Shown here: positions 1-64,000 of the stretch, in pieces
Numbering within the stretch: the first letter of the stretch is position 1
Layout of the letters: each line of letters begins with the position of its first letter
Assembly (NCBI GenBank): GCA_012064415.1
Contig: SSNU01000071.1
Span: forward strand, 278,070-342,069
Length of the DNA: 64,000 nt
Direction of reading: 5' to 3'
From: Gyrodactylus bullatarudis
Taxonomy: Eukaryota; Platyhelminthes; Monogenea; Gyrodactylidea; Gyrodactylidae
The notes under the pieces: generated by a model
Database searches by the model: none
What the model saw: the letters and a program-made list of their open reading frames with translations, nothing else
What the model was told of the DNA's origin: nothing
Translations under genes and position numbers: made by a program

Positions 1-2574
1 CCAGTTATTTGTTTAAAAAGAAAATTAAACCTGAAAAAAATTTGACGATAAAAGTTTAGAGAATTTCGTCCAATTTAGTTATTTTGGATGGTTTTCATTC
101 ATTGATAATTGGAAAATTAAAAAATTGGTTCAATATCACACAACAATTTTTTTGTGTGGATGGTGTCAAAACTATGTTGGTGTTGAGTAGGGTAATACAA
201 AATTTTATTTTCTCCTATTTTTCTTTAGAATATTCAAAAAAATTCATTGAAAAAATCATGGAGCGTGTTCAAAAATTGGCTTTTTCAATTGAGATTTTGT
301 ATATCAGAACAAACTCGAAAACTTATGGGAAAAAATGCTTAATTTTCGATCATCTTCAAAATGAGATTAAGGCGAGGAATAGTTGAAAAATCTGGCATAA
401 TAGTAGTTAGAAGCGTTGCCTCACAAATAATCGGCTTGAATAGTAAATTCTCATCTTTGTATCAACTCAACTACACAATTTTTCATACAGAATTACTAGA
501 CAAATTTGTGTAATTTGACCAATATGAAAAAATGCAGATAAATATTCTGAACACTATCGTCTTTTTATGATAATCGTATTAGAGGGAAAATATTCTTCCT
601 GTTCATATTTATGCGTCTCATTTTTTCACTAGAAAAAGTAGAGAATATACGATATTTTTATCAATTATCATGGGGCGGGGGAAATAAAAACATTTTCACT
701 GTCCGTTTTTTCCTGGCTATTTTATAATATTTTTATGTCACTGCAATAAAAATGTTCAGATTATTCCTGTTCATCTCTCTGATCTTGTCTCTTGTTCTTG
801 TAATCTTCAAATATTTTATAATGAGAGGCTTTTTGAAATCATTCAAAAATTTAACAGTGCTATTATAAACCAGGATCAAGATTCTCTTTGATAATCTTTA
901 GTAGAGATAAGTTTTCTATGACATTGGTTTTTAGCTGAGCAACCGATGGCATAGGTATTTTGAAGGAAATAAGAAGATGCCAGATTTTTTCTCAAATTAT
1001 AATCTCTATTTCGGACATACCCATCAGTGTGATACATGAAAAATATAAAGAGATGGCGTTATCGGTTCAAAATGAAAAAAATTCGAAACTTTTTTTAGCT
1101 GAGAATCTATATATCATAGAAATCATTAGTAAGATTGATGCCGATCGATTCTGAACTCACATAAAAATATAGATTTGGCTCCAAAGTAGAACAATCTTTC
1201 TCGTGAACGAATCATAATGCCAATAACGGAGAGTAGTTTCTTTTGCTACCCCTATCTTGAGTTGATTTGTTAATCTACGCTTATTTAGTTCAAGTATTTT
1301 AAAGTTCAAATAAATTACTCTATTTAAAGTCTACATTTAATCTCACAAGTTCTACTCTGACTTTAACCCTGTCCTTTTTCAACAAACTCTAAATATACTT
1401 TTAGATTTAATCGGTACTTCCCTTTATGGAGATACTCTTGTTAAGATAGATTATTCATGAATGAGAATTTGTATAAAAGATATAATTTCTGATAATGATC
1501 TCACCAGATCGATAACTCTATTCTTTTTCTCACTCACGAATGCACATTTTCAAATTTCTAATACTAAAATATTTCACACTTAGAGTCCTACAGTGAGTTT
1601 ATTCAAACAAAGTTTATTCTCAAAGCCGATATATATATATAAATATATGCTCAAAGCTTTGTACAAAGTATTTATTTGCTTTTCAAAAAGAATAATTTGG
1701 GTTACTTCTAAATTATTGGCATTCCGTAAAGATAAGTTGATGTTCCTTTTTCTAATTTAAAAGGGGCTTTAGAGAATAACCCCGCAGAGAGATCTCTAGA
1801 TGATTAGACTGGGGTGTGTGTATTACAGACAAAATTACAAGCATTATTAAATGCATGTCTAAATGAAAGAAAAGGAATAGTAGTTGTCTACGCTAAAGTT
1901 GTCGTTTTAATTTTATTACACTGCATTAGCTTGTCATTTCCTTCTTGTTTCTCTGTTGTTGTGTTTGTGGCATAGATCCTCTTGTCTACTGTCAAAAGAT
2001 AGTACATTAAATCTGATGAAATACAATCTAGGTTGATTAGTCAGGCGTTTAATGTATTCCTAATGATTTATTCGAGATTGAATGTCTATTTGATAGAAGA
2101 ATGAATATTTCAATCTTGAGTTTTTGGGAACTTTTATCATTTGAAAATCTAAAGCTTGTTTTTTATCACTTTTATAGATACTTGAAATAGATTTTTTACA
2201 CTTCGCATTAGAAATTAGATCCATTAAGCTTAAAAATATGCATAATCCATAAAGATAGTTACTAACCTAAGCTAGTCAAACCTGAGGCCTTTGAGAAAAA
2301 TAGGTGTATATTTGAAATTGCCGGCTTGATATCTCTCATAGTTTAGAAAATTATCTATTATAACCTCTTTCATATTTCAAATAAGCTTTCAAAAAAGAAT
2401 TCAGGATAAGCATACAATTTTTCAGTTTCAAATTTTCTAATCTGTTAGATGAAAAAATGATAATTTGACTCTCTTACGGAATTGACACCTGCTTATCCGA
2501 ACTCTAACATCTAGGTGTTATAAGACGATCTTCATCAAGTTAGAGTTCATATGGATATGGTAATTAGTAATTAC
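1..2574. other. Gene-poor stretch with decayed repeats
   Basis: No convincing exon was seen. Two pieces resemble the hammerhead-bearing SINE at 58.9 kb: about 150-190 matches the spacer between its two arms, and about 390-420 matches its A-box region. Between them, 280-395 matches the reverse complement of 37.77-37.89 kb, so one repeat appears inserted in another. Positions 2465-2574 match the SINE 3' tail seen near 58.48-58.56 kb. The short open frames at 84-386 and 960-1154 look like chance frames in AT-rich repeat DNA. Confidence 0.45.
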
Positions 2575-4291
2575 CAGGGCAACTAAAAATATGTGTTAAA
2601 AAACTATGAAATATTCGATTTAAATATGTGAATAAGACCAAAAAATATTTTATTAATATTTATTTTTAAAAAAATTATCCATCTAAAATATTGTAACCAG
2701 TTACAGTATAGTATTTTAAATTTTCATCTTTAAAATTTCTTTCTTTTTTCAGCAGAGAGTTTGTAAAAGAAAAACTTCTTTCAATGTCCGATGTTGAAGG
2801 TTGACATAGCTTCAGCTTAGCTTTTTGAGTAGAGGAAACTCTATCATCATCTATCTCCATCAAATCGTGAATACCATTTTTTCTCATTCTTTTTACAAGG
2901 TAATTTTTTATTTCTGCTGGATCCTCTACAAATGTTAAATCATTCAATAATCGATAATACTCATGTATTGTTGCAGAAGGCTTTTGAATTTCCTCGATAT
3001 ATTTTATAAAAATCAAATAATTTTGGGAAATCGCTGTCAAATCTCTAAATAAACTTTCTTTTTCAATGCTCTCCTTTGCTTCTTGAACAATTTTACCATC
3101 GCTTCGAATATCAGCTATTTTTCTTCGTATAGCTGTTAAATTTTTACAATAATATTCTACGGCCTTCAGCCAGCTCCCCCATCTTGTTACAACTGTCTTT
3201 GGAGGCAATCCAATATCTTGAAATAATTCCTTTTTTTATTTTTAACAACAAGTTGTTTAACTGATGCGACTAATCTATCCACATCTTTGAATATATTTTT
3301 TATTCGTAAGCAGCAATTATGCATCAGATGTGCTAAGCAAGTGACGTGGAACATATTAGGATATAAAATTGCCAAGTTTTTAGATGATTAAGTAAAATAT
3401 GAGGCGGCATCCGTTAGTAAAAGTAAAAAGAATTCTCGTTTGATACCCATGAAGTGCAAGAAATCATCTATTATATGACACGCTTTCTGAGATGTTAACG
3501 ATTCTTGTAGAACAATTGTTTGTGAAAGATATGATTTACTGGGCTCATCCAAATTTCCTATCATGATGTTGACTATTTTTCTTGACTGAATTTCGGATTC
3601 ATCTATTTGAATGAAAATGTCTCTATTTCGCACTAGTGCAGAAATGTAATCTATTCTTGATTGGTACAAACTTTGAACTAAATTACGGCAATTTGTTTCA
3701 CTTGGAAGAGGATGGCCAATACTCTCGAAGAGCGATTTGAGCTTCTGATTTCTCAATTTGAAGAGAGGAATATCTGAACTAACGAAAGCTTCAGTCACTT
3801 GATACGCCCAGTTGTTTTCGGGCAGTCGTAGCTGCTGTCGGTTTTCCTCAAATCGGCTGATATGAGTTTCTGTTTTGAGATGCTGATCCACCATATTATC
3901 TCAAATAAAATTTTTGAAATGGTCAAGAAATTTATGTAACATGTATGTACTTAGTATTTTAACGTGATTGGTTTATTCTTACTATAGATACTAGGTTCGA
4001 GGGAAGGCAATAAATAATAAAAAAAGTCTAATGAAGAACAATCCTTTTTTATCAAACTTCAAAATCGGTCATAGAAACAAATTAACACTTGATAAGGATG
4101 GTAACTTTTTTATAGGCCAGACAAATATTTATCTATTTATGTGATTAAATATAAATGCATACATATGCAATTATATTTGATTATAAAACCTACAAATTTT
4201 ATTTTCATGAAGAATTTCTAGTATCTTTATTCATATTTTTGAAACATTTTCAAAATATCAAATATTTGTTAATATGCATTTGGTTGCCCTG
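2575..4291 (-). mobile_element. hAT-superfamily DNA transposon, inactivated
   Basis: The element begins CAGGGCAAC and ends with the inverted form TTGCCCTG. Both sides carry the identical 8-bp direct repeat GTAATTAC (2567-2574 and 4292-4299). An 8-bp duplication and a CAGGG-type terminus are hallmarks of hAT elements. Its left flank matches the SINE tail near 58.48 kb, where GTAATTAC occurs once, so that copy acts as a paralogous empty site. The element is about 1.7 kb, short for an autonomous hAT, and its transposase is broken. Confidence 0.85.
2675..3894 (-). pseudogene. hAT transposase pseudogene
   Basis: Minus-strand coding remnant inside the hAT element. The N-terminal part has H-x5-H spacing like the end of a BED zinc finger, but the paired cysteines are not seen upstream. 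The middle includes TDAASYF and HVTCLAHLMHN, typical of the hAT catalytic region. The C-terminal part has TRWGSWL and a dimerisation-type motif, STSDIERSFS. The frame is interrupted by an in-frame TAA at about 3388-3390 and a frameshift near 3187-3208. It resembles the transposase family related to CGGBP1-type proteins. No functional product is expected. Confidence 0.8.
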
Positions 4292-6172
4292 GTAATTACT
4301 AAACCTTCTAAACCTCTTAATAAAAGTTCGATCTTAGTTAGATTTTCATTTTCTGAATTTAATTTTATGGGGGACTCGGTAAACAGCCAATAGAAACGGC
4401 TTATCCAAATCAACATATCATTCTCATTGTACTCACTTGAAAGGCTTGAAGAATTGATTAATTTTATTATATCACCATCTGTGAGAGACATTCGATTTTA
4501 TGAATTTACCTTTTGCTTTACTATGTTGTTAGATCTACTTTTTGGATTATCAATGAGTACTTTAATTTTAGCAGATATCTTCTTGTGAGAAAAATTCGAA
4601 AAATTTTATGTATTTGCCTTTTTCAGAATTAAAAATTGCCGTTTTTCATAATAAAGTATGCCTTTTTCTGGTCGCCCTAATAATTACCAATAACCACACT
4701 TATCTAGTAGGTTTACAGTCTATAAACATTGTATTTTATTCATGAACTGTTAATTTTTCTATATAACCCAGAGATAGCTTCTAAACCAGAGCAAAGTCTC
4801 AGCAAACGAAAATTAAAAATTCACATTCAATTTTATTGACAAAAATAATTACCCATTGATCACAAACTTTCAACTACAACTGTCAAATTGGTAAATGCAA
4901 ATTTTTCCCACAAGGGATCATTTAATTAATTTCCCCAAAGTCCACCGGACATTGGTCACATACATAGGGAATGTACTTTATCGAGTTTATTTATCAAGAA
5001 GCAAAAAAAACATACACAGTCTCTCTGCTAAAGTCTACATTAGTACACACTGTTCCATAGAAAGTATGGTAAAAATTCATAAATCTTTACTACTATAGTA
5101 ATAGTAATTATAATTATCAGAATAATAACAATAATAATACTTTCATAGTTTTTTCTCCCTATCCAAAATCACTTATCTCAGAGTATTTAATTACTACCTT
5201 GTACTTTTGTTGGAGTTGAAATAAATAGCAAAACTCCAGAGTGTTGTACAAACATGTGTTTTACAAGGTTTACAATAAAGAGAGAACTGTTTGGTTAACC
5301 TTTCTCTTCAGGTTTTTCTCTCTCTCTCAAGCTGATGAGTAGCTCTCCTCAATTTCTCTTGTAAAATATTGCCAGGGTCATCTATTTGTTTTATTCATAT
5401 ATATTTTTACAGAAACATGAATCCTTTTTGGATCCCATAATTATGAGATGAGCAAACTAATTTTTAAAAGTAATTTTTAAAGTAAAAGAAAAAAATATTC
5501 TATTTGGTCAATTTCTCACTTTTTCAACCAGAATTATATCGATTTCAAAGATTTTGATAAATTTAATGCATGTATCTGAGATCATTATTGTGGGGAAGTG
5601 AAACCTTTGAATATTTTGATCCTCACGAAGGAAAATCATCCTAAATTTAGATATTTAAATTCTCTTGGAGTTGACAGGTTTATTTAACCTCTTGATAAAT
5701 AAATTTGCATTCTTTGTCTGATGTTATTCCGTTATGTCAGAATTGAATTGCTTTAAATTCTTAGATTTAACATTGAAAAAGTAGGAGTTTCGCGTATTTT
5801 CAAAATTAGCAAAATACCCGAATTAGAAATGTCTATCAATCACTGGAGAAAAATATTTAGTAAATTTTCACGTCAACTAGCTTCTTCCTTTCTCAACGGA
5901 TTAATTTAAATTGATTAAAAGATACTCAATAGAAAAGAATGTTAGCAGTGAGGGATAAATTTAATAATTTAAAATAACCTTACACATCCCTAGAGAAGTT
6001 TCTCAAGAATCAGATGATGAACTCATTATGATAGCATAAGCAGGACTACTTTCAGTTATTAATACTCAGCTTTTAATCATGAAATATTTCTATACACTTT
6101 GAGTAACGCCCTCAAGATAAACATATTGATTGATGTACAGCTTGTTTTAAACACTGCCCTTTCTCTCAATAG
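4292..6172. other. Intergenic or intronic stretch with repeat relics
   Basis: The region leads up to the first recognised CYRI exon and may be an intron of that gene. A minus frame at 4258-4491 crosses the hAT terminus and is not a credible exon. Positions 5575-5640 resemble the centre of the foldback element at 36.5-36.6 kb. No upstream CYRI exon could be recognised. Confidence 0.4.
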
Positions 6173-6777
6173 AACAATCAGCCCATTTCAATCGAAGCTA
6201 CCACAGAATGCCTCGCTTCAATGGCTCACATTTGCCGGGGCCTATTGTCAAAGCCAGAACTCCGTGTTCGTCTAACAATGAGACATACACAACTCTTGTG
6301 CTTACGTGTCATGACTGGTGTCATCATCCTCTTTGATCATGTGGATCCTGATGGAGTCTTTCGAAAGACTTCCAAACTTGATGTAAGTCTTGTCTGTGTA
6401 TGTTTAAATGCAACACTTTACCTTACTTTGGTACCAAGATTATTAATATTCTAGATTCACTCAATAAACTATCTTTATTTCTCTTTCTCTAGGTGAAAAG
6501 TTGCATTCGCTTATTAAAGGAACAAGATCACAAGTCTACAGAGTGTCTCCTGAATGCAATCAAGTAAGTTTATCTTTCTTCTCACATAAAGAATAACATT
6601 GTAAATCATCGTTATCAATCCAATGATACATTAGTGTTTCTAGTGTGCTATTCCATGTGACTCTAAACCCCTAGGTACATACATTCTCTCATACAGCTAA
6701 AGATAGACATGAATCGTTTTATCTCTTTTCATCCATGTGATTACATCAAATCAGAAAAATATTTAGCTACGGTTTGA
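6173..6777 (+). CDS. CYRI: CYRI/FAM49 family protein, C-terminal exons (5' part missing)
   Basis: CYRI proteins bind active Rac1 through a DUF1394 domain and restrain the WAVE/Scar complex at the leading edge. Three exons are seen: 6173-6382, 6493-6563 and 6675-6777. The acceptor of the first (after CTCTCAATAG) and the donors GTAAGT support the model, and phases agree across both introns. Family-like segments include ATTECLASMAHICRGLL, LRVMTGVIILFDHVDPDG and FRKTSKLDVKSCIRLLKEQ, matching the conserved end of animal CYRI. The last exon reads into a tail that does not resemble the usual short family ending, so that exon is the least certain part. About two thirds of the protein should be encoded upstream, in or beyond the first 6 kb. 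Confidence 0.85.
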
Positions 6778-7033
6778 TAAAGCTCCTTCTCACTCATTTT
6801 CTTAGCTCTCTTATCAAGTCCTAGTTCTATCATATATACAAGTAAAAATACCGAATTATTACTGTTTTTTCTTTTTGGTTTCTGGTAACTCTGATTAGTT
6901 TGTTTCTCAACCGTCATGATCCTGTAAGATAACTTGATAACCAAAGTGAAGTGTATTCATTCTCAACATTTAAAACCATTAGGAAGTCTTTGCTCCATCT
7001 TGGCTATATTAGACCAGGTTGATATTTTAGAAA

Positions 7034-7930
7034 ATTGAAAGAAGATATGTTAAAACCAAATGTACATTTCTCAAAGCATCATCAGTGTGGTAATACTTTA
7101 ATAATTGATAAAGGTAACAAGTTCATTCAAGATAATTGATAATTCGTTATTCCATTCCTTTGAGAATGCAAAGTTAAAGCTGAAGGAAAATGGTTATCCC
7201 AGTAAATTTGTTGACAAATTCATTAATGTATCTTATGGAGGTTGTCGAAACAGATGGATTGGTGAAAACAACTATTTTTATGAAGCTCACATTCACAGGG
7301 GATGGATTCAGTAATGACAGGAAGAATCAATCAACATTATAATAACATCCAATTGAAAATTGTATTTAAAACTCAGATTATTTAGTTTGATTCACAAAGA
7401 TTTGCTAAAACCACAGGAGGAGACTATAAGTTTATAAATTCCAATCTGATTTTGGGGCCTCATAGATAGGTAATTATCTATAGGAAATTATCTACTAGAG
7501 CGGAAGATCATCACAAGAAGGATACTGCGGCTACTAGACAATGTAGTGGAAATTTTAAACAAGAAAAACATTTCGCTTCAGTTTTAAATTTTCCGTTTTA
7601 TACAAAAATCCTAGTAACGACAGCATAGATGTGTGGGTGAAAGAAAAATTTCCTATTAACTTTCATAAACCTGATCTATGTTTTCAAAAAAACTATTCCT
7701 ATAATCTTCAACTACCCTGGCCGATGTTAGCTTTTTCCCTTTTCTCTCCACTATTGCTATTTATTGGAGAGTTTTGGTGCTTTTCAGCTTACATTGTATT
7801 CTTATTTTCTTTGACTTTTACTATTTCTTTAATAATTTGTAAATTATTATCTTTACTCATATCATTTTTAAAGTATTACCTCTGATGATACTTTGAGAAA
7901 TGTACATTTGGTTTTAATATATCTTTCAAT
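7034..7930 (+). mobile_element. Penelope-like element fragment with inverted termini
   Basis: The fragment is bracketed by an inverted repeat of about 49 bp (7034-7085 and 7882-7930) containing AATGTACATTTCTCAAAG. Between the arms lie shifted frames closely similar to the GIY-YIG part of the copy at 50.9-51.8 kb: a segment with NGYPSKFVDKFIN near 7190-7230, and one near 7630-7740 ending in SYNLQLPWPM-like residues. Penelope-like retroelements often carry inverted or partial terminal repeats. The frame is broken by several shifts and stops, so this is a dead copy. Confidence 0.75.
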
Positions 7931-8757
7931 TATAAATTTAAGTGGATTTTCGGACTTGTGAACTACTACGTGAATTACTAATTCGTAATAAGCTTGATAT
8001 GAAGATGACAGCTTACTCTTTAACAAAACTTTTTAACAGGAACAAGATTATTTTTAAATTATCTAACGAACCCATTGGGTTGCTGGAATGAATAAAATGA
8101 TTTTCTTTGATTTCTTATTAATCAGCTAATAATTAAAGCCAAAGGATAAAATGCAATTAGGTCCCATGAATTTGTATTCTTCACGAAGCATTCTAGTGAC
8201 CTGTTCCTTTCATTTTTTCAGATTCTCAACCCTCCACTTTAACGATAATACGACCCCGAGGAATGTGAAACTCCTGTTGGCTCCACAATGTTGATTAAGA
8301 ACCCATTACCCACAGCACCCTTATAATAATATTATGATCACCTCAAGTTATATAATTTTTAATATGAAATAAGCATACACGAAAATGGATTCATATGAAA
8401 CCCAGATCTGAAGATAAATCCAAACAGCAAATCTATGTACAATGAAGATAGAGATATGAAGTCGTAAAATTGGAACATTTCTTCTTTTCCATTTTTTATA
8501 TTTAACAATATTAATTAATCATGATTTTAGAGTGTACATATGTAAATCTAAAACAAGTTTTTATAATATATATATCTATGTTTCATCAGTAATTCTTGCT
8601 GTGGTATCGGAAAAGAATTTTATTTAATAAAATGTTATAAAAAATCTATTTTCTTCAATTTACTTTAAAGTAGTTGGTCTCTGTTAAAAAAAATATAAAT
8701 ATTGTGTGAGTGATTATCACTCAGTGATAGTAAGCCATTATTGAATTGAATGAAAAA
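7931..8757. other. Intergenic stretch upstream of the G-alpha gene
   Basis: No exon or recognisable repeat was seen. It probably holds the 5' flank of the Gs-like gene. An in-frame TAA at 8731 with no AG between it and the ATG argues that translation of that gene begins at 8758. Confidence 0.4.
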
Positions 8758-11395
8758 ATGGTTGAACTATTCAGAAAGACTGATAAAAGGCGTCATCAAT
8801 ATTTCTTGTCGCTCATTGAAGAATATGAGATTGAGTCAAAGAGAATACATCGAATCCTTCTCATTGGTTCAGGAGAATCAGGCAAGACAACTTTTCTCAA
8901 ACAAATGAAACTTTTATCTTCAACCACAAAAACATTTTCACACATGTACCGGATGAACTTTTTGAACGAGCTCCATTTGAATGCTGTCATCTCAATTTAT
9001 CTCATCATAAAGTTCATGGAGGAGACTCAAATCGAATTCAGGAATCTGTCTGGGGAAATCCTTACTTCGAAAAATTACCTGTATAAACTGTATGAGGTAA
9101 TCAGTAAAAGACCGGCTAGCATTGAGAATTATATCAAGAAGGATTTCTTGAACTTGGAAGAGAAAAACTTTTACGATCATCTGGAAACACTTTGGCTAGA
9201 CGAGAATGTCAAACAAACAGCCAAACGGGGGACAGAATTCAATCTTGCTGACAGTGCTGAATACATTCTTAATCGTCTAGATGATATGCGTTCCGTTTCG
9301 TATGTTCCATCAGACCAGGATGTGATTTTTTGTCGGTCAAAAACCTATGGCATTCACAATGAGAAAATCACATACAGCGGCATCAACTTTGAAATGATTG
9401 ATGTGGGTGGCCAACAAGATGAACGCGCTAAATGGATTGAAGCAATGAGTGAGGGAATTACTGCTGTTATCTTCTTGGCCGATGTTTCAGCTTATGATAG
9501 AAATCTCCTGGAAAATTCTAGAATTAATCGACTCAGGGATTCGATTTCCCTTCTAAATCAGGTTTGGAAGAAAACCCCGTTAGCGGAAAAATCGATCATT
9601 CTCTTTCTCAACAAGCAGGATCGTCTCGAATCGAGAATTCGAGATAACACATGTACATTCGTACAGCACTTTCCAGAATGCAAGGAAGGTTCAATAACGT
9701 TTTTGTACAACTTTCTCAAACAACTTTCAATGGCTTTGGTCTACAAGAAGAACGAGAAGGAAATTTGGAATCGTGTTTTTGGATACTTCCTCATCTCTTA
9801 TACGGCTGATGAAAAGAAAAGGAAAGAGGAATACCGGATGGTCAAAGATCTCATCACAAAATGGATGGATGAAAATATAAAGTGAGTCTTTTTAGCATTA
9901 CTATGGCATTCATAAAGAAAGGCGATGCCAGGTTTGTTAAAAGAATAGCGCTTTATTTCGTGACATACTCATCAGCTTTTACATGCCAGATTTATATTAA
10001 AAAAATGATGAAAATTGATATGATTGGCCCTTCTTTTTGTTCACCTCCTCAGAGCCTCTGAGTCAGAGGTGAGTGCGTGTGTGCTTCTTTTTGTACTTCT
10101 CTGTAGTTTTCTTGGTGTTGGTATTATGCGTGTACATTTGATGGTGGGAGAGTTACTATATGCGTGTGTATACTAGTTCTTTGTACATTTGTATACGGTC
10201 TTTCAATGGAATAGATCATGCCAAACAGGATTTTGAAAAATAATGGTTTGAGTTTTTACTTGTGTAAATGGATTATCTATTAGATAATATCTAAGTTCTA
10301 TTAGTATTAATTTTGAGAAAAATATCTGGTTATCTTTTTCTGATCTTGGTTTCCTTTCGCCATATTCCTTTTTCTCGGTCTGGATCTGGTTGAGGGTTGG
10401 GAATTACCTAATTTCTCTTTGTTCTCTTCATTCGGGTCTATTGTTTTCAAAGTTGCTCTAGGTAGGACTAGTGGTTTGATAGCTACTTTCTGAATGCACA
10501 TATAATGAGTTCTTCTATTGTTCAGACAAAATCCGAGGTTGATAAACACCTTTCAAACAACAAAATTACTATACCAAATTTTTTTTTTAATTTTTTGATT
10601 TAAAGGCAAGACTAGAAAATCTTAAAAATGATTCATATTAAGCGTATCTTAGATCATCAAAATCTCTCCAATTTTCAAGCAGTAAAATGAAATAGCTTTA
10701 GGTAGAGTATCAAGGTCAAGTTATTAGAAATTAAGACGCTGAATCCCCATTCTTTCGATTTTTTTTTATTTGAATGCGTGACTCTTTCATGCTAATTTTT
10801 AGTGACCTTTCTTTGGTATTTAATTTAATATTATTTCCAATAATACCTAAGATTACGATTTTTTTAATTTTCATCATCTCATACTTACCGGTTTTGTCCT
10901 ATAAGATTAAAGAAGAAAGCGTTTGGATAACCAATGACACAAGTTTTACTAAATTTTAATATATACTGTATACAAATAATTTTAGATCACTTTTCCGTAA
11001 TATTGATAGAGTTGATTGATAAGAATTAGAAAAAAATGACAAATTCACTTGATTCACTTTGCGTGTATGATTTTGGTTGAAAACTTTTCATTTCTCATAG
11101 GCTTATAAAACATTGCATTGATGAAAAATCAAGTGTATACCTCCCGGATACTCTGGAATTTGAAGATCTCCGAGGTCAATTGGAGTCAAATTATTTCTAC
11201 AAAACAGTTTGCACGTCAAACATTATAGAAATGTTGTTCCTCGAAAATTGCAAGCAGACAGAAAAACGGAGAATTTTCACATATCCAACTACAGCAGTCG
11301 ACCAGAGAAATGTAATGCATGTTTTCAACTCTTGCAAAGCAATATTGAGAGGTGAGGCTATGAGCGAAGTCAACAGAATGATTGCTGAAGATTAG
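8758..11395 (+). CDS. Divergent Gs-like G-protein alpha subunit
   Basis: Heterotrimeric G-alpha GTPase, expected to relay receptor signals at the plasma membrane. Exons are 8758-9881 and 11101-11395, joined in phase, giving 472 residues; most family members have 350-395. G1 is GSGESGKT (37-44), the switch I arginine is R193, G3 is DVGGQ (215-219), G4 is NKQD (285-288) and G5 is TAVD (439-442). AVD at G5 and DVGGQxDER favour the Gs class. Oddities: no Gly2 or Cys3 for lipid modification; about 75 extra residues between G4 and G5; the end is IAED, not a Gs-type receptor-contact tail. The ATG follows AAAAA and an upstream in-frame stop. An AATAAA lies at 11416. The nucleotide-binding residues look functional; membrane attachment and receptor coupling may be unusual. 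Confidence 0.9.
10307..10514 (-). CDS. Possible terminal exon with a C-terminal PIP-box
   Basis: A minus-strand open frame lies inside the G-alpha intron and ends at 10307. Its last residues include QKKITRYF, a perfect match to the PCNA-interacting pattern Q-x-x-(I/L/M)-x-x-aromatic-aromatic, three residues before the stop. A basic stretch (STRSRPRKRN) lies just before it. An acceptor-like AATAG sits at about 10515-10519. No partner exon was found upstream on the minus strand, so it could be a chance frame or part of a small DNA-replication or repair protein. The function is not established. Confidence 0.25.
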
Positions 11396-11415
11396 ACTTG
11401 TGTAGACGAAAAATC

Positions 11416-11421
11416 AATAAA
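11416..11421 (+). terminator. Polyadenylation signal of the G-alpha gene
   Basis: A canonical AATAAA lies 21 bases after the G-alpha stop codon. Position and orientation fit the 3' end of that transcript; no cleavage site can be verified. Confidence 0.5.
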
Positions 11422-12133
11422 TCTTTTTAAAGAAAATCTAACCCTTCATGTCCGAAATTATTATTTTTTCATCACACAAATGAGGAAATTTGAAACTTTA
11501 CCAGAATAACTACGCTGATTCTGAATTCGAATTCCTTTTTGTAAGCCGACTTATCATTTCAAAGATAATAGAGGTTAGAATAGGCATTTTTTGACTCTAA
11601 AACCAGTTATCTTCCAAACTATAAGAGATATCGAGCGGGCGATTGCATATTAGAAGTCTACGGCTATTGTTTTACGGTAGAAAGTCATTTTATTTTTTTC
11701 TAAGACCTCAGCAAATAGGTTTTCAAAAAAACGTTCTAAATATTTGACAACAATTTCAAAAAATCACCCTTCTTCAATTAACTTTGGTCACTATAAGTTA
11801 AAAGCTCTCTTTATGAATTATACATAATTTTGTAGCTTAATAAATTTTCTTCCTAATGAGGAGTAAAAAATGTGTTTTAGGTATCTTTCAGTTAAAATTA
11901 TCGCTCGAGAAAGAGTTATCTTCCACTGGTGGAACAATGGGACATGAAGGGCTAAACTAGTTTTCATATTCATTTAAATAGGTGGCAACTTCTATTGTCC
12001 AGTTTAACCAATAATTTCTCAAAAATTAACTTTTAAAAGTACAAAATTTTGTAATCAATTAAAATACTGAGATTATGTGGGCTTGACTAAAGAGATTTGT
12101 CATTTAAAAAGAATAGAGTTAAATGGAGGTGAG
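11422..12133. other. Intergenic stretch without recognised features
   Basis: AT-rich sequence between the G-alpha gene and the membrane-protein gene. No exon or clear repeat was identified. Confidence 0.35.
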
Positions 12134-13673
12134 AACTTTCAACTCTGGCCACATTGATTATTGCCCTGTTACCTTCGATAATTTTGACAGTGCTCATAAT
12201 TATTGGCCTAGTAATTTCCTACATTCTGTATCAATACAAGATGAAACAAAAGACGTTGCAGCAAGAGGAGGAGAAGAAAAGAGATACTTTGATTTCTGTT
12301 CTCACAAAGATACCGCCCTCAGATTATCATTTAATTAATCCTCAATTGCTTGACTATAAGGAGCTCAAAAGGTCAGAACCGATAAAGACCTATCCGATCC
12401 CCTGGAAAAAGTTGACTTATGGAGATTTCGCCACTGACACTGTCCATGGTAATAGCAGCAGCTATAATAAACTCAAAGATTACTCAAAAAATATGAATCG
12501 ATCATTTGTGAGTCTAGTGAGTTTTTTAAAGGCTAAGGAAAACTCGTCTTTATTGGCTCAATACCTTGATTGTTGTATATGTTTTAAAGAAGAAAACACT
12601 AAACTTCCTAGAAAATGTATTATCTGAAAAATTATCGATCGAAATGTTTTGCCTGATTACTCATGAGTATGACCATGAATTTTCAAAAAATATTTTTAGA
12701 ACCTTATGTATATTCTGAAGCGCCAAATCAGGCTTGAACTTCACAATAAAATAATGATATCATTGTGGTCATACTTCTAAACTTTTTTCCATTAATCTAG
12801 CTCCATTAATAAGCGAATTTTTTTTTCGTTCTTCATCAATAAAAATAATTCCATTCGATACAGAATGAAAAGTTGTTGCCCCAATTTTATTTATCAATAT
12901 CATAATGGGTGAAACTAGACTAGAGTTCAAAGATGATATAATCGGAATTTTCATTTTCGAATGAAATTCGATAAAATTCCATTTATAATCCGACTTTAGT
13001 TATGGACCCTAGTTTTTTCCTACCAAGGACGTCATACCATGTAAGCTTTGGAATGTAGGGAGACCCCGTTCTTATTAAACTTTAACGTTTAAGTTCGCAT
13101 AATGAAGGATGTTGAACAATGTTAGCAGACCCCCTCTCTTCACACCAACCATTGAATTCATTATGAACTTTAAAGTTCGAGATCACTCAATAGAGAATTG
13201 AATGCTGATCAGAATGATATCGTCTATTGAAAAGGGGGAGCTACATTTTTCATGAAAAAGCTTAAAAGGTTCACTTTAGCCAAATAAACAGTGTACAAAA
13301 ATCTCAAGAAATAGTATAAAATCAAGAGTAAATCTTATCTTTAATCCATAGGAAATCTATCCTGTAAGAAAGAATCAAAATAAAATATAAAGTTTTGGTC
13401 TTCTCATCTTAGAGAAAATATTGGTTCAAACCAGTGTTAATAATCAGTTTTTAGATGATTGAAACGACAGAAGAGTCAATTACTCCAAATGTTCTCAGTC
13501 ATGTTGAACAAGAGGACTTCACGAGTAGATCCTCAATCATCAATTCCCTCCAGTCAAAGACGTATATGCCAAACTACTCAGAGTCAATTATGCAGCAGGA
13601 ACCATCCCTCTATTTGATTGGCTTGAAGAAAAACAAGTCTGCTATCAATTATCGATATAACGGAGTTTACTAA
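12134..13673 (+). CDS. Unrecognised single-pass membrane protein, partial
   Basis: I do not recognise this family. A first exon (about 12134-12507, or to 12516 with an alternative GTGAGT donor) encodes a long hydrophobic helix, with segments such as LLPSIILTVLIIIGLVISY, followed by a charged coiled stretch (KQKTLQQEEEKKRD). A second exon (13455-13673) follows TTTTTAG in the same phase and ends at TAA with a polar tail. The pattern suggests a type I or III membrane protein with a cytoplasmic tail of about 170 residues. No in-frame ATG precedes the helix and a stop lies at 12130, so an upstream exon is probably missing; the acceptor assumed at 12132-12133 lacks a good pyrimidine tract. The ATG at 12124 is in another frame. 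Confidence 0.5.
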
Positions 13674-13955
13674 TCATCTATAGTTTTCTTGTTGATTTTC
13701 ATCGTGTAATTGAAACTATAGAAGAAATGTAACCGTATTATTAGTTCGCTTTAGTCTCAATCTCTTAGATAACAGTTAAATGAATTTTATGGTTTCTCCA
13801 AATTGATTTTGATGAAACAAAAACATGTCAGCATAAAGTGTATTTTCTTGATTTATTCTTTCTCGATGAAAAACATTTAACCTTATCTATGATGCAACAA
13901 CGTTTAAATAAAGAAGTTTAACTCAAAGCCAGTTCATTCATTTTGAGCAGAGTCA
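13674..13955. promoter_or_regulatory. Short gap upstream of the GST gene
   Basis: About 280 bp between the membrane-protein stop and the proposed GST start. It presumably carries the 3' end of one gene and the promoter of the next. No defined motif was identified. Confidence 0.25.
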
Positions 13956-16842
13956 ATGAGTACGATCAGGAGAAAGAAAAAGGTCAGGAAAGCCTTATGT
14001 GTGAGTGCGCAATAGCCTGACTCCTTAAATTCAGCTGAAATTATTTCTATCTGTTTAGCTTAAATATTATAATGTTGCCGGGACAGCTGAACCCTTGAGA
14101 GCAGTCCTAAGCTATTTGGACTTTGCCTATGACTCTGAAGTGATCACAAGAGATGAATATAGAAAACTATTCGATAAAGAAAAACTGGTTCTCCTTCCGA
14201 TTCTCGATATAAGTGATCCAAATAACATAAGGAGAATACTTCATTCGATTGAGGATACTGATGCAATTCTATCCAATTTCGGTATGAAATACGATCTGAT
14301 ACCAAACACCCTAGCCATGGACTACTACAATTATCGAAGGATTGTTAGCTTGGTATGTTTATTTACTTTAAATTTGAAATGAATTTACAGTCTTACATGA
14401 AAAAAGGCATTTTTTTACAGAATTTTTCGCTGATTTCAGATAGCTACTTAGAATTCAAATAAAACTCATACGTTAAATCGAAATCTCATGATGTACTAGA
14501 TGGTTGTGAAGAGAAAAAACTGCTCTTTAGAATGGTATAAATTTCAATTAAATTTATTTTTTGACCAAAAACACAGCAATGTGGTTACTTCCAAGTAGTC
14601 GGGGTATTATACAATACATTTTAAAAAGGGGTAGAGAGGAGAGGGTAATTTTCCACATAAAGTGCACAGGTCGTACTGTATATCAGCACTTCGTAATCTA
14701 CCTCAATTCTTATTCAGTAGACCCTGGAGTATCGAAATAGATTGGAAAATTTTCAACTTTGACTTCAGATGGTTCATAAACTAGAAGATCTAAGCAAGAT
14801 TTTCCTTCTTTTGTTAAACCTGAACAAAATGATGTCACTTTTGTCACCGTGGACACCAACTAATAATTTAACATTAGTTCATTTTCTGTCCAACACATCG
14901 AAGATCAGATTACGTTTGATCTTGATTTTTACAATCAGTTCAATAGTTCAATAATCTTTAATCAAAGTTTCAGAAACTTGATTAAATTTGAAATCTAATC
15001 AGTAAAATTTTTTCTGGAAAAAATCCAAGGATAATACGAAAATTCAGTTAAATCGTTTAAGATACTAATGAGTAGACCCAGTTTTTCTCATTTTCAACAG
15101 TCTTTTAGCTTTCCAAAGTATTTTTTACGTCTCCATCCTATTATCTATATTCTAATTGATATTGAAATTCGCAAAATTTTTTGGCTTTTGATAATTTTGA
15201 GAAACTTGATGTTTTTTTTCAATTTGGTAACCTTACTAGATTTCTGAACCAATTAACCCTTTCGGTGCCGAGACTATTTCACAATAAAAACCAAAATTTA
15301 GCTATGAAGATACCAAGTTATTTGGCCAAAAATATTACTAATGCAAGTTCACATTGTGGGCTTCAATTTAAACTTTAACTGATCCAGAAACCTATCAAAC
15401 TGATAGAGTTATGAATGTTCAAAAAAATTGGAAAATGGACATATATGTCCATCGGCACCGAAAGGGTTAAGATGGAAAATTAAAATATCCGATATGAAAG
15501 ACTGTGTTGTTAAAGATTGTTAGCCATACATCAGAGTTTATCTTTTCCCCATCAACAAATATTATTTATTTCAAGAATAGAGAGATATCCCTTCATCGGC
15601 TGATGATTTACGGAAAAATGGACAAGGAATTCTCAAAAAACAACGAAGAGGCCATCAATGAAATTATTCCAAGAATTCTGAATGTAAGGAAATTACTATA
15701 AATGACATAATCCATGACCATGTTTCCTCCAAAGACCATTGATTAAATTTAAATTTAAATCAAGAAAAAAAAAGTATTCTTGGTAGTGATTTAATATAAA
15801 GCTAATTGATATGAAGTTAGGAATCTATGATTTTTACAGAAATCTCGATTTTTTCATCAAAAATTTAATTTTGTTAAAGATTTTTTGGAATCCTACTCAT
15901 CTTGCCCCCATTTGACGCCAAAATCCCATCTTTTCGAACTTTGAACTCAGAATTTTTATTGATTTTAAAATTGGAGGTTGATCAAAAGAGTTTTTTCAGG
16001 ATCAAGATTAGACAAGAAAATCAATTCAACTGAATCTGATAATATTATTCATTATCGTTCGGAAGCTGAATTTCGATTTTTTGATCATTTTCACTGCTTG
16101 AAAATCAATGAAATTTCGATAACTCAAAATCTCTCTAAAATGGTCGATCTTTCGAAAGTTTATCAGCGATATTCGGCTTTCTTGTCTAATTTTGATCCTG
16201 AAAAACCTTTTTGATCAGCCTCCAACATTCAAATCAATAAAAATTCTGAGTTCAAAGTTCGAAAAAATGGAATTTTGGCGCCAAATGAGAATTTGAGAAA
16301 TGACCATATTTTCCATAAAAATAATTTTTTTCAGAATTTTTTTCCTTCAAATGGTAAAAGTGGGCAATATGAGTTGGATTCCAGAATATCTTTTACATAT
16401 TCGAATATTTGATGAATATTTGAAGGTTTTCGTAAAAATCATAGATTCCCAACTTCATATCAACCAACTTTATATTTATCAAAAATATTTACGCAGATTA
16501 ATTTTCCATTCTGATAAAACGGTTTAGTTTCAACTTTAATTTGAACCTAAGTCTGCCTTGTCATACTTCCAATTGTGTCTGATTATAAAACTTACTTTTT
16601 GAAACTTTTAGAGTCTCTCATTAATATATGATGATTATCAGACTACATTCTTCATGGGCGATAAAGTGACTCTCGCTGATTTCTACTACATCAACATTAT
16701 CGATAAAGTTCTCATGTACTCAACCAGATTCAAGATCAAGTATGCCGAAATGTTTGAACTGCGTGATAAAATATTTGAAGCCTCCCCGAAGTTGGCCGCA
16801 TATTACATTCATGGGACTAAACTCTACGAGGATGCTGTATAA
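13956..16842 (+). CDS. Glutathione S-transferase, sigma-like
   Basis: Cytosolic GSTs conjugate glutathione to electrophiles; some sigma members isomerise prostaglandin H2. Exons are 13956-13982, 14059-14352, 15576-15683 and 16612-16842, all in phase, giving 219 residues, a normal GST size. The N-terminal domain begins KYYNVAGTAEPLRAVLSYL, matching the GST pattern of tyrosine followed by RGRAEPIR, with RGR changed to AGT. A PILDIS segment fits the cis-proline strand. The C-terminal domain has FFMGDKVTLADFYYI, the conserved N-capping region. The usual glutathione-binding Gln-Ser before AI is replaced (DTDAI), so activity may be altered. The tiny first exon, with donor GTCAGG, is the weakest part. 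Intron 2 holds a TTAA element and intron 3 a foldback element. AATAAA occurs at 16855 and 16874. Confidence 0.8.
15253..15470. mobile_element. TTAA-flanked MITE (piggyBac-like)
   Basis: A 218-bp element with inverted ends TTAACCCTTTCGGTGCCG and CGGCACCGAAAGGGTTAA. The TTAA at both ends fits the TTAA duplication of piggyBac-type transposons. It has no coding capacity. A divergent relative lies at 27560-27757. Confidence 0.7.
15792..16478. mobile_element. Foldback element (family 1), GST intron 3
   Basis: About 690 bp with long, imperfect inverted arms. The left end reads ATATAAAGCTAATTGATATG and the right end is its diverged reverse complement. Internal parts are also mirrored. It matches copies at 26.5, 36.2 and 42.1 kb. 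It encodes no transposase and lies between GST exons 3 and 4. Confidence 0.75.
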
Positions 16843-18785
16843 CATTTATGCATAAATAAATAGAAATTTATCAAATAAAACGTATTTTCTTTGAACATCG
16901 TTCTTTCATTAAAATTTCTGATTAGGATCAACACTCAACATCAAATTCATTGAATATTCAGCGGCGATTTGAAAAATTTTGGATTTATAAAACCTAATGA
17001 CATAATGGAGAATCATTTTTGACACCTGCTTCAATACAAAATAATAATGCTTAGAATTGATAGTTCTATCAGAAAAGTTGGTCCTAATATGAGGTTAAAA
17101 ATTTCACCCTAGCCTAGTGGTTACTAACTACTAGAGTTGGACGAAATGAGAAAAATTTGAGAAAATTGATACCTAGATATGGTAAAAATAAAGAGAAAAA
17201 ATTAAAAATAAGAACTGGCCTATCTTAGGCCAAAATAAAACCCAAGTTCTTACAAGCAGTCATAAACAAATTCCATGTTTCGCGGAAACCTAGAATTAAA
17301 TTTTGAAAACATATTTGTTTGAATATAAAAGAAATATTTTGACCGTAAATTCAAAATAAACTTTGAACGATAATGTTGTCGAACTTTGTCAAAATTCTTT
17401 ACTAATATTGGGTTCTGAACTCATGGGAGAAGGTTAGAGACAACAGAGGCATTTTCTAGTGATCAACGTAATATTTCGCCACGTCTCTGAGGACGCTAGC
17501 TTGGTTGACATATAAAAATAAGAATCAAAATATAATCTTCCAATTTTCAACTACTGGAGAAAGATCAAAATTTTTCTATTCGATAGTAGTCGGGTAAAGA
17601 AAAACAAATTTTCGATGGAATATTAATTATATATTTGATTAAAAAATTTTCTTCTTGTGAAATTGAGGTGGAAAACAATAATTGGCAAATTGTAATACAT
17701 AAAGGGTTAAATAATAAATTTTGGTAAAAAAACTCCTGTTTCTGTAAAAAAAGTTTCTGTAGTTTTTTCTTAACGCCGAAATATAAACCGCATTTTATAG
17801 GCTCTAATGAGCAAGAAATCTACACTATTTTAGTCTTGTATGAATTTTGTACACTCCAATATTTTTCCAACCATTTGTAAGAGGATATATTTGCATGATT
17901 TGAATGACACCAAAAAATAGAATTTCAATCAAGGAGTTTTTCATGAAAAGGTTGGAAAGAATGTCTGATGAGGCTAATAGATAGATCATTTCTCAACTTG
18001 CATACCTAAGATCATCAGTAAATTTTGGGGAACTTTTATAATTTTGTAAAAAAACTTCTTTTGCTAAAATTTTACCCTTAGTCTAGTAGTATATGGGACA
18101 GGTAATTTTCTCAAGCTGAAAGAGGAATGAATATTCTTTCGAATAAACTATAACTTATCAAGTTACAAAGACTTATTGAAAACTTATGACAATTTAAAAA
18201 TGACTCTTTTTCGAAAAAATATAAAAAATTTCCTAGAAAGTACGAAAAACGTATTTTTGAAAAAAAACCCTCATGGAGATCGAAGAGAAAAATGAAGGAA
18301 ACTTTTATCATAGAATTCAAAAATCTGATCACCCAGAAGACATTTCTTGAAATTAAAAAGTTGGTTATTTTCCAAACTAAAGGTTGGTTTATGAGAAAAA
18401 ATGCATATTCTTTATCAGCGTATTCCAATCTCAGCGATGTACCTTGAAAAAATTTTCTCTGTGTCTTTAAAGGTAATGTCGTAATAAGCTACATACCAAT
18501 ATGTAGAGAGAAAAATGAATTCTGTACATTTTATAAATCGACTAACCATATTTTGATTGTATTGTTGAAAAGAAAGACGTCTCATTGTCTGTCTCCAACA
18601 GATATGAAAAAGATTTAGTTGTTTCACCAAAATCAACAAAGATCAAATATTGATTTCTCTCTTCAAGTTGCTAGTAAAAGAATCTGATCGTGTGTTGAAA
18701 AGTGAAAAAGACTCAGTTTATCAGTTTTCTCCTCGACTTAAATATTTATCTAAGTTATAAATTTGTAAATAGAAGAGATCACTAA
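16843..18785. other. Gene-poor stretch with a family 2 MITE piece
   Basis: Positions 16941-17118 are nearly identical to 32155-32311, the right part of a family 2 inverted-repeat element, ending TTTCACCCTAGCCTAG. Minus frames at 18111-18639 encode only low-complexity hydrophobic residues without splice support. The remainder has no recognisable features. Confidence 0.5.
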
Positions 18786-18793
18786 CTGAACCC

Positions 18794-18800
18794 TATATAA
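18794..18800 (+). promoter_or_regulatory. TATA box of the annexin gene
   Basis: TATATAA followed by GCCCTGC lies 62 bases before the ATG at 18856. Initiation is expected 25-30 bases downstream, near 18825. That places the first in-frame ATG (18823) at or before the cap site and favours 18856 as the translation start. Confidence 0.5.
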
Positions 18801-18855
18801 GCCCTGCTTTCCATAATTAATAATGATATTGCTCTTATTGAAATATATAATTGGA

Positions 18856-19888
18856 ATGTCACCAACATTCTCACAGACTGAAGAGATCCACAAAGACCTC
18901 ATGAAGGGTTCCTATGAAAAGTTGATTGAAGTATTCTCCTCGTCTAGGTACAACATCCGCAAGGGAATCTACAAGGAATATCTCCAGAGTTATGGTGAAG
19001 AAATCCAGAATCACCTGCCCAATGGAGACTTTAAGAGTCTTATCGAGTTTTCACTTATGCATCCAGCCTACTTGAACGCCTACTGCTTGTACGAGGCGTT
19101 GTATCAAAAGGAAAAAGATAAAAAACTTATTGCTGACATCCTAGCTACACTGAGTAATGAGGAAATCTATGAAGTTAGAACAGCCTATCAACAGGGTAAT
19201 TATTTTATTCTCATCATTTAAAATGTTTACAGTTCTCATTGATTGGGAGTTAAAGAGTGGGTTTGGCGTAGTCATAAAAATTTCCTTTTTACAGATTCTT
19301 CCTTAGAGTTCGACTTGAGCATAAAATTGGATGGACTATTTCGGAATATTTGTCTATCCTTAGTGTTTGGTCGTAAGAATACGTCATTATTTAACAGTGA
19401 TATGGAAGCATCAAGAAAACTAGCTAGAGTCCTATTCGATTCTTGTGAGGGAAGAGTGTCTGCTGACAAATTATCTTTTATACGGGTTCTGACTAATGAG
19501 AGTAAACCAGTTCTCCAAATGATTGAGAAAGCCTACGAAGAGTTTACAGGTGGCGTCAAAATCGATGAGACTATCTACAATGAATTTCATGGGGATGATC
19601 GGAGGATATTACTACTCTCGAGTAGGTCTTGGAATTTTTATGTATGTTGTAGAAAACTTTGAGCTTGGCAAGTATGAGACTTACTGTAACCAATTGAATG
19701 ATTCTATACATGAATATGATCGTGATTTGAAGAATCTGATTAGAATACTCTTGACAAGATCTGAAATAGATCTGGATCAGATAAAAAGATATTTTTTGAA
19801 GAAATTTGGCCGACCTCTAAAGCAAGCGATTGAGCAGGGAACAGTGGAACGTTTCAAAGAGTTTCTAATGAAATTTTGTCGGGACTAA
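18856..19888 (+). CDS. Divergent annexin lacking calcium-binding loops
   Basis: Annexins bind acidic phospholipids, usually through calcium bound in GxGTD loops of four about 70-residue repeats. Exons are 18856-19195, 19295-19621 and 19653-19888, giving 300 residues, a typical core length. Repeat signatures include LIADILATLSNEEIYEVRTA and LIRILLTRSEIDLDQIKRYF. Removing a 31-nt GT-AG intron (19622-19652) restores the frame and the exact family spacing from the GD turn to the next helix. None of the repeats keeps a GxGTD loop, so calcium-dependent binding is doubtful. An in-frame ATG at 18823 would add 11 residues, but the TATA position favours 18856. The stop TAA (19886-19888) overlaps the stop of the convergent phosphatase gene. 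Confidence 0.85.
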
Positions 19889-22013
19889 ATAAAGATTCCT
19901 TTATCGAAATCATCCAAAACCTTTTTGAACAATAAATGAAATTTTTCATATTCCTTCTGCAAATAGGAAGACATTGTGTTCATTTGACGGCTATCAGCAA
20001 TCTCTCTCCCGAATTCATAATGACACAGGGAAGAAATCAAAAGACGAATCAGCTCTAATTTTGACTCCTCACTAATCGGCTTGAGAGATTTGATAAAATG
20101 AGCCAGTAAAGCGATTAATTCGTGAACAATCTAGAAAAGTATCAGGATTTTTTTACATTCATTTGAGCTCTAGACTTTTTTTAGACCAAAAAAAGAAAGA
20201 AATGAAAAATCAAAAGGATAACTAACTACTCTCCAATAAAAATGAAATTAAATTCATTAACACTCCCTGTTTTACTACAAAATCAATAAAATCAAAAGTC
20301 ATGTTAGGAAATTCTAAGGCAAAATTTTCATTCAGAATGACAAATGAAAAGAATTATTATAGAAAATTCAATAGGAATGTTTACTATGCCAAGAGGAAGA
20401 AATTCATTAAGAAAAATTCAACACAAGAATTTTCGTTAAATTTTAAATAAAAAATTCTTAGTTTTCTTTCTTCTTGACATAGTAAACCTTCCAATTGAAT
20501 TTACTAGCTTGAGTTTTGATTTTATTCATTCTCTCCTACACTAAATGGAAGTTCAGTAAAACAGTGAATGAATTTGATATCTTATTATTGGAGAGTAGTT
20601 AGTTATCCTTTTCAGTTTTTATTTCTTTCTTGTGCTGGACTTTAAAAGGTCTGACTCAATCTCTCTGTTTGCCTACCTTGTTGTTATTGAAAAATATATG
20701 GGGAAAACTTGTGGAATTGATATCGATCTCTGATAAATCTTGTATCGTTATAATTGGTTGCTATGGAATAAGATGCTAATTTATCTTACTTTAAGACTGA
20801 AAAACCAGTCGATAATGAGGTGAAAACATGTGCGAATATTGCTCAATTCTTTACGGATCATCTCGTCCCAATTATAGCTCATGTTAATAACTTCTTTCCA
20901 ATGGCTCAGATGAAACTTTAAAAGACTTTCATCTTCCGGAGTCAATAGTTGATTGATGAAATTTTTCTTGTAATCTACAGAAATTAGTGCATGAAAAGTT
21001 ACTTCTTTGCTCAGCCCCGCTTATTTTCAGTGAAGATGGAGGAACATTAAGAATTTTGTCTTCATTCCTCACCAGGTCAAAGGACCTCATGAAAAAATAC
21101 TTAAAACATGGATCTTCAGAGTTAAAGTCTTCCCTCTGGCCAGAGCCATCGAGCTGGTGAAATTTAGAAATCAGATTTTGACACAACAGGAAGATTATTT
21201 TGGGAATATACTGAATTTCAAAAAATTCAACAGAATTCAAAAGTTTCCTTTGGTTATCAATAAACTGAGTTATTGTGAAAGCGTTGAAGGAGTTATCTAT
21301 GGGATATTGGATCCACAAGTTCGAAATAAAATTGTAAAATGTAATAAGAAAATCTTCTTGTAATCTATTCTGAATTGAGCCTTTTCGTTTGGCCCTAATA
21401 AGGGCGATAACTTCCATTGGACCAATTCGCTTTGAGAACATTAAATAAGCAGCTATAATCAGACCAGTGCGACCATAGCCTGCATGACAATGAACGGCAA
21501 CTTTGAACTTTTGTAAGCAGTCATGCATTGCCTTGCAAATTTCCAAAGCCAAAGTTACAGTAGGCACTTTGTAATCCTTTATGGGAAAATGGTAACAAGC
21601 AACTTTTTAGAAAATGAAAATTTCTATCATACTTTGCCTTGAAGTAAAATCCTTACTATCGTATGAGAACAAATTGTTTAGGTTTCCATTACCGCAAAAT
21701 GCATGCTCATCAACCTCTTGTAGATTGAAAATGGCCATAATATTATTTCTAAATGAATGCAATGATTTAAAACTAACTTGAGTAAACTATCGACCACAGC
21801 AAAGTTTTTGACGAAATTGTCAATAGGTCTAGCCATTGCAAGAATTTCTTCTGTGATCCAGTCTGCATTTAGGCCACAAATAGCGTTGGTCGGTTTCATA
21901 CTGGGAATACATCTCTTGCATTTGCTACCCAAACAAAAAGTATCACAAACGGATTTTGGATTAATTTTATTCAGAAACTTTTCTTTTATTTTGAAACAGC
22001 ATTCAATATTCAT
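19885..22013 (-). CDS. PTPDC1: PTPDC1-like dual-specificity tyrosine phosphatase
   Basis: PTPDC1 is a CDC14/PTEN-related cysteine phosphatase linked to centrosome and cilium function in animals. Minus-strand exons are 22013-21778, 21748-21633, 21602-21003, 20974-20790 and 20130-19885, all in phase, giving 460 residues. The P-loop HCHAGYGRTG holds the nucleophile C156 and R162; D127 in IKDYKV is the likely general acid. Family-like segments are WITEEILAMARP, MAIFNLQEVDEHAFCGN, RAKRKGSIQNR and YIPKIIFLLC. Introns of 29, 30 and 28 nt split the first four exons. A conserved part of the C-terminal region may be missing between exons 4 and 5, where a foldback element fills the intron. ATG 22013 is the first in frame. 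The stop overlaps the annexin stop. Catalytic residues are intact. Confidence 0.85.
20171..20655. mobile_element. Foldback/MITE in the phosphatase last intron
   Basis: About 485 bp with inverted arms of roughly 120 bp. Both arms share ACTACTCTCCAATAA and its reverse complement, flanked by purine-rich tracts. There is no coding capacity. It belongs to neither foldback family 1 nor 2. Confidence 0.65.
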
Positions 22014-22182
22014 GATTATGTAGTAAAACTTTTTCAAAATTCTATGTTTAATTTTCGAATTTACACGAAAAATTTCTCAAATCAATGTTAGCAGGGTTTT
22101 TTGTTTTTACGTTCAGTAAAATAATAATATTTTTAAATTCAAATTTATCAATAATCTGTATTATGAAACCAAGGCATGACTT

Positions 22183-25100
22183 ATGAGAATCTTAATCATA
22201 ATTTTATTGAGCTTGGATTATTCTTATTCTTCTAGTGAGTTATAATTGTTCTTAAATATCATTATTATCTTTACTTATAATTTATCAGCTATTCAAAACA
22301 CAACTTTTCAATAAATTACAACTCTAGTCTATTATTTAGACGAATTACTGAACTTTTTGGTTAAACTGAATAAATTTAATAAATCTAGTACTAATTACCA
22401 TTACTTGAGAACGATTATAAAGACTTATATTTGTACTAACTCTTTACTAAAGGCTCTTTAGTACGTTTCTTATCATGTTTTTATCTACAAATCTAGATAA
22501 ACTGAAATTCATTTCTTTATTCTCTTTCCATCATTATTCTGCCATAAATACTCCTGCATTTATCCATTACTTGGTATAAATTAAACACCTTTATAGTAGC
22601 TACCTGTTAAAATTAAATTTATTCAATGATTGACTTAAGAAAACGATTTCGAACTGGCCAGCTGGAAGTCTACAAAGTGGGATCCAGATTTGAATACATG
22701 GTGGCACTACAAAGAAGGCATTATTGGAGGTAAGTTTTTCGTTAATGAAAATAATAACCCAACGAAAAATTTATTGATGATTTCAATCAAGTTTTATCTT
22801 AGATTTAGAAAAAATAATTTTAAATAAAGAATGGATGTGTTACACACATACACATCTAATTTCCTGCCTTAAAGTTTCCTGTTTTGGGAATTTTATTAAA
22901 AAATATCGTTTTTAAATTTCAATTACGACTCGAATATTTCATATTGCACGTAGAAGTAAAATTATTTCTAAGTAATTTCTAATGCTTTTTGTCCATTTAT
23001 ATGTATATAAGGAATGTAACTAAAGATAATTGCTATAATCTTACCCAAAAGACCTGATCCTTGAGTTTCTTGTTTTTCTTATTCATTAAGTGGTCCAATT
23101 TTTGCTTTTCGAAATCCCCCACTCTTGGCTCAAAAGTTTAATCACTGGGAAGGAAATTATATAATCTCATTGATTTTTTTGTTCATTTTAAATTTATACA
23201 TATTCTTCTTCAGAAAAGAAAACAATGATGAAAAATATGTAATTATTTTACCTGAATGAACTCATATAGAGGAGTTTTTTAATTGAATAAAGTATGTATA
23301 CTCTTTCTTATCCAATTGTGTTTTTTATTATCAATTAAAGAACCAAGAACATCATTTTTCAAATTAACCCAAAAGTACATTCGAGTCAGGAAAATGGTTA
23401 TTAAATTTTATACATTCCTTCCTTAATGATGATTTGATATTGGTCTGACCTTTTTCCTCTACCAAGATGGGTACTTGTATAGCTAACTCTGACTATGTAA
23501 ATTCTTTGTATGAATCTCAATAGATAAAAGGTTGATGGAAGCTTACATTACACGAATCGATTGTTTTATAATTCTGAAGAAAATTCTGATTTTCACAGGC
23601 TTTTGTTTGCAATGAATAAACCTTGGGTAATATTCAAATTAACTTATAGGTCCGTCAAATTGGGGTCATTCCGCCTATACAGCCTATACAAGAAATCAAT
23701 GGTTATCTTGTAATAGTGGCAAGTACCAATCCCCAATTGATATCGATACAGATAACATAGTTTACAACAAAAACCTTGATGTTTTGGAAATTAACGGATA
23801 TGATTCACAGGTAAGTTTTTTATTTTCATAAAAATATTCTATTTTTTCCATTTAAAAAGTTGAGACCTGTCAAATCTCTTGGATTGAAATTGAAGTTGTC
23901 ACATAGATTCTATTCTGACTGAGAAAACTATTTCAGTCATGCAAATTTTTACCAGATAGAGTATAGTTGAGAGGGAAGGCGTGTGTATCTCCAAATATTT
24001 CGGAGAAATAACCAGAAAACTATAAAAAAAATAAATTTCTTAACATTAACTCTCTTGAATAAGATTTATAGCAAAAGTGAGAACGTTCTTCCCTCAACAT
24101 TGCAGAGATGATAATCTTTCGAGAAATTCTTCTCAATTTTCCTCGAGTTTATCTGCTTTTCATCATCTACTCTTGATTCGTTCAAAGTTCCTATAAGAAG
24201 AAAAAGTTTATGAGATAATTCAAAATTGAGCACATATTAAATGTGGTGTAATTATTTTAGATAGAGAGTTAAGTAACAAAAAAATATGTGACGACAACGA
24301 AATCATCTAGATGAATTCGGTCCTATTTTTAAAAATTTATTTCTCGGTAAATATCAAGCCAGTGTAATAGTCTGACGAGATCCGGTGAAATAAAAGCTTT
24401 ACCGCTAAGTATTCACTTGTCTTCAAGATGATTCCTTCGTGGTCACAAGATATTTTTGAACAAGTCCAGCACTACTTTTCGCAAAAAAATATCTGAAAAC
24501 TTTATTTGAACATGAAATGATAACGACCCTGGTTCGATTTTACATGGTATTTTATCATTTATCAATTTGTATACAGAAAAGATTGAAGAAATTTTAAGTT
24601 TCGAGTTGGCGCGATATTTTTGGTTTTTAAACTTGTAGATGAAATTTTTTTGTTGATTTCAGGATGTGAGAGAAGTCCAACGTTATTCTTTAGAATCTCC
24701 AATACACAAAGAAACCAATTGTATGAATGTTTTACTTTTTAACTGATTTCGGATCATCTTCAATCAGTAGACTTCTGCAAAATCAACAAAAATCTTCAGC
24801 TTAAAAAATGCCCAAATTCATTGAGAATAGCTTTAGTTGCAACATTAAATTTAACCCTGATAAACTGAAAATTTGATGGTATTATCAAGGAAATTATCAA
24901 GATACTGTTTATTCATTGAATCAGATTAATACATCTTCAAATATTCCTTTTTGGACAACTCTGTAGTTAGAAGCAATCTCAAGAAGCTTATAAATTATTC
25001 TCTAGTTCGTGACTATCTGATCTAATTCCAATAAACCCATTACCAAGTTACCTATGTTATCATACTTTGAATGAATTGTAACGAATACAAAAACTAACTT

Positions 25101-28100
25101 TGCTTTTGACAGGAATCTTTAAAGAAAAATAAAACATATACATCTGAAATCAACACAATAAGATGAATAAAATGATATAAATTCTATCAATGTACGAATT
25201 TTTAATCCTTTGTAAGCTCTTGTAAAACTCTACTGCATTTCAAAAATCCATCTGTATTCGCTAAAATATAAAATTAAAATGTGTCTTTCTCTTTTTTTAG
25301 AGCTATGAAATATTCAATGGTGGCCAAGATGTTCACATCAACTTGTTTAAAGAGTCGAATTTGTACTTTTCCTCAGGTCCTCTGTCTTATGACTACAAAA
25401 TATTCGGTATGATCCTCAAGTTTGGCTCCGATTCTAGTAGGGGATCTAATCATCGCCTTAACAATCATTCCTTTCCTGGAGAGGTAAGTAAAGTTGATTC
25501 AAAACCAACTTATCTTTGTTTCCAAGGGATAGAACCGGCTAGTCAAGAATTTGTGTATATTTTTTTCTTGAATATCTTGAACATATATCAAAGTTTAGGA
25601 TTTAAACCTTGAAAAAGTTAGATCAGAATGATCTAGGCAATAGATCCCACAGGTTCATCTTATTTCCCGGGTTTTGGCATACTGGCGAGTCCAAAAGAAT
25701 TCGAAACGCGCGTATATATCTACCAAAGCTTTTTTTTCTAAATTCTCTGAGAGACTCTTTCGTACTATAGTCACGGTAAGATCCATTTGTAAGCTGTAGC
25801 ATTCAGCGACATGTCCTAATCCATGACCAAATATGACGAATCTGTGGGATATATTACCTAAGCACCTAAGCAATGAAATAATCGTAGATAATCTTTGTAA
25901 GCATAGACGCTGCCCTATTATATCCATACTGGATCTAACGATAAGAAATTTGATGAGAGAATTAATGATATACTCTTATACTGTGATCTAGTGATTAGTT
26001 TTATAAACTATTTCCTACTCCAAAACTTATCTTTACTTCTCAAGTGTCTTTGAATTCTTTACTACTCATCCATCTTGATTTGTTGAGAGTATTTGTCAAA
26101 ATATACTTTGTATCTTCATAATCAGCGTATGTAATTAACAATGGCTATGATAACCAAAAGATCAAATATGAGCTATAAAAAATTTTCCTGGGATTAAAAG
26201 GAATAAATGATACAGAAATTTTAGCAAAAAATTATTTTCTTTGCTTGATAACCTAAAAAGGATTGATAACTATCCAGTATGCATTGATTTTATTAATTGG
26301 CAAGTCTTCTTATACCAAATCTTAAATTTTTATTATTTGTTTATATTTTATCCAAAAATCTCTAGGTTTTATCTGTGTTAAACCCTCAAGACACATCAGA
26401 AATTCCTTCAAGTGTTTCCCATCAATGGATAAACACAGCTACATTGAATTTTTTTATCATCTGACCAAATCGGAATCATACTTTACAAGTTCTCTGGAAT
26501 ATAAAGCTAATTGATATGAAGTTGGGAATCTATGATTTTTACGAATACCTCGATTTATTCATCAAAAATTCGAATATATTGAAAAATTTTTGGACTTGTA
26601 CTTATTTTGCCCACGTTTACGATTTGAAGAAGAAATATCGATTTGGCGCCAAAATCCCATTTTTTGAAATTTTAATTTCTATTGATTTCAAAGTGTGAGA
26701 GGGATCAAAAGTTGATTTTCAGGATCACAATAAGACAAGTAAGCCGAATATGCTGAATTCGTTCTAATGCATAACTTTATTATCGTTTGGGAGTCGAATT
26801 TCGATTTTTTGATCATTTTCACTACTTGAAAATCAATGAAATTTCGATTAACCGAAATCCCTCAAAATGGTGAATCTTTCGAAAATTTATCAGCAATATT
26901 CGGCTTTCTTGTCTAATTCTGATCTTTTGATCACACTCCCACTTTCATATCAATAAAAATTCTGAGTTCAATATTCGAAAAAATGGGACTTTGGCCCCAA
27001 ATCGATATTTGAAAAATGACTATATTTTTCATGAAAATAATTTTTTTTAGAATTTTCTTCTTCAAATCGTAAAAGTGTACAACATGAGTAGGAATCAAAA
27101 AAATCTTTTACTTAATCGAATACTTGCTGAAAAAATCAAGGTTTTCGTAAGAATCCCATCTTCATATCAAACAATTTTACATATTTTTAAAATACTCAAT
27201 ATGTCTTCAATTGAAGCTAATTTAACCTTTTTACAAAAAATTAAAATATTTCAAGATAGTCATAAATTAAATTAGTTTTTTTAATCCATAACAAAATGAG
27301 CTCATAAGAAAATATCCAACAATGTTCAATTAGAAAAAAATCAGGCTATTTTTCGAAGTTCAAAAATGTCCTAATTTGGACTCATATGAAGTAGGTTTAG
27401 TTTTTTCGATACTCGGATTTTATCGTGAAGCTTATCGCGATAAATTGATTTCACTTGTTCTCATCAGACCATTGCACTGGCAGAACTGTTGCTGTTAGAG
27501 AGGACTAGGTAATGTTAATATGGGTGGATGGAAACTTGCCTGAAATCTCTTAGCCATCTTTAACTCTTTCATTGCCAAGAATATTTTCTTATTTTCAGAA
27601 AATATTAAATCTAGCAATATTCAACTATTTGGCCAATGCAAGGTTTCATTTTTGGCTTCCTTTTTAACTTTAGTTCTTTCAGAAATCTGCCGAACTGTAA
27701 TAAAGTTACAAAGATTTGAGAAAATTGAGAAATGGACATCGGCATCGAAAGGGTTAATATGCGTTCAATTGGGTCAGTTATTAAATTGTTTGAATTCTAG
27801 AATTTTCTAATTTTATCCATATATCAAATCAAACTTTCAGCTATTGGTAATTAAACTTCAATCATGATTAGTTCTTGCTAATTTGAAGAGGATTTCAAAG
27901 CCAGTTCAGTTCACTAAGGAAAAAGAGTGTGAAAAAATTCTTCCAGAATGTAGCCCAGAAACTGAATAAGAATGTCAATCAAAAATTTTAGTAATTGTTC
28001 CTTTCTGCTTCAAATTGTGATTCTTATCTCTTAGTAATCGGCAAGTTATTCTCTCTTTCAACTTTGTTTTTTTTCTCCTTTAAAAATGTAACTTCATGTC

Positions 28101-31100
28101 TGTCTTTTAGCTGTTACTTCTAGGAGAACATTTAAATTATCAGATTTTTTGCTTTCTCAAATTCAAACCCGTCATAGAATTCAGTTTGATTCTTTAGTGT
28201 TCTTACTTTGGATTAGAGAAAGACAAACATTTTTTCCCCGAACTCTTTTCATTTTTCAGATGCTACAAATAGATTCTTTATGCTTTCTCCATTGAAAAAT
28301 GATGGCGAAAATCTGAAAAAGAAAGCTACTGTATTTTAATGAAAATTTTTTTTTCAGCTTGAGATTTACTCTTACAATAACCAATTGTTCAGAAACTTTT
28401 CAGATGCTCTAGTCCAGCCAAACGGTATTGCAATTATCTCAATCTTTCTTGTCGTAAGAATAAAACCAGCTTTTTGATTCCCTCCAAAAATTTAAATGAA
28501 TTTTTTGATAAATTTAGATATCAGAAAACGGATCCGACATTTCCGGGCTTCTCAGTGCTGTGGAAAGGGTTAAATATCGGGGTGAGTATTTTCAAAAAAG
28601 TTCATCTATAAAATCTGAAAATTTTAATAAGATATAAATACATTAGATTTTTATCAGTACAGTATATTCATTCACTACTTTTTTTATAGGATCATCAGTG
28701 GTCTCTCTATAAAAACGATAAAATTTAAAATTCTCAATGAAATAGTAAGAGTATTATAAAAAAACTCTTTAGTTTCTTCTTTAATATAGAAAAATTAGAA
28801 ATCGAAATAGCATGTAAATCTACTAGGTAAGTGTGGTCACAGGTTATCTAAAAATTTGTAAAATTCTTCATTGTATTTATTCGAATTAGCATGGTTTTTT
28901 TGTCAAAGATATCTGATCACTGTAGTATCTGTATTCCTGGTGAAAGGTTAAAGAAAATTTTTTTTTGAATACATGGACTTATTTATAGTCAATAGAGTCA
29001 ATGTATTGATAAGATTCTTTTACTTTATCCTAGCCAAGTTCTGATACTCGATTTAAAACCAATTTTTTTAATCGATAATTTGATAAATTAATCCAGGCTC
29101 TTTGATTTGCATTGAAACCACAGAATAAAAGCAAAAATTCCATTACTAGTCAGGCTTTCTGTAATAGAAAAAGTTTTATTTTTATTCCTATTGTAGTTTT
29201 TACAAAGAATCTGTCTCCACCTAACGTGGAAAGTGATACTTTTTTATTCTTATTTCTATTAATATAGAAAATATAATAATTTTTTCTTGGAATCGCAACA
29301 TTATATCTGCTGAAAGCTAGAATGGCCCGAACTGCTAAATTTGTCTTGAGACATTAACCTTAGCTCAACCCCTCTAGAGTATTAGAAAAACTCCTTTTTG
29401 ATAAATTTATGAATTTGATTAGCCAATAATACAAATTTTCTCAATACCAAACCTGTCATTGTTATAAAATGAATATTAATAATTCAAAAATGGAGAATAT
29501 TTGAGTCCTATTGATATCAGAAATTCTATTTTGGTACCAATTCTAAAAATCGATAGGCCCAAATCAAATGACAAAAAGATCATTGCTAAGGTCAGGGATG
29601 AAACAAATGGTTCGTTCACGATTGTTACAGAGCATCGAATATATTGAAGGGCTTCGTTCACAGACTAAATCCCACTCGGATCGTGGATGTGAAAATATAT
29701 AAATAATTTTTTGTTTATTAAAAGTAGATCTTAAGAATCCACGGTGTATTCAAGGTGTACAAATAATATTTATTAAATATTTCAGACCAATCTAGCTAGC
29801 TAGAATAGTTTTAAGACGAATCTAGCAGCTCAGACCATTCTAGCTCCAACATATCGATGAAAATAAGCGATAAGACGAGACATCCTAGTTTTCTGTTGTT
29901 GGCACATCTTCTTGAGGTCCTCCAACAGAATCAGTCTGGCCTCTAAACATGGGTTTCGTTCGGATGTATCGATGAATTTTAATTCAGAATAAGTGTACAT
30001 AATTCCTGTTTTGAAGAATGTATTTTAAATGGGCGATTCGGGAAAGATAATTATAATTCAAGCCAAATAAGTTGCATAAAATTTGCTGAACTCCAAATAA
30101 AATGATTGGAAAAGTCTCAGTATCTTCTCTATATATTCTGGGTGTGGTCTTTGCCAACATTTCTGAATTAATTTTATAATTTGATGATAGCACAGCAGTA
30201 TCAATTAAGAAAAAAATTCAAAATAATAATTATATAAATTAAATCGGATTCAACAGCTACAGTCCAGTATCGGCTTACTAATAATACAGTAAAGGTGCTG
30301 CAATATTCATCAGAGAGGCTTTGTTGAATCAAGAATTTTTAGCCAAGCTTATTGACAATTGGTGGTACAGATATGTTTTTTTACTTGTAGGCTATTTGTT
30401 TATAGAAACCAAATAACTGTTTATTTCAATAGTTATTTGTTTATACCGAAAATAAGCTCTCTTTTTTCAAATAGATTGTAAACAAATGCATTGAAAGCCA
30501 ACTTTATTTCCATTAGATTCTTTGCCATTTTCTAAGATTCTTGAATTCATTAGCAACTAAACATAACTATCAGAGTATTTGTTACAACTCTATTCATTCA
30601 TGTCGCAAGCCCTTTTTTCAATTAAATTTCACTATAAAAGACATTCTTTTATGTAAACTTTTTTTTCAATCGATAAACTTAACTTGAAAGCTTTTAGTAA
30701 GGCCATCCATATTGTTTTCTTGAATTATTCATAGAGGAATTATGGCAGGATCTGTCATACCCTATAGACTTTAATGATTATTCAAAAATATTCAATTCGA
30801 TAAGCTTACAGAACGAATCTCATCTTTCTTGACATGGCAGATAAAAAGTCTTTTTATTTCATCATGATCTGTCAACTGTGGAACTATTTTCGTTAGACTC
30901 CTCCTTTAAAATAGCATTTCTTTAGACTGGAATCTTTTCATATTTTGTGCTGATGGTAATTTTTATTTTATTTTGTGATAAAATCGTTTTATTGGTGAAT
31001 GAATATTTTATTGAGAAAAACAAACGTTTATTCGAGGGATACTTGTTATACAGGTCGATGAGTTTGGGAATTTAAGATTTAAAAAAATCAAATTCTTTAT

Positions 31101-34100
31101 CGAGTTCTTAAGAACCGATTCAAAAAGCATAATTTCATCGGTTTAAGGAAATTTTTTTTAATTTTTCATTAGAAAGAATTGGAGGCATTTTAAATTTCAA
31201 GGTGTGATTTTTTCAATTTTTTAAAACTTTGAGTAGATTTTTCAGAATTACTGATAGACAAAGAAACCAATTGTGTCACTATTCAATATATTCGAAAGAA
31301 CCGAAATGATGTCGGATAATCCTAAGTATTAGGTTGAGCGATGGAACTGAATACAAAAAATGATTTTGTTGCTAAAAACCCAAGAAAGATGAATTGGAAA
31401 TCAGTTAAATTAGCTTCCCAATGGACAAAAACATTTCTCCTCAAGAATTTGCAGTCTTCTAATCCCATTATAAGCGAAGAATTCTTCCAATTTGACGTGT
31501 AGAAAGTGATCAAATCCAATTAATTGTTAACATATATGTAGCTAAACGAAAAAAGTTTCAGGCTTAATTCTCTCATAGAATTACGGAAATTAATCTTATT
31601 ATCTCTGAACATTGATAAGTTTAATAATTTGAAACAAAAAGAATCATGAATTAAGGAATTCTACTTCCTGCCGAAAAAGTTCAGATATCTATGGCATTCT
31701 TATGCCTGGCTAGCAGAAATATAGCATGATAGCAAAATTAGATTTTTTTCTTTAATAATTTCAATACTGTTTCCAAAAAATCTTTGGAAAATTTTTAGAT
31801 TTTGATGAAAAAATCATAGATTTCCAAATTATTCACCCGGAATTGTTCTTCATAATCTAAACCAGTTAAGTCATATAGAGCTGTTCAATGCAATTCATTG
31901 TTTTATTAACTAAACACTAGGCTAGGGTGAAATATGTTTTTCTCCGAACAACTCAGGAGAGGACTTACTTTACTGATAGAATTTAGTACTCAGGTCATGT
32001 TTTCCAAAATTATAAAACGTAAAAGTCATTCTCCATTATGTCATTGCCCATTTTTTCCACAATGTCCCACGGACATGATATAATTAAAAATTAAGAAAAT
32101 CATTAAATGGCCAAGATATTCCGGATTTTACTGATTGTGTAGTAAAAATTCATTGAATATTCAGCGGCGATTTGAAAAATTTTGGATTTATAAAACCTAA
32201 TGACATAATGGAGAATCATTTTTGACTCCTGCTTCAATACAAAATAATAATGCTTAGAATTGATAGTTCTATCAGAAATTTTGAGGTTAAAAATTTCACT
32301 CTAGCCTACTAAATACTATTGTTATCTCTTTGCAGGTTAATTTATTTATTCCCTTGGCATTCTAAAGAAATATTAAAGTTTTCCTTCCACCCTCACTTTT
32401 ACATGTCATGTCCGTTGATGTTTAAGGATTTATTCGATATCCCATCATTATGTACTGTATTATGACTAGGGAAATATTCAACAGCCCATTGTGTTAACGA
32501 ATGGATTTATAGAAAATTAAATTATGCATATTGCAGATAAAGATGCCTTCCAATATTTCCTGTAACTCTTATAACTGAAGGCAATGGACGAAGATCTTGA
32601 TTTATTGTATTATTTATAAGATACAACAACACCATGTTTATATCTTGTAATTAAGCTGGAGTATTTTTGATGATTCTTGAAAGTCATGTCATGATATATC
32701 AGTGTAAATACAATATGTATCTATTGAATGATTTCTTACTTTCAACTCCTGTGAAGCCATAAGGGAAGGAATATTCTTGTGAATCTGTTCTCTAGACCCT
32801 GTTCTTCAATAAAATTTAATTAGGTATTATTATTTTGAATTCTAATTGACTTGAAGAATTTCTCTTGCAAAGAACAATAATGATATTTCTTTTGTTTTCC
32901 TTCTGCTACCATTGTCGTGAGATAATGCTGGCTACTTTTGGACAAGAGTTTACTTTGTGGGAGTCATTGTACTTAACCTTAAACACTTTTTCGGCAAGAG
33001 TTATAATGGCTTCAAGATCAATAATCTAGAGAATTTTTTTATTATTTTCAGTTGGAAGTAGAATGCTTCTTCTCTTTATTACTGTATCCTCAAGTAGTGA
33101 TGAATTTTTCACTTAAAAATACAGTACAAACAGTTTTTCAATAGCCACTTGGGAAATTAATCCAGAAGAAACATCTTAAAAGTATGGTATCGTCTAGACA
33201 AACACTGTCATAATAAAACCATGGATTATCTCTAAACTCGGAAAAGTTTATTAGAATTCTCGCGGAACGAATTGCGTATGGTTTTTGAGCTCTCAATAAC
33301 GATCTTGCTTCTGAAATAACATCGAATAAAGAAAGATGCTTCTTTTGTCCTAGAACCAAAGATGTTAAAATATCAACCTACAGTAGTTCTTGCAGAAAAA
33401 CTCTTGTCTGATGTATATGTAATTAATAATTACTAATTATATTTATTATTTTTCATATCTTTTTCTATATAAATAAGTACAAATGTGTGAATTGGAATGT
33501 TCCAGGGCAAGGCTTAACATCCTTAGACATGTCAGCTTAGCCAAAAAAGGGATCTCCAAATAAAATGGGCGGAAAAGTCTCAGTATCTTCTCTAGATATT
33601 CTGGGTGTGGTCTTTACCAACATTTCTAAATTAATTTCATAATTGGATGATAGCACAGCGGTATCAATTAAGAAAAAAATTCAAAATAATAATTATTTAA
33701 ATTAAATCGGATACAACAGCCACAGTCCAGTATCGGCTTACTAATAATACAGGTAGGCGTTTTTTGAATAAAGACATTTTCTGATCACAAAGGGATCTTC
33801 ATGAGGAATTAGAAGTCGAATGAATATTTAGTGTTTAAGCTTATATTTCACCGGATCTCATCAGACTATTACACCGGCTTAATATATATGTTGAAGTGAA
33901 TCCGTGTCCTCCAGGGATTCGACAAAATAACCGTTATTCCACGGAATCACAAAAAGGCTAGTTATTCCGTAAACTCGGTTTACGAATTCACTAGTTATTC
34001 CGAGGAATCCCTAATAAGCACTAGTAATTCCGAGAAATCCTTAGTAGGGACTAGTAATTCCGCGATTATTTTAAAAACAGATGAAAAATTGAAAATTTTT

Positions 34101-37100
34101 AAATTCATTATTTAAAGAATTGAAAATTTTTTAATTCATTATTTAAAGAATTGAAAATTTTGAAAAAGTCCCTGGATAATCTTTATTTCAATATTACTTT
34201 TGATCAAATTGCACAATATCTGAAATTGTGTTTAACTTGCCAGAAAAATCTCAAAATGAAGAAAAAAGGGGAAGTCTCTCATCCCATTGTATCATCGAAT
34301 CACAATGAAAGAGTCCAAATAGATCTCACTGATATACAATCTTGTCCCAGACAAGGATTATTAATTCATTCTTGTTTATCAAGATCATTTCACCAAGTTC
34401 ATTAAGTTGCGATCTCTCAAAACAAAAACAGCTAATGAAGTTTTTGATGTCATTTTGGATATTTTTCTTGATAGAGGTCCGCGATGCCATAGTAGCTTAG
34501 GTTGTAGAAATAAATAAATTTCTTTAAATATAAGATTCGAAGAAAATTAAATTTTAATAATCTTAGTAGTGATAACCTATCTCAAAAATTCATGATCAAA
34601 TAATAAATTAATTCGAAATTCTACGGAATTACTAGTGGTTATTAGGGATTTCTCGGAATAACTAGTGAATTCGTAAACCGTGGAATAACTGGAGGACACG
34701 GATTCACTTCAACATATGTATTAAATTTATGAGCATTCCTCTTATTGGTTCAAATAGTTGTTAGGGATGAAACATATGGGGATGAGGGTTGTAAAAGGCT
34801 AAAAAAAAGTTTAAGACATTTTGTCCAAGTTTAATGAAAATTGGTAGTACAGATATGGTTTCTTACTTGTAGGCTACTTGTTCCTTTCTCATGTCACCAT
34901 GTTAAGGCTTGAGTAAATCATTTGAAATTTAACACGAAGGGATTATGATTTTCATCTCTTTTTCAATATTCACAATGGCCTCTGATGAAATTAAAAGAAA
35001 ATTTCTTTATTTTTGTGTCCAGAATTGGTTGAATTTCTCTATTTCTGAATCGAAATTCTACACAATTCATAAAATCTTTATGTTCTTGGTATATGTGTCT
35101 CTCTAATTTGGGGATTTAAAGTTTCTTGAAAGAAGAAATAGTAAAATCTTTTGTAAAAAAATTTCAACATTCAATTTCTATTACAACATAAATTTTATGT
35201 TTCTTCTTCAAGCAAAAATAATTTAATCGGTGGGATAATGTTTGGGAACATTTTGGTTTCCAAAGTTCATTGATTCCTAATATGATGTTGGAGGTTAATC
35301 TGAATCGAGAAATTTCAGCTTTATTGCGTAAACTTGAAGAGTTCTTAAAGAATACCATTCTTTTTCACTGATTTAACCTTTTAATGTCTTATATGCGAGT
35401 CAAAATGTTTATACGTAAAGAAGATTCTTTTCCTAAAAATTGTTAGCTATCATATAGCTTGTTTTTATCAATCTTGCCTAAAACATTTGAACCAAAAAGT
35501 ATTTCGTTAGAATTTACCAAATTTACCTCATAAAGTTTATAAAATTACTTGTATGGTCGCTTAAATTGTATTCAAATGTTTTCAGATAATTCAAGGTTTC
35601 AATATACTTTATTATGTCCGCTGATTACAAATGTGAATTCATATTTGTATTTCCCTCGATAATATTATCCTCAGCGTCTTTGACTGCTTGCAGCTGAGAC
35701 TTTGTCTGCAGTAGCTATCAGAGCCGATCCTTGCGGAATCGTATCCACCAAACAACTCAGTCTATTTGGACTAGTAAGAGTTGACATAATCATACAGTAA
35801 GAAATATTCATTCTCGTCTATGAACACATTAAGAGGAGATCTCTGACTGACTGCTCCATCCTTGGACTATTTGTAGTTGAAAAAATTAGCAATTACATAC
35901 TAAGCATGCATTTATTGCATGGGATTGTGAACAGATATACAAAAAATAAAAAGACTCAGACCTGAAAGGATTAACATAAATGGGGAATTGATTTTCTATC
36001 AAGTTGTACGGGCTGAGTTCAAGATTTAATTCTTCTTTCCGACAAACTTTGCAAGCTTAAATTTATCAAATAAATCATTCTCGCTTAACTCTTAGAGCTA
36101 GGTAACTACACTTTGCTCTTCAAGACATGGAAAGTTACAGTCTTTTTCCCAAAATCAAAATCCATGGATAAATGTCAAGTTCAATTTTCCCATGCAATTT
36201 GGTTCATTTAATGGTAGAAAAAAATCTAAACCTAATTGATATGAAGATGAGAATTTACTATTTTTACAGAAAATTCGACATTATTCTCCGGATTCACAGA
36301 CAAAAATAATTTTTGAATTCCAAATGGAATGAGCTAAAAATTTGTTGATATTCGAGAGAAAATTCCGAAAAAAATTCAATCTGAACAAAATTGAGCCGTT
36401 TTTTGAATTTTAGAAATGTTTCAAATTTCCACTTTTTCAACTTTTGAGCTCAAAATTTTTATCGATTTCGAGGATTTGAAGCAGTACTGATATTTAGGAT
36501 CGAAACTAGACGAAGAATTCGAATTCACCTGTAGAAGTTTACTGAAAATCGTCATTTCTGTGGGAAATTGAACCATTTGAATTTTTCGATTATCACGAAG
36601 GCAAATAATCCAAAATCTTTTTCTCGGAAACAGTAAATTCTTCGCTATCTCTATGGCCAAATTCGAATTCTTCGTCTAATTTTGATCCCAAATATCAGTA
36701 CTTAGCTGCTTCGAATCCTCGAAATTGATAAAAATTGAAAAGTGGAAATTTGGTACATTTCTAAAATTCAAAAAACGGCTCAATTTTGTTCAGATTGAAT
36801 TTTTTTCGGAATTTTCTCTCGAATATCAACAAATTTTTAGCTCATTCCATTTGGAATTCAAAAATTATTTTTGTCTGTGAATCCGGAGAATAATGTCGAA
36901 TTTTCTGTAAAAATAGTAAATTCTCATCTTCATATCAATTAGGTTTAGATTTATATTTCTAATTTCACGATTGACTTTTAGCAATCATTTAAATATCAAG
37001 TTATTAACCCATTTCTATATGCTGTTCAACTGATGTTGTTGATACATCAGCTAGGAATTACTAAATTTTCAATTTTTTCATCAAGAATTCGAACATGTTC

Positions 37101-40100
37101 AAGATTTCCTGATATTCAGATTATGAGCTCCACTCTTATCGATTGAAAAAATAATTTTTAAGGAAAATATTAACAATTAAATACAATATAGGGATAAAAG
37201 TGTTTTTTCATACAGAATATGGCGATTAACTGTGACCACACCTTACTGGCAGGTTTAATTAATAATTTCAATCTGATCAAAATTTAAACTTTGTTATTGT
37301 ATTAAATAATGACAGATTTTTCGTAACTAGAATGGCTAAATTCAAATTGTTTTTTTGATCAAAGTAAGAAGAAGCCAGATTATTTATATTTTAGGCATAG
37401 TCATCAGTCTGGTACTAGCAATCTAAATATTATTTCAGTAGAATTGTTTGTCTATCGTTGATCATAAATTATTGCTTTTAAATGAGTTAAATCTTCGAAA
37501 TCGATAAAAGATATCGACATTGTGTCCCTATACTGACTGAGCATAGAACGTTATTGAAAGTACCCTTAAATTTTCCCATGCAGGCTTCTTTCTTTAGTCT
37601 TTCCTTCTAATTTACATTTTACATTTCATGAATACAAGATTCATTTCATGTTTCGAATATCTTGATGAGATTACTTGGATATTTCTCACCTGAATAAATT
37701 CTCCCTTGATTAAGAAAGTATTTACTAACATTGTGTATTAGAGTAGGCCGAATTTTTCAACTTTTCCCAGCTTTAATCTCATTTTGAAGATGATCGAAAA
37801 CTGAGCATTTTTTTCTATAAAACCATACGTTTTCAAGGTTGTTCTTATCTACAAAATCTCGATTGAGATTGACAATTTTTGAACATCAGCCAATTTTATT
37901 ACGAGAAAGGACAAAATTAAGATTTTTAAATACGTTTTGCAAAATTTTGAACAAGAATATTTAGTCTTTTTCCAAATGTTGAAAGAAATTCCTAGGAAAT
38001 TAGGTAAATTTTCTTGATTTTAGGGAAAATGGGATTTTTTATATCAGATCATGAAATTTTTTTTCATTTTGATATCAAGAATATGAACCAAATTCTTTCA
38101 AGTAAATAAAAGGAAAACAAGAATGAATTATCTTTGATTCTGTGGAAGATTTTGAATAAACAGAAAATCTCAACATAATTACCATAGAGATGCCTAATTC
38201 GATAAGGGCAAACGAATCTGGTAGTGAATATTCTTTTAAGAGATTGATAACTCTGCAAGTAGAATGACTCGTATCTGAGCATACTCTCGTATGAAAATTC
38301 ATTCAAAGTAAACAGAGTACTAACTTTTTACCCACGATACGATTTTTCATCGTCCATAATTGAGTTATTTTTTCACTGACCATCAGCAAAAACATCTATT
38401 CAAATACTGGAAGATTTTTGGCTACTCAAATCTGAGAATATGAAGATGAGATTCTAGCCTGAAAGAAATTAGGTAATGAGCCAATGAAATTCAATCTGGT
38501 AAAAGTTTGCCCATTTTTTTGAATTTCAAAAATGCTCTAATTTCAACTTTTTTATCGATTTCTAAGATTTGAAGCAAATAAATACTGATATTTGCGATCA
38601 GGATTAGAAAAATGTTTTGAATTTGACCAATGAAATTCACAAAAATTCGTCAAAATGGTCCAAGAAGCCATGAATTTATTCTATAGCTCTTTCATGAAGG
38701 TTTTTCATAAAATTTTGACAAAATCAGTCTCTCTACCACATTTCTAATCTCGAAAGACTCAAATGTATTATTTATATTTAGAGGATTTCAAAATCTAACT
38801 TTCTCACCTCAACCTACCACAAAGTTTTTCAAGTCCAGAAGAACTGAACACACCACTGGTCCCGCTTTTTACTCAAAGGAGATGAAAATCAAAAAAAATG
38901 AAGAAATAATCTTCATGAAAAGTATGGCCTATTTCAAATCTCTAGTTGGCACCCAATTGCCATTTTTTCGAACTTTGAGTAGAAATTTTTTTGTTGAATT
39001 CTAAATAAGTCAAGAATCAAAAATTTGGTTCTCAGGATCACAAGAAAGCCATAAAACTTGTGATAAACTCATCATTTTTCCAGGGATCTTGGATCATCAA
39101 AATTTCATCGATTTTCAAGTAGGGAAAATGATCAAAAATCATAATTCAATTTTCACTCAATAATGGTGTGATTCTTAAAATCTGATTCAGCGTATTCGAT
39201 TTCTTTGTTTAATCGTGATCCTAGAAATCAACTTTTTCATGAAAATTATTTTTTCAATTTTTTTGATTTCCATCTCCTTAGAGTAAAAACTGGGACCAGT
39301 GGTGTGTTCAGTTCTTCTGGACTTGAAAATCTTTGTCGATTGTTGAGGTATTAGATTTTGTCAAAATTTTTCAGGTTTTATTATTATTATCTTTCAGCAG
39401 TAATATTAAATTTAGCTCTGATATCTATCGATAGATTTGAAAACTCTTCTGTGATTTGTCGAAATAGTTTGAATGAATAAATAATTTACATTAAATTGTA
39501 AATACAGCTCATCTCATCTATAATCAATGTATGCAGCATACTCAAATACTCACAGAATTCTTAAGAAAGGAGGACCATGCTAGATTTCTCTCAGTGTATC
39601 AATTTCTTCTTGAGTAGCAGTCCTAAAAGCTCTTTTGTCATCTAAAGAAGGACTAATTTTATGACATTTATTTCCTTAAGCGTCTAGTAGTAATGTCCCC
39701 CTAGTTGGTAATAAATTTGTATTCTATTTGACATTTTTTCATAATTCAATTGCTTTGGAAAGCTCATCATCATCATTTGGTCATAAAAAGCGTATAGAGA
39801 ATTCTATTTTTATTATATCATCCATTCTCAAATATGAAGACAAATTAATCAACTAAATCCGGAAATTGTATGGAAAATTTGGAAAAGATTTTTTTCTATT
39901 TTGAATTCATTTATCTTGAAAATATTTGAAATATCTCTCTTTCAGGTTTTTCAATGAAGCTAATTGACAAGGTATCTTTAAGTCAGGAATCTATGGTTTT
40001 GGAGCTGAATTTCGATTTTTTGATGATTTTCACTACTTGAAAATCAATGAGATTCAAAATCACTCGAAAATGGTGAAACTGTCGGAAATTTGCCGGTGAT

Positions 40101-41571
40101 ATTCATCTTACTTGCTTAATTTAGATCCTGAAAAAGTTCTTTTGGCAACACTCACGCTTCCAAATCAATAAAATTTTTCAGTTAAAATGGGATTTCTGTG
40201 CCAAATTGAATTTTTATTATTTTTCAACACATAAAAATTCTGGAGTAATCAATCTTAAAAATGCTCTGGAAGCCGTTCAAAAACTCGTAGAGCCACAATC
40301 AACCCCTCAAATTGAAGCTTAAAGTCACTAAAATTCGGATTTTTTATAAGAATTCAAATTTATCGGATTTTCCATTATTTTAATTTAAAATTTATCAATT
40401 TTGGGTTTCAATTTAAACTTAAATTCATGTAGAAATCTTCCGAATTAAAATCCACTGGCATCAAAAGGGTAAAAATGAAGTTCGGTATTAACTTTTTGTT
40501 CCATTTTAGGGAATAATCTCTCGAATTTTATATTAAAATTACAACGTTATAGTCAGCTCCCTGAAGAACTACTTAGTTCAAAATTATGATTAAAATCACT
40601 TTCAAGTAGGCATCGAATAATTCGAGGCTTTGGAAGAAATAAAATTTATTTTCCTTACACAACATTGAAAATTTTTAGGGGAAAAAATATTTTTGCTTCT
40701 ATCATGAGAAAAATGATTGAAGTAAAATTTTGTAAATTTCAATGCAAAATCATTGTTTCTATCCTGACCGGTACAGAAATTGGTTTTGGACCATATGTTT
40801 TGCACATCATTCGAATTTTCCTGAAAAGCCCATTCAGATTCTGACCCAGGCTAGAAATCGATAATATGCAAAATTTATCTCTAATATTAAATCAACCAAT
40901 CTGATATTTTTCTACAGTTTCAGCCTCTTAACTAAAATGCTAATTTTCTCCATTCGAATTAATCATCTTGAATTATGTTGAACAGCTGTACTTTTGCTGG
41001 GTAATTTTTATGTTGTGTTTTTTATTTGGAAAAGATCATTATTACTCAATACTTTAATCATCAGAGGTAGATTTTCACTTATAATACACCATCAAAAATG
41101 CTTTTCCTGTGTAACAGAGTAAAATTTCTATTTTATTAAGAATAAAGTCCTATAGAAGTCCCAAAATCTTTCCTGGTCGTCGGATGAATGATTCAACATA
41201 TCTACGAGAATATCGTTTAAGAGATTATCAAATTCTATAATTTATTTCATCTTTTTTACACAGGTTCTCGAACTCAACTTTTCGATGTCCCATTGAACTC
41301 TATTATTCCATCTCTATCTGAGTATATCACCTACCAGGGATCAATAACGTACCCTGGTTGTTTCGAGACAGTTCAATGGATAATTCTGAATAAACCTCTA
41401 TATGTAACGGAAACACAGATGAAATCTTTGAGAAAAATTCAAATGTCCGAGCATGATAATCGTGCATCAAAAATGTCTGATAACTTTCGGCCAATTCAAA
41501 AATTGTACAATCGTGCAGTCATGACAAATATTAAATTCAAACAAAAAGTAAACAAATCCCTTACTGCTTGA
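22183..41571 (+). CDS. Secreted carbonic anhydrase-related protein (CARP X/XI type)
   Basis: Members of the CA10/CA11 group are secreted, catalytically dead carbonic anhydrase homologues; vertebrate ones bind neurexins. Seven exons in phase: 22183-22234, 22640-22729, 23650-23810, 25301-25483, 28358-28453, 28518-28581 and 41264-41571, giving 317 residues. Exon 1 encodes a signal peptide (MRILIIILLSLDYSYSS). Matching segments include GKYQSPIDIDTDNI, SRGSNHRLNNHSFPGE, TYPGCFETVQWIILNKPLY and MSDNFRPIQ. By alignment the zinc ligands His94, His96 and His119 (CA II numbering) become Ile, Lys and Glu (residues 139, 141 and 164), so no zinc site remains. Intron 6 spans about 12.7 kb and is packed with transposable elements. 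Every junction uses GT-AG. Function is inferred only from the family. Confidence 0.92.
25640..25890 (+). mobile_element. Decayed family B hammerhead-SINE copy
   Basis: This matches the right arm of the 54.0 kb pair, from the ribozyme region through a shared tail containing AAGCTGTAGCATTCAGCGAC. The core reads CTGGCGA instead of CTGATGA and the distal strand of stem II is mutated (ATTC for GGAC). GAAAC, stem III and most of stem I persist. It lies in CARP intron 4 and should be inactive. Confidence 0.65.
26499..27182. mobile_element. Foldback element (family 1) in CARP intron 4
   Basis: It begins ATAAAGCTAATTGATATGAA and ends with a diverged inverse near 27170. The arrangement matches the copy in the GST intron. 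The two plus-strand open frames inside it are repeat-derived and not genes. Confidence 0.7.
27560..27757. mobile_element. TTAA-flanked MITE, second copy
   Basis: A 198-bp element starting TTAACTCTTTCATTGCC and ending GGCATCGAAAGGGTTAA. It is a diverged relative of 15253-15470, again with TTAA at both ends. Confidence 0.6.
30091..30289. repeat. 200-bp dispersed repeat, copy 1
   Basis: It runs from CTCCAAATAAAATG to CTTACTAATAATACAG and matches 33553-33752 in the same orientation with few differences. It lies in the giant CARP intron. No coding signal or terminal inverted repeat was recognised. Confidence 0.7.
31916..32311. mobile_element. Family 2 MITE with CTAGGCTAGGGTGAAA ends
   Basis: About 395 bp with inverted termini CTAGGCTAGGGTGAAA and TTTCACTCTAGCCTA. 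A second full copy in opposite orientation lies at 49078-49517, and the right part recurs at 16941-17118. It is non-coding. Confidence 0.75.
33553..33752. repeat. 200-bp dispersed repeat, copy 2
   Basis: This is a direct-orientation match to 30091-30289. Shortly downstream lies the 33881-34723 foldback. Sequence shared with about 30350-30400 resumes near 34840, so the original repeat was longer and has been interrupted. Confidence 0.7.
33881..34723. mobile_element. Foldback element carrying an integrase fragment
   Basis: About 840 bp. Both arms share GTGAATCCGTGTCCTCCAG and its reverse complement, extended by repeated short units ending in GTTATTCC or GTAATTCC. The arms span roughly 130-150 bp. 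Between them lies a broken integrase-like fragment. It lies inside the giant CARP intron. Confidence 0.75.
34151..34500 (+). pseudogene. Retroviral-type integrase/Ginger-like transposase fragment
   Basis: A first frame has a CLTCQKN cysteine pair, as in an H2C2 zinc finger, followed by ERVQIDLTDIQSCPRQG, where the aspartate fits the first D of an rve integrase core. After a frameshift near 34370, another frame continues DHFTKFIKLRSLKTKTANEV, the usual next segment of that core. The order resembles Ginger/KRBA2-type integrases. Only about 110 codons remain. Confidence 0.6.
36224..36952. mobile_element. Near-perfect foldback element (family 1)
   Basis: About 729 bp. The outer roughly 190 bp of the left arm (from CTAATTGATATGAAGATGAG) appears identical to the reverse complement of the right arm. 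The next roughly 100 bp are also mirrored with some differences, around a unique centre near 36540-36650. No transposase is encoded. The identity suggests recent activity or arm-to-arm gene conversion. Confidence 0.85.
38826..39336. mobile_element. Foldback element, CARP intron 6
   Basis: About 510 bp with inverted ends sharing TCCAGAAGAACTGAACACAC. Inner sequence resembles family 1 centres but the termini differ, so it may be a subfamily or a recombinant. It is non-coding. Confidence 0.65.
39955..40215. repeat. Partial family 1 foldback copy
   Basis: It shares CTACTTGAAAATCAATGA and adjacent sequence with the copies at 16.09 and 26.82 kb. Only part of an element is present. Confidence 0.5.
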
Positions 41572-42084
41572 TTAATTTGAATTTATGATTTTTTCTTCAT
41601 ATAAATCTCATCAGACACATCAATAACTAGAGCCTCAAAAAATAATTATTTTTTAAGATCTAGTAAATTTTGAAAAAATAGTATTTTTCGGTTCTAAGGT
41701 ATTATTCCAATACTTTATCGCGAATTCACCAAAGTAATCTTGCAACCTACCTACTTACAGGCAAATCGAATAAAAAATTAAAAAGCAATTAATGCTGAAA
41801 TTGAACTAAAATACTATCTTAGAGGTTATTTTTGTGCCTAGCTAATTGTTCAGCAATGAAAAGCGTCTCTTTACCTCAAAAAATGTGAGTTTAGATCATT
41901 GATATGAAAGAAATACTAGGCTAAGATGAGGTATTAAATAATACTTTATTTTCAAAATAATACCTTATAACTCTGATGTAATAGAAAAATGTTTTGTTTT
42001 AAATGGTTTTCAGAACAGAGGGAATAACTGGTTAAAATAATATTTTTAAGACGTTTTGAGGCTCTATCAATAACATTACTGCAA

Positions 42085-43765
42085 CTACACCTAGTTAATA
42101 TGAAAATGGAAATTCTTATTTTTTTCATCAAGGAATCGAATTCGATCAAGATTTTTTGGAATCTAGATCATGAGGGCCTCTTCCACGATTGGGAGAAAAA
42201 AATTTGGAAAAATTCAATTACAGCAAATTTGAAATCTTGAAGTAGCGCCAAATTCCCATTTTTTGGACTTTGAGTTGAAAATTTTTGTTGATTTAATAAT
42301 AATAATAATTTATTAACAATTCATGTGTTAAGTTAATTTTTTACAGTATTATTCTTCATTATAAATCTTATTTTTAAGTTCTTTTTTAAATTCATTTAAT
42401 CTCATATTTTTAATTGTTTTGTTTAATTTTTTGAAAATATTTTTACATTTATTAAAAATGGCAAGTTTTTTTAGCTGTCCGAATTCAGGAGTATTTGATC
42501 TCAGTCGGTTTGTGTTATATAATATTGGCGATGATTTGATCAGACATATGCTTTTGAGTTCTCGTCTTAATCTCAAGTTATCTCTCGAAAAACCCAATTC
42601 GTCTTGGAAAAAAGGAGAAGGCCTTCTCCTGAATTTCTTGAATGCTGTATTAATCTTTTTAGACCAATTTTCTCCTTCTGGATTCCATACGGCTGAGCAA
42701 TATTCTATTGTCGGTCAAGCATATATTGTATATAGAAGGACCTTCATTGAATCGGTTTTAACACATTTGTGAATATGGATTAATCTGCCAATGAACTTTT
42801 TTATGATGTCCTTGTAATGCTGTGTGAATTCAAACTTCCAATTATATACCACACCTAGGTCTTTTATAAGCTCTTTTGGAAGGATCTTTGTTTGCCCAAT
42901 AAAAATGTTTAGATCAAAGATGTTTGATTCACATGGGGTTATGTAAAATGACTTTTCTATGTTTGGAGAAAAGCCTAGATGTTTGAGCTTTGCAGATATG
43001 AGTTCAAGTTCATTATTTATTGTAGCAACATTGTAGTATTCATTGAAGTCGAAAACTATTTTGAAGTCATCTGCATACTTGAAGATTTTGAAATTTTCAG
43101 TTTGGATTTCAGCAAATAGAATATTGAATAGTAGAGGACCAACTCTTGATCCTTGTGGAACACCCGAAGTTAGAGATTTTAGTTCTGATTTCATACCATT
43201 GCATTCTACAAATTGTTGTCTACTCGTCAGGTAATTTTCAAGATACTTTAAAGATACTTCATAGTGAAAAAGTGATCAATAGTTGATTTTTAGGATCACG
43301 ATTAATCAAAGTGATCAAATATGCTGAATCTGGTTTTGAGAGTCACCCCATAATCGTGTCAAATTTAAATTTTGATCATTTTCCCTACTTGAAAGTCGAT
43401 GAAATTTGATATTTCAAGATCCCAGAAAAATGACGAATTTATCAAAATTTTTTATGATGATAATCGGTTTTTTGTCTTATTGTGATCCTAAAATCAACTT
43501 TTGATCACTCTCTCACATTGAAATCAACAAAAATTTTCAACTCAAAGTCCAAAAAATGGGAATTTGCCGTTACTTTAAGATTTCAAATTTGCCGTGTTTT
43601 CCTTAAAAATTGATTTTTTCCAAATTTTTTTTCTCCGTTTCATGAAAGAGGGTCTCATGATCTAGATTTCAAAAAATCTTAATCAAATTCGATTTTTTGG
43701 CGAAAAACATGAGAATTTTGTAAAAATCATAAACTCCCATCTTCATATTAACTGGCTTTAGTTTT
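42085..43765. mobile_element. Foldback element (family 1) split by a LINE
   Basis: The left half (42085-42295) and right half (about 43258-43765) together match other family 1 copies, with mirrored ends around TTAATATGAA and TTCATATTAA. A LINE fragment interrupts it after GTTGATTT. The foldback is therefore older than the LINE insertion. Confidence 0.7.
42296..43258 (-). mobile_element. 5'-truncated non-LTR retrotransposon (LINE)
   Basis: Minus-strand reverse transcriptase remnant. It contains GVPQGSRVGPLLFNILF (RT block with the PQG motif), then KYADDFKIVFD with the YADD catalytic box. The 3' end is marked by TTATTATTATTATT on the minus strand, typical of LINE tails. The frame is broken between about 42600 and 42715. 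The 5' half is absent, as usual after incomplete target-primed reverse transcription. Confidence 0.8.
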
Positions 43766-44805
43766 ATAGAGCCAAAAAATACCAATTCTAACCTCTAATA
43801 TATTTAAAATGATATGTCGACTCTCGAAAAAGAATTCAGAGTAAGCATAATTATTATTATAAATTCGCGAATTTTTCTGGTGAAAAAAATAATAATTTAG
43901 GACATCAGGTGGGTCAAGACGAAGAGTAGTTCTGACTTCCATTGATTTCGCCAATGGTTTGTGTCTTTTTTCTTGTATTCTTTTCCTAATCTCTTTCTAT
44001 CCATCTTCCTTTGATGGAATAAATGTGTATGGCTTTTGTGGTAAATTGATTTTTTCTTATTCGTAATCATATCATTTCATTTTATCAAAGTATTATTATT
44101 ACAGTTTTTATTCTAATGATAAATCTCCCATATGAATTTGGCCTCTGGTCATGATTATCCACATACACGATACATATGAATAGAATCAATATGATACATT
44201 TTGGAAATTTATTAGTAGTGTACTAATACAGATTAGTTAGTTGGGACATCACTTAAAAATATTCATTCTTTCTACATTTTATTTTTTACAGATGAATTAT
44301 TGCCCCGTAAATGCAAACTTTAAATACAAAAGTTAGTCTTTCACCCTTGACTTCACAACTAAACTAATAATCATTGCTTATATTTTTGTCAATACCTATA
44401 GGTTCTTTTACATTCTCATAGCCAAGTACAATTCTACAATAACAAAGAGAGAATAGATCCAAATGTTTTTGATTCAACTAACTAAAATGATTTTCATTTT
44501 GCCCGCCTATAATGATTTACAAATGCAGTGTACAATATGTAAATATTTTTAAAGTTTAATGATAAACTTTGTTTATTATGATTGTAAATAAAGATTCTAA
44601 TGATTTTTACTCAAATCTCTTGGATAACAATTTTGATTGATTGAAAATTTCAATTTGAAATATAACATGAATTTGAGAGAAGTACGATCAAAATAAAATA
44701 ATTTTCATTTAATCAACTAGCTACTTTAAAGTAAACACATGGAAAACAGATGATGATAAAAAATATTTATTTACAATTGAGGTATTTTCCATATTCATAT
44801 CTATT
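43766..44805. other. Intergenic stretch before ZNF830
   Basis: AT-rich sequence between the split foldback and the ZNF830 stop. No exon was recognised. It should include the ZNF830 3' end. Confidence 0.35.
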
Positions 44806-45513
44806 TTATCTGAGCACCTTTTTATTTCTGAAATTGTCAATATCTTTAAGATCAAAGTCGTCATCATCTGAGGATGTTTCCTCTTCTTCTTTGGCATCTT
44901 TTTTGATTTCATGCTTGATAATTCTTTCGACAAGACTCGCTTTACTCTGCTCAAGACTCTTGACCTTGTTCCAACAGTCCATTTGTGAGTCAAGCTCTTC
45001 TAAGTAACGGTGGGAAGTGACTTCTTCCTCAATTTTCTCCTCTTCAGCTTCAGTTTTTCGCTCTAAAATATCAATTTCCTTCTTGAATAAAGCCAATTCA
45101 TCTGCTATTTTATCCCGATAAGGAACTTGTCTAGCTTGGGCATCTTTATATGGGTCATCGAAAAATCCTTCGGGAATTTCTTCTTTTTCCTTCTCTTCTT
45201 CTTTAGTTTCTGGTTCAGGTTCATTTTTCTTGGGAATTTTTTGTTCAATGATAGGTTCTTCTGCAAAGGAAACTCGCTTCTTTTGGTTTAACTTTTTGAT
45301 AACTTCAGGAGCAGGTTTTTTTAAATCCTTCTTAGATTTTTCTGCATTCAGAAGATGAGATTTCGTTAAAGTATGAGCGTTCCAAGCGATTTCTGATTTA
45401 ATTTGGATCCCACAAACAAGGCAAGATATTTTTCCGAGTTTACTGTATCTAGCATGAGGATGGTTGATTTTTCTTGTGTTTGTACTCCCAATCAGGGATT
45501 TCATCGAAGACAT
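44806..45513 (-). CDS. ZNF830: ZNF830 (CCDC16/OMCG1) family zinc-finger protein
   Basis: A single-exon 235-residue protein. ZNF830 is a nuclear protein associated with spliceosome/XAB2 complexes and genome stability in other animals. The N-terminal zinc finger has C31, C34, H47 and H53. The preceding HARYSKLGKISCLVC matches the family pattern FAKYNRLGQLSC. The diagnostic EGFFDDPYKDA motif follows a Glu-rich stretch, then a long coiled coil and an acidic Ser/Asp end (SSDDDDFD). It starts at the first ATG and reads uninterrupted to TAA. It diverges from RIC3, with 158 bp between start codons. Confidence 0.9.
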   Translation of the reverse strand: MSSMKSLIGSTNTRKINHPHARYSKLGKISCLVCGIQIKSEIAWNAHTLTKSHLLNAEKSKKDLKKPAPEVIKKLNQKKRVSFAEEPIIEQKIPKKNEPEPETKEEEKEKEEIPEGFFDDPYKDAQARQVPYRDKIADELALFKKEIDILERKTEAEEEKIEEEVTSHRYLEELDSQMDCWNKVKSLEQSKASLVERIIKHEIKKDAKEEEETSSDDDDFDLKDIDNFRNKKVLR

Positions 45514-45671
45514 TTTAGAAGGGGACTAATTTTATAGCTCAAAAGACATTGAACTTTTTCACTTTTGATGAATTTTTAAAAAATTTACAAATTTTAACAA
45601 CTCACAGAAAATCATTAATCTGTTTTAATCAGTCAATTGATCAGTTACTTGCACTATCATTTCATTGACTC
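45514..45671. promoter_or_regulatory. Shared ZNF830-RIC3 bidirectional promoter region
   Basis: Only 158 bp separate the two divergent ATGs, so both core promoters must lie here or overlap upstream exons. The sequence is AT-rich with no obvious TATA element in a standard place. The assignment rests on geometry. Confidence 0.5.
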
Positions 45672-46577
45672 ATGTTTGAAATAAGTGTACAGGCCAAATC
45701 TTACTGTGTTATAGCAGTAATGCTAGGTAGTTTTGCTATGGTTTATCCAACATTTTTCCATCCACTTATAATGAGGATATTTGGTTTCACTGAAGTACCT
45801 GCGTATCAAGAAGATCAAATACACTTGAGGAAAACACCAAGATCTAATCCCATTTACAACAACAATCAAAACCAAGAGCGTTTCTCTCAAAAATCCACCG
45901 GCCTTATCGGTGTCGTCCTGCCCTTTTATGCAATTGGTATCTGTGGCTACTTGGTTTACACCTTGGCCAAAATTTTCTCTGGCAATTCAAAGAATTCTGA
46001 TATAAAAAAAGATGCCTACTTAAAGGAATACTATAGAAATTTCCATTACGATGTGAACAAGGGTAAATTCAAAATGAACCATGATAGTTCTGATGAAGAA
46101 AAAGATCCAAACATGTCCGGTTCATATGACTGGGCGTCGAATTTTGGCGATGACACCACAAGCCATCTCTATAGATCTTCTAAAAGCCTTCCTAAAGATT
46201 TGGCTTCTTTGCTCAAAAAAGTTGATGATAAGGACTTGAGTAACTTCTAGTGTCTATTTAATATATTAATTCTAGATGAAGATGAACTCTGTGACCTACG
46301 ACATAGACTTGAGGAGACAGAGAGGGAAATGACTCAATTGCTTGAAGCCCTCAAGGAAGTCGAAAGGAATCAAATTAAAGTTGACGCTGAACAAGAAAAA
46401 GTGGAAAAAATAAAACCTGACCATGAAATTTCTCCAGGTAAAGCTGACAACAAACAAGGTAAGAAACCTAAAAATGAAAAAACGCCAAGTGAACTTTCCG
46501 AGCCATGTATTCCTGCTCAAGTCAAACAAGGTAAACTTAACAATAAGAAATCCAATAAAAAGAAAAAGACATCGTGA
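45672..46577 (+). CDS. RIC3: RIC3 acetylcholine-receptor chaperone
   Basis: RIC3 is an ER membrane protein that promotes folding and assembly of nicotinic acetylcholine receptors. Exons are 45672-46239 and 46276-46577, joined across a 36-nt GT-AG intron, giving 289 residues. The first hydrophobic segment is followed by the hallmark SFAMVYPTFFHPLIMRIFGF. A second membrane segment, VLPFYAIGICGYLVYTLAKI, fits the family. Exon 2 opens with the conserved coiled coil (LRHRLEETEREMTQLLEAL) and ends in a Lys-rich tail. Without the small intron the frame stops in TAG shortly after exon 1, so splicing is needed to reach the coiled coil. Confidence 0.92.
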
Positions 46578-46788
46578 AAATGAATGTAAAGCAATCCATT
46601 TTATCTACCAAAATTACATTACCGCTACGTTATTAAAATTAATTAATTAGTGTAATTTTTTTCTAAATAGATCCTTTTTGAATTTTATCAAATTTTTAAT
46701 TTCCGGTGGAGAGACATTTCAGGGAAAATACAGTTAACGAAAATGGGAGTTTCTCTTAGTTAGCTTCACATTAGTTCACTAAGACACG

Positions 46789-46830
46789 ATTGGCTGTATT
46801 CTATTTGACCAATCAGAATGCACAACCAAT
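46789..46830. promoter_or_regulatory. Cluster of three CCAAT boxes upstream of the phosphoesterase
   Basis: ATTGGCTG (inverted, 46789-46796), ACCAATCAG (46808-46816) and ACCAAT (46825-46830) occur within 42 bp, 70-110 bases before the ATG at 46900. The middle one fits the NF-Y consensus well. Confidence 0.5.
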
Positions 46831-46899
46831 TAAAGTAAGAGATTTCGTTCCATTGATTTAAGCAATTTTCATGATTGCAAAATTTCATTGCATGCTACA

Positions 46900-49800
46900 A
46901 TGGTTCCTTGTGAGGAGGAATTCCACATACTACACTTTAATGATGTCTATAATGTAGAGGCAAATGAAAATCTAAAGAATGATATTTGCGGAGGAGCTTC
47001 AAGGTTCACTACCGCCATAAATGAACAACGTGCTAGGGCACCCGAAACAACCTTGACTCTCTTCTCAGGAGATGCACTTAGTCCTTCAATTATAAGTACC
47101 ATAACGAACGGAGTTCACATGATACCGATTCTTAATCAGATGAAAATTGACTGTGCCGTCATTGGGAATCATGACTTTGATTTTGGTGTTGACAATCTGG
47201 TCGATTGTATAAAGAATTCCAATTTCCCCTGGCTTAACAGTAACTGCTATGATCGTCTGAGTAATGGTTTACTGTGCGATTTACCCCCATGTTTCATCAT
47301 TGAAAAGAAAGGCATACGAATCGGCATTATCGGATTAGTGAGTTTCAAAAGTTTCTCTCTTTAATCTGAGTTTAAAATTGACTCAAAAGAGGGATGATAA
47401 ATTTACTTTAAATCTGTAGTTATCGGGGAGAAAAGTTAGGCACTTGAAGATGAAAGAGAACAGAGTTTTGACAGATGAAAGACTCAAATTTCATGTACTG
47501 AACTACCAAAAACTTTCTATTCAAAGTGAAAAATCAAATAGAATACAGGTGTCGAGATGAGTTTTAATTTAAAATGTAAAAGCAACACTTGAGCGTTGAG
47601 ATATAAGGGCATAACTAGTTTACAACAATAAGACATGCAGTGTGAAGATTTCAAGAGAATAAACTTATTAAAAAAGCCATGAAAGTTATAAAAATTGTTT
47701 CAAGGTGGAACCAGCCTGGATCGAAACTTTGGCTATGGTCAATGAAGATAACGTTTTTGTCAAGGATTTTTGCCTAGAAGGTCGAAAGTTGGCTAATAAA
47801 CTTCGCTCAAACTGGGACTGTGATGTCATAATAGCATTGACACACATGCGCTGGCCAAACGACAGATTGCTTGCTGAAAAAGTACCCGAAATCGACATAA
47901 TCCTTGGTGGACACGATCATGATTCTGGCTTTGAGCGTATCAAATCTATTAATGGCGAAGATCGATTCGTTGTCAAAAGTGGTACGGACTTTCGACAATT
48001 GAAGAGGATATCCTTCAAAATCAATATGGAAACGAAGCAAATTAATTTTGGTATGTTCAGCTACCATTGTTTATTGAATGTCAAATCGATACAAAAGATT
48101 TTCATACACGTGAATATCCTTAAATGGCAAAAAATTTCTAATTTCAAATATTCCTCAGAAAGAAAATAGCAAAATTAACACAGTCTCTCTTCAGTCATCG
48201 ATAGACAGATCCTCTTGCACTACTGTTGATAAGAAAATAATTGATAAAGAAGAACTTTATCATGATAATTCTAATTGCAAGTTGGTCTCGATTTTTAATT
48301 ATTTAACACAAATTTGCATTACTATGGGTTCTCTATTTGGAGTGTAGCTCGATACTTTAAAATTATTTAAATACTTTGTACTTTTATTGAAACTGAAAGA
48401 ATATTCAAACTCGATATTGAAAAGGATACATAAATTTTAATTGCAGAATTAGTTCGTTCAAAACTACATATAGTCAACTATACACGAATTTTAATGATTA
48501 TTGATTTTTAATTGTACTGAAAAATTCAAAGTCTGAAATTAATGACATTGAAATAATCAGGGATTTTTTTCATCAACTAATCGAAATCTGAATCAACTAA
48601 TCAAAGGCATTTACATTTTTTCAAAAAAAAAATGTTAGACAAGAAAACCCATTTCCAATGCTTGAACATGATCCGAGATCCATGTAAGAATTGACAAATC
48701 TATCATAAATTAAATGGTTATATTCGATTTCCTTGTCTAATGATGATCGCTCTTTTACACTTTGAAATCAAGAGACAGTATTTGCCACAAATTTACATAT
48801 TTTACATGTATTTCGAATTTCAACACAGTTATCTCTAAAACGTAGGAGTTTCCTTTCATAAACTAATTCGGTTCAAAAATAAAAAAAGTTCTTAGCACAT
48901 ATATTCGAGCGATCTAAATATTATATATAATTATATAAAAGGTTAAATATGTTAACAAAATTTGATGAAATTAAGCAAATTCAACCCATTTTTTGCTGCC
49001 ACTAAGTATTTTGAAAAAACCCTGTCTGCTAAATCAAAAATTGGCAATATTTTTCAAAGATAAAAATTTATTATTGTCTAGTAGGGTGATGTTTTCAACC
49101 TCATATTAGCACCAACCTTTCTGATAGAACTATAAATTCTAAGCATTATTTTGTATTGAAGAATGTGTCGAAAATTATTCTCCATTATGCCATTTGGTTT
49201 TAAAAATCCAAAAATTTTTAAATCGCCGCTCAATTTTCAATGAATTTTTACTATGTAATCACTAAAATCCGGAATATCTTTTATGAGTTCAACGGCCATT
49301 TAATGAGTTTCTTAATTTTTATCTTCAAAAATAGTAATCTTATCATCAAAAGGGCCTTTATGATGAATTTCGTTGTTTTATCATGTCCGTGGGATATTGT
49401 GGGAAAAATGAACAATGACATAAATATGCAAAACATGATCTGAGTACTAAATTCTATCAGAAAAGTAAGTGCTCTCGGGATGTGTTTGGAGAAAAAAAAA
49501 TTTTATCCTAGCCTATTGTCTACTGAACCTTTGGCTTATCTGTAGAACATTTGCCCCCTCTTGTTTTGCAGTAATTCTTCTCAAAGACAAACAGACTAAA
49601 GGCTTTTTATTATCGATGAGATGAAAACGAATCCCTTGCGGTGATTTCAATAAAATTTTCGGTTCAAAGAATGGGATTTTGTCGTCAAATGCGAATTTGA
49701 AAAATGACTATATTTTTCATTAAGATAATTTTTCTCAGAATTTTTTTCTTCAACTGGTAAAAGTGAGCAACATGAGTGGGATTCCAGAAAATCTTTGAAA

Positions 49801-52800
49801 AATTCGAATTCCTGTTGGAAAAATCGAGATTTCTGTAAAAATCATAGATTCATCATCACACAACTTTAGATAGGACCATCCCTAGTAAAATTTATTTTCT
49901 CGGAGATAAAGAATGCTAGCTGAATTATAATTTGTCAGGTTACTATTAAATGTTTGCTCGATAAAATGGTATAATTGATTTTGAACAGGAAAGTAAAAGG
50001 TATCGAATTTTTATGAAACATATTGCGGAATAGATTTTTGTTTTAGACAACATTAAGGAAATACTAAATTTGTCCTTCCATTATATAAAGAGTAAAATTC
50101 GTAAATTTGAAATGAAATCTTTTGTTATCGTATAAAGAGATTTACCTACGCATTTTCTCATATCTTACCGGCCATTCTTGATTTCAGCAAAAAATACAGA
50201 GTTTACAAGAAATACAGAGGGTATACTCTTGAAAATTCTTAACCAGCTAAACTAGAATATCTCTTGTTTTTTTGGCGAGATTGAAAAATGAAAAATTCCA
50301 TTTTAAAACTAAAAACCGATCTCTCAAACTTTGAAAAATTTTATAGTTTCCACCCTATGGCGACATAAATTCATAAAACTTGATCTAATGGGAGAAATCT
50401 TCCCTTAGCATAGGATTATGTTGTTTTTTTTAAAATTCAGACTTGGTTTTTAAGTCTCAGAACATCTGAGGATCAATAAATAGTTTTAAAATTATTGGTC
50501 GCACTTATTTTTGAGCAGAAATTAACTTTTTAATCGATAACTTTTCTAGGAAGAGTGAATGAGAACTTTAATGGCACTATTCCTATTTATAATTGGCTAA
50601 TTATTTGTATATTTAATACAGTAACCAATTTAATAGTTTTTTTTCTAACAGAAAAAATGGAAAAGTAGAAAAAAGGATATATTAACACCAAATGTACATT
50701 TCTCAAAGGTTCATCAGTAGTGTCTCTTTGATAATGATAAAAGTTAAAAGATGAATGAAAATAATAATTTACAAATTATGAAAGAAATAGTAAAAGTTGA
50801 CGAAAAATAGAATAAATGTAAGCTGAAAAAACACCAAAACTCTCCAATAAATAGCAACAGTGGAGAGAAAAGTGAAAAAGCTTACATAGGCCAAGGTAGT
50901 TGAAGGTTATAGGAATAATTCTTTTGAACACATAAGTCTGGTTTATATAAATTTATGAAGAATTTCTCCTTCACCCAAACGTCTGTACTGTCATCACTCG
51001 GGTTTTTGTATAAAATTGAAAAATTCGAAATTGAAGCCTCATGCCCTTCCTGTCTAAGATGCCTAGTTATCGCTGTATCTTTCTTAAGGTGATCGTTCCC
51101 TCTAGTTGACAACTTTCTGATTGTACGTCCTATATAAGAAGATCCGCAGTCACATTGAAATTTATAAATCAATAGAGTCTTCTCTTCAGGTCTCAGTAAA
51201 TCTTTGTGAATCAAATTGAACAATCTCTGAGTTTTAAATACAATTTTCAATTGTATGTTGTTATAATGTTGATCGATGAGATTTGTCAACTTTCTCCTTA
51301 AATCATTACTAAAACCATCTCCTTTGAAATTAAGTTTCATGAAAATTGTGGTCTTCTCAACTTCATCTGTGTTTTCAACGACATCTCTATCGACTGGTAA
51401 GTTGATAAATTTGTCCACAAATTTATTGGGATACCCATTTTCCATTAAACACAACTTCAAATTCTCTATTTCCTTTGGAATTTCTTCTGGACTCGCTATC
51501 CTTCTTATCCTCTTACTCAATCCAATTACTAGACCAACTTTATGTGAAATAGGACTAAAACTAGCAAAATGCAGATATTTGCCATTGTCCGTCTTTTTCT
51601 TGAAGATGTTTCTTTGAATTGAGCCGTCATCTCTTCTAGTTAGTTTAACGTCTAAGAAACTCAGAATATCATTAGATTCTTTTTCCATAGTAAATTTAAT
51701 ATTATATTTAATATTTATATTTTTATATTTATATTTATATTTAATAGAATGAAACGAATTCATCTTTAAGAAAAAGTCATCTGATGATACATTCGGTTTC
51801 ATCAAAATAAAATTCGTGACTTTTTAAAATCGAATAAGATAAACTCAAAGAATCCTAGAATTAAAATACACGCGTCGAAGCTAAAAATTTGAAATATTTT
51901 GCATTCTTTTAGCTTTGAGCTTGCAAATTTTAAATTTCAATATTACTCCCAATAGACAATGTCTAGTAGACATGGGAATCAAAGATTTCGAATTTCTCAT
52001 TTTTAAAGAAATTGAAAATTCAACGTTTAGTCAATGATGATGATATCCCTTGTTGTATTGTTCTCCAAAGTTCTCTAAAAATTCCTATTTTCTCATTAAA
52101 CTATACTTTTGGTTAGTCTTTTTGACATCGGTTCTTTTCATTTGTAGACACTGTCAGAGATGAAGATATTTTCACCAAACGAGAAATCATACCGGATCCC
52201 ATAGTCCAAAATCTTGTTGATGATGTATCCAAGTCAATTATGGAGAAATTAAGCAAGGTTATTGGCAAAGTTGAAACTGAATTAGACGGCCGCTTCAACA
52301 TGATTCGAACTCAGGAGACGAATCTGGGTAATTTTCTCTGTGATGTCGCCATGACAACTGTAGATGCTGATTGCTGTCTAATCAATTCTGGGTCAATACG
52401 CATTGACAAGCTCATTCCACCTGGACCGATAACATTAAAGACGCTCAATTTAATTTTACCCGGCATAGACCAAGTTGTGGTCATAGAACTGAGTGGATTA
52501 GAAATCCTTGAGGTTCTGGAAAATTCGGTCTCCAAGGCAAGTCCAAACTTAAGCTAGACTTGAAATGAAGATGAGGATTAACTATTCTTTTTACAAAAAA
52601 ATCTCAATATTTTTCTACCGGAGCGTAAGGAATAGAGATGTAACGAATTTTGACCTTTTAAACGTAGTATAAATTCATTGAAAATCTAGCGGCATTTTTA
52701 AAAAGGGGTATTTGCAAAACTAGTATGTTCTAGGGTTGTTTATTCAGAATTAGTATGTTTTTTAATTGAAAAATCAAATCTAGTATGTCTTTTTACGTAA

Positions 52801-55428
52801 GTGCATATAAAAGTAATTTCAGATTCAGTATGTCCATGAGTTTTGTTTTTAAATTTAGTATGTTTTCGCTCAAAATTAGTATGTATTATTAGATTTTATT
52901 TATAAATAACCTGTTTTGTTTTCAAACTTAGTATATACTATATACATTTTTGGTCTTGGATCAGAGCAAAGACATTGATTCAATCCTTTCAAATCTAAAT
53001 TCAATGCATCCAAATATAGAATTCACTTGAAAAATTCTTATCTTTAAACTTGAATATTATCACAGACAAGCATTTTGATACTTGATCTTGAATAAAATAA
53101 TGTCAAGAACTCAGAGTGTACTATCATTCGACAAGGTTGAAAAATTTGTTACATCTCTAGTAAGGAAGAAATATATATTTCTTGAATTTCATGATAAAAT
53201 GAAATGTTGTAAGAAAGAATTTCGGAAAAAAACCAATCTGGTCGAAATTCAAGACCGTTTTTCGAAGATCTGCCAAGTTTCCACTTTTTCAACTCAAATT
53301 TTTGAAATAGATTTCGAAGTTTTAAAGCAACTTGATACACTTTTGGTTCAACATTAGACGAAGAATTAAAACCTTAGGCCTGAGATTGAGGAAAAGTCGC
53401 GATTTTCAACAAAAAGTTAAACTTTTTAAATTTCCTTCGTGATAATCGACAAATTCAGATTTTTCCATTTCCCACAATAACGACAAATTTCTATGAACTT
53501 TTTTAGATGAATTCGAATTCTTTATCTAATGATGACCCGAAATGTCAAAAATTAGTTGCTTAAATCATCGGAATCCATAAAAATTCTAAACTCAAACTAA
53601 AATATAGGCCTAATTTTGACCAGATGGAATTGTTAAAAAAATTTGTTTTTGACTTTCCGGAGAAAAAGATTAACTAGAATAATTTCGTTCTAGGTGCTTG
53701 GGTAATATACCCCACAGGAACGTCTTATTTGGTAATGAATTAGCCTATGTCGCTGAATGTTACAGCTTACTAGTACGAAAGAAATAATCAAAGTATACAT
53801 ATTTGGTAAACATATACTCGCGTTTCGTCCTCTTTTGGACTCATCACTATGCCACAACCTAGCATTGTAGTCCAATGCTCAATCCACTCGTCCAATTTAA
53901 ATTATTTCTACATGCTGTAGCGTACCCCTAGTGTTTTCAAACTAATGAATAGTGCAGCACCAATACTTGTAGACGAATGCTCAATCCACTCGTCAATGCG
54001 ATATTTCTTAGGTTCAAATCTCAGGTTGTGGCATACTGATGAGTCCGAAAGAGGACGAAACGCGAGTATATGTTTACCAAATATGTATACTTTGATTATT
54101 TCTTTCGTACTAGTCTTGGTGGGATCAATTAGTAAGCTGTAACATTCAGCGACATAGGCTAATCCATTTCCAAATAAGACGTTCCTGTGGGGTATATTAC
54201 CCAAGGACCTAGAACGAAATTATTCTAGTTAGTTGAGTTTTTCGTAGATATCTAAAGACTAAAGCAGTCTTATTGGTCTTAGATCCAAAAGATTCTCTTA
54301 TCAATTGAATATGCCAGATTCAAATAGTATTTTTTTGGATCTAAAGCCAAGAATTCCAAGATTGATCTTTAAAAAGATGCAAAATTAAAACTAGTTTTAT
54401 CCATCTTGTATACCAGATATCCCTATCTTCTTTCGTTACACACTCTAGACAAGAATTTTGATACCCCATCTTGATGGAAAAATTATACAAAAATTTCTAT
54501 GAATTTTAAAATAGTTTGACCATAACTCTATATAGTCAGGATAACGGATTACCTTTTCATAAAAATGTATAAGTATATTAAGTAACGAGAGTAATGCAAG
54601 AGATTTTTTTCTCAAGTCAGAATCTATTGAATCATGATAAATTTGTATACCGTTATTATTTTGTTCTTGATAAAAAAGAACTCAATTTAAAATCGTAACT
54701 TTAAAATCCAAACCAACAATTTTAAAAATTCAAATTCAAATTTTTGAGTTGCCGAATCAAAGTAAAAAACAATTTCTACAAAATGCAAACTTTTTCTAAT
54801 CAAATGATTTTTAGATTTTAAGTAAATTAAAATTCTTTTATAGATACCAGCTTTGGAGGGAAGATTTGCTCAAGTCAGTAATATCGTATTTAAATATAGA
54901 AAAAATTCTCCGCCTGGAAGTCGAGTTATAAAAGAAAGTGTCCTTATAGATGAGAAACCTCTTATTTTAACTAGAAAGTACAACGTTGCCATGAATGAGT
55001 TCCTATCCTCAGGGAAAGATGGCTATGATGTTTTGGTTGGTAAACGAATCATTCTAGATTCTGAAGAGAGTCTTCCTCTCATCACAGCGGTTACAAACTA
55101 TTTCAAGACCGTATCAGTAATTAATGGTCTCACGAAGAAACGAACAAATCATTTTCAACATTTGACACAAGTAGTTCATCGTCAGAGTACGAATAAAAAT
55201 ATTGCCGTAGCTCTTTCAGGGCTGTTGGGACAATTTTCAATGCCTATTCAAGTCAAAGAAAACATTCAAATGATTGAAGAAGTTATTAGGGAACCGGAAA
55301 TCGAAAAACACCCTGAAGAGAACGAAAATTTGTGGGGCAAATTGAAGACAATGGTGGAAAAAAAAGATAGAGAAAGATGTCGTGTGGCTCCCAAAATTGA
55401 AGGGCGTATTATTCCCGTTGATGACTAG
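46900..55428 (+). CDS. 5'-nucleotidase-family metallophosphoesterase, intracellular form
   Basis: Member of the 5'-nucleotidase/UshA family, which hydrolyses nucleotide or sugar-nucleotide phosphoesters with two metal ions. Exons are 46900-47337, 47705-48050, 52148-52536 and 54844-55428, giving 585 residues. Metal-site motifs are HFNDVYN (12-18), SGDALSPS, GNHDFDFG (89-96), ALTHMRWPND and GGHDHD (214-219). The C-terminal substrate domain has NSGSIR and a GRFAQVSNIVF strand. No signal peptide follows the ATG, unlike the secreted CD73 type, so a cytosolic enzyme is likely; annotated invertebrate relatives carry many names and the substrate is unknown. Intron 3 uses a GC donor (AAG then GCAAGT). 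Introns 2 and 3 contain the Penelope-like, family 2 and ribozyme-SINE copies. Confidence 0.9.
49078..49517. mobile_element. Family 2 MITE, second full copy (inverted)
   Basis: It runs from CTAGTAGGGTGATG to TTTTATCCTAGCCTATT. Its interior is the reverse complement of 31916-32311 with moderate divergence. It lies in phosphoesterase intron 2. Confidence 0.7.
49640..49872. repeat. Half copy of foldback family 1
   Basis: It matches the right arm of the 15.8-16.5 kb element, including AAAGTGAGCAACATGAGTGG and a terminal AATCATAGATTC. The other arm is absent. Confidence 0.5.
50665..51810 (-). mobile_element. Penelope-like retroelement, 5' truncated
   Basis: It holds an open GIY-YIG-containing frame and, at its 3' side, the same AATGTACATTTCTCAAAG block as the 7.0-7.9 kb copy. 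The 5' reverse transcriptase part is mostly missing. Confidence 0.75.
50882..51805 (-). CDS. Penelope-like element polyprotein fragment, GIY-YIG endonuclease
   Basis: An open frame of about 307 codons with no stop. It covers the end of the reverse transcriptase/linker and the C-terminal GIY-YIG nuclease. The motif CDCGSSYIGRTIRKLSTRGNDH supplies the YIG and the following arginine; HEASISNF fits the downstream conserved block. The C-terminus is SYNLQLPWPM. A simple repeat near the N-terminal end encodes alternating Tyr/Lys. There is no clear host start codon, so this is a truncated but still open element gene. Confidence 0.75.
   Translation of the reverse strand: MMKPNVSSDDFFLKMNSFHSIKYKYKYKNINIKYNIKFTMEKESNDILSFLDVKLTRRDDGSIQRNIFKKKTDNGKYLHFASFSPISHKVGLVIGLSKRIRRIASPEEIPKEIENLKLCLMENGYPNKFVDKFINLPVDRDVVENTDEVEKTTIFMKLNFKGDGFSNDLRRKLTNLIDQHYNNIQLKIVFKTQRLFNLIHKDLLRPEEKTLLIYKFQCDCGSSYIGRTIRKLSTRGNDHLKKDTAITRHLRQEGHEASISNFSILYKNPSDDSTDVWVKEKFFINLYKPDLCVQKNYSYNLQLPWPM
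52721..52936 (+). repeat. Spaced TAGTATGT motif array
   Basis: TAGTATGT or a one-base variant begins at 52721, 52751, 52781, 52826, 52856, 52877 and 52929. The first five intervals include three of exactly 30 bp and one of 45 bp, with little conservation between motifs. It lies in phosphoesterase intron 3. Confidence 0.6.
53809..53853 (-). ncRNA. Hammerhead ribozyme motif, probably inactive
   Basis: Minus-strand core with stem I GGCAUA/UAUGUU, stem II GUCC/GGAC, GAAA, and a GCGA-capped stem III before GUA. The conserved CUGAUGA has become GUGAUGA; losing the C3-G8 pair normally abolishes cleavage. Confidence 0.65.
54030..54074 (+). ncRNA. Hammerhead ribozyme, type I, complete core
   Basis: Stem I pairs GGCAUA (54030-54035) with UAUGUU (54069-54074), including two G-U pairs. 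CUGAUGA (54036-54042) is followed by stem II GUCC/GGAC with a GAAAGA loop, then GAAA (54057-54060). Stem III is only two pairs, A-U and C-G, capped by the GNRA tetraloop GCGA. The cleavage triplet is GUA, predicted after 54068. Every invariant core nucleotide is present. Such short-stem-III type I hammerheads are known from animal retroelements. Activity is inferred and may be stronger in a dimer. Confidence 0.8.
54844..55428 (+). other. Last exon of the phosphoesterase gene
   Basis: Listed separately because it lies 2.3 kb from exon 3 across the GC-AG intron. It begins IPALEGRFAQVSNI after TTTTATAG and ends at TAG. It completes the 5'-nucleotidase C-terminal domain. Confidence 0.85.
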
Positions 55429-56245
55429 TTTCTTTTAAATGGCACTTTTATTTTCATACTATATATTCGCAAGTGTAATGACTTTATTTCAGGTATGATT
55501 CAATGACCTTGAAACTTTTCATTTATATTCTTATATCTACTTACAAGTAAATATATTATAAAAAGAAAAATAATTGATTAAAAGTGTAATTATAATCTAA
55601 ATTAGTGAATTGTAAGAATTACTTTTGTGCTGAGCAAAATTATTATTTTTTATTTAATTCTTATAGGGTTTTTTTTGTAACTGGGATAAGTGCTCATGTC
55701 TTCTAATTATCTTAAATCCGATGCGTAGAAGTCACAAATTTTGCCTTGGATATAAGATTCAATGTGTTTCTAATTTATAAGTTGATTAAGAAACAATCCA
55801 AACATGCAGGCATAGACGCATTTCGTATCCGAGAAGCCAACCAGAGAAGAGAATTGATATAAACATGAGGTAATTTATTAAAAATAGAATACGATAGATG
55901 TTCACTTTGAATTTAGTAATAAAATGCAAAGATTCAGGCAAAATATACATAAATTTGAATATGGTTTTTCATGAGGTTAAAAAATCTCTTGCTCAAAAAT
56001 AAAGAGAAATAATTATGAAATGCACAAGAGAGACGTAGTTAGTTATTAAATGTACTTAAATCGGCCAATCATTATTCTCTAATAGCGATAGATTTGGAAT
56101 TTCTATTTGCCTGTCATGCCATTCAGAGTTTTTTCACTTTTAGAGTACATTAGAGTTAACAAAAATAAGAATTACAAGGTTAATTAAATAAATAAGAAAA
56201 AATCTCAGAACTGTTTTTCTTAATGTGAAATGCTCATGGGTCTAT
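55429..56245. other. Convergent intergenic stretch
   Basis: About 800 bp between the phosphoesterase stop (plus) and the p53-like stop (minus). It should contain both 3' untranslated regions. No exon or repeat was recognised. Confidence 0.4.
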
Positions 56246-58184
56246 TTAATTTGAGTTTGTTTGTTCGTAATCACCAAAAATTCCGGCTATTTGAGTGTCA
56301 CTGAAAAGGTCCATATCTAAGGAAGAGATCAATTCGGAATTTTGATTCAGGCAAATGCTAGTCGGATTATTTTCGTATTGAGTGCTATTCTGGAGAGTCT
56401 GTCGTTTGAGGAGCAACATTTGGTCCTTTACAAGACACAGGGTACGATAGATGTTCTCATCATCTGTCTGAAAATAGATATTATTATATTTAGTTACAAG
56501 ATGAAAAACAGAATATATATATTCTGAAGAATATAATCTGACTCACTGTAATCACATACTTTTCCGAAGATAATTTTGCTGAAAAGAGGAAAAAATAGTA
56601 GATTGATTCATGATAACATTTTCTTAAGAGACCTATAGAGATTTTTCATTAATATTTTTTTAACCAATCAAAAACAAGGTTGAATGGAAATTTCGTATTA
56701 TCTTATTCGTAGATCGTGGTCATCCAATAAAAATCTAACAAAATCTCTAGACTCTGGTTAGTTGAAATTTTAAAAAATTCCATAGGTCCACAATGTATTA
56801 CAATGCATCTCGGGACTGTTGAGAATAAACAAATTCGAAATTGCTAAATTAGAAAAATCGTTTAGAGTAAAATTAATGAAAACTTACGCAAAATATTTGA
56901 AGGACCCTTCCGTTTGAGAATTTTCTTGTTTTTTTCTGTATTTCGTTTAATATATCTCTCAGAATCTCTTGATGGACACGAGCAACTTATCACAAAGAAT
57001 TGGGAACAGCATACCCTCTGACTACGAGAATAAAGTAGAAAAAATCAAATTGTATAGAAGCCATACTGGCTATTTCATTCATGAAAAAAAAACAGATAGC
57101 CATGTTTTATTAAAAAAAATAAATTCATAAAAGTGTAAAAATTTTGGTAATTTTACATTTCTTAATTTTAAAAGGACAGTATATTGGGAAGTTTATACAT
57201 TCACAGTGTATGGGATATTGATTTATTAATAAAAATAACTCAAATTATTACTATGAGTATTTGGAGGAATGCTTATTGAGAATATTTTTGTCATATCAAT
57301 GAAAGAAGTTCATTTCTCTTGGGTAACTAAGCAATAGTCTGCAAACATTTTTCAAATTTACATTTCAATCAGAAATCCGTTCTATGCTAATCATAATGCT
57401 GTATCATGTTCTTCTATGAATACGATTTTGTTTTTCAATTTATATCAAATTAGAGATGGATCTGAATTCGAGGATAAATTCTGTTTCAATTATGTAACTA
57501 AGCAGATAACCTCTTGAAGAAAATAGAAGAATATTTCTTGAGATTGATTTTAATTAATTTCATTGAATATTTTGAAAGGGTCTTTTGAGTAAGAATCAAA
57601 TTTTTATCATCTCTAAAACCTTGTTAATGTAAAAATTATTCAATCATTTATGAAATACAAGCATTTTAACCCAACCTGTAATTACCGACAAGAAAAGTTG
57701 TGAAAAGTGAGGAGAAAACGACGTAGAGACAGTGGACAGCAGAAATTTCAGAGGTTTCATTCTTGGTTCAGTTATTTGTGAAAAGAACCAATTCTGAAAC
57801 ATCAAAATGACTGGACATTTTCTAAAAGGTGGAAGTTTTGTTTTGACTTGGTCTATGGAATACTCTATCATTATCATTGATAACTGATATCTTAAAAGTG
57901 TAACTTACTCCTTGAAAAATAGTTCAATCAAAATGTAGATATCTTTCCTCAGTTTTCCTATGCATTTTGAGTTTAGGTGGGGAAAAGCAATGCGTATCGG
58001 TATTTTAAAATGCGACTTTGATTGATTATTCTCACACACATGCAGTGGTAACCTGACATCAATTGTCTTATATCCATCAACTGTGGAATTGACAGCTGTA
58101 AGATTCTCCAGTTCATCTTCCTTCGAAGATAAATCCCGATTTGAAATAACATCGAATCCTCGGAATTCCATAAAACTAGTTGGT
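56246..58184 (-). CDS. Highly divergent p53/p63/p73-family candidate
   Basis: p53-family proteins are tetrameric transcription factors acting in DNA damage and germline control. Proposed minus exons: 58184-57909, 57890 to about 57690, 57021-56888, 56578-56547 (32 nt) and 56467-56246. Exon 3 has QFFVISCSCPSRDSE, matching the DNA-contact helix signature F-x-V-x-x-C-x-C-P-x-R-D, followed by a Lys/Arg-rich stretch. Exons 4-5 join in phase to read EKYVITTDDENIYRTLCLVK, similar to the tetramerisation domain. Earlier exons align weakly with the beta-sandwich (FPHLNSK, a later KCP). Most zinc ligands and the GGMNRRP loop are missing. An 18-nt intron is needed between exons 1 and 2; the join of exons 2 and 3 is unresolved. 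The start may be ATG 58171 or upstream. Confidence 0.5.
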
Positions 58185-58563
58185 CTAAAAATAATTGGAT
58201 TATGAAAGCCCTTTATGTACTATTTTAAGTAGGTCAATAATAGGATTCTCAGCCATGCTCATCCAAACGTTTCGACATTGATTGTTTTCACACGTCTTCT
58301 TCAGTGGTACGACAAGTTTGTCAAAAAGAAAATACTATTTATATACTTTCATGATCTCTTACCTATCAGTTTTGTCCGAACAGATTAGAGAATAGAATTA
58401 TACAAGAGGCTGACCTATGATAATAAAGTATTGATAATCAGAAATGAATAGAAAATTAACCTGGTCACTGGTAATTACTATATCCATATGAACTCTAACT
58501 TTATGGAGATTGTCTTCTCACACCTAGATGTTAGAAATTCGGATAAGAAAGTGTCAATTCCAT
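58185..58563. repeat. Repeat relics including a family A SINE tail
   Basis: Positions 58210-58310, read in reverse, resemble 61235-61320: both contain GTCGAAA, GTTTGGAT and an ATGGCT segment. Such sequence recalls Penelope-like element termini. Positions 58460-58563 in reverse are the SINE family A tail, with an uninterrupted GTAATTAC, serving as an empty-site equivalent of the hAT insertion at 2575. Confidence 0.55.
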
Positions 58564-58772
58564 AATAATAAAAATATTTACCCCCAACTCCCTATTATTT
58601 CTCTGGCCCTAATGGCTAATCAGAATGAAAAAATTTTATTTTAGATTGAAAAAATTTTAAATCAGAATTTTTAACTTGCAACTAGCTCTGAAAAAGGTAT
58701 AGATGTAAGAAATTCGGATAAGCAAGTGTCAATTCCATGAGAGAGTCAAATAATATTCAACTCACGTTGGCA

Positions 58773-58815
58773 GATGCAGACGCGTTTCGTCCTTGTTACG
58801 ACTCGTCAGTACACC
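58773..58815 (-). ncRNA. Hammerhead ribozyme motif, left arm
   Basis: A mirror copy of 59025-59067 on the opposite strand, with the same core CUGACGA, short stem II and GAAAC followed by GCGUC. Confidence 0.65.
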
Positions 58816-58953
58816 ATAGCCAGGATTCGAACCCAGGTCTTCAACGTTGTGAGGCAACGCTTCTAACCACTGGGACAGAACCCCCTGTTATTTACAAAAA
58901 ACCAGTGTGTAGGTGGTGTCAAGACTATGGGAGTGTTGAGTAGTATGAGACGG

Positions 58954-59030
58954 AGGGGGTTCTGTCCCAGTGGTTAGAAGCGTTGCCTCACAACGTTGAA
59001 GACCTGGGTTCGAATCCTGGCTATGGTGTA
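58954..59030 (+). promoter_or_regulatory. tRNA-like Pol III promoter region of the family A SINE
   Basis: CCCAGTGGTTAGAAGCG resembles a tRNA A box, and GGTTCGAATCC at 59008-59018 is a canonical B box, 30-35 bases apart as in tRNA genes. The tRNA fold itself is not complete, so this is a derived promoter head. It is mirrored in the left arm (about 58810-58886). Confidence 0.75.
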
Positions 59031-59067
59031 CTGACGAGTCGTAACAAGGACGAAACGCGTCTGCATC
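59025..59067 (+). ncRNA. Hammerhead ribozyme, type I, minimal stem III
   Basis: Stem I pairs GGUGUA (59025-59030) with UGCAUC (59062-59067), with two wobble pairs. CUGACGA (59031-59037) fits CUGANGA. Stem II is GUC/GAC. GAAA is followed by CGCGUC, giving a GUC cleavage triplet at 59059-59061. ACGCGU is self-complementary, so a stable stem III would form between two molecules, as in dimeric hammerheads known from other animal repeats. Activity is inferred. Confidence 0.75.
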
Positions 59068-59140
59068 TGCCAACGTGAGTTGAATATTATTTGACTCTCT
59101 CATGGAATTGACACTTGCTTATCCGAATTTCTTACATCTA

Positions 59141-61072
59141 TACCTTTTTCAGAGCTAGTTGCAAGTTAAAAATTCTGATTTAAAATTTTTTCAATCTAAA
59201 ATAAAATTTTTTCATTCTGATTAGCCATTAGGGCCAGAGAAATAATAGGGAGTTGGGGGTAAATATTTTTATTATTTTCAATCTGAGTTGACATTTTTGC
59301 ATTCTGAATTCATCATTTTTCAATCTAAACTGAAAAATTTTCAATCTCATTAGCAAAGAGCCCCGAGAAGTAATTAGAGGGGTGGGGTGATTATTTAACA
59401 TTTTTCATTCTTATTTCAAATTTTTTCATTCTTAATTGATAATATTTCAATCTGAGTTTAAAAAAATGAAAATTAATTTGAAATTTTTTTATTAGCAGTC
59501 TGAATTTTTTATTCTTTCCTCATTTTTTACGAAAAAAACCTATTTTGTTCGACCAATGGAATGATTAGATTATAAATACGTCATGATAATCATTCATTTT
59601 AAAAATGCCACGCTATCGTAAACACGATAATAAGGTTAGAGCCAAGGTTTTGGAATTAGTTGAGGAAGGTAAACCTTGGAAAGAATTTGCTGCAAATTCT
59701 GATGTCCCGTATCATACAGCCTATAATTGGATCAAATCTGGAAAGATCCAGCCAAAATCTCGTGGTGGTACAAATTCGACTAAGAAGACACCTGAAATCA
59801 TGCATGCTATTATTCAAAAAATTGAGTCTAATCCATCAATGACTCTTAAAGACTGCAAAGAATTTGTTCATGCACGTTATAATTTGGACATTTGTCAATC
59901 CACTGTACTAAATTGGCTTGATGGAGAGTTTTATTCCCTAAAAGATGTTCGTAATATTCCGGTTGGAATGAATACATTGGAGAATAAAATTAGAAGAAAG
60001 GATTATGTTAAAAATTTGATGGAAGATCGGTCTGAAGGTCGTCATATAATTTGGCTGGACGAAACAAATTTTAATCTTTTCTGCAAAAGAACACAAGGAC
60101 GATCAAAGATTGGAGCTAGAGCTAATATAATCAATCCCAATTCAAAAGGTCTCAATTTACATTGCATAGGATCTATATCTATATCTATGAACCAACTGGT
60201 TCACTTCAAAATTAAAAGAGGTAGCTTTAAAAAACCTGATTTTCTCCTCTACATTAATGAATTGATTAACATTTCTCGGGATTCAGGCTTGTCTCCAATG
60301 ACGATTGTAATAGATAATGCTCCTGTTCATTCAAGGATAGAAGAAGAAGTAATAGAGGATGATGTTAAAATTTTAAGATTAGCCCCATATTCATTCTTAT
60401 TGAACCCGATTGAACTGATATGGAGCATTTACAAGTGTGAAATAAAGAGAATACTTGCCTTAGAAAGACCAACCATTCTTGAATACATCAGAGAAAATGG
60501 GAATTTATCAATAGCAGAGTTTAGAACACAAACATTAGAACGAATTGCTGAAACAGCGAGAGAATTCATAACTTCTGAAAAGATATCCTGTTCTGTTTTT
60601 CATGTGGAAAGATACTATATTAAAGTTCTAAATGATCAGGACTTAGATGAGAATATTATCCAATAAAATGTTTTTTTTTATTTCAAAAGATTATAAATAA
60701 GTTAATAGACTAAAGAAAAGAAAAGGCTTTTTCAAATTAATTTTCATTTTTTTAAACTCAGATTGAAATATTATCAATTAAGAATGAAAAAATTTGAAAT
60801 AAGAATGAAAAATGTTAAATAATCACCCCACCCCTCTAATTACTTCTCGGGGCTCTTTGCTAATGAGATTGAAAATTTTTCAGTTTAGATTGAAAAATGA
60901 TGAATTCAGAATGCAAAAATGTCAACTCAGATTGAAAATAATAAAAATATTTACCCCCAACTCCCTATTATTTCTCTGGCCCTAATGGCTAATCAGAATG
61001 AAAAAATTTTATTTTAGATTGAAAAAATTTTAAATCAGAATTTTTAACTTGCAACTAGCTCTGAAAAAGGTA
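59141..61072 (+). mobile_element. Tc1/mariner-superfamily transposon, apparently intact
   Basis: A 1.93-kb element with terminal inverted repeats of about 340 bp (from TACCTTTTTCAGAGC inward) that look identical on both sides. TA dinucleotides flank it at 59139-59140 and 61073-61074. The interrupted sequence is the SINE tail: removing the element and one TA restores a CATCTAGATGTGAGAAGAC-like join, matching the uninterrupted tail at 58.51 kb. The intact transposase gene and identical repeats indicate a recent insertion. Confidence 0.9.
59605..60666 (+). CDS. IS630/Tc1/mariner-type DDE transposase
   Basis: An uninterrupted 353-codon frame from AAAAATGCC to TAA between the long inverted repeats. 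The N-terminal half holds a helix-turn-helix (KPWKEFAANSDVPYHTAYNW) for terminal-repeat binding, then a second HTH-like stretch. Catalytic motifs are IIWLDETNF (first D), VIDNAPVH (second D) and LNPIELIWS (E). I count 32 residues between the second D and the E, shorter than the 34 of classic Tc1. The transposase cuts and pastes its own element at TA. All three acidic residues are present, so the protein could be active. Confidence 0.9.
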   Translation: MPRYRKHDNKVRAKVLELVEEGKPWKEFAANSDVPYHTAYNWIKSGKIQPKSRGGTNSTKKTPEIMHAIIQKIESNPSMTLKDCKEFVHARYNLDICQSTVLNWLDGEFYSLKDVRNIPVGMNTLENKIRRKDYVKNLMEDRSEGRHIIWLDETNFNLFCKRTQGRSKIGARANIINPNSKGLNLHCIGSISISMNQLVHFKIKRGSFKKPDFLLYINELINISRDSGLSPMTIVIDNAPVHSRIEEEVIEDDVKILRLAPYSFLLNPIELIWSIYKCEIKRILALERPTILEYIRENGNLSIAEFRTQTLERIAETAREFITSEKISCSVFHVERYYIKVLNDQDLDENIIQ

Positions 61073-61665
61073 TAGATGTGAGAAGACAATCTCCACACTT
61101 TGCTAGTAAGTTAAAACAATGTAATTTCTACATGTTGCTTATATACAGAAATGAATAGTGTTATAATTTTTGATCAGATTTAATTTAACTTCCTTCTTTT
61201 GCCACAAAGCTGAATCCAACACTACTCAATGTTCACTTCACAAGAAGACAATCACCGTCGAAAAGTTTGGATAACCATGGCTAAAAATCCTACTATTGAC
61301 CTAATAAATTTTATTAAAAAACTAATTTTAGACCATTTTTCACAAAATCGATATTTAGAACGTTTTTCTGTAGACCTATTTGGTGAGGCTATCTAAAGAA
61401 ATAAAATAATTCTATATCGTGAAACAATAGCCGTAGATTCCAAATATGCAACCGCCTGATCGATATCTCTCACATTGTAGAAGATAACAAGTTTTTGAGC
61501 CAAAAAGACCGATTATAATCTCTATTATCTTTCAAAGTCGGGTTTCAAAAAAGATTTTAAATCAGCGTAATCAGATAAGGTCACAAATTTTCTAATTTTT
61601 GTGATGAAAAAAAAATTTTGAGCATAAAGGGTTAAATACGGGTTCGATAAAGTTTTCATAAGAAT
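61073..61665. other. Flank with SINE tail remainder and repeat relic
   Basis: The first bases complete the SINE tail broken by the transposon. Positions 61235-61320 match 58210-58310 in inverse orientation. No host exon was recognised; the ATGGCT frame at about 61278 belongs to the repeat. Confidence 0.45.
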
Positions 61666-62743
61666 TTACATGTTTTCGAGAGGTGATTTCTTTCCATCAA
61701 TATAGCCAATCGGTGTAAATCTTAGCTGATAGTCGTGTAATTTCTTCATGTCAAGTTCATGATCTGTTATATTCATGGTTAGATCAACAGTCTTGTTTCT
61801 TTCTGCGAATAAAATCCACTGGTTGAAGCGATTTTTTAGCACCTGTATAACAAGGATAAATATTTTAGCTGTATTATTTATTTTTCAATCTGTTAAAATC
61901 TACAGTTATATATATTATAAAACTGATATTTTGAAATATTTTTCAGAAACTATATCAAGATGTTCAACCGGCTAATCACCACCATATAGGCACTAGTGTT
62001 TTTTAGTTTGGAAAGTTTTTTCCTGATTAAATTGATGCCTCTGTTATCAGACATTATTTCAGCTATGAAATTCTCAGGTAAGTAGAATTAGAACGAACTA
62101 CATTTTCTATAGTTTTGAGTCTTGATCTAAATCGAGAAAGAATAAACTTACTCTACTCCTTCTTCCATGAAAAGAAGTCTTACCGCCTGTCATGTTGACA
62201 ATGTCCGAACTTGGAAAGGTCAAATACATCTTTCTGAAAGAGATTTAGGACATGAAAGAATAATAATAGATGAGGTCAAAATATAGAGTTAAAATACACT
62301 GGACTTTGGACTAGTCAAATCGATTAAAATAACTCTTATAACACAATTCAGGACTTGTGAGGATAATATTAGAAAACAGGAATTCAGTTTTGCTTGAAAT
62401 GCTTGAAAAAGATTTTCTTATTAAATTACAAGGATATGAACCCGAAAACTTTTTCAGAAAATACAAATAAAAAATAAGAAAAGAAAATTGTGACATACGT
62501 CAATTTTTTCTGTTCCTTGCTTGAAGTATCAAGGTAATTGAACCAATTATCCAAAGATGAGCTCGTCGTCGAACTGGTCGACATTGAAGAATTTCGATCA
62601 TTCATCAGATAATAGTTATCGCCATGTGTCACATTTGCAGGCTGGTCACCCGGATTTAGGACTGATGTTGGGAAATTGCTATTGCAAAATTCCTGACTAC
62701 ATGGATACGTAATATAATCACTTGTCTTGTTAGTTTTTATCAT
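61666..62743 (-). CDS. Unrecognised four-exon protein
   Basis: I do not recognise the family. Minus exons are 62743-62499, 62233-62184 (50 nt), 62062-61983 and 61842-61666, each with good splice signals (CTCTTTCAG, GTATGT, GTAAGA) and consistent phases, giving 183 residues. The N-terminal part is rich in Asn, Ser and Thr (SSMSTSSTTSSSLDNWFNYL). The C-terminal part is more ordered, with RGINLIRKKLSKLKNTS, NRFNQWILFAERNK and HDYQLRFTPIGYIDGKK. No signal peptide or membrane helix is seen. The donor of exon 3 could lie three bases further on, adding one valine. An upstream exon on the minus strand cannot be excluded. Splice consistency is the main support. Confidence 0.6.
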
Positions 62744-63605
62744 GAGTCTCTCTATCTCTGACACTTTTTTGCTGGCTGGCAGTTACAACCACGTCTCACC
62801 AATCAACTCAGAAAAAGTAAATGCGTACTTTTGTTTCCTGTAAGTTGTGAAAGCAATCTCTTGTGCTTATAATTACTTTGAGCAGTGCCTTCTTCTATTA
62901 CAAGAAATTTATATTATGAATTAATTGTATGAACTACAATAGAATCAATAAATTTCTCCTTGTTTCTCAGCAATCACAATAATTTCGATAATAATAAATA
63001 CAATAAAAGGTCACTCTTGTTCCGGGTTGGTAGGAAAAAAATGCAATTTTGATATACTCTTTAGCCTGTAGTAAAAGGAGAAATTGGGTTAGAGGAGAAG
63101 AGCAAAAATTGAAAAAGAACCTTTAACTCACTCCCGCTTAGATAATAAACATTAGGAATAATATTTTGTTTGAGCACTGTTCAATGGTTAACAAAGGAAT
63201 TCTCAGTCATTGTTGAAACATTTAGAAAAAACTCCAACAAACGTTTGTGTGTATTGATAAAATCGAATTAATGTTTTGTATTTTCAATATATAGACCAAT
63301 CTTTAGATCTTTTCTGTATGGTTAGAAAAAAACTCTAAATTTTGTTTGTTGCACTCCAACGAGATTGTCTCCTGTATAAAATATACATATACACTTTATT
63401 ATTTTATATATATAACAAATGTACACTATATTTATTTACTGACTAGTAGTGTATACATGTAGCTCAATAGGGGGTTGATTTAGGCAGAGTCAAGTGTATT
63501 TGTTGTGTGTACTTTTAAGAAGAGTAAGGAGAAGGTTTATTCAATTTCAATAAATCAGTGAGGATATATATCATTAACTAAATGACAAGGTGTATACATT
63601 TTATT
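62744..63605. other. Intergenic stretch without recognised features
   Basis: AT-rich sequence, including TA-rich microsatellite-like DNA near 63360-63420. No exon or repeat copy was identified. Confidence 0.35.
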
Positions 63606-63860
63606 TCAATTAGAATTAATCTCTTTTCCAAAGGAATCAATAGCTGATCTGAAAGACTGGTTTATTTCACCGTTCACAATATATTTCTCTACTTTAGACT
63701 TATCATCTTTTATAAATATGATCACTGTTGTCAAATATAACAAAAATTTATTAAACTTGAGATATCTATAAAGACTCTTTCCAATCAACGATATCAAGCT
63801 CAATTTATGATATAGCATTGAGATTACCTCAAGAATATCGCTCATGTTCTCATAACCCAT
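63606..63860 (-). CDS. Small hypothetical protein
   Basis: An 84-codon minus frame with ATG at 63860 and TAA-type stop after EINSN. The composition is less biased than in most chance frames here: it has a hydrophobic middle (FLLYLTTVIIFI) and a charged C-terminus with NGEINQSFRSAIDSFGKE. An internal GTAATC after SDILE could be a donor, so it may instead be two exons. No family is recognised. Confidence 0.3.
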   Translation of the reverse strand: MGYENMSDILEVISMLYHKLSLISLIGKSLYRYLKFNKFLLYLTTVIIFIKDDKSKVEKYIVNGEINQSFRSAIDSFGKEINSN

Positions 63861-64000
63861 CAGTCAACCACAACTAATTGTTCATTTCACAACGTTTATT
63901 TGTTATTTGGAGGTATTCTTGTAAAAATAGAACATAAATAGATCGAAAATGGAAAAGTTATATAATGACACTATAATTTTGATATAATAGGAGAAGACAT

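Follow-up and report, generated by a model that had tools for sequence, protein, structure and literature searches.

How does a short non-coding repeat with a hammerhead ribozyme behind a B box come to lie next to an inverted copy of itself, and what moves it? The question arises from the 64,000 nt stretch of contig SSNU01000071.1 of Gyrodactylus bullatarudis that we analysed (the window), where a first-pass annotation had described tRNA-like SINEs carrying a complete hammerhead and had mentioned their inverted pairing in passing. We followed these elements through the assembly (77.3 Mb in 471 contigs). Its mitochondrial COX1, translated with the flatworm code, shares 89% identity with a Gyrodactylus albolacustris protein and 83-84% with the three next in line (Macrogyrodactylus, Cichlidarus and Paragyrodactylus), as befits a Gyrodactylus or close relative. 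The earlier observation is confirmed, its interpretation is partly supported, and the pairing is the informative part.

Two repeat families with a B box and a hammerhead

The copies in the window belong to two families (Table 1): U1, with a unit of ~372 nt and copies at 53.7-54.2 kb and 25.6-25.9 kb, and U2, with a unit of ~366 nt at 58.5-59.1 kb. The two have 69 nt in common at 80% identity, spanning the part with the B box and the hammerhead. The U1 insert at 54 kb is built from the inverted repeats 53671-53772/54130-54231 (97%) and 53769-53860/54023-54114 (98%); its flanks were searched for a TSD of at least 9 bp and none was found. The decayed copy that had been announced at 25.7 kb is present, with CTGGCGA in place of an intact hammerhead core, and the second family at 58.8-59.1 kb is likewise there, as a palindrome with one hammerhead match in each arm.

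The motif GGTTCRANYCY has three matches in the window, against 0.67 expected, and all three lie within these elements, which agrees with the B box that had been placed upstream of the hammerhead. It had been called canonical, and this holds for U2, where it is perfect, but not fully for U1, where it is merely near-perfect. An A-box-like stretch is visible by reading only. The complete tRNA-like head was not recovered: ARAGORN called no tRNA in the window, and no Rfam tRNA match was obtained at E<=1 in five loci. Nor is the tail unique, as had been stated; body and tail are family-wide.

Direct partial repeats with a spacing of 360-380 nt were detected in 13 of 60 loci and correspond to the more-than-one-unit habit of retrozymes. 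They are not mentioned in the earlier interpretation, which is incomplete in this respect. Retrozymes carry a hammerhead in a unit of ~150-450 nt and occur as more than one unit, and both features are found here, in the units of 372 and 366 nt and in their partial repeats.

Table 1. Positions of the repeat families, their motifs and the Penelope-like elements (PLEs) within the window
Feature	Position	Strand	Basis
PLE head-to-head composite, one short and one long 3' end; 7031-7136(-), 7613-7926(+)	7031..7926	.	reading of PLE places
Decayed U1 copy (WIN3): short antisense piece, then sense arm	25634..25901	.	mapping to U1 unit and sequence
PLE fragment, C-terminal ORF part, candidate helper family	50882..51805	-	protein matches in genome
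U1 insert (WIN1), head-to-head: antisense arm ~53665-53994, sense arm ~54006-54229	53665..54229	.	mapping to U1 unit
Mirror hammerhead, core C3 -> G	53812..53850	-	RF00163, 24.6 bits, and sequence
B-box-like GGTTCAAATCT, U1 sense arm	54011..54021	+	sequence match
Type I hammerhead, intact core	54030..54074	+	Rfam RF00163 (Hammerhead_1), 27.8 bits, and direct reading
U2 pieces (WIN2): 58462-58565(-), 58700-58885(-), 58888-59140(+)	58462..59140	.	mapping to U2 unit and sequence
U2 hammerhead, antisense arm	58773..58815	-	RF00163, 21.4 bits, E 1.6 (whole window)
B box GGTTCGAATCC, U2 antisense arm	58823..58833	-	GGTTCRANYCY match
B box GGTTCGAATCC, U2 sense arm	59007..59017	+	GGTTCRANYCY match
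U2 hammerhead, sense arm	59025..59067	+	RF00163, 21.4 bits, E 1.6 (whole window)

Hammerhead ribozymes in the window and across the genome

The hammerhead annotated in the U1 sense arm is real. It aligns over the entire Hammerhead_1 model (E 2.1e-4 in a 1.1 kb stretch, 0.012 in the whole window) with a score below the curated cut-off of 34 bits, which no match attains in the window when scanned with Rfam at that level. Direct reading gives the CUGAUGA and GAAA core boxes, a stem II of 4 bp, a stem III of 2 bp with a GCGA cap, a stem I of six pairs counting two G-U (CATA/TATG and the two G-U) and a GUA site, with the cut predicted after 54068. The mirror copy that had been reported is also present, and is predicted to be inactive because its core C3 is G. 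In the isolated window sequence the hammerhead has an energy of -3.6 kcal/mol, against -8.5 kcal/mol for the minimum-energy fold; ribozyme activity is neither proven nor excluded by this.

The motif extends well beyond the few copies in the window. Across the genome, at least 57 Hammerhead_1 matches were listed, of which 29 exceed the cut-off (best 45.2 bits); the count is a lower bound, from 73 scored out of 11180 first-look candidates. The same search gave no matches in 14 control genomes. All 12 matches with loci given belong to U1, a family in which the hammerhead core differs little from the Rfam consensus, and a scan of ten loci with the curated threshold yielded matches in four. A hammerhead pattern common to both families has 308 matches in the 77.3 Mb (corresponding to fewer than 308 copies, as a single site may match with several ends), compared with 0 for the reversed pattern, and its abundance therefore exceeds chance.

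Among 69 distinct hammerheads, the four pairs of stem II are formed in 64-69 and the four inner pairs of stem I in 60-67, in a count where one truncated U2 copy entered under U1. Two stem I pairs differ on both sides between U1 and U2, which is covariation, though effectively one family-level contrast. Stem III, by reading, has two pairs and a tetraloop in U1 and just one pair, with the palindrome CGCG, in U2; according to PMC7229834, the two-pair form with a tetraloop is found in other invertebrates, and the single-pair form works as a dimer in amphibians. With a conserved core, three stems and an opening at stem I, the U1 and U2 motifs have the features of type I hammerheads, for which self-cleavage is predicted.

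Head-to-head composites, many of them inside a single TSD

Inserts were mapped in a sample of 70. It drew on every one of the 39 U1 places listed outside the window and on 21 of the 36 listed U2 stretches (the top of the list and two lower ones, each with two same-strand matches), both taken without regard to pairing, and three window copies and six copies from the Rfam match list were added. Inverted composites, in which an antisense arm is followed by a sense arm, account for 42 of the 70 inserts (29/47 in U1 and 13/23 in U2), so the inverted pairing is as frequent as had been suggested. Three of four further loci (L113-L116), fetched after this count and outside it, are head-to-head composites as well, L113 having been picked with its pair already known.

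The orientation is uniform. Same-family segments on opposite strands and at most 60 nt apart are head-to-head in 38 of 38 cases and tail-to-tail in none (first 63 sources), and opposite-strand neighbours in the genome match listings are head-to-head in 4/4 cases for U1 and 12/12 for U2, counts that take in the neighbours within the window. Exact flanking direct repeats of at least 9 bp were identified in 17 of 36 composites (47%) and 9 of 27 non-composites (a count in which L053 is entered as a non-composite, the label being taken from its second insert), compared with 17 of 617 shuffled left-right pairings (2.8%). With one mismatch allowed, the score rose to 19 of 63 and the shuffled pairings gave 3.5% of 311; 18 of these 19 repeats are 9-16 bp long, with 81% AT against a background of 69%. 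Since one direct repeat bounds many of the composites, many entered the DNA as a single piece. A head-to-head inverted copy inside one TSD is the layout of a Penelope-type insert. Assembly chimeras are unlikely given the diverged arms, the TSDs and the many loci.

Two classes of 3' ends

The readable outer ends of U1 lie mostly near unit position 256 (..TTTCTAG) or at 292-298 (..GCACTATTCATTA), and decayed copies end elsewhere. In U2 the ranges 253-280 and 286-307 hold most of the ends, the exceptions being 180, 226-244 and 331, and the distribution is less cleanly two-peaked than in U1. We called ends long or short by landmark motifs, as the gapped alignment had overrun into AT-rich flanks.

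One long and one short arm are combined in 22 of the 29 readable composites (one-sided P=0.004), 13 composites with one end unreadable being omitted. The single inserts comprise 11 long, 12 short and 5 unreadable ends, and about half of the composites would therefore be long/short by chance. In U1, 16 of 19 composites are long/short, three are short/short, the window insert with its two short outer ends among them, and none is long/long (P=0.002 alone). In U2, six of ten are long/short, two long/long and two short/short, which is not significant alone. L080, unequal by eye, was scored and counted as short/short in these figures, and L070 was counted as long/short with a doubtful long end. Two classes of 3' ends with the tail on a single arm, as in Penelope-type inserts, are thus found in U1 and, weakly, in U2 alone.

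Penelope-like elements of the same genome

A fragment of a PLE lies ~2 kb from the U1 insert (Table 1), and its protein has at least 129 genome matches listed, from 4503 candidates. A longer copy matches RVT_1 (6.5e-10) and, weakly, telomerase RT (E 0.04), group II intron RTs being nearer (0.001). The relatives include a Trichobilharzia RT protein with 40% identity. GIY-YIG was not called by Pfam on the PLE; the resident PLE has a CxC..YIGRT motif, which we take to be the PLE endonuclease.

We read 19 distinct PLE places, 18 of them with a usable 3' end. They end in ..TTTTCCA or ~60-65 nt further on, and the extra part begins with a reading frame (ATGAATTTATGTGG..) that, by inspection, is the PLE ORF start. 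All five PLE composites in which both ends can be read (L093, L095, L096, L103 and the one at 7.0-7.9 kb in the window) combine one short with one long end, and in three of the five (L093, L095 and L103) a TSD of 8-9 bp was recognised by eye. Among the matches listed, PLE neighbours are head-to-head in four cases and tail-to-tail in one (C332); a nested insertion may account for the latter.

Published PLEs show the same layout. PMC3846280 describes adjacent inverted pLTRs, mostly head-to-head, with an optional 31-bp tail at one inverted pLTR, and TSDs of 8-10 bp that are absent from some inserts. In vitro, according to PMC11167929, both strands are cut and extended by an Anolis PLE, which has a preference for AT-rich sites and uses two adjacent internal start sites that match its genomic tail. 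The insert structure of U1 and U2, head-to-head inside one TSD with unequal 3' ends, is that of published PLEs.

The units are without sequence similarity to the fetched PLE loci (best E 0.12), and the search for a 3' tail shared with the PLE or the LINE found none. Recognition would therefore be structural, or the matching PLE family would lie outside the loci fetched; a shared hairpin at the start sites was considered and dropped, the z-scores being -1.0 (U1), +0.5 (U2) and -1.0 (PLE).

Because head-to-head order, a single TSD and unequal ends also mark the resident and published PLEs, we consider it likely that U1 and U2 are non-autonomous hammerhead retroelements of the animal-retrozyme or Sm-alpha kind, mobilised in trans by the PLEs of this genome. 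We also lean, more cautiously, towards a general form of this proposal, in which retrozymes would be the SINEs of PLEs: a PLE RNP, perhaps a dimer, would cut both strands and prime each at two neighbouring sites, commonly giving head-to-head inserts of which one end is long and the other short. Judging from its motifs and from studies in other animals, the element may be transcribed from its Pol III head, and hammerhead self-cleavage with ligation, or a multimer, would make the RNA circular or longer than one unit. This RNA would be loaded onto the PLE protein, whose endonuclease would make a staggered cut through both strands of an AT-rich target. Each target 3' end would then prime reverse transcription internally at one of the two neighbouring start sites, and the two cDNAs would meet head-to-head and be joined. 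Points against a PLE helper are the lack of sequence similarity between units and PLEs, the U2 ends that are not significant alone, the window copy, short/short and without a clear TSD, and the small number of PLE composites read, only five, three of them with a TSD recognised by eye; the omission of the 13 composites with an unreadable end and the tail-to-tail PLE neighbour also count here.

Arms, templates and alternative explanations

The two arms of a pair are alike, with a median identity of 97.0% (24 pairs) against between-locus medians of 89.0% (U1) and 92.7% (U2), and in four pairs (L031, L036, L037 and L046) the compared stretches of the arms match at 100%; some inserts are therefore recent. 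Such likeness also fits self-priming, a route that PMC3846280 proposes, with an antisense template, for the palindromes of Penelope: the same elements would use the same helper, but the cDNA would fold back and prime its own copy, producing the inverted arm. A fold-back copy should reach the outer end of its template, and the unequal ends of most composites speak against this. Moreover, the arms resemble their partner more than any other sampled locus in just 7 of the 24 pairs, a figure that partly reflects decay and is no proof of two templates. We regard self-priming as unlikely.

Two inserts hint at two RNAs each, judging from their arm sequences: L044 and L071. In L071 the two arms have 8 mismatches in 122 positions, and the antisense arm differs from L028 at 3 of 139. 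L039 was considered as a further case and rejected; its arms are 93.6% alike, but 10 of the 15 differences are gap positions. At the centre, the arms overlap by 1-8 nt in 14 of 29 joints, abut in three and are separated by a gap in 12; the overlaps, counted without a chance control, are only compatible with microhomology.

The 99 inner ends listed are all more than 2 nt away from the predicted cut sites (the U1 inner coordinates 9, 19 and 211 apparently being breaks against the reference unit, not real ends). This rules out the self-cut linear monomer as the usual template, and the usual templates are therefore uncut or re-ligated RNA. The same result would suit a hammerhead that is a fossil or idle in mobility, with elements moving without self-cleavage, as would the different fold of the isolated window sequence and the normal insertion in vitro of Anolis PLE hammerhead mutants (PMC11167929). 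However, the stems are kept across the 69 copies, the two-sided stem I changes add what is effectively one contrast, and a ligated circle would also give scattered inner ends. An idle hammerhead seems to us distinctly improbable.

As a control for neighbour orientation we used the LINE of the window, with its ORF and the stretch behind it as queries; this control is fair but imperfect. Opposite-strand neighbours numbered 0 in 41 matches and, with the second query, one of 34 bp in 46. SINEs usually depend on LINEs, TSDs of 9-16 bp fit LINEs too, and the units have no sequence in common with the PLE loci, but mobilisation by a LINE or by other machinery than that of PLEs, with the inverted pairs arising through nested insertion or rearrangement, is very improbable: nesting should yield tail-to-tail pairs and inner TSDs, whereas tail-to-tail pairs number 0 of 38 and about half of the composites lie inside one TSD, the 3' ends of mapped units are without poly(A) or simple repeat, and the window LINE is nearly without opposite-strand neighbours. 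Nested insertion as the source of the inverted pairs is contradicted by the orientation and the single TSD.

Relation to known elements and implications

The metazoan non-LTR retrozymes, as described in PMC7229834, resemble U1 and U2 in their type I hammerhead, units of 170-400 nt, partial tandems, low GC, lack of coding sequence and co-occurrence with PLEs in the same genome. In contrast to these, U1 and U2 have an evident B-box head and mostly head-to-head composites with unequal ends. Sm-alpha and Sj-alpha of schistosomes (PMC2770079 and PMC8490949) are also flatworm elements with a type I hammerhead and many copies, and have a tRNA-type head, the counterpart of which in U1 and U2 is a B box with no tRNA called. 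Sm-alpha resembles tRNA-Gln, whereas U1 and U2 are two other families, in a monogenean host. With PLEs they share the head-to-head inverted terminal copy, the optional tail on one arm, partial tandems, a short AT-rich TSD and the association with hammerheads; unlike PLEs, they are without a protein-coding sequence and have nothing in common with the fetched PLE loci at the sequence level. Members of the PLEs have a telomerase-like RT and a GIY-YIG endonuclease, for which units of ~370 nt are too short, and U1 and U2 would be passengers of PLEs, not members.

Retroelements with a tRNA head and a hammerhead are already known in schistosomes, and earlier authors have proposed, on the strength of common features and co-occurrence, that PLEs mobilise retrozymes. 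According to the review PMC7761336, metazoan retrozymes are without a conserved motif pointing to an autonomous partner, and PLEs are likely candidates for it, on the grounds of shared hammerheads and co-occurrence (likewise PMC7229834 and PMC8969392). The earlier suggestion that the family may be undescribed holds in so far as no Gyrodactylus hammerhead family was found in the literature searched, a scope outside which most subscription papers and all bioRxiv preprints lie; it is weakened by Sm-alpha, in which a flatworm hammerhead with a tRNA-derived head is known. Within the same scope we found no insert-structure evidence for a retrozyme helper and, among the papers listed, none combining retrozymes with head-to-head inserts; PMC10308649 was the one paper to name both Gyrodactylus and Penelope.

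Mobilisation by PLEs makes precise predictions, namely that each family has two start sites and that both strands are primed. The insert structure is a line of evidence on the retrozyme helper that is separate from shared hammerheads and co-occurrence; it also bears on the insertion mode of PLEs, and it makes the question of the helper directly testable. If the proposal is true, the unknown helper of animal retrozymes would be named, and the inverted terminal copies of Penelope would be explained without self-priming.

Arm ends and a U2 palindrome

The sense arm of one sampled locus (L044) of the hammerhead-bearing repeat family U2 terminates at unit position 331, past the usual long end, and has a flanking repeat of 11 nt; this terminus may represent a third start site or readthrough. 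In the window, reading by eye showed that the symmetry of the U2 palindrome (~58560-59275) extends past the element into ~135 nt on each side. The palindrome differs from the composites bounded by a target-site duplication in that this flanking unrelated sequence is also palindromic, perhaps because a transcript read through into it or because the stretch was duplicated at the DNA level.

Other mobile elements

The window also encodes a DNA-transposon transposase and carries a fragment of a LINE-like element (~40 genome copies among the matches listed), which was used as a control.

Mobile-element features in the window
Feature	Position	Strand	Evidence
ORF, 353 aa, intact-looking	59605-60666	+	DDE_3 (3.9e-15) and HTH domains
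RVT_1 fragment of LINE-like element	42715-43194	-	RVT_1 (9.5e-8)
PLE 3' region motif	50690-50717	-	CTGATGA..GAAATGTACATTT
PLE 3' region motif	7053-7085	-	CTGATGA..GAAATGTACATTT
PLE 3' region motif	7882-7914	+	CTGATGA..GAAATGTACATTT

Penelope-like elements

The motif CTGATGA..GAAATGTACATTT is conserved across Penelope-like element (PLE) 3' regions at three window sites. With a possible stem I (ACAC/GTGT) and no stem II seen by eye in the window PLE 3' regions, it is perhaps a degenerate minimal PLE hammerhead. Genome-wide, a 341-nt PLE 3' query gave 2290 first-look candidates (40 scored) and a PLE protein query 4503 (129 scored); PLE sequences thus seem very abundant for a 77 Mb genome.
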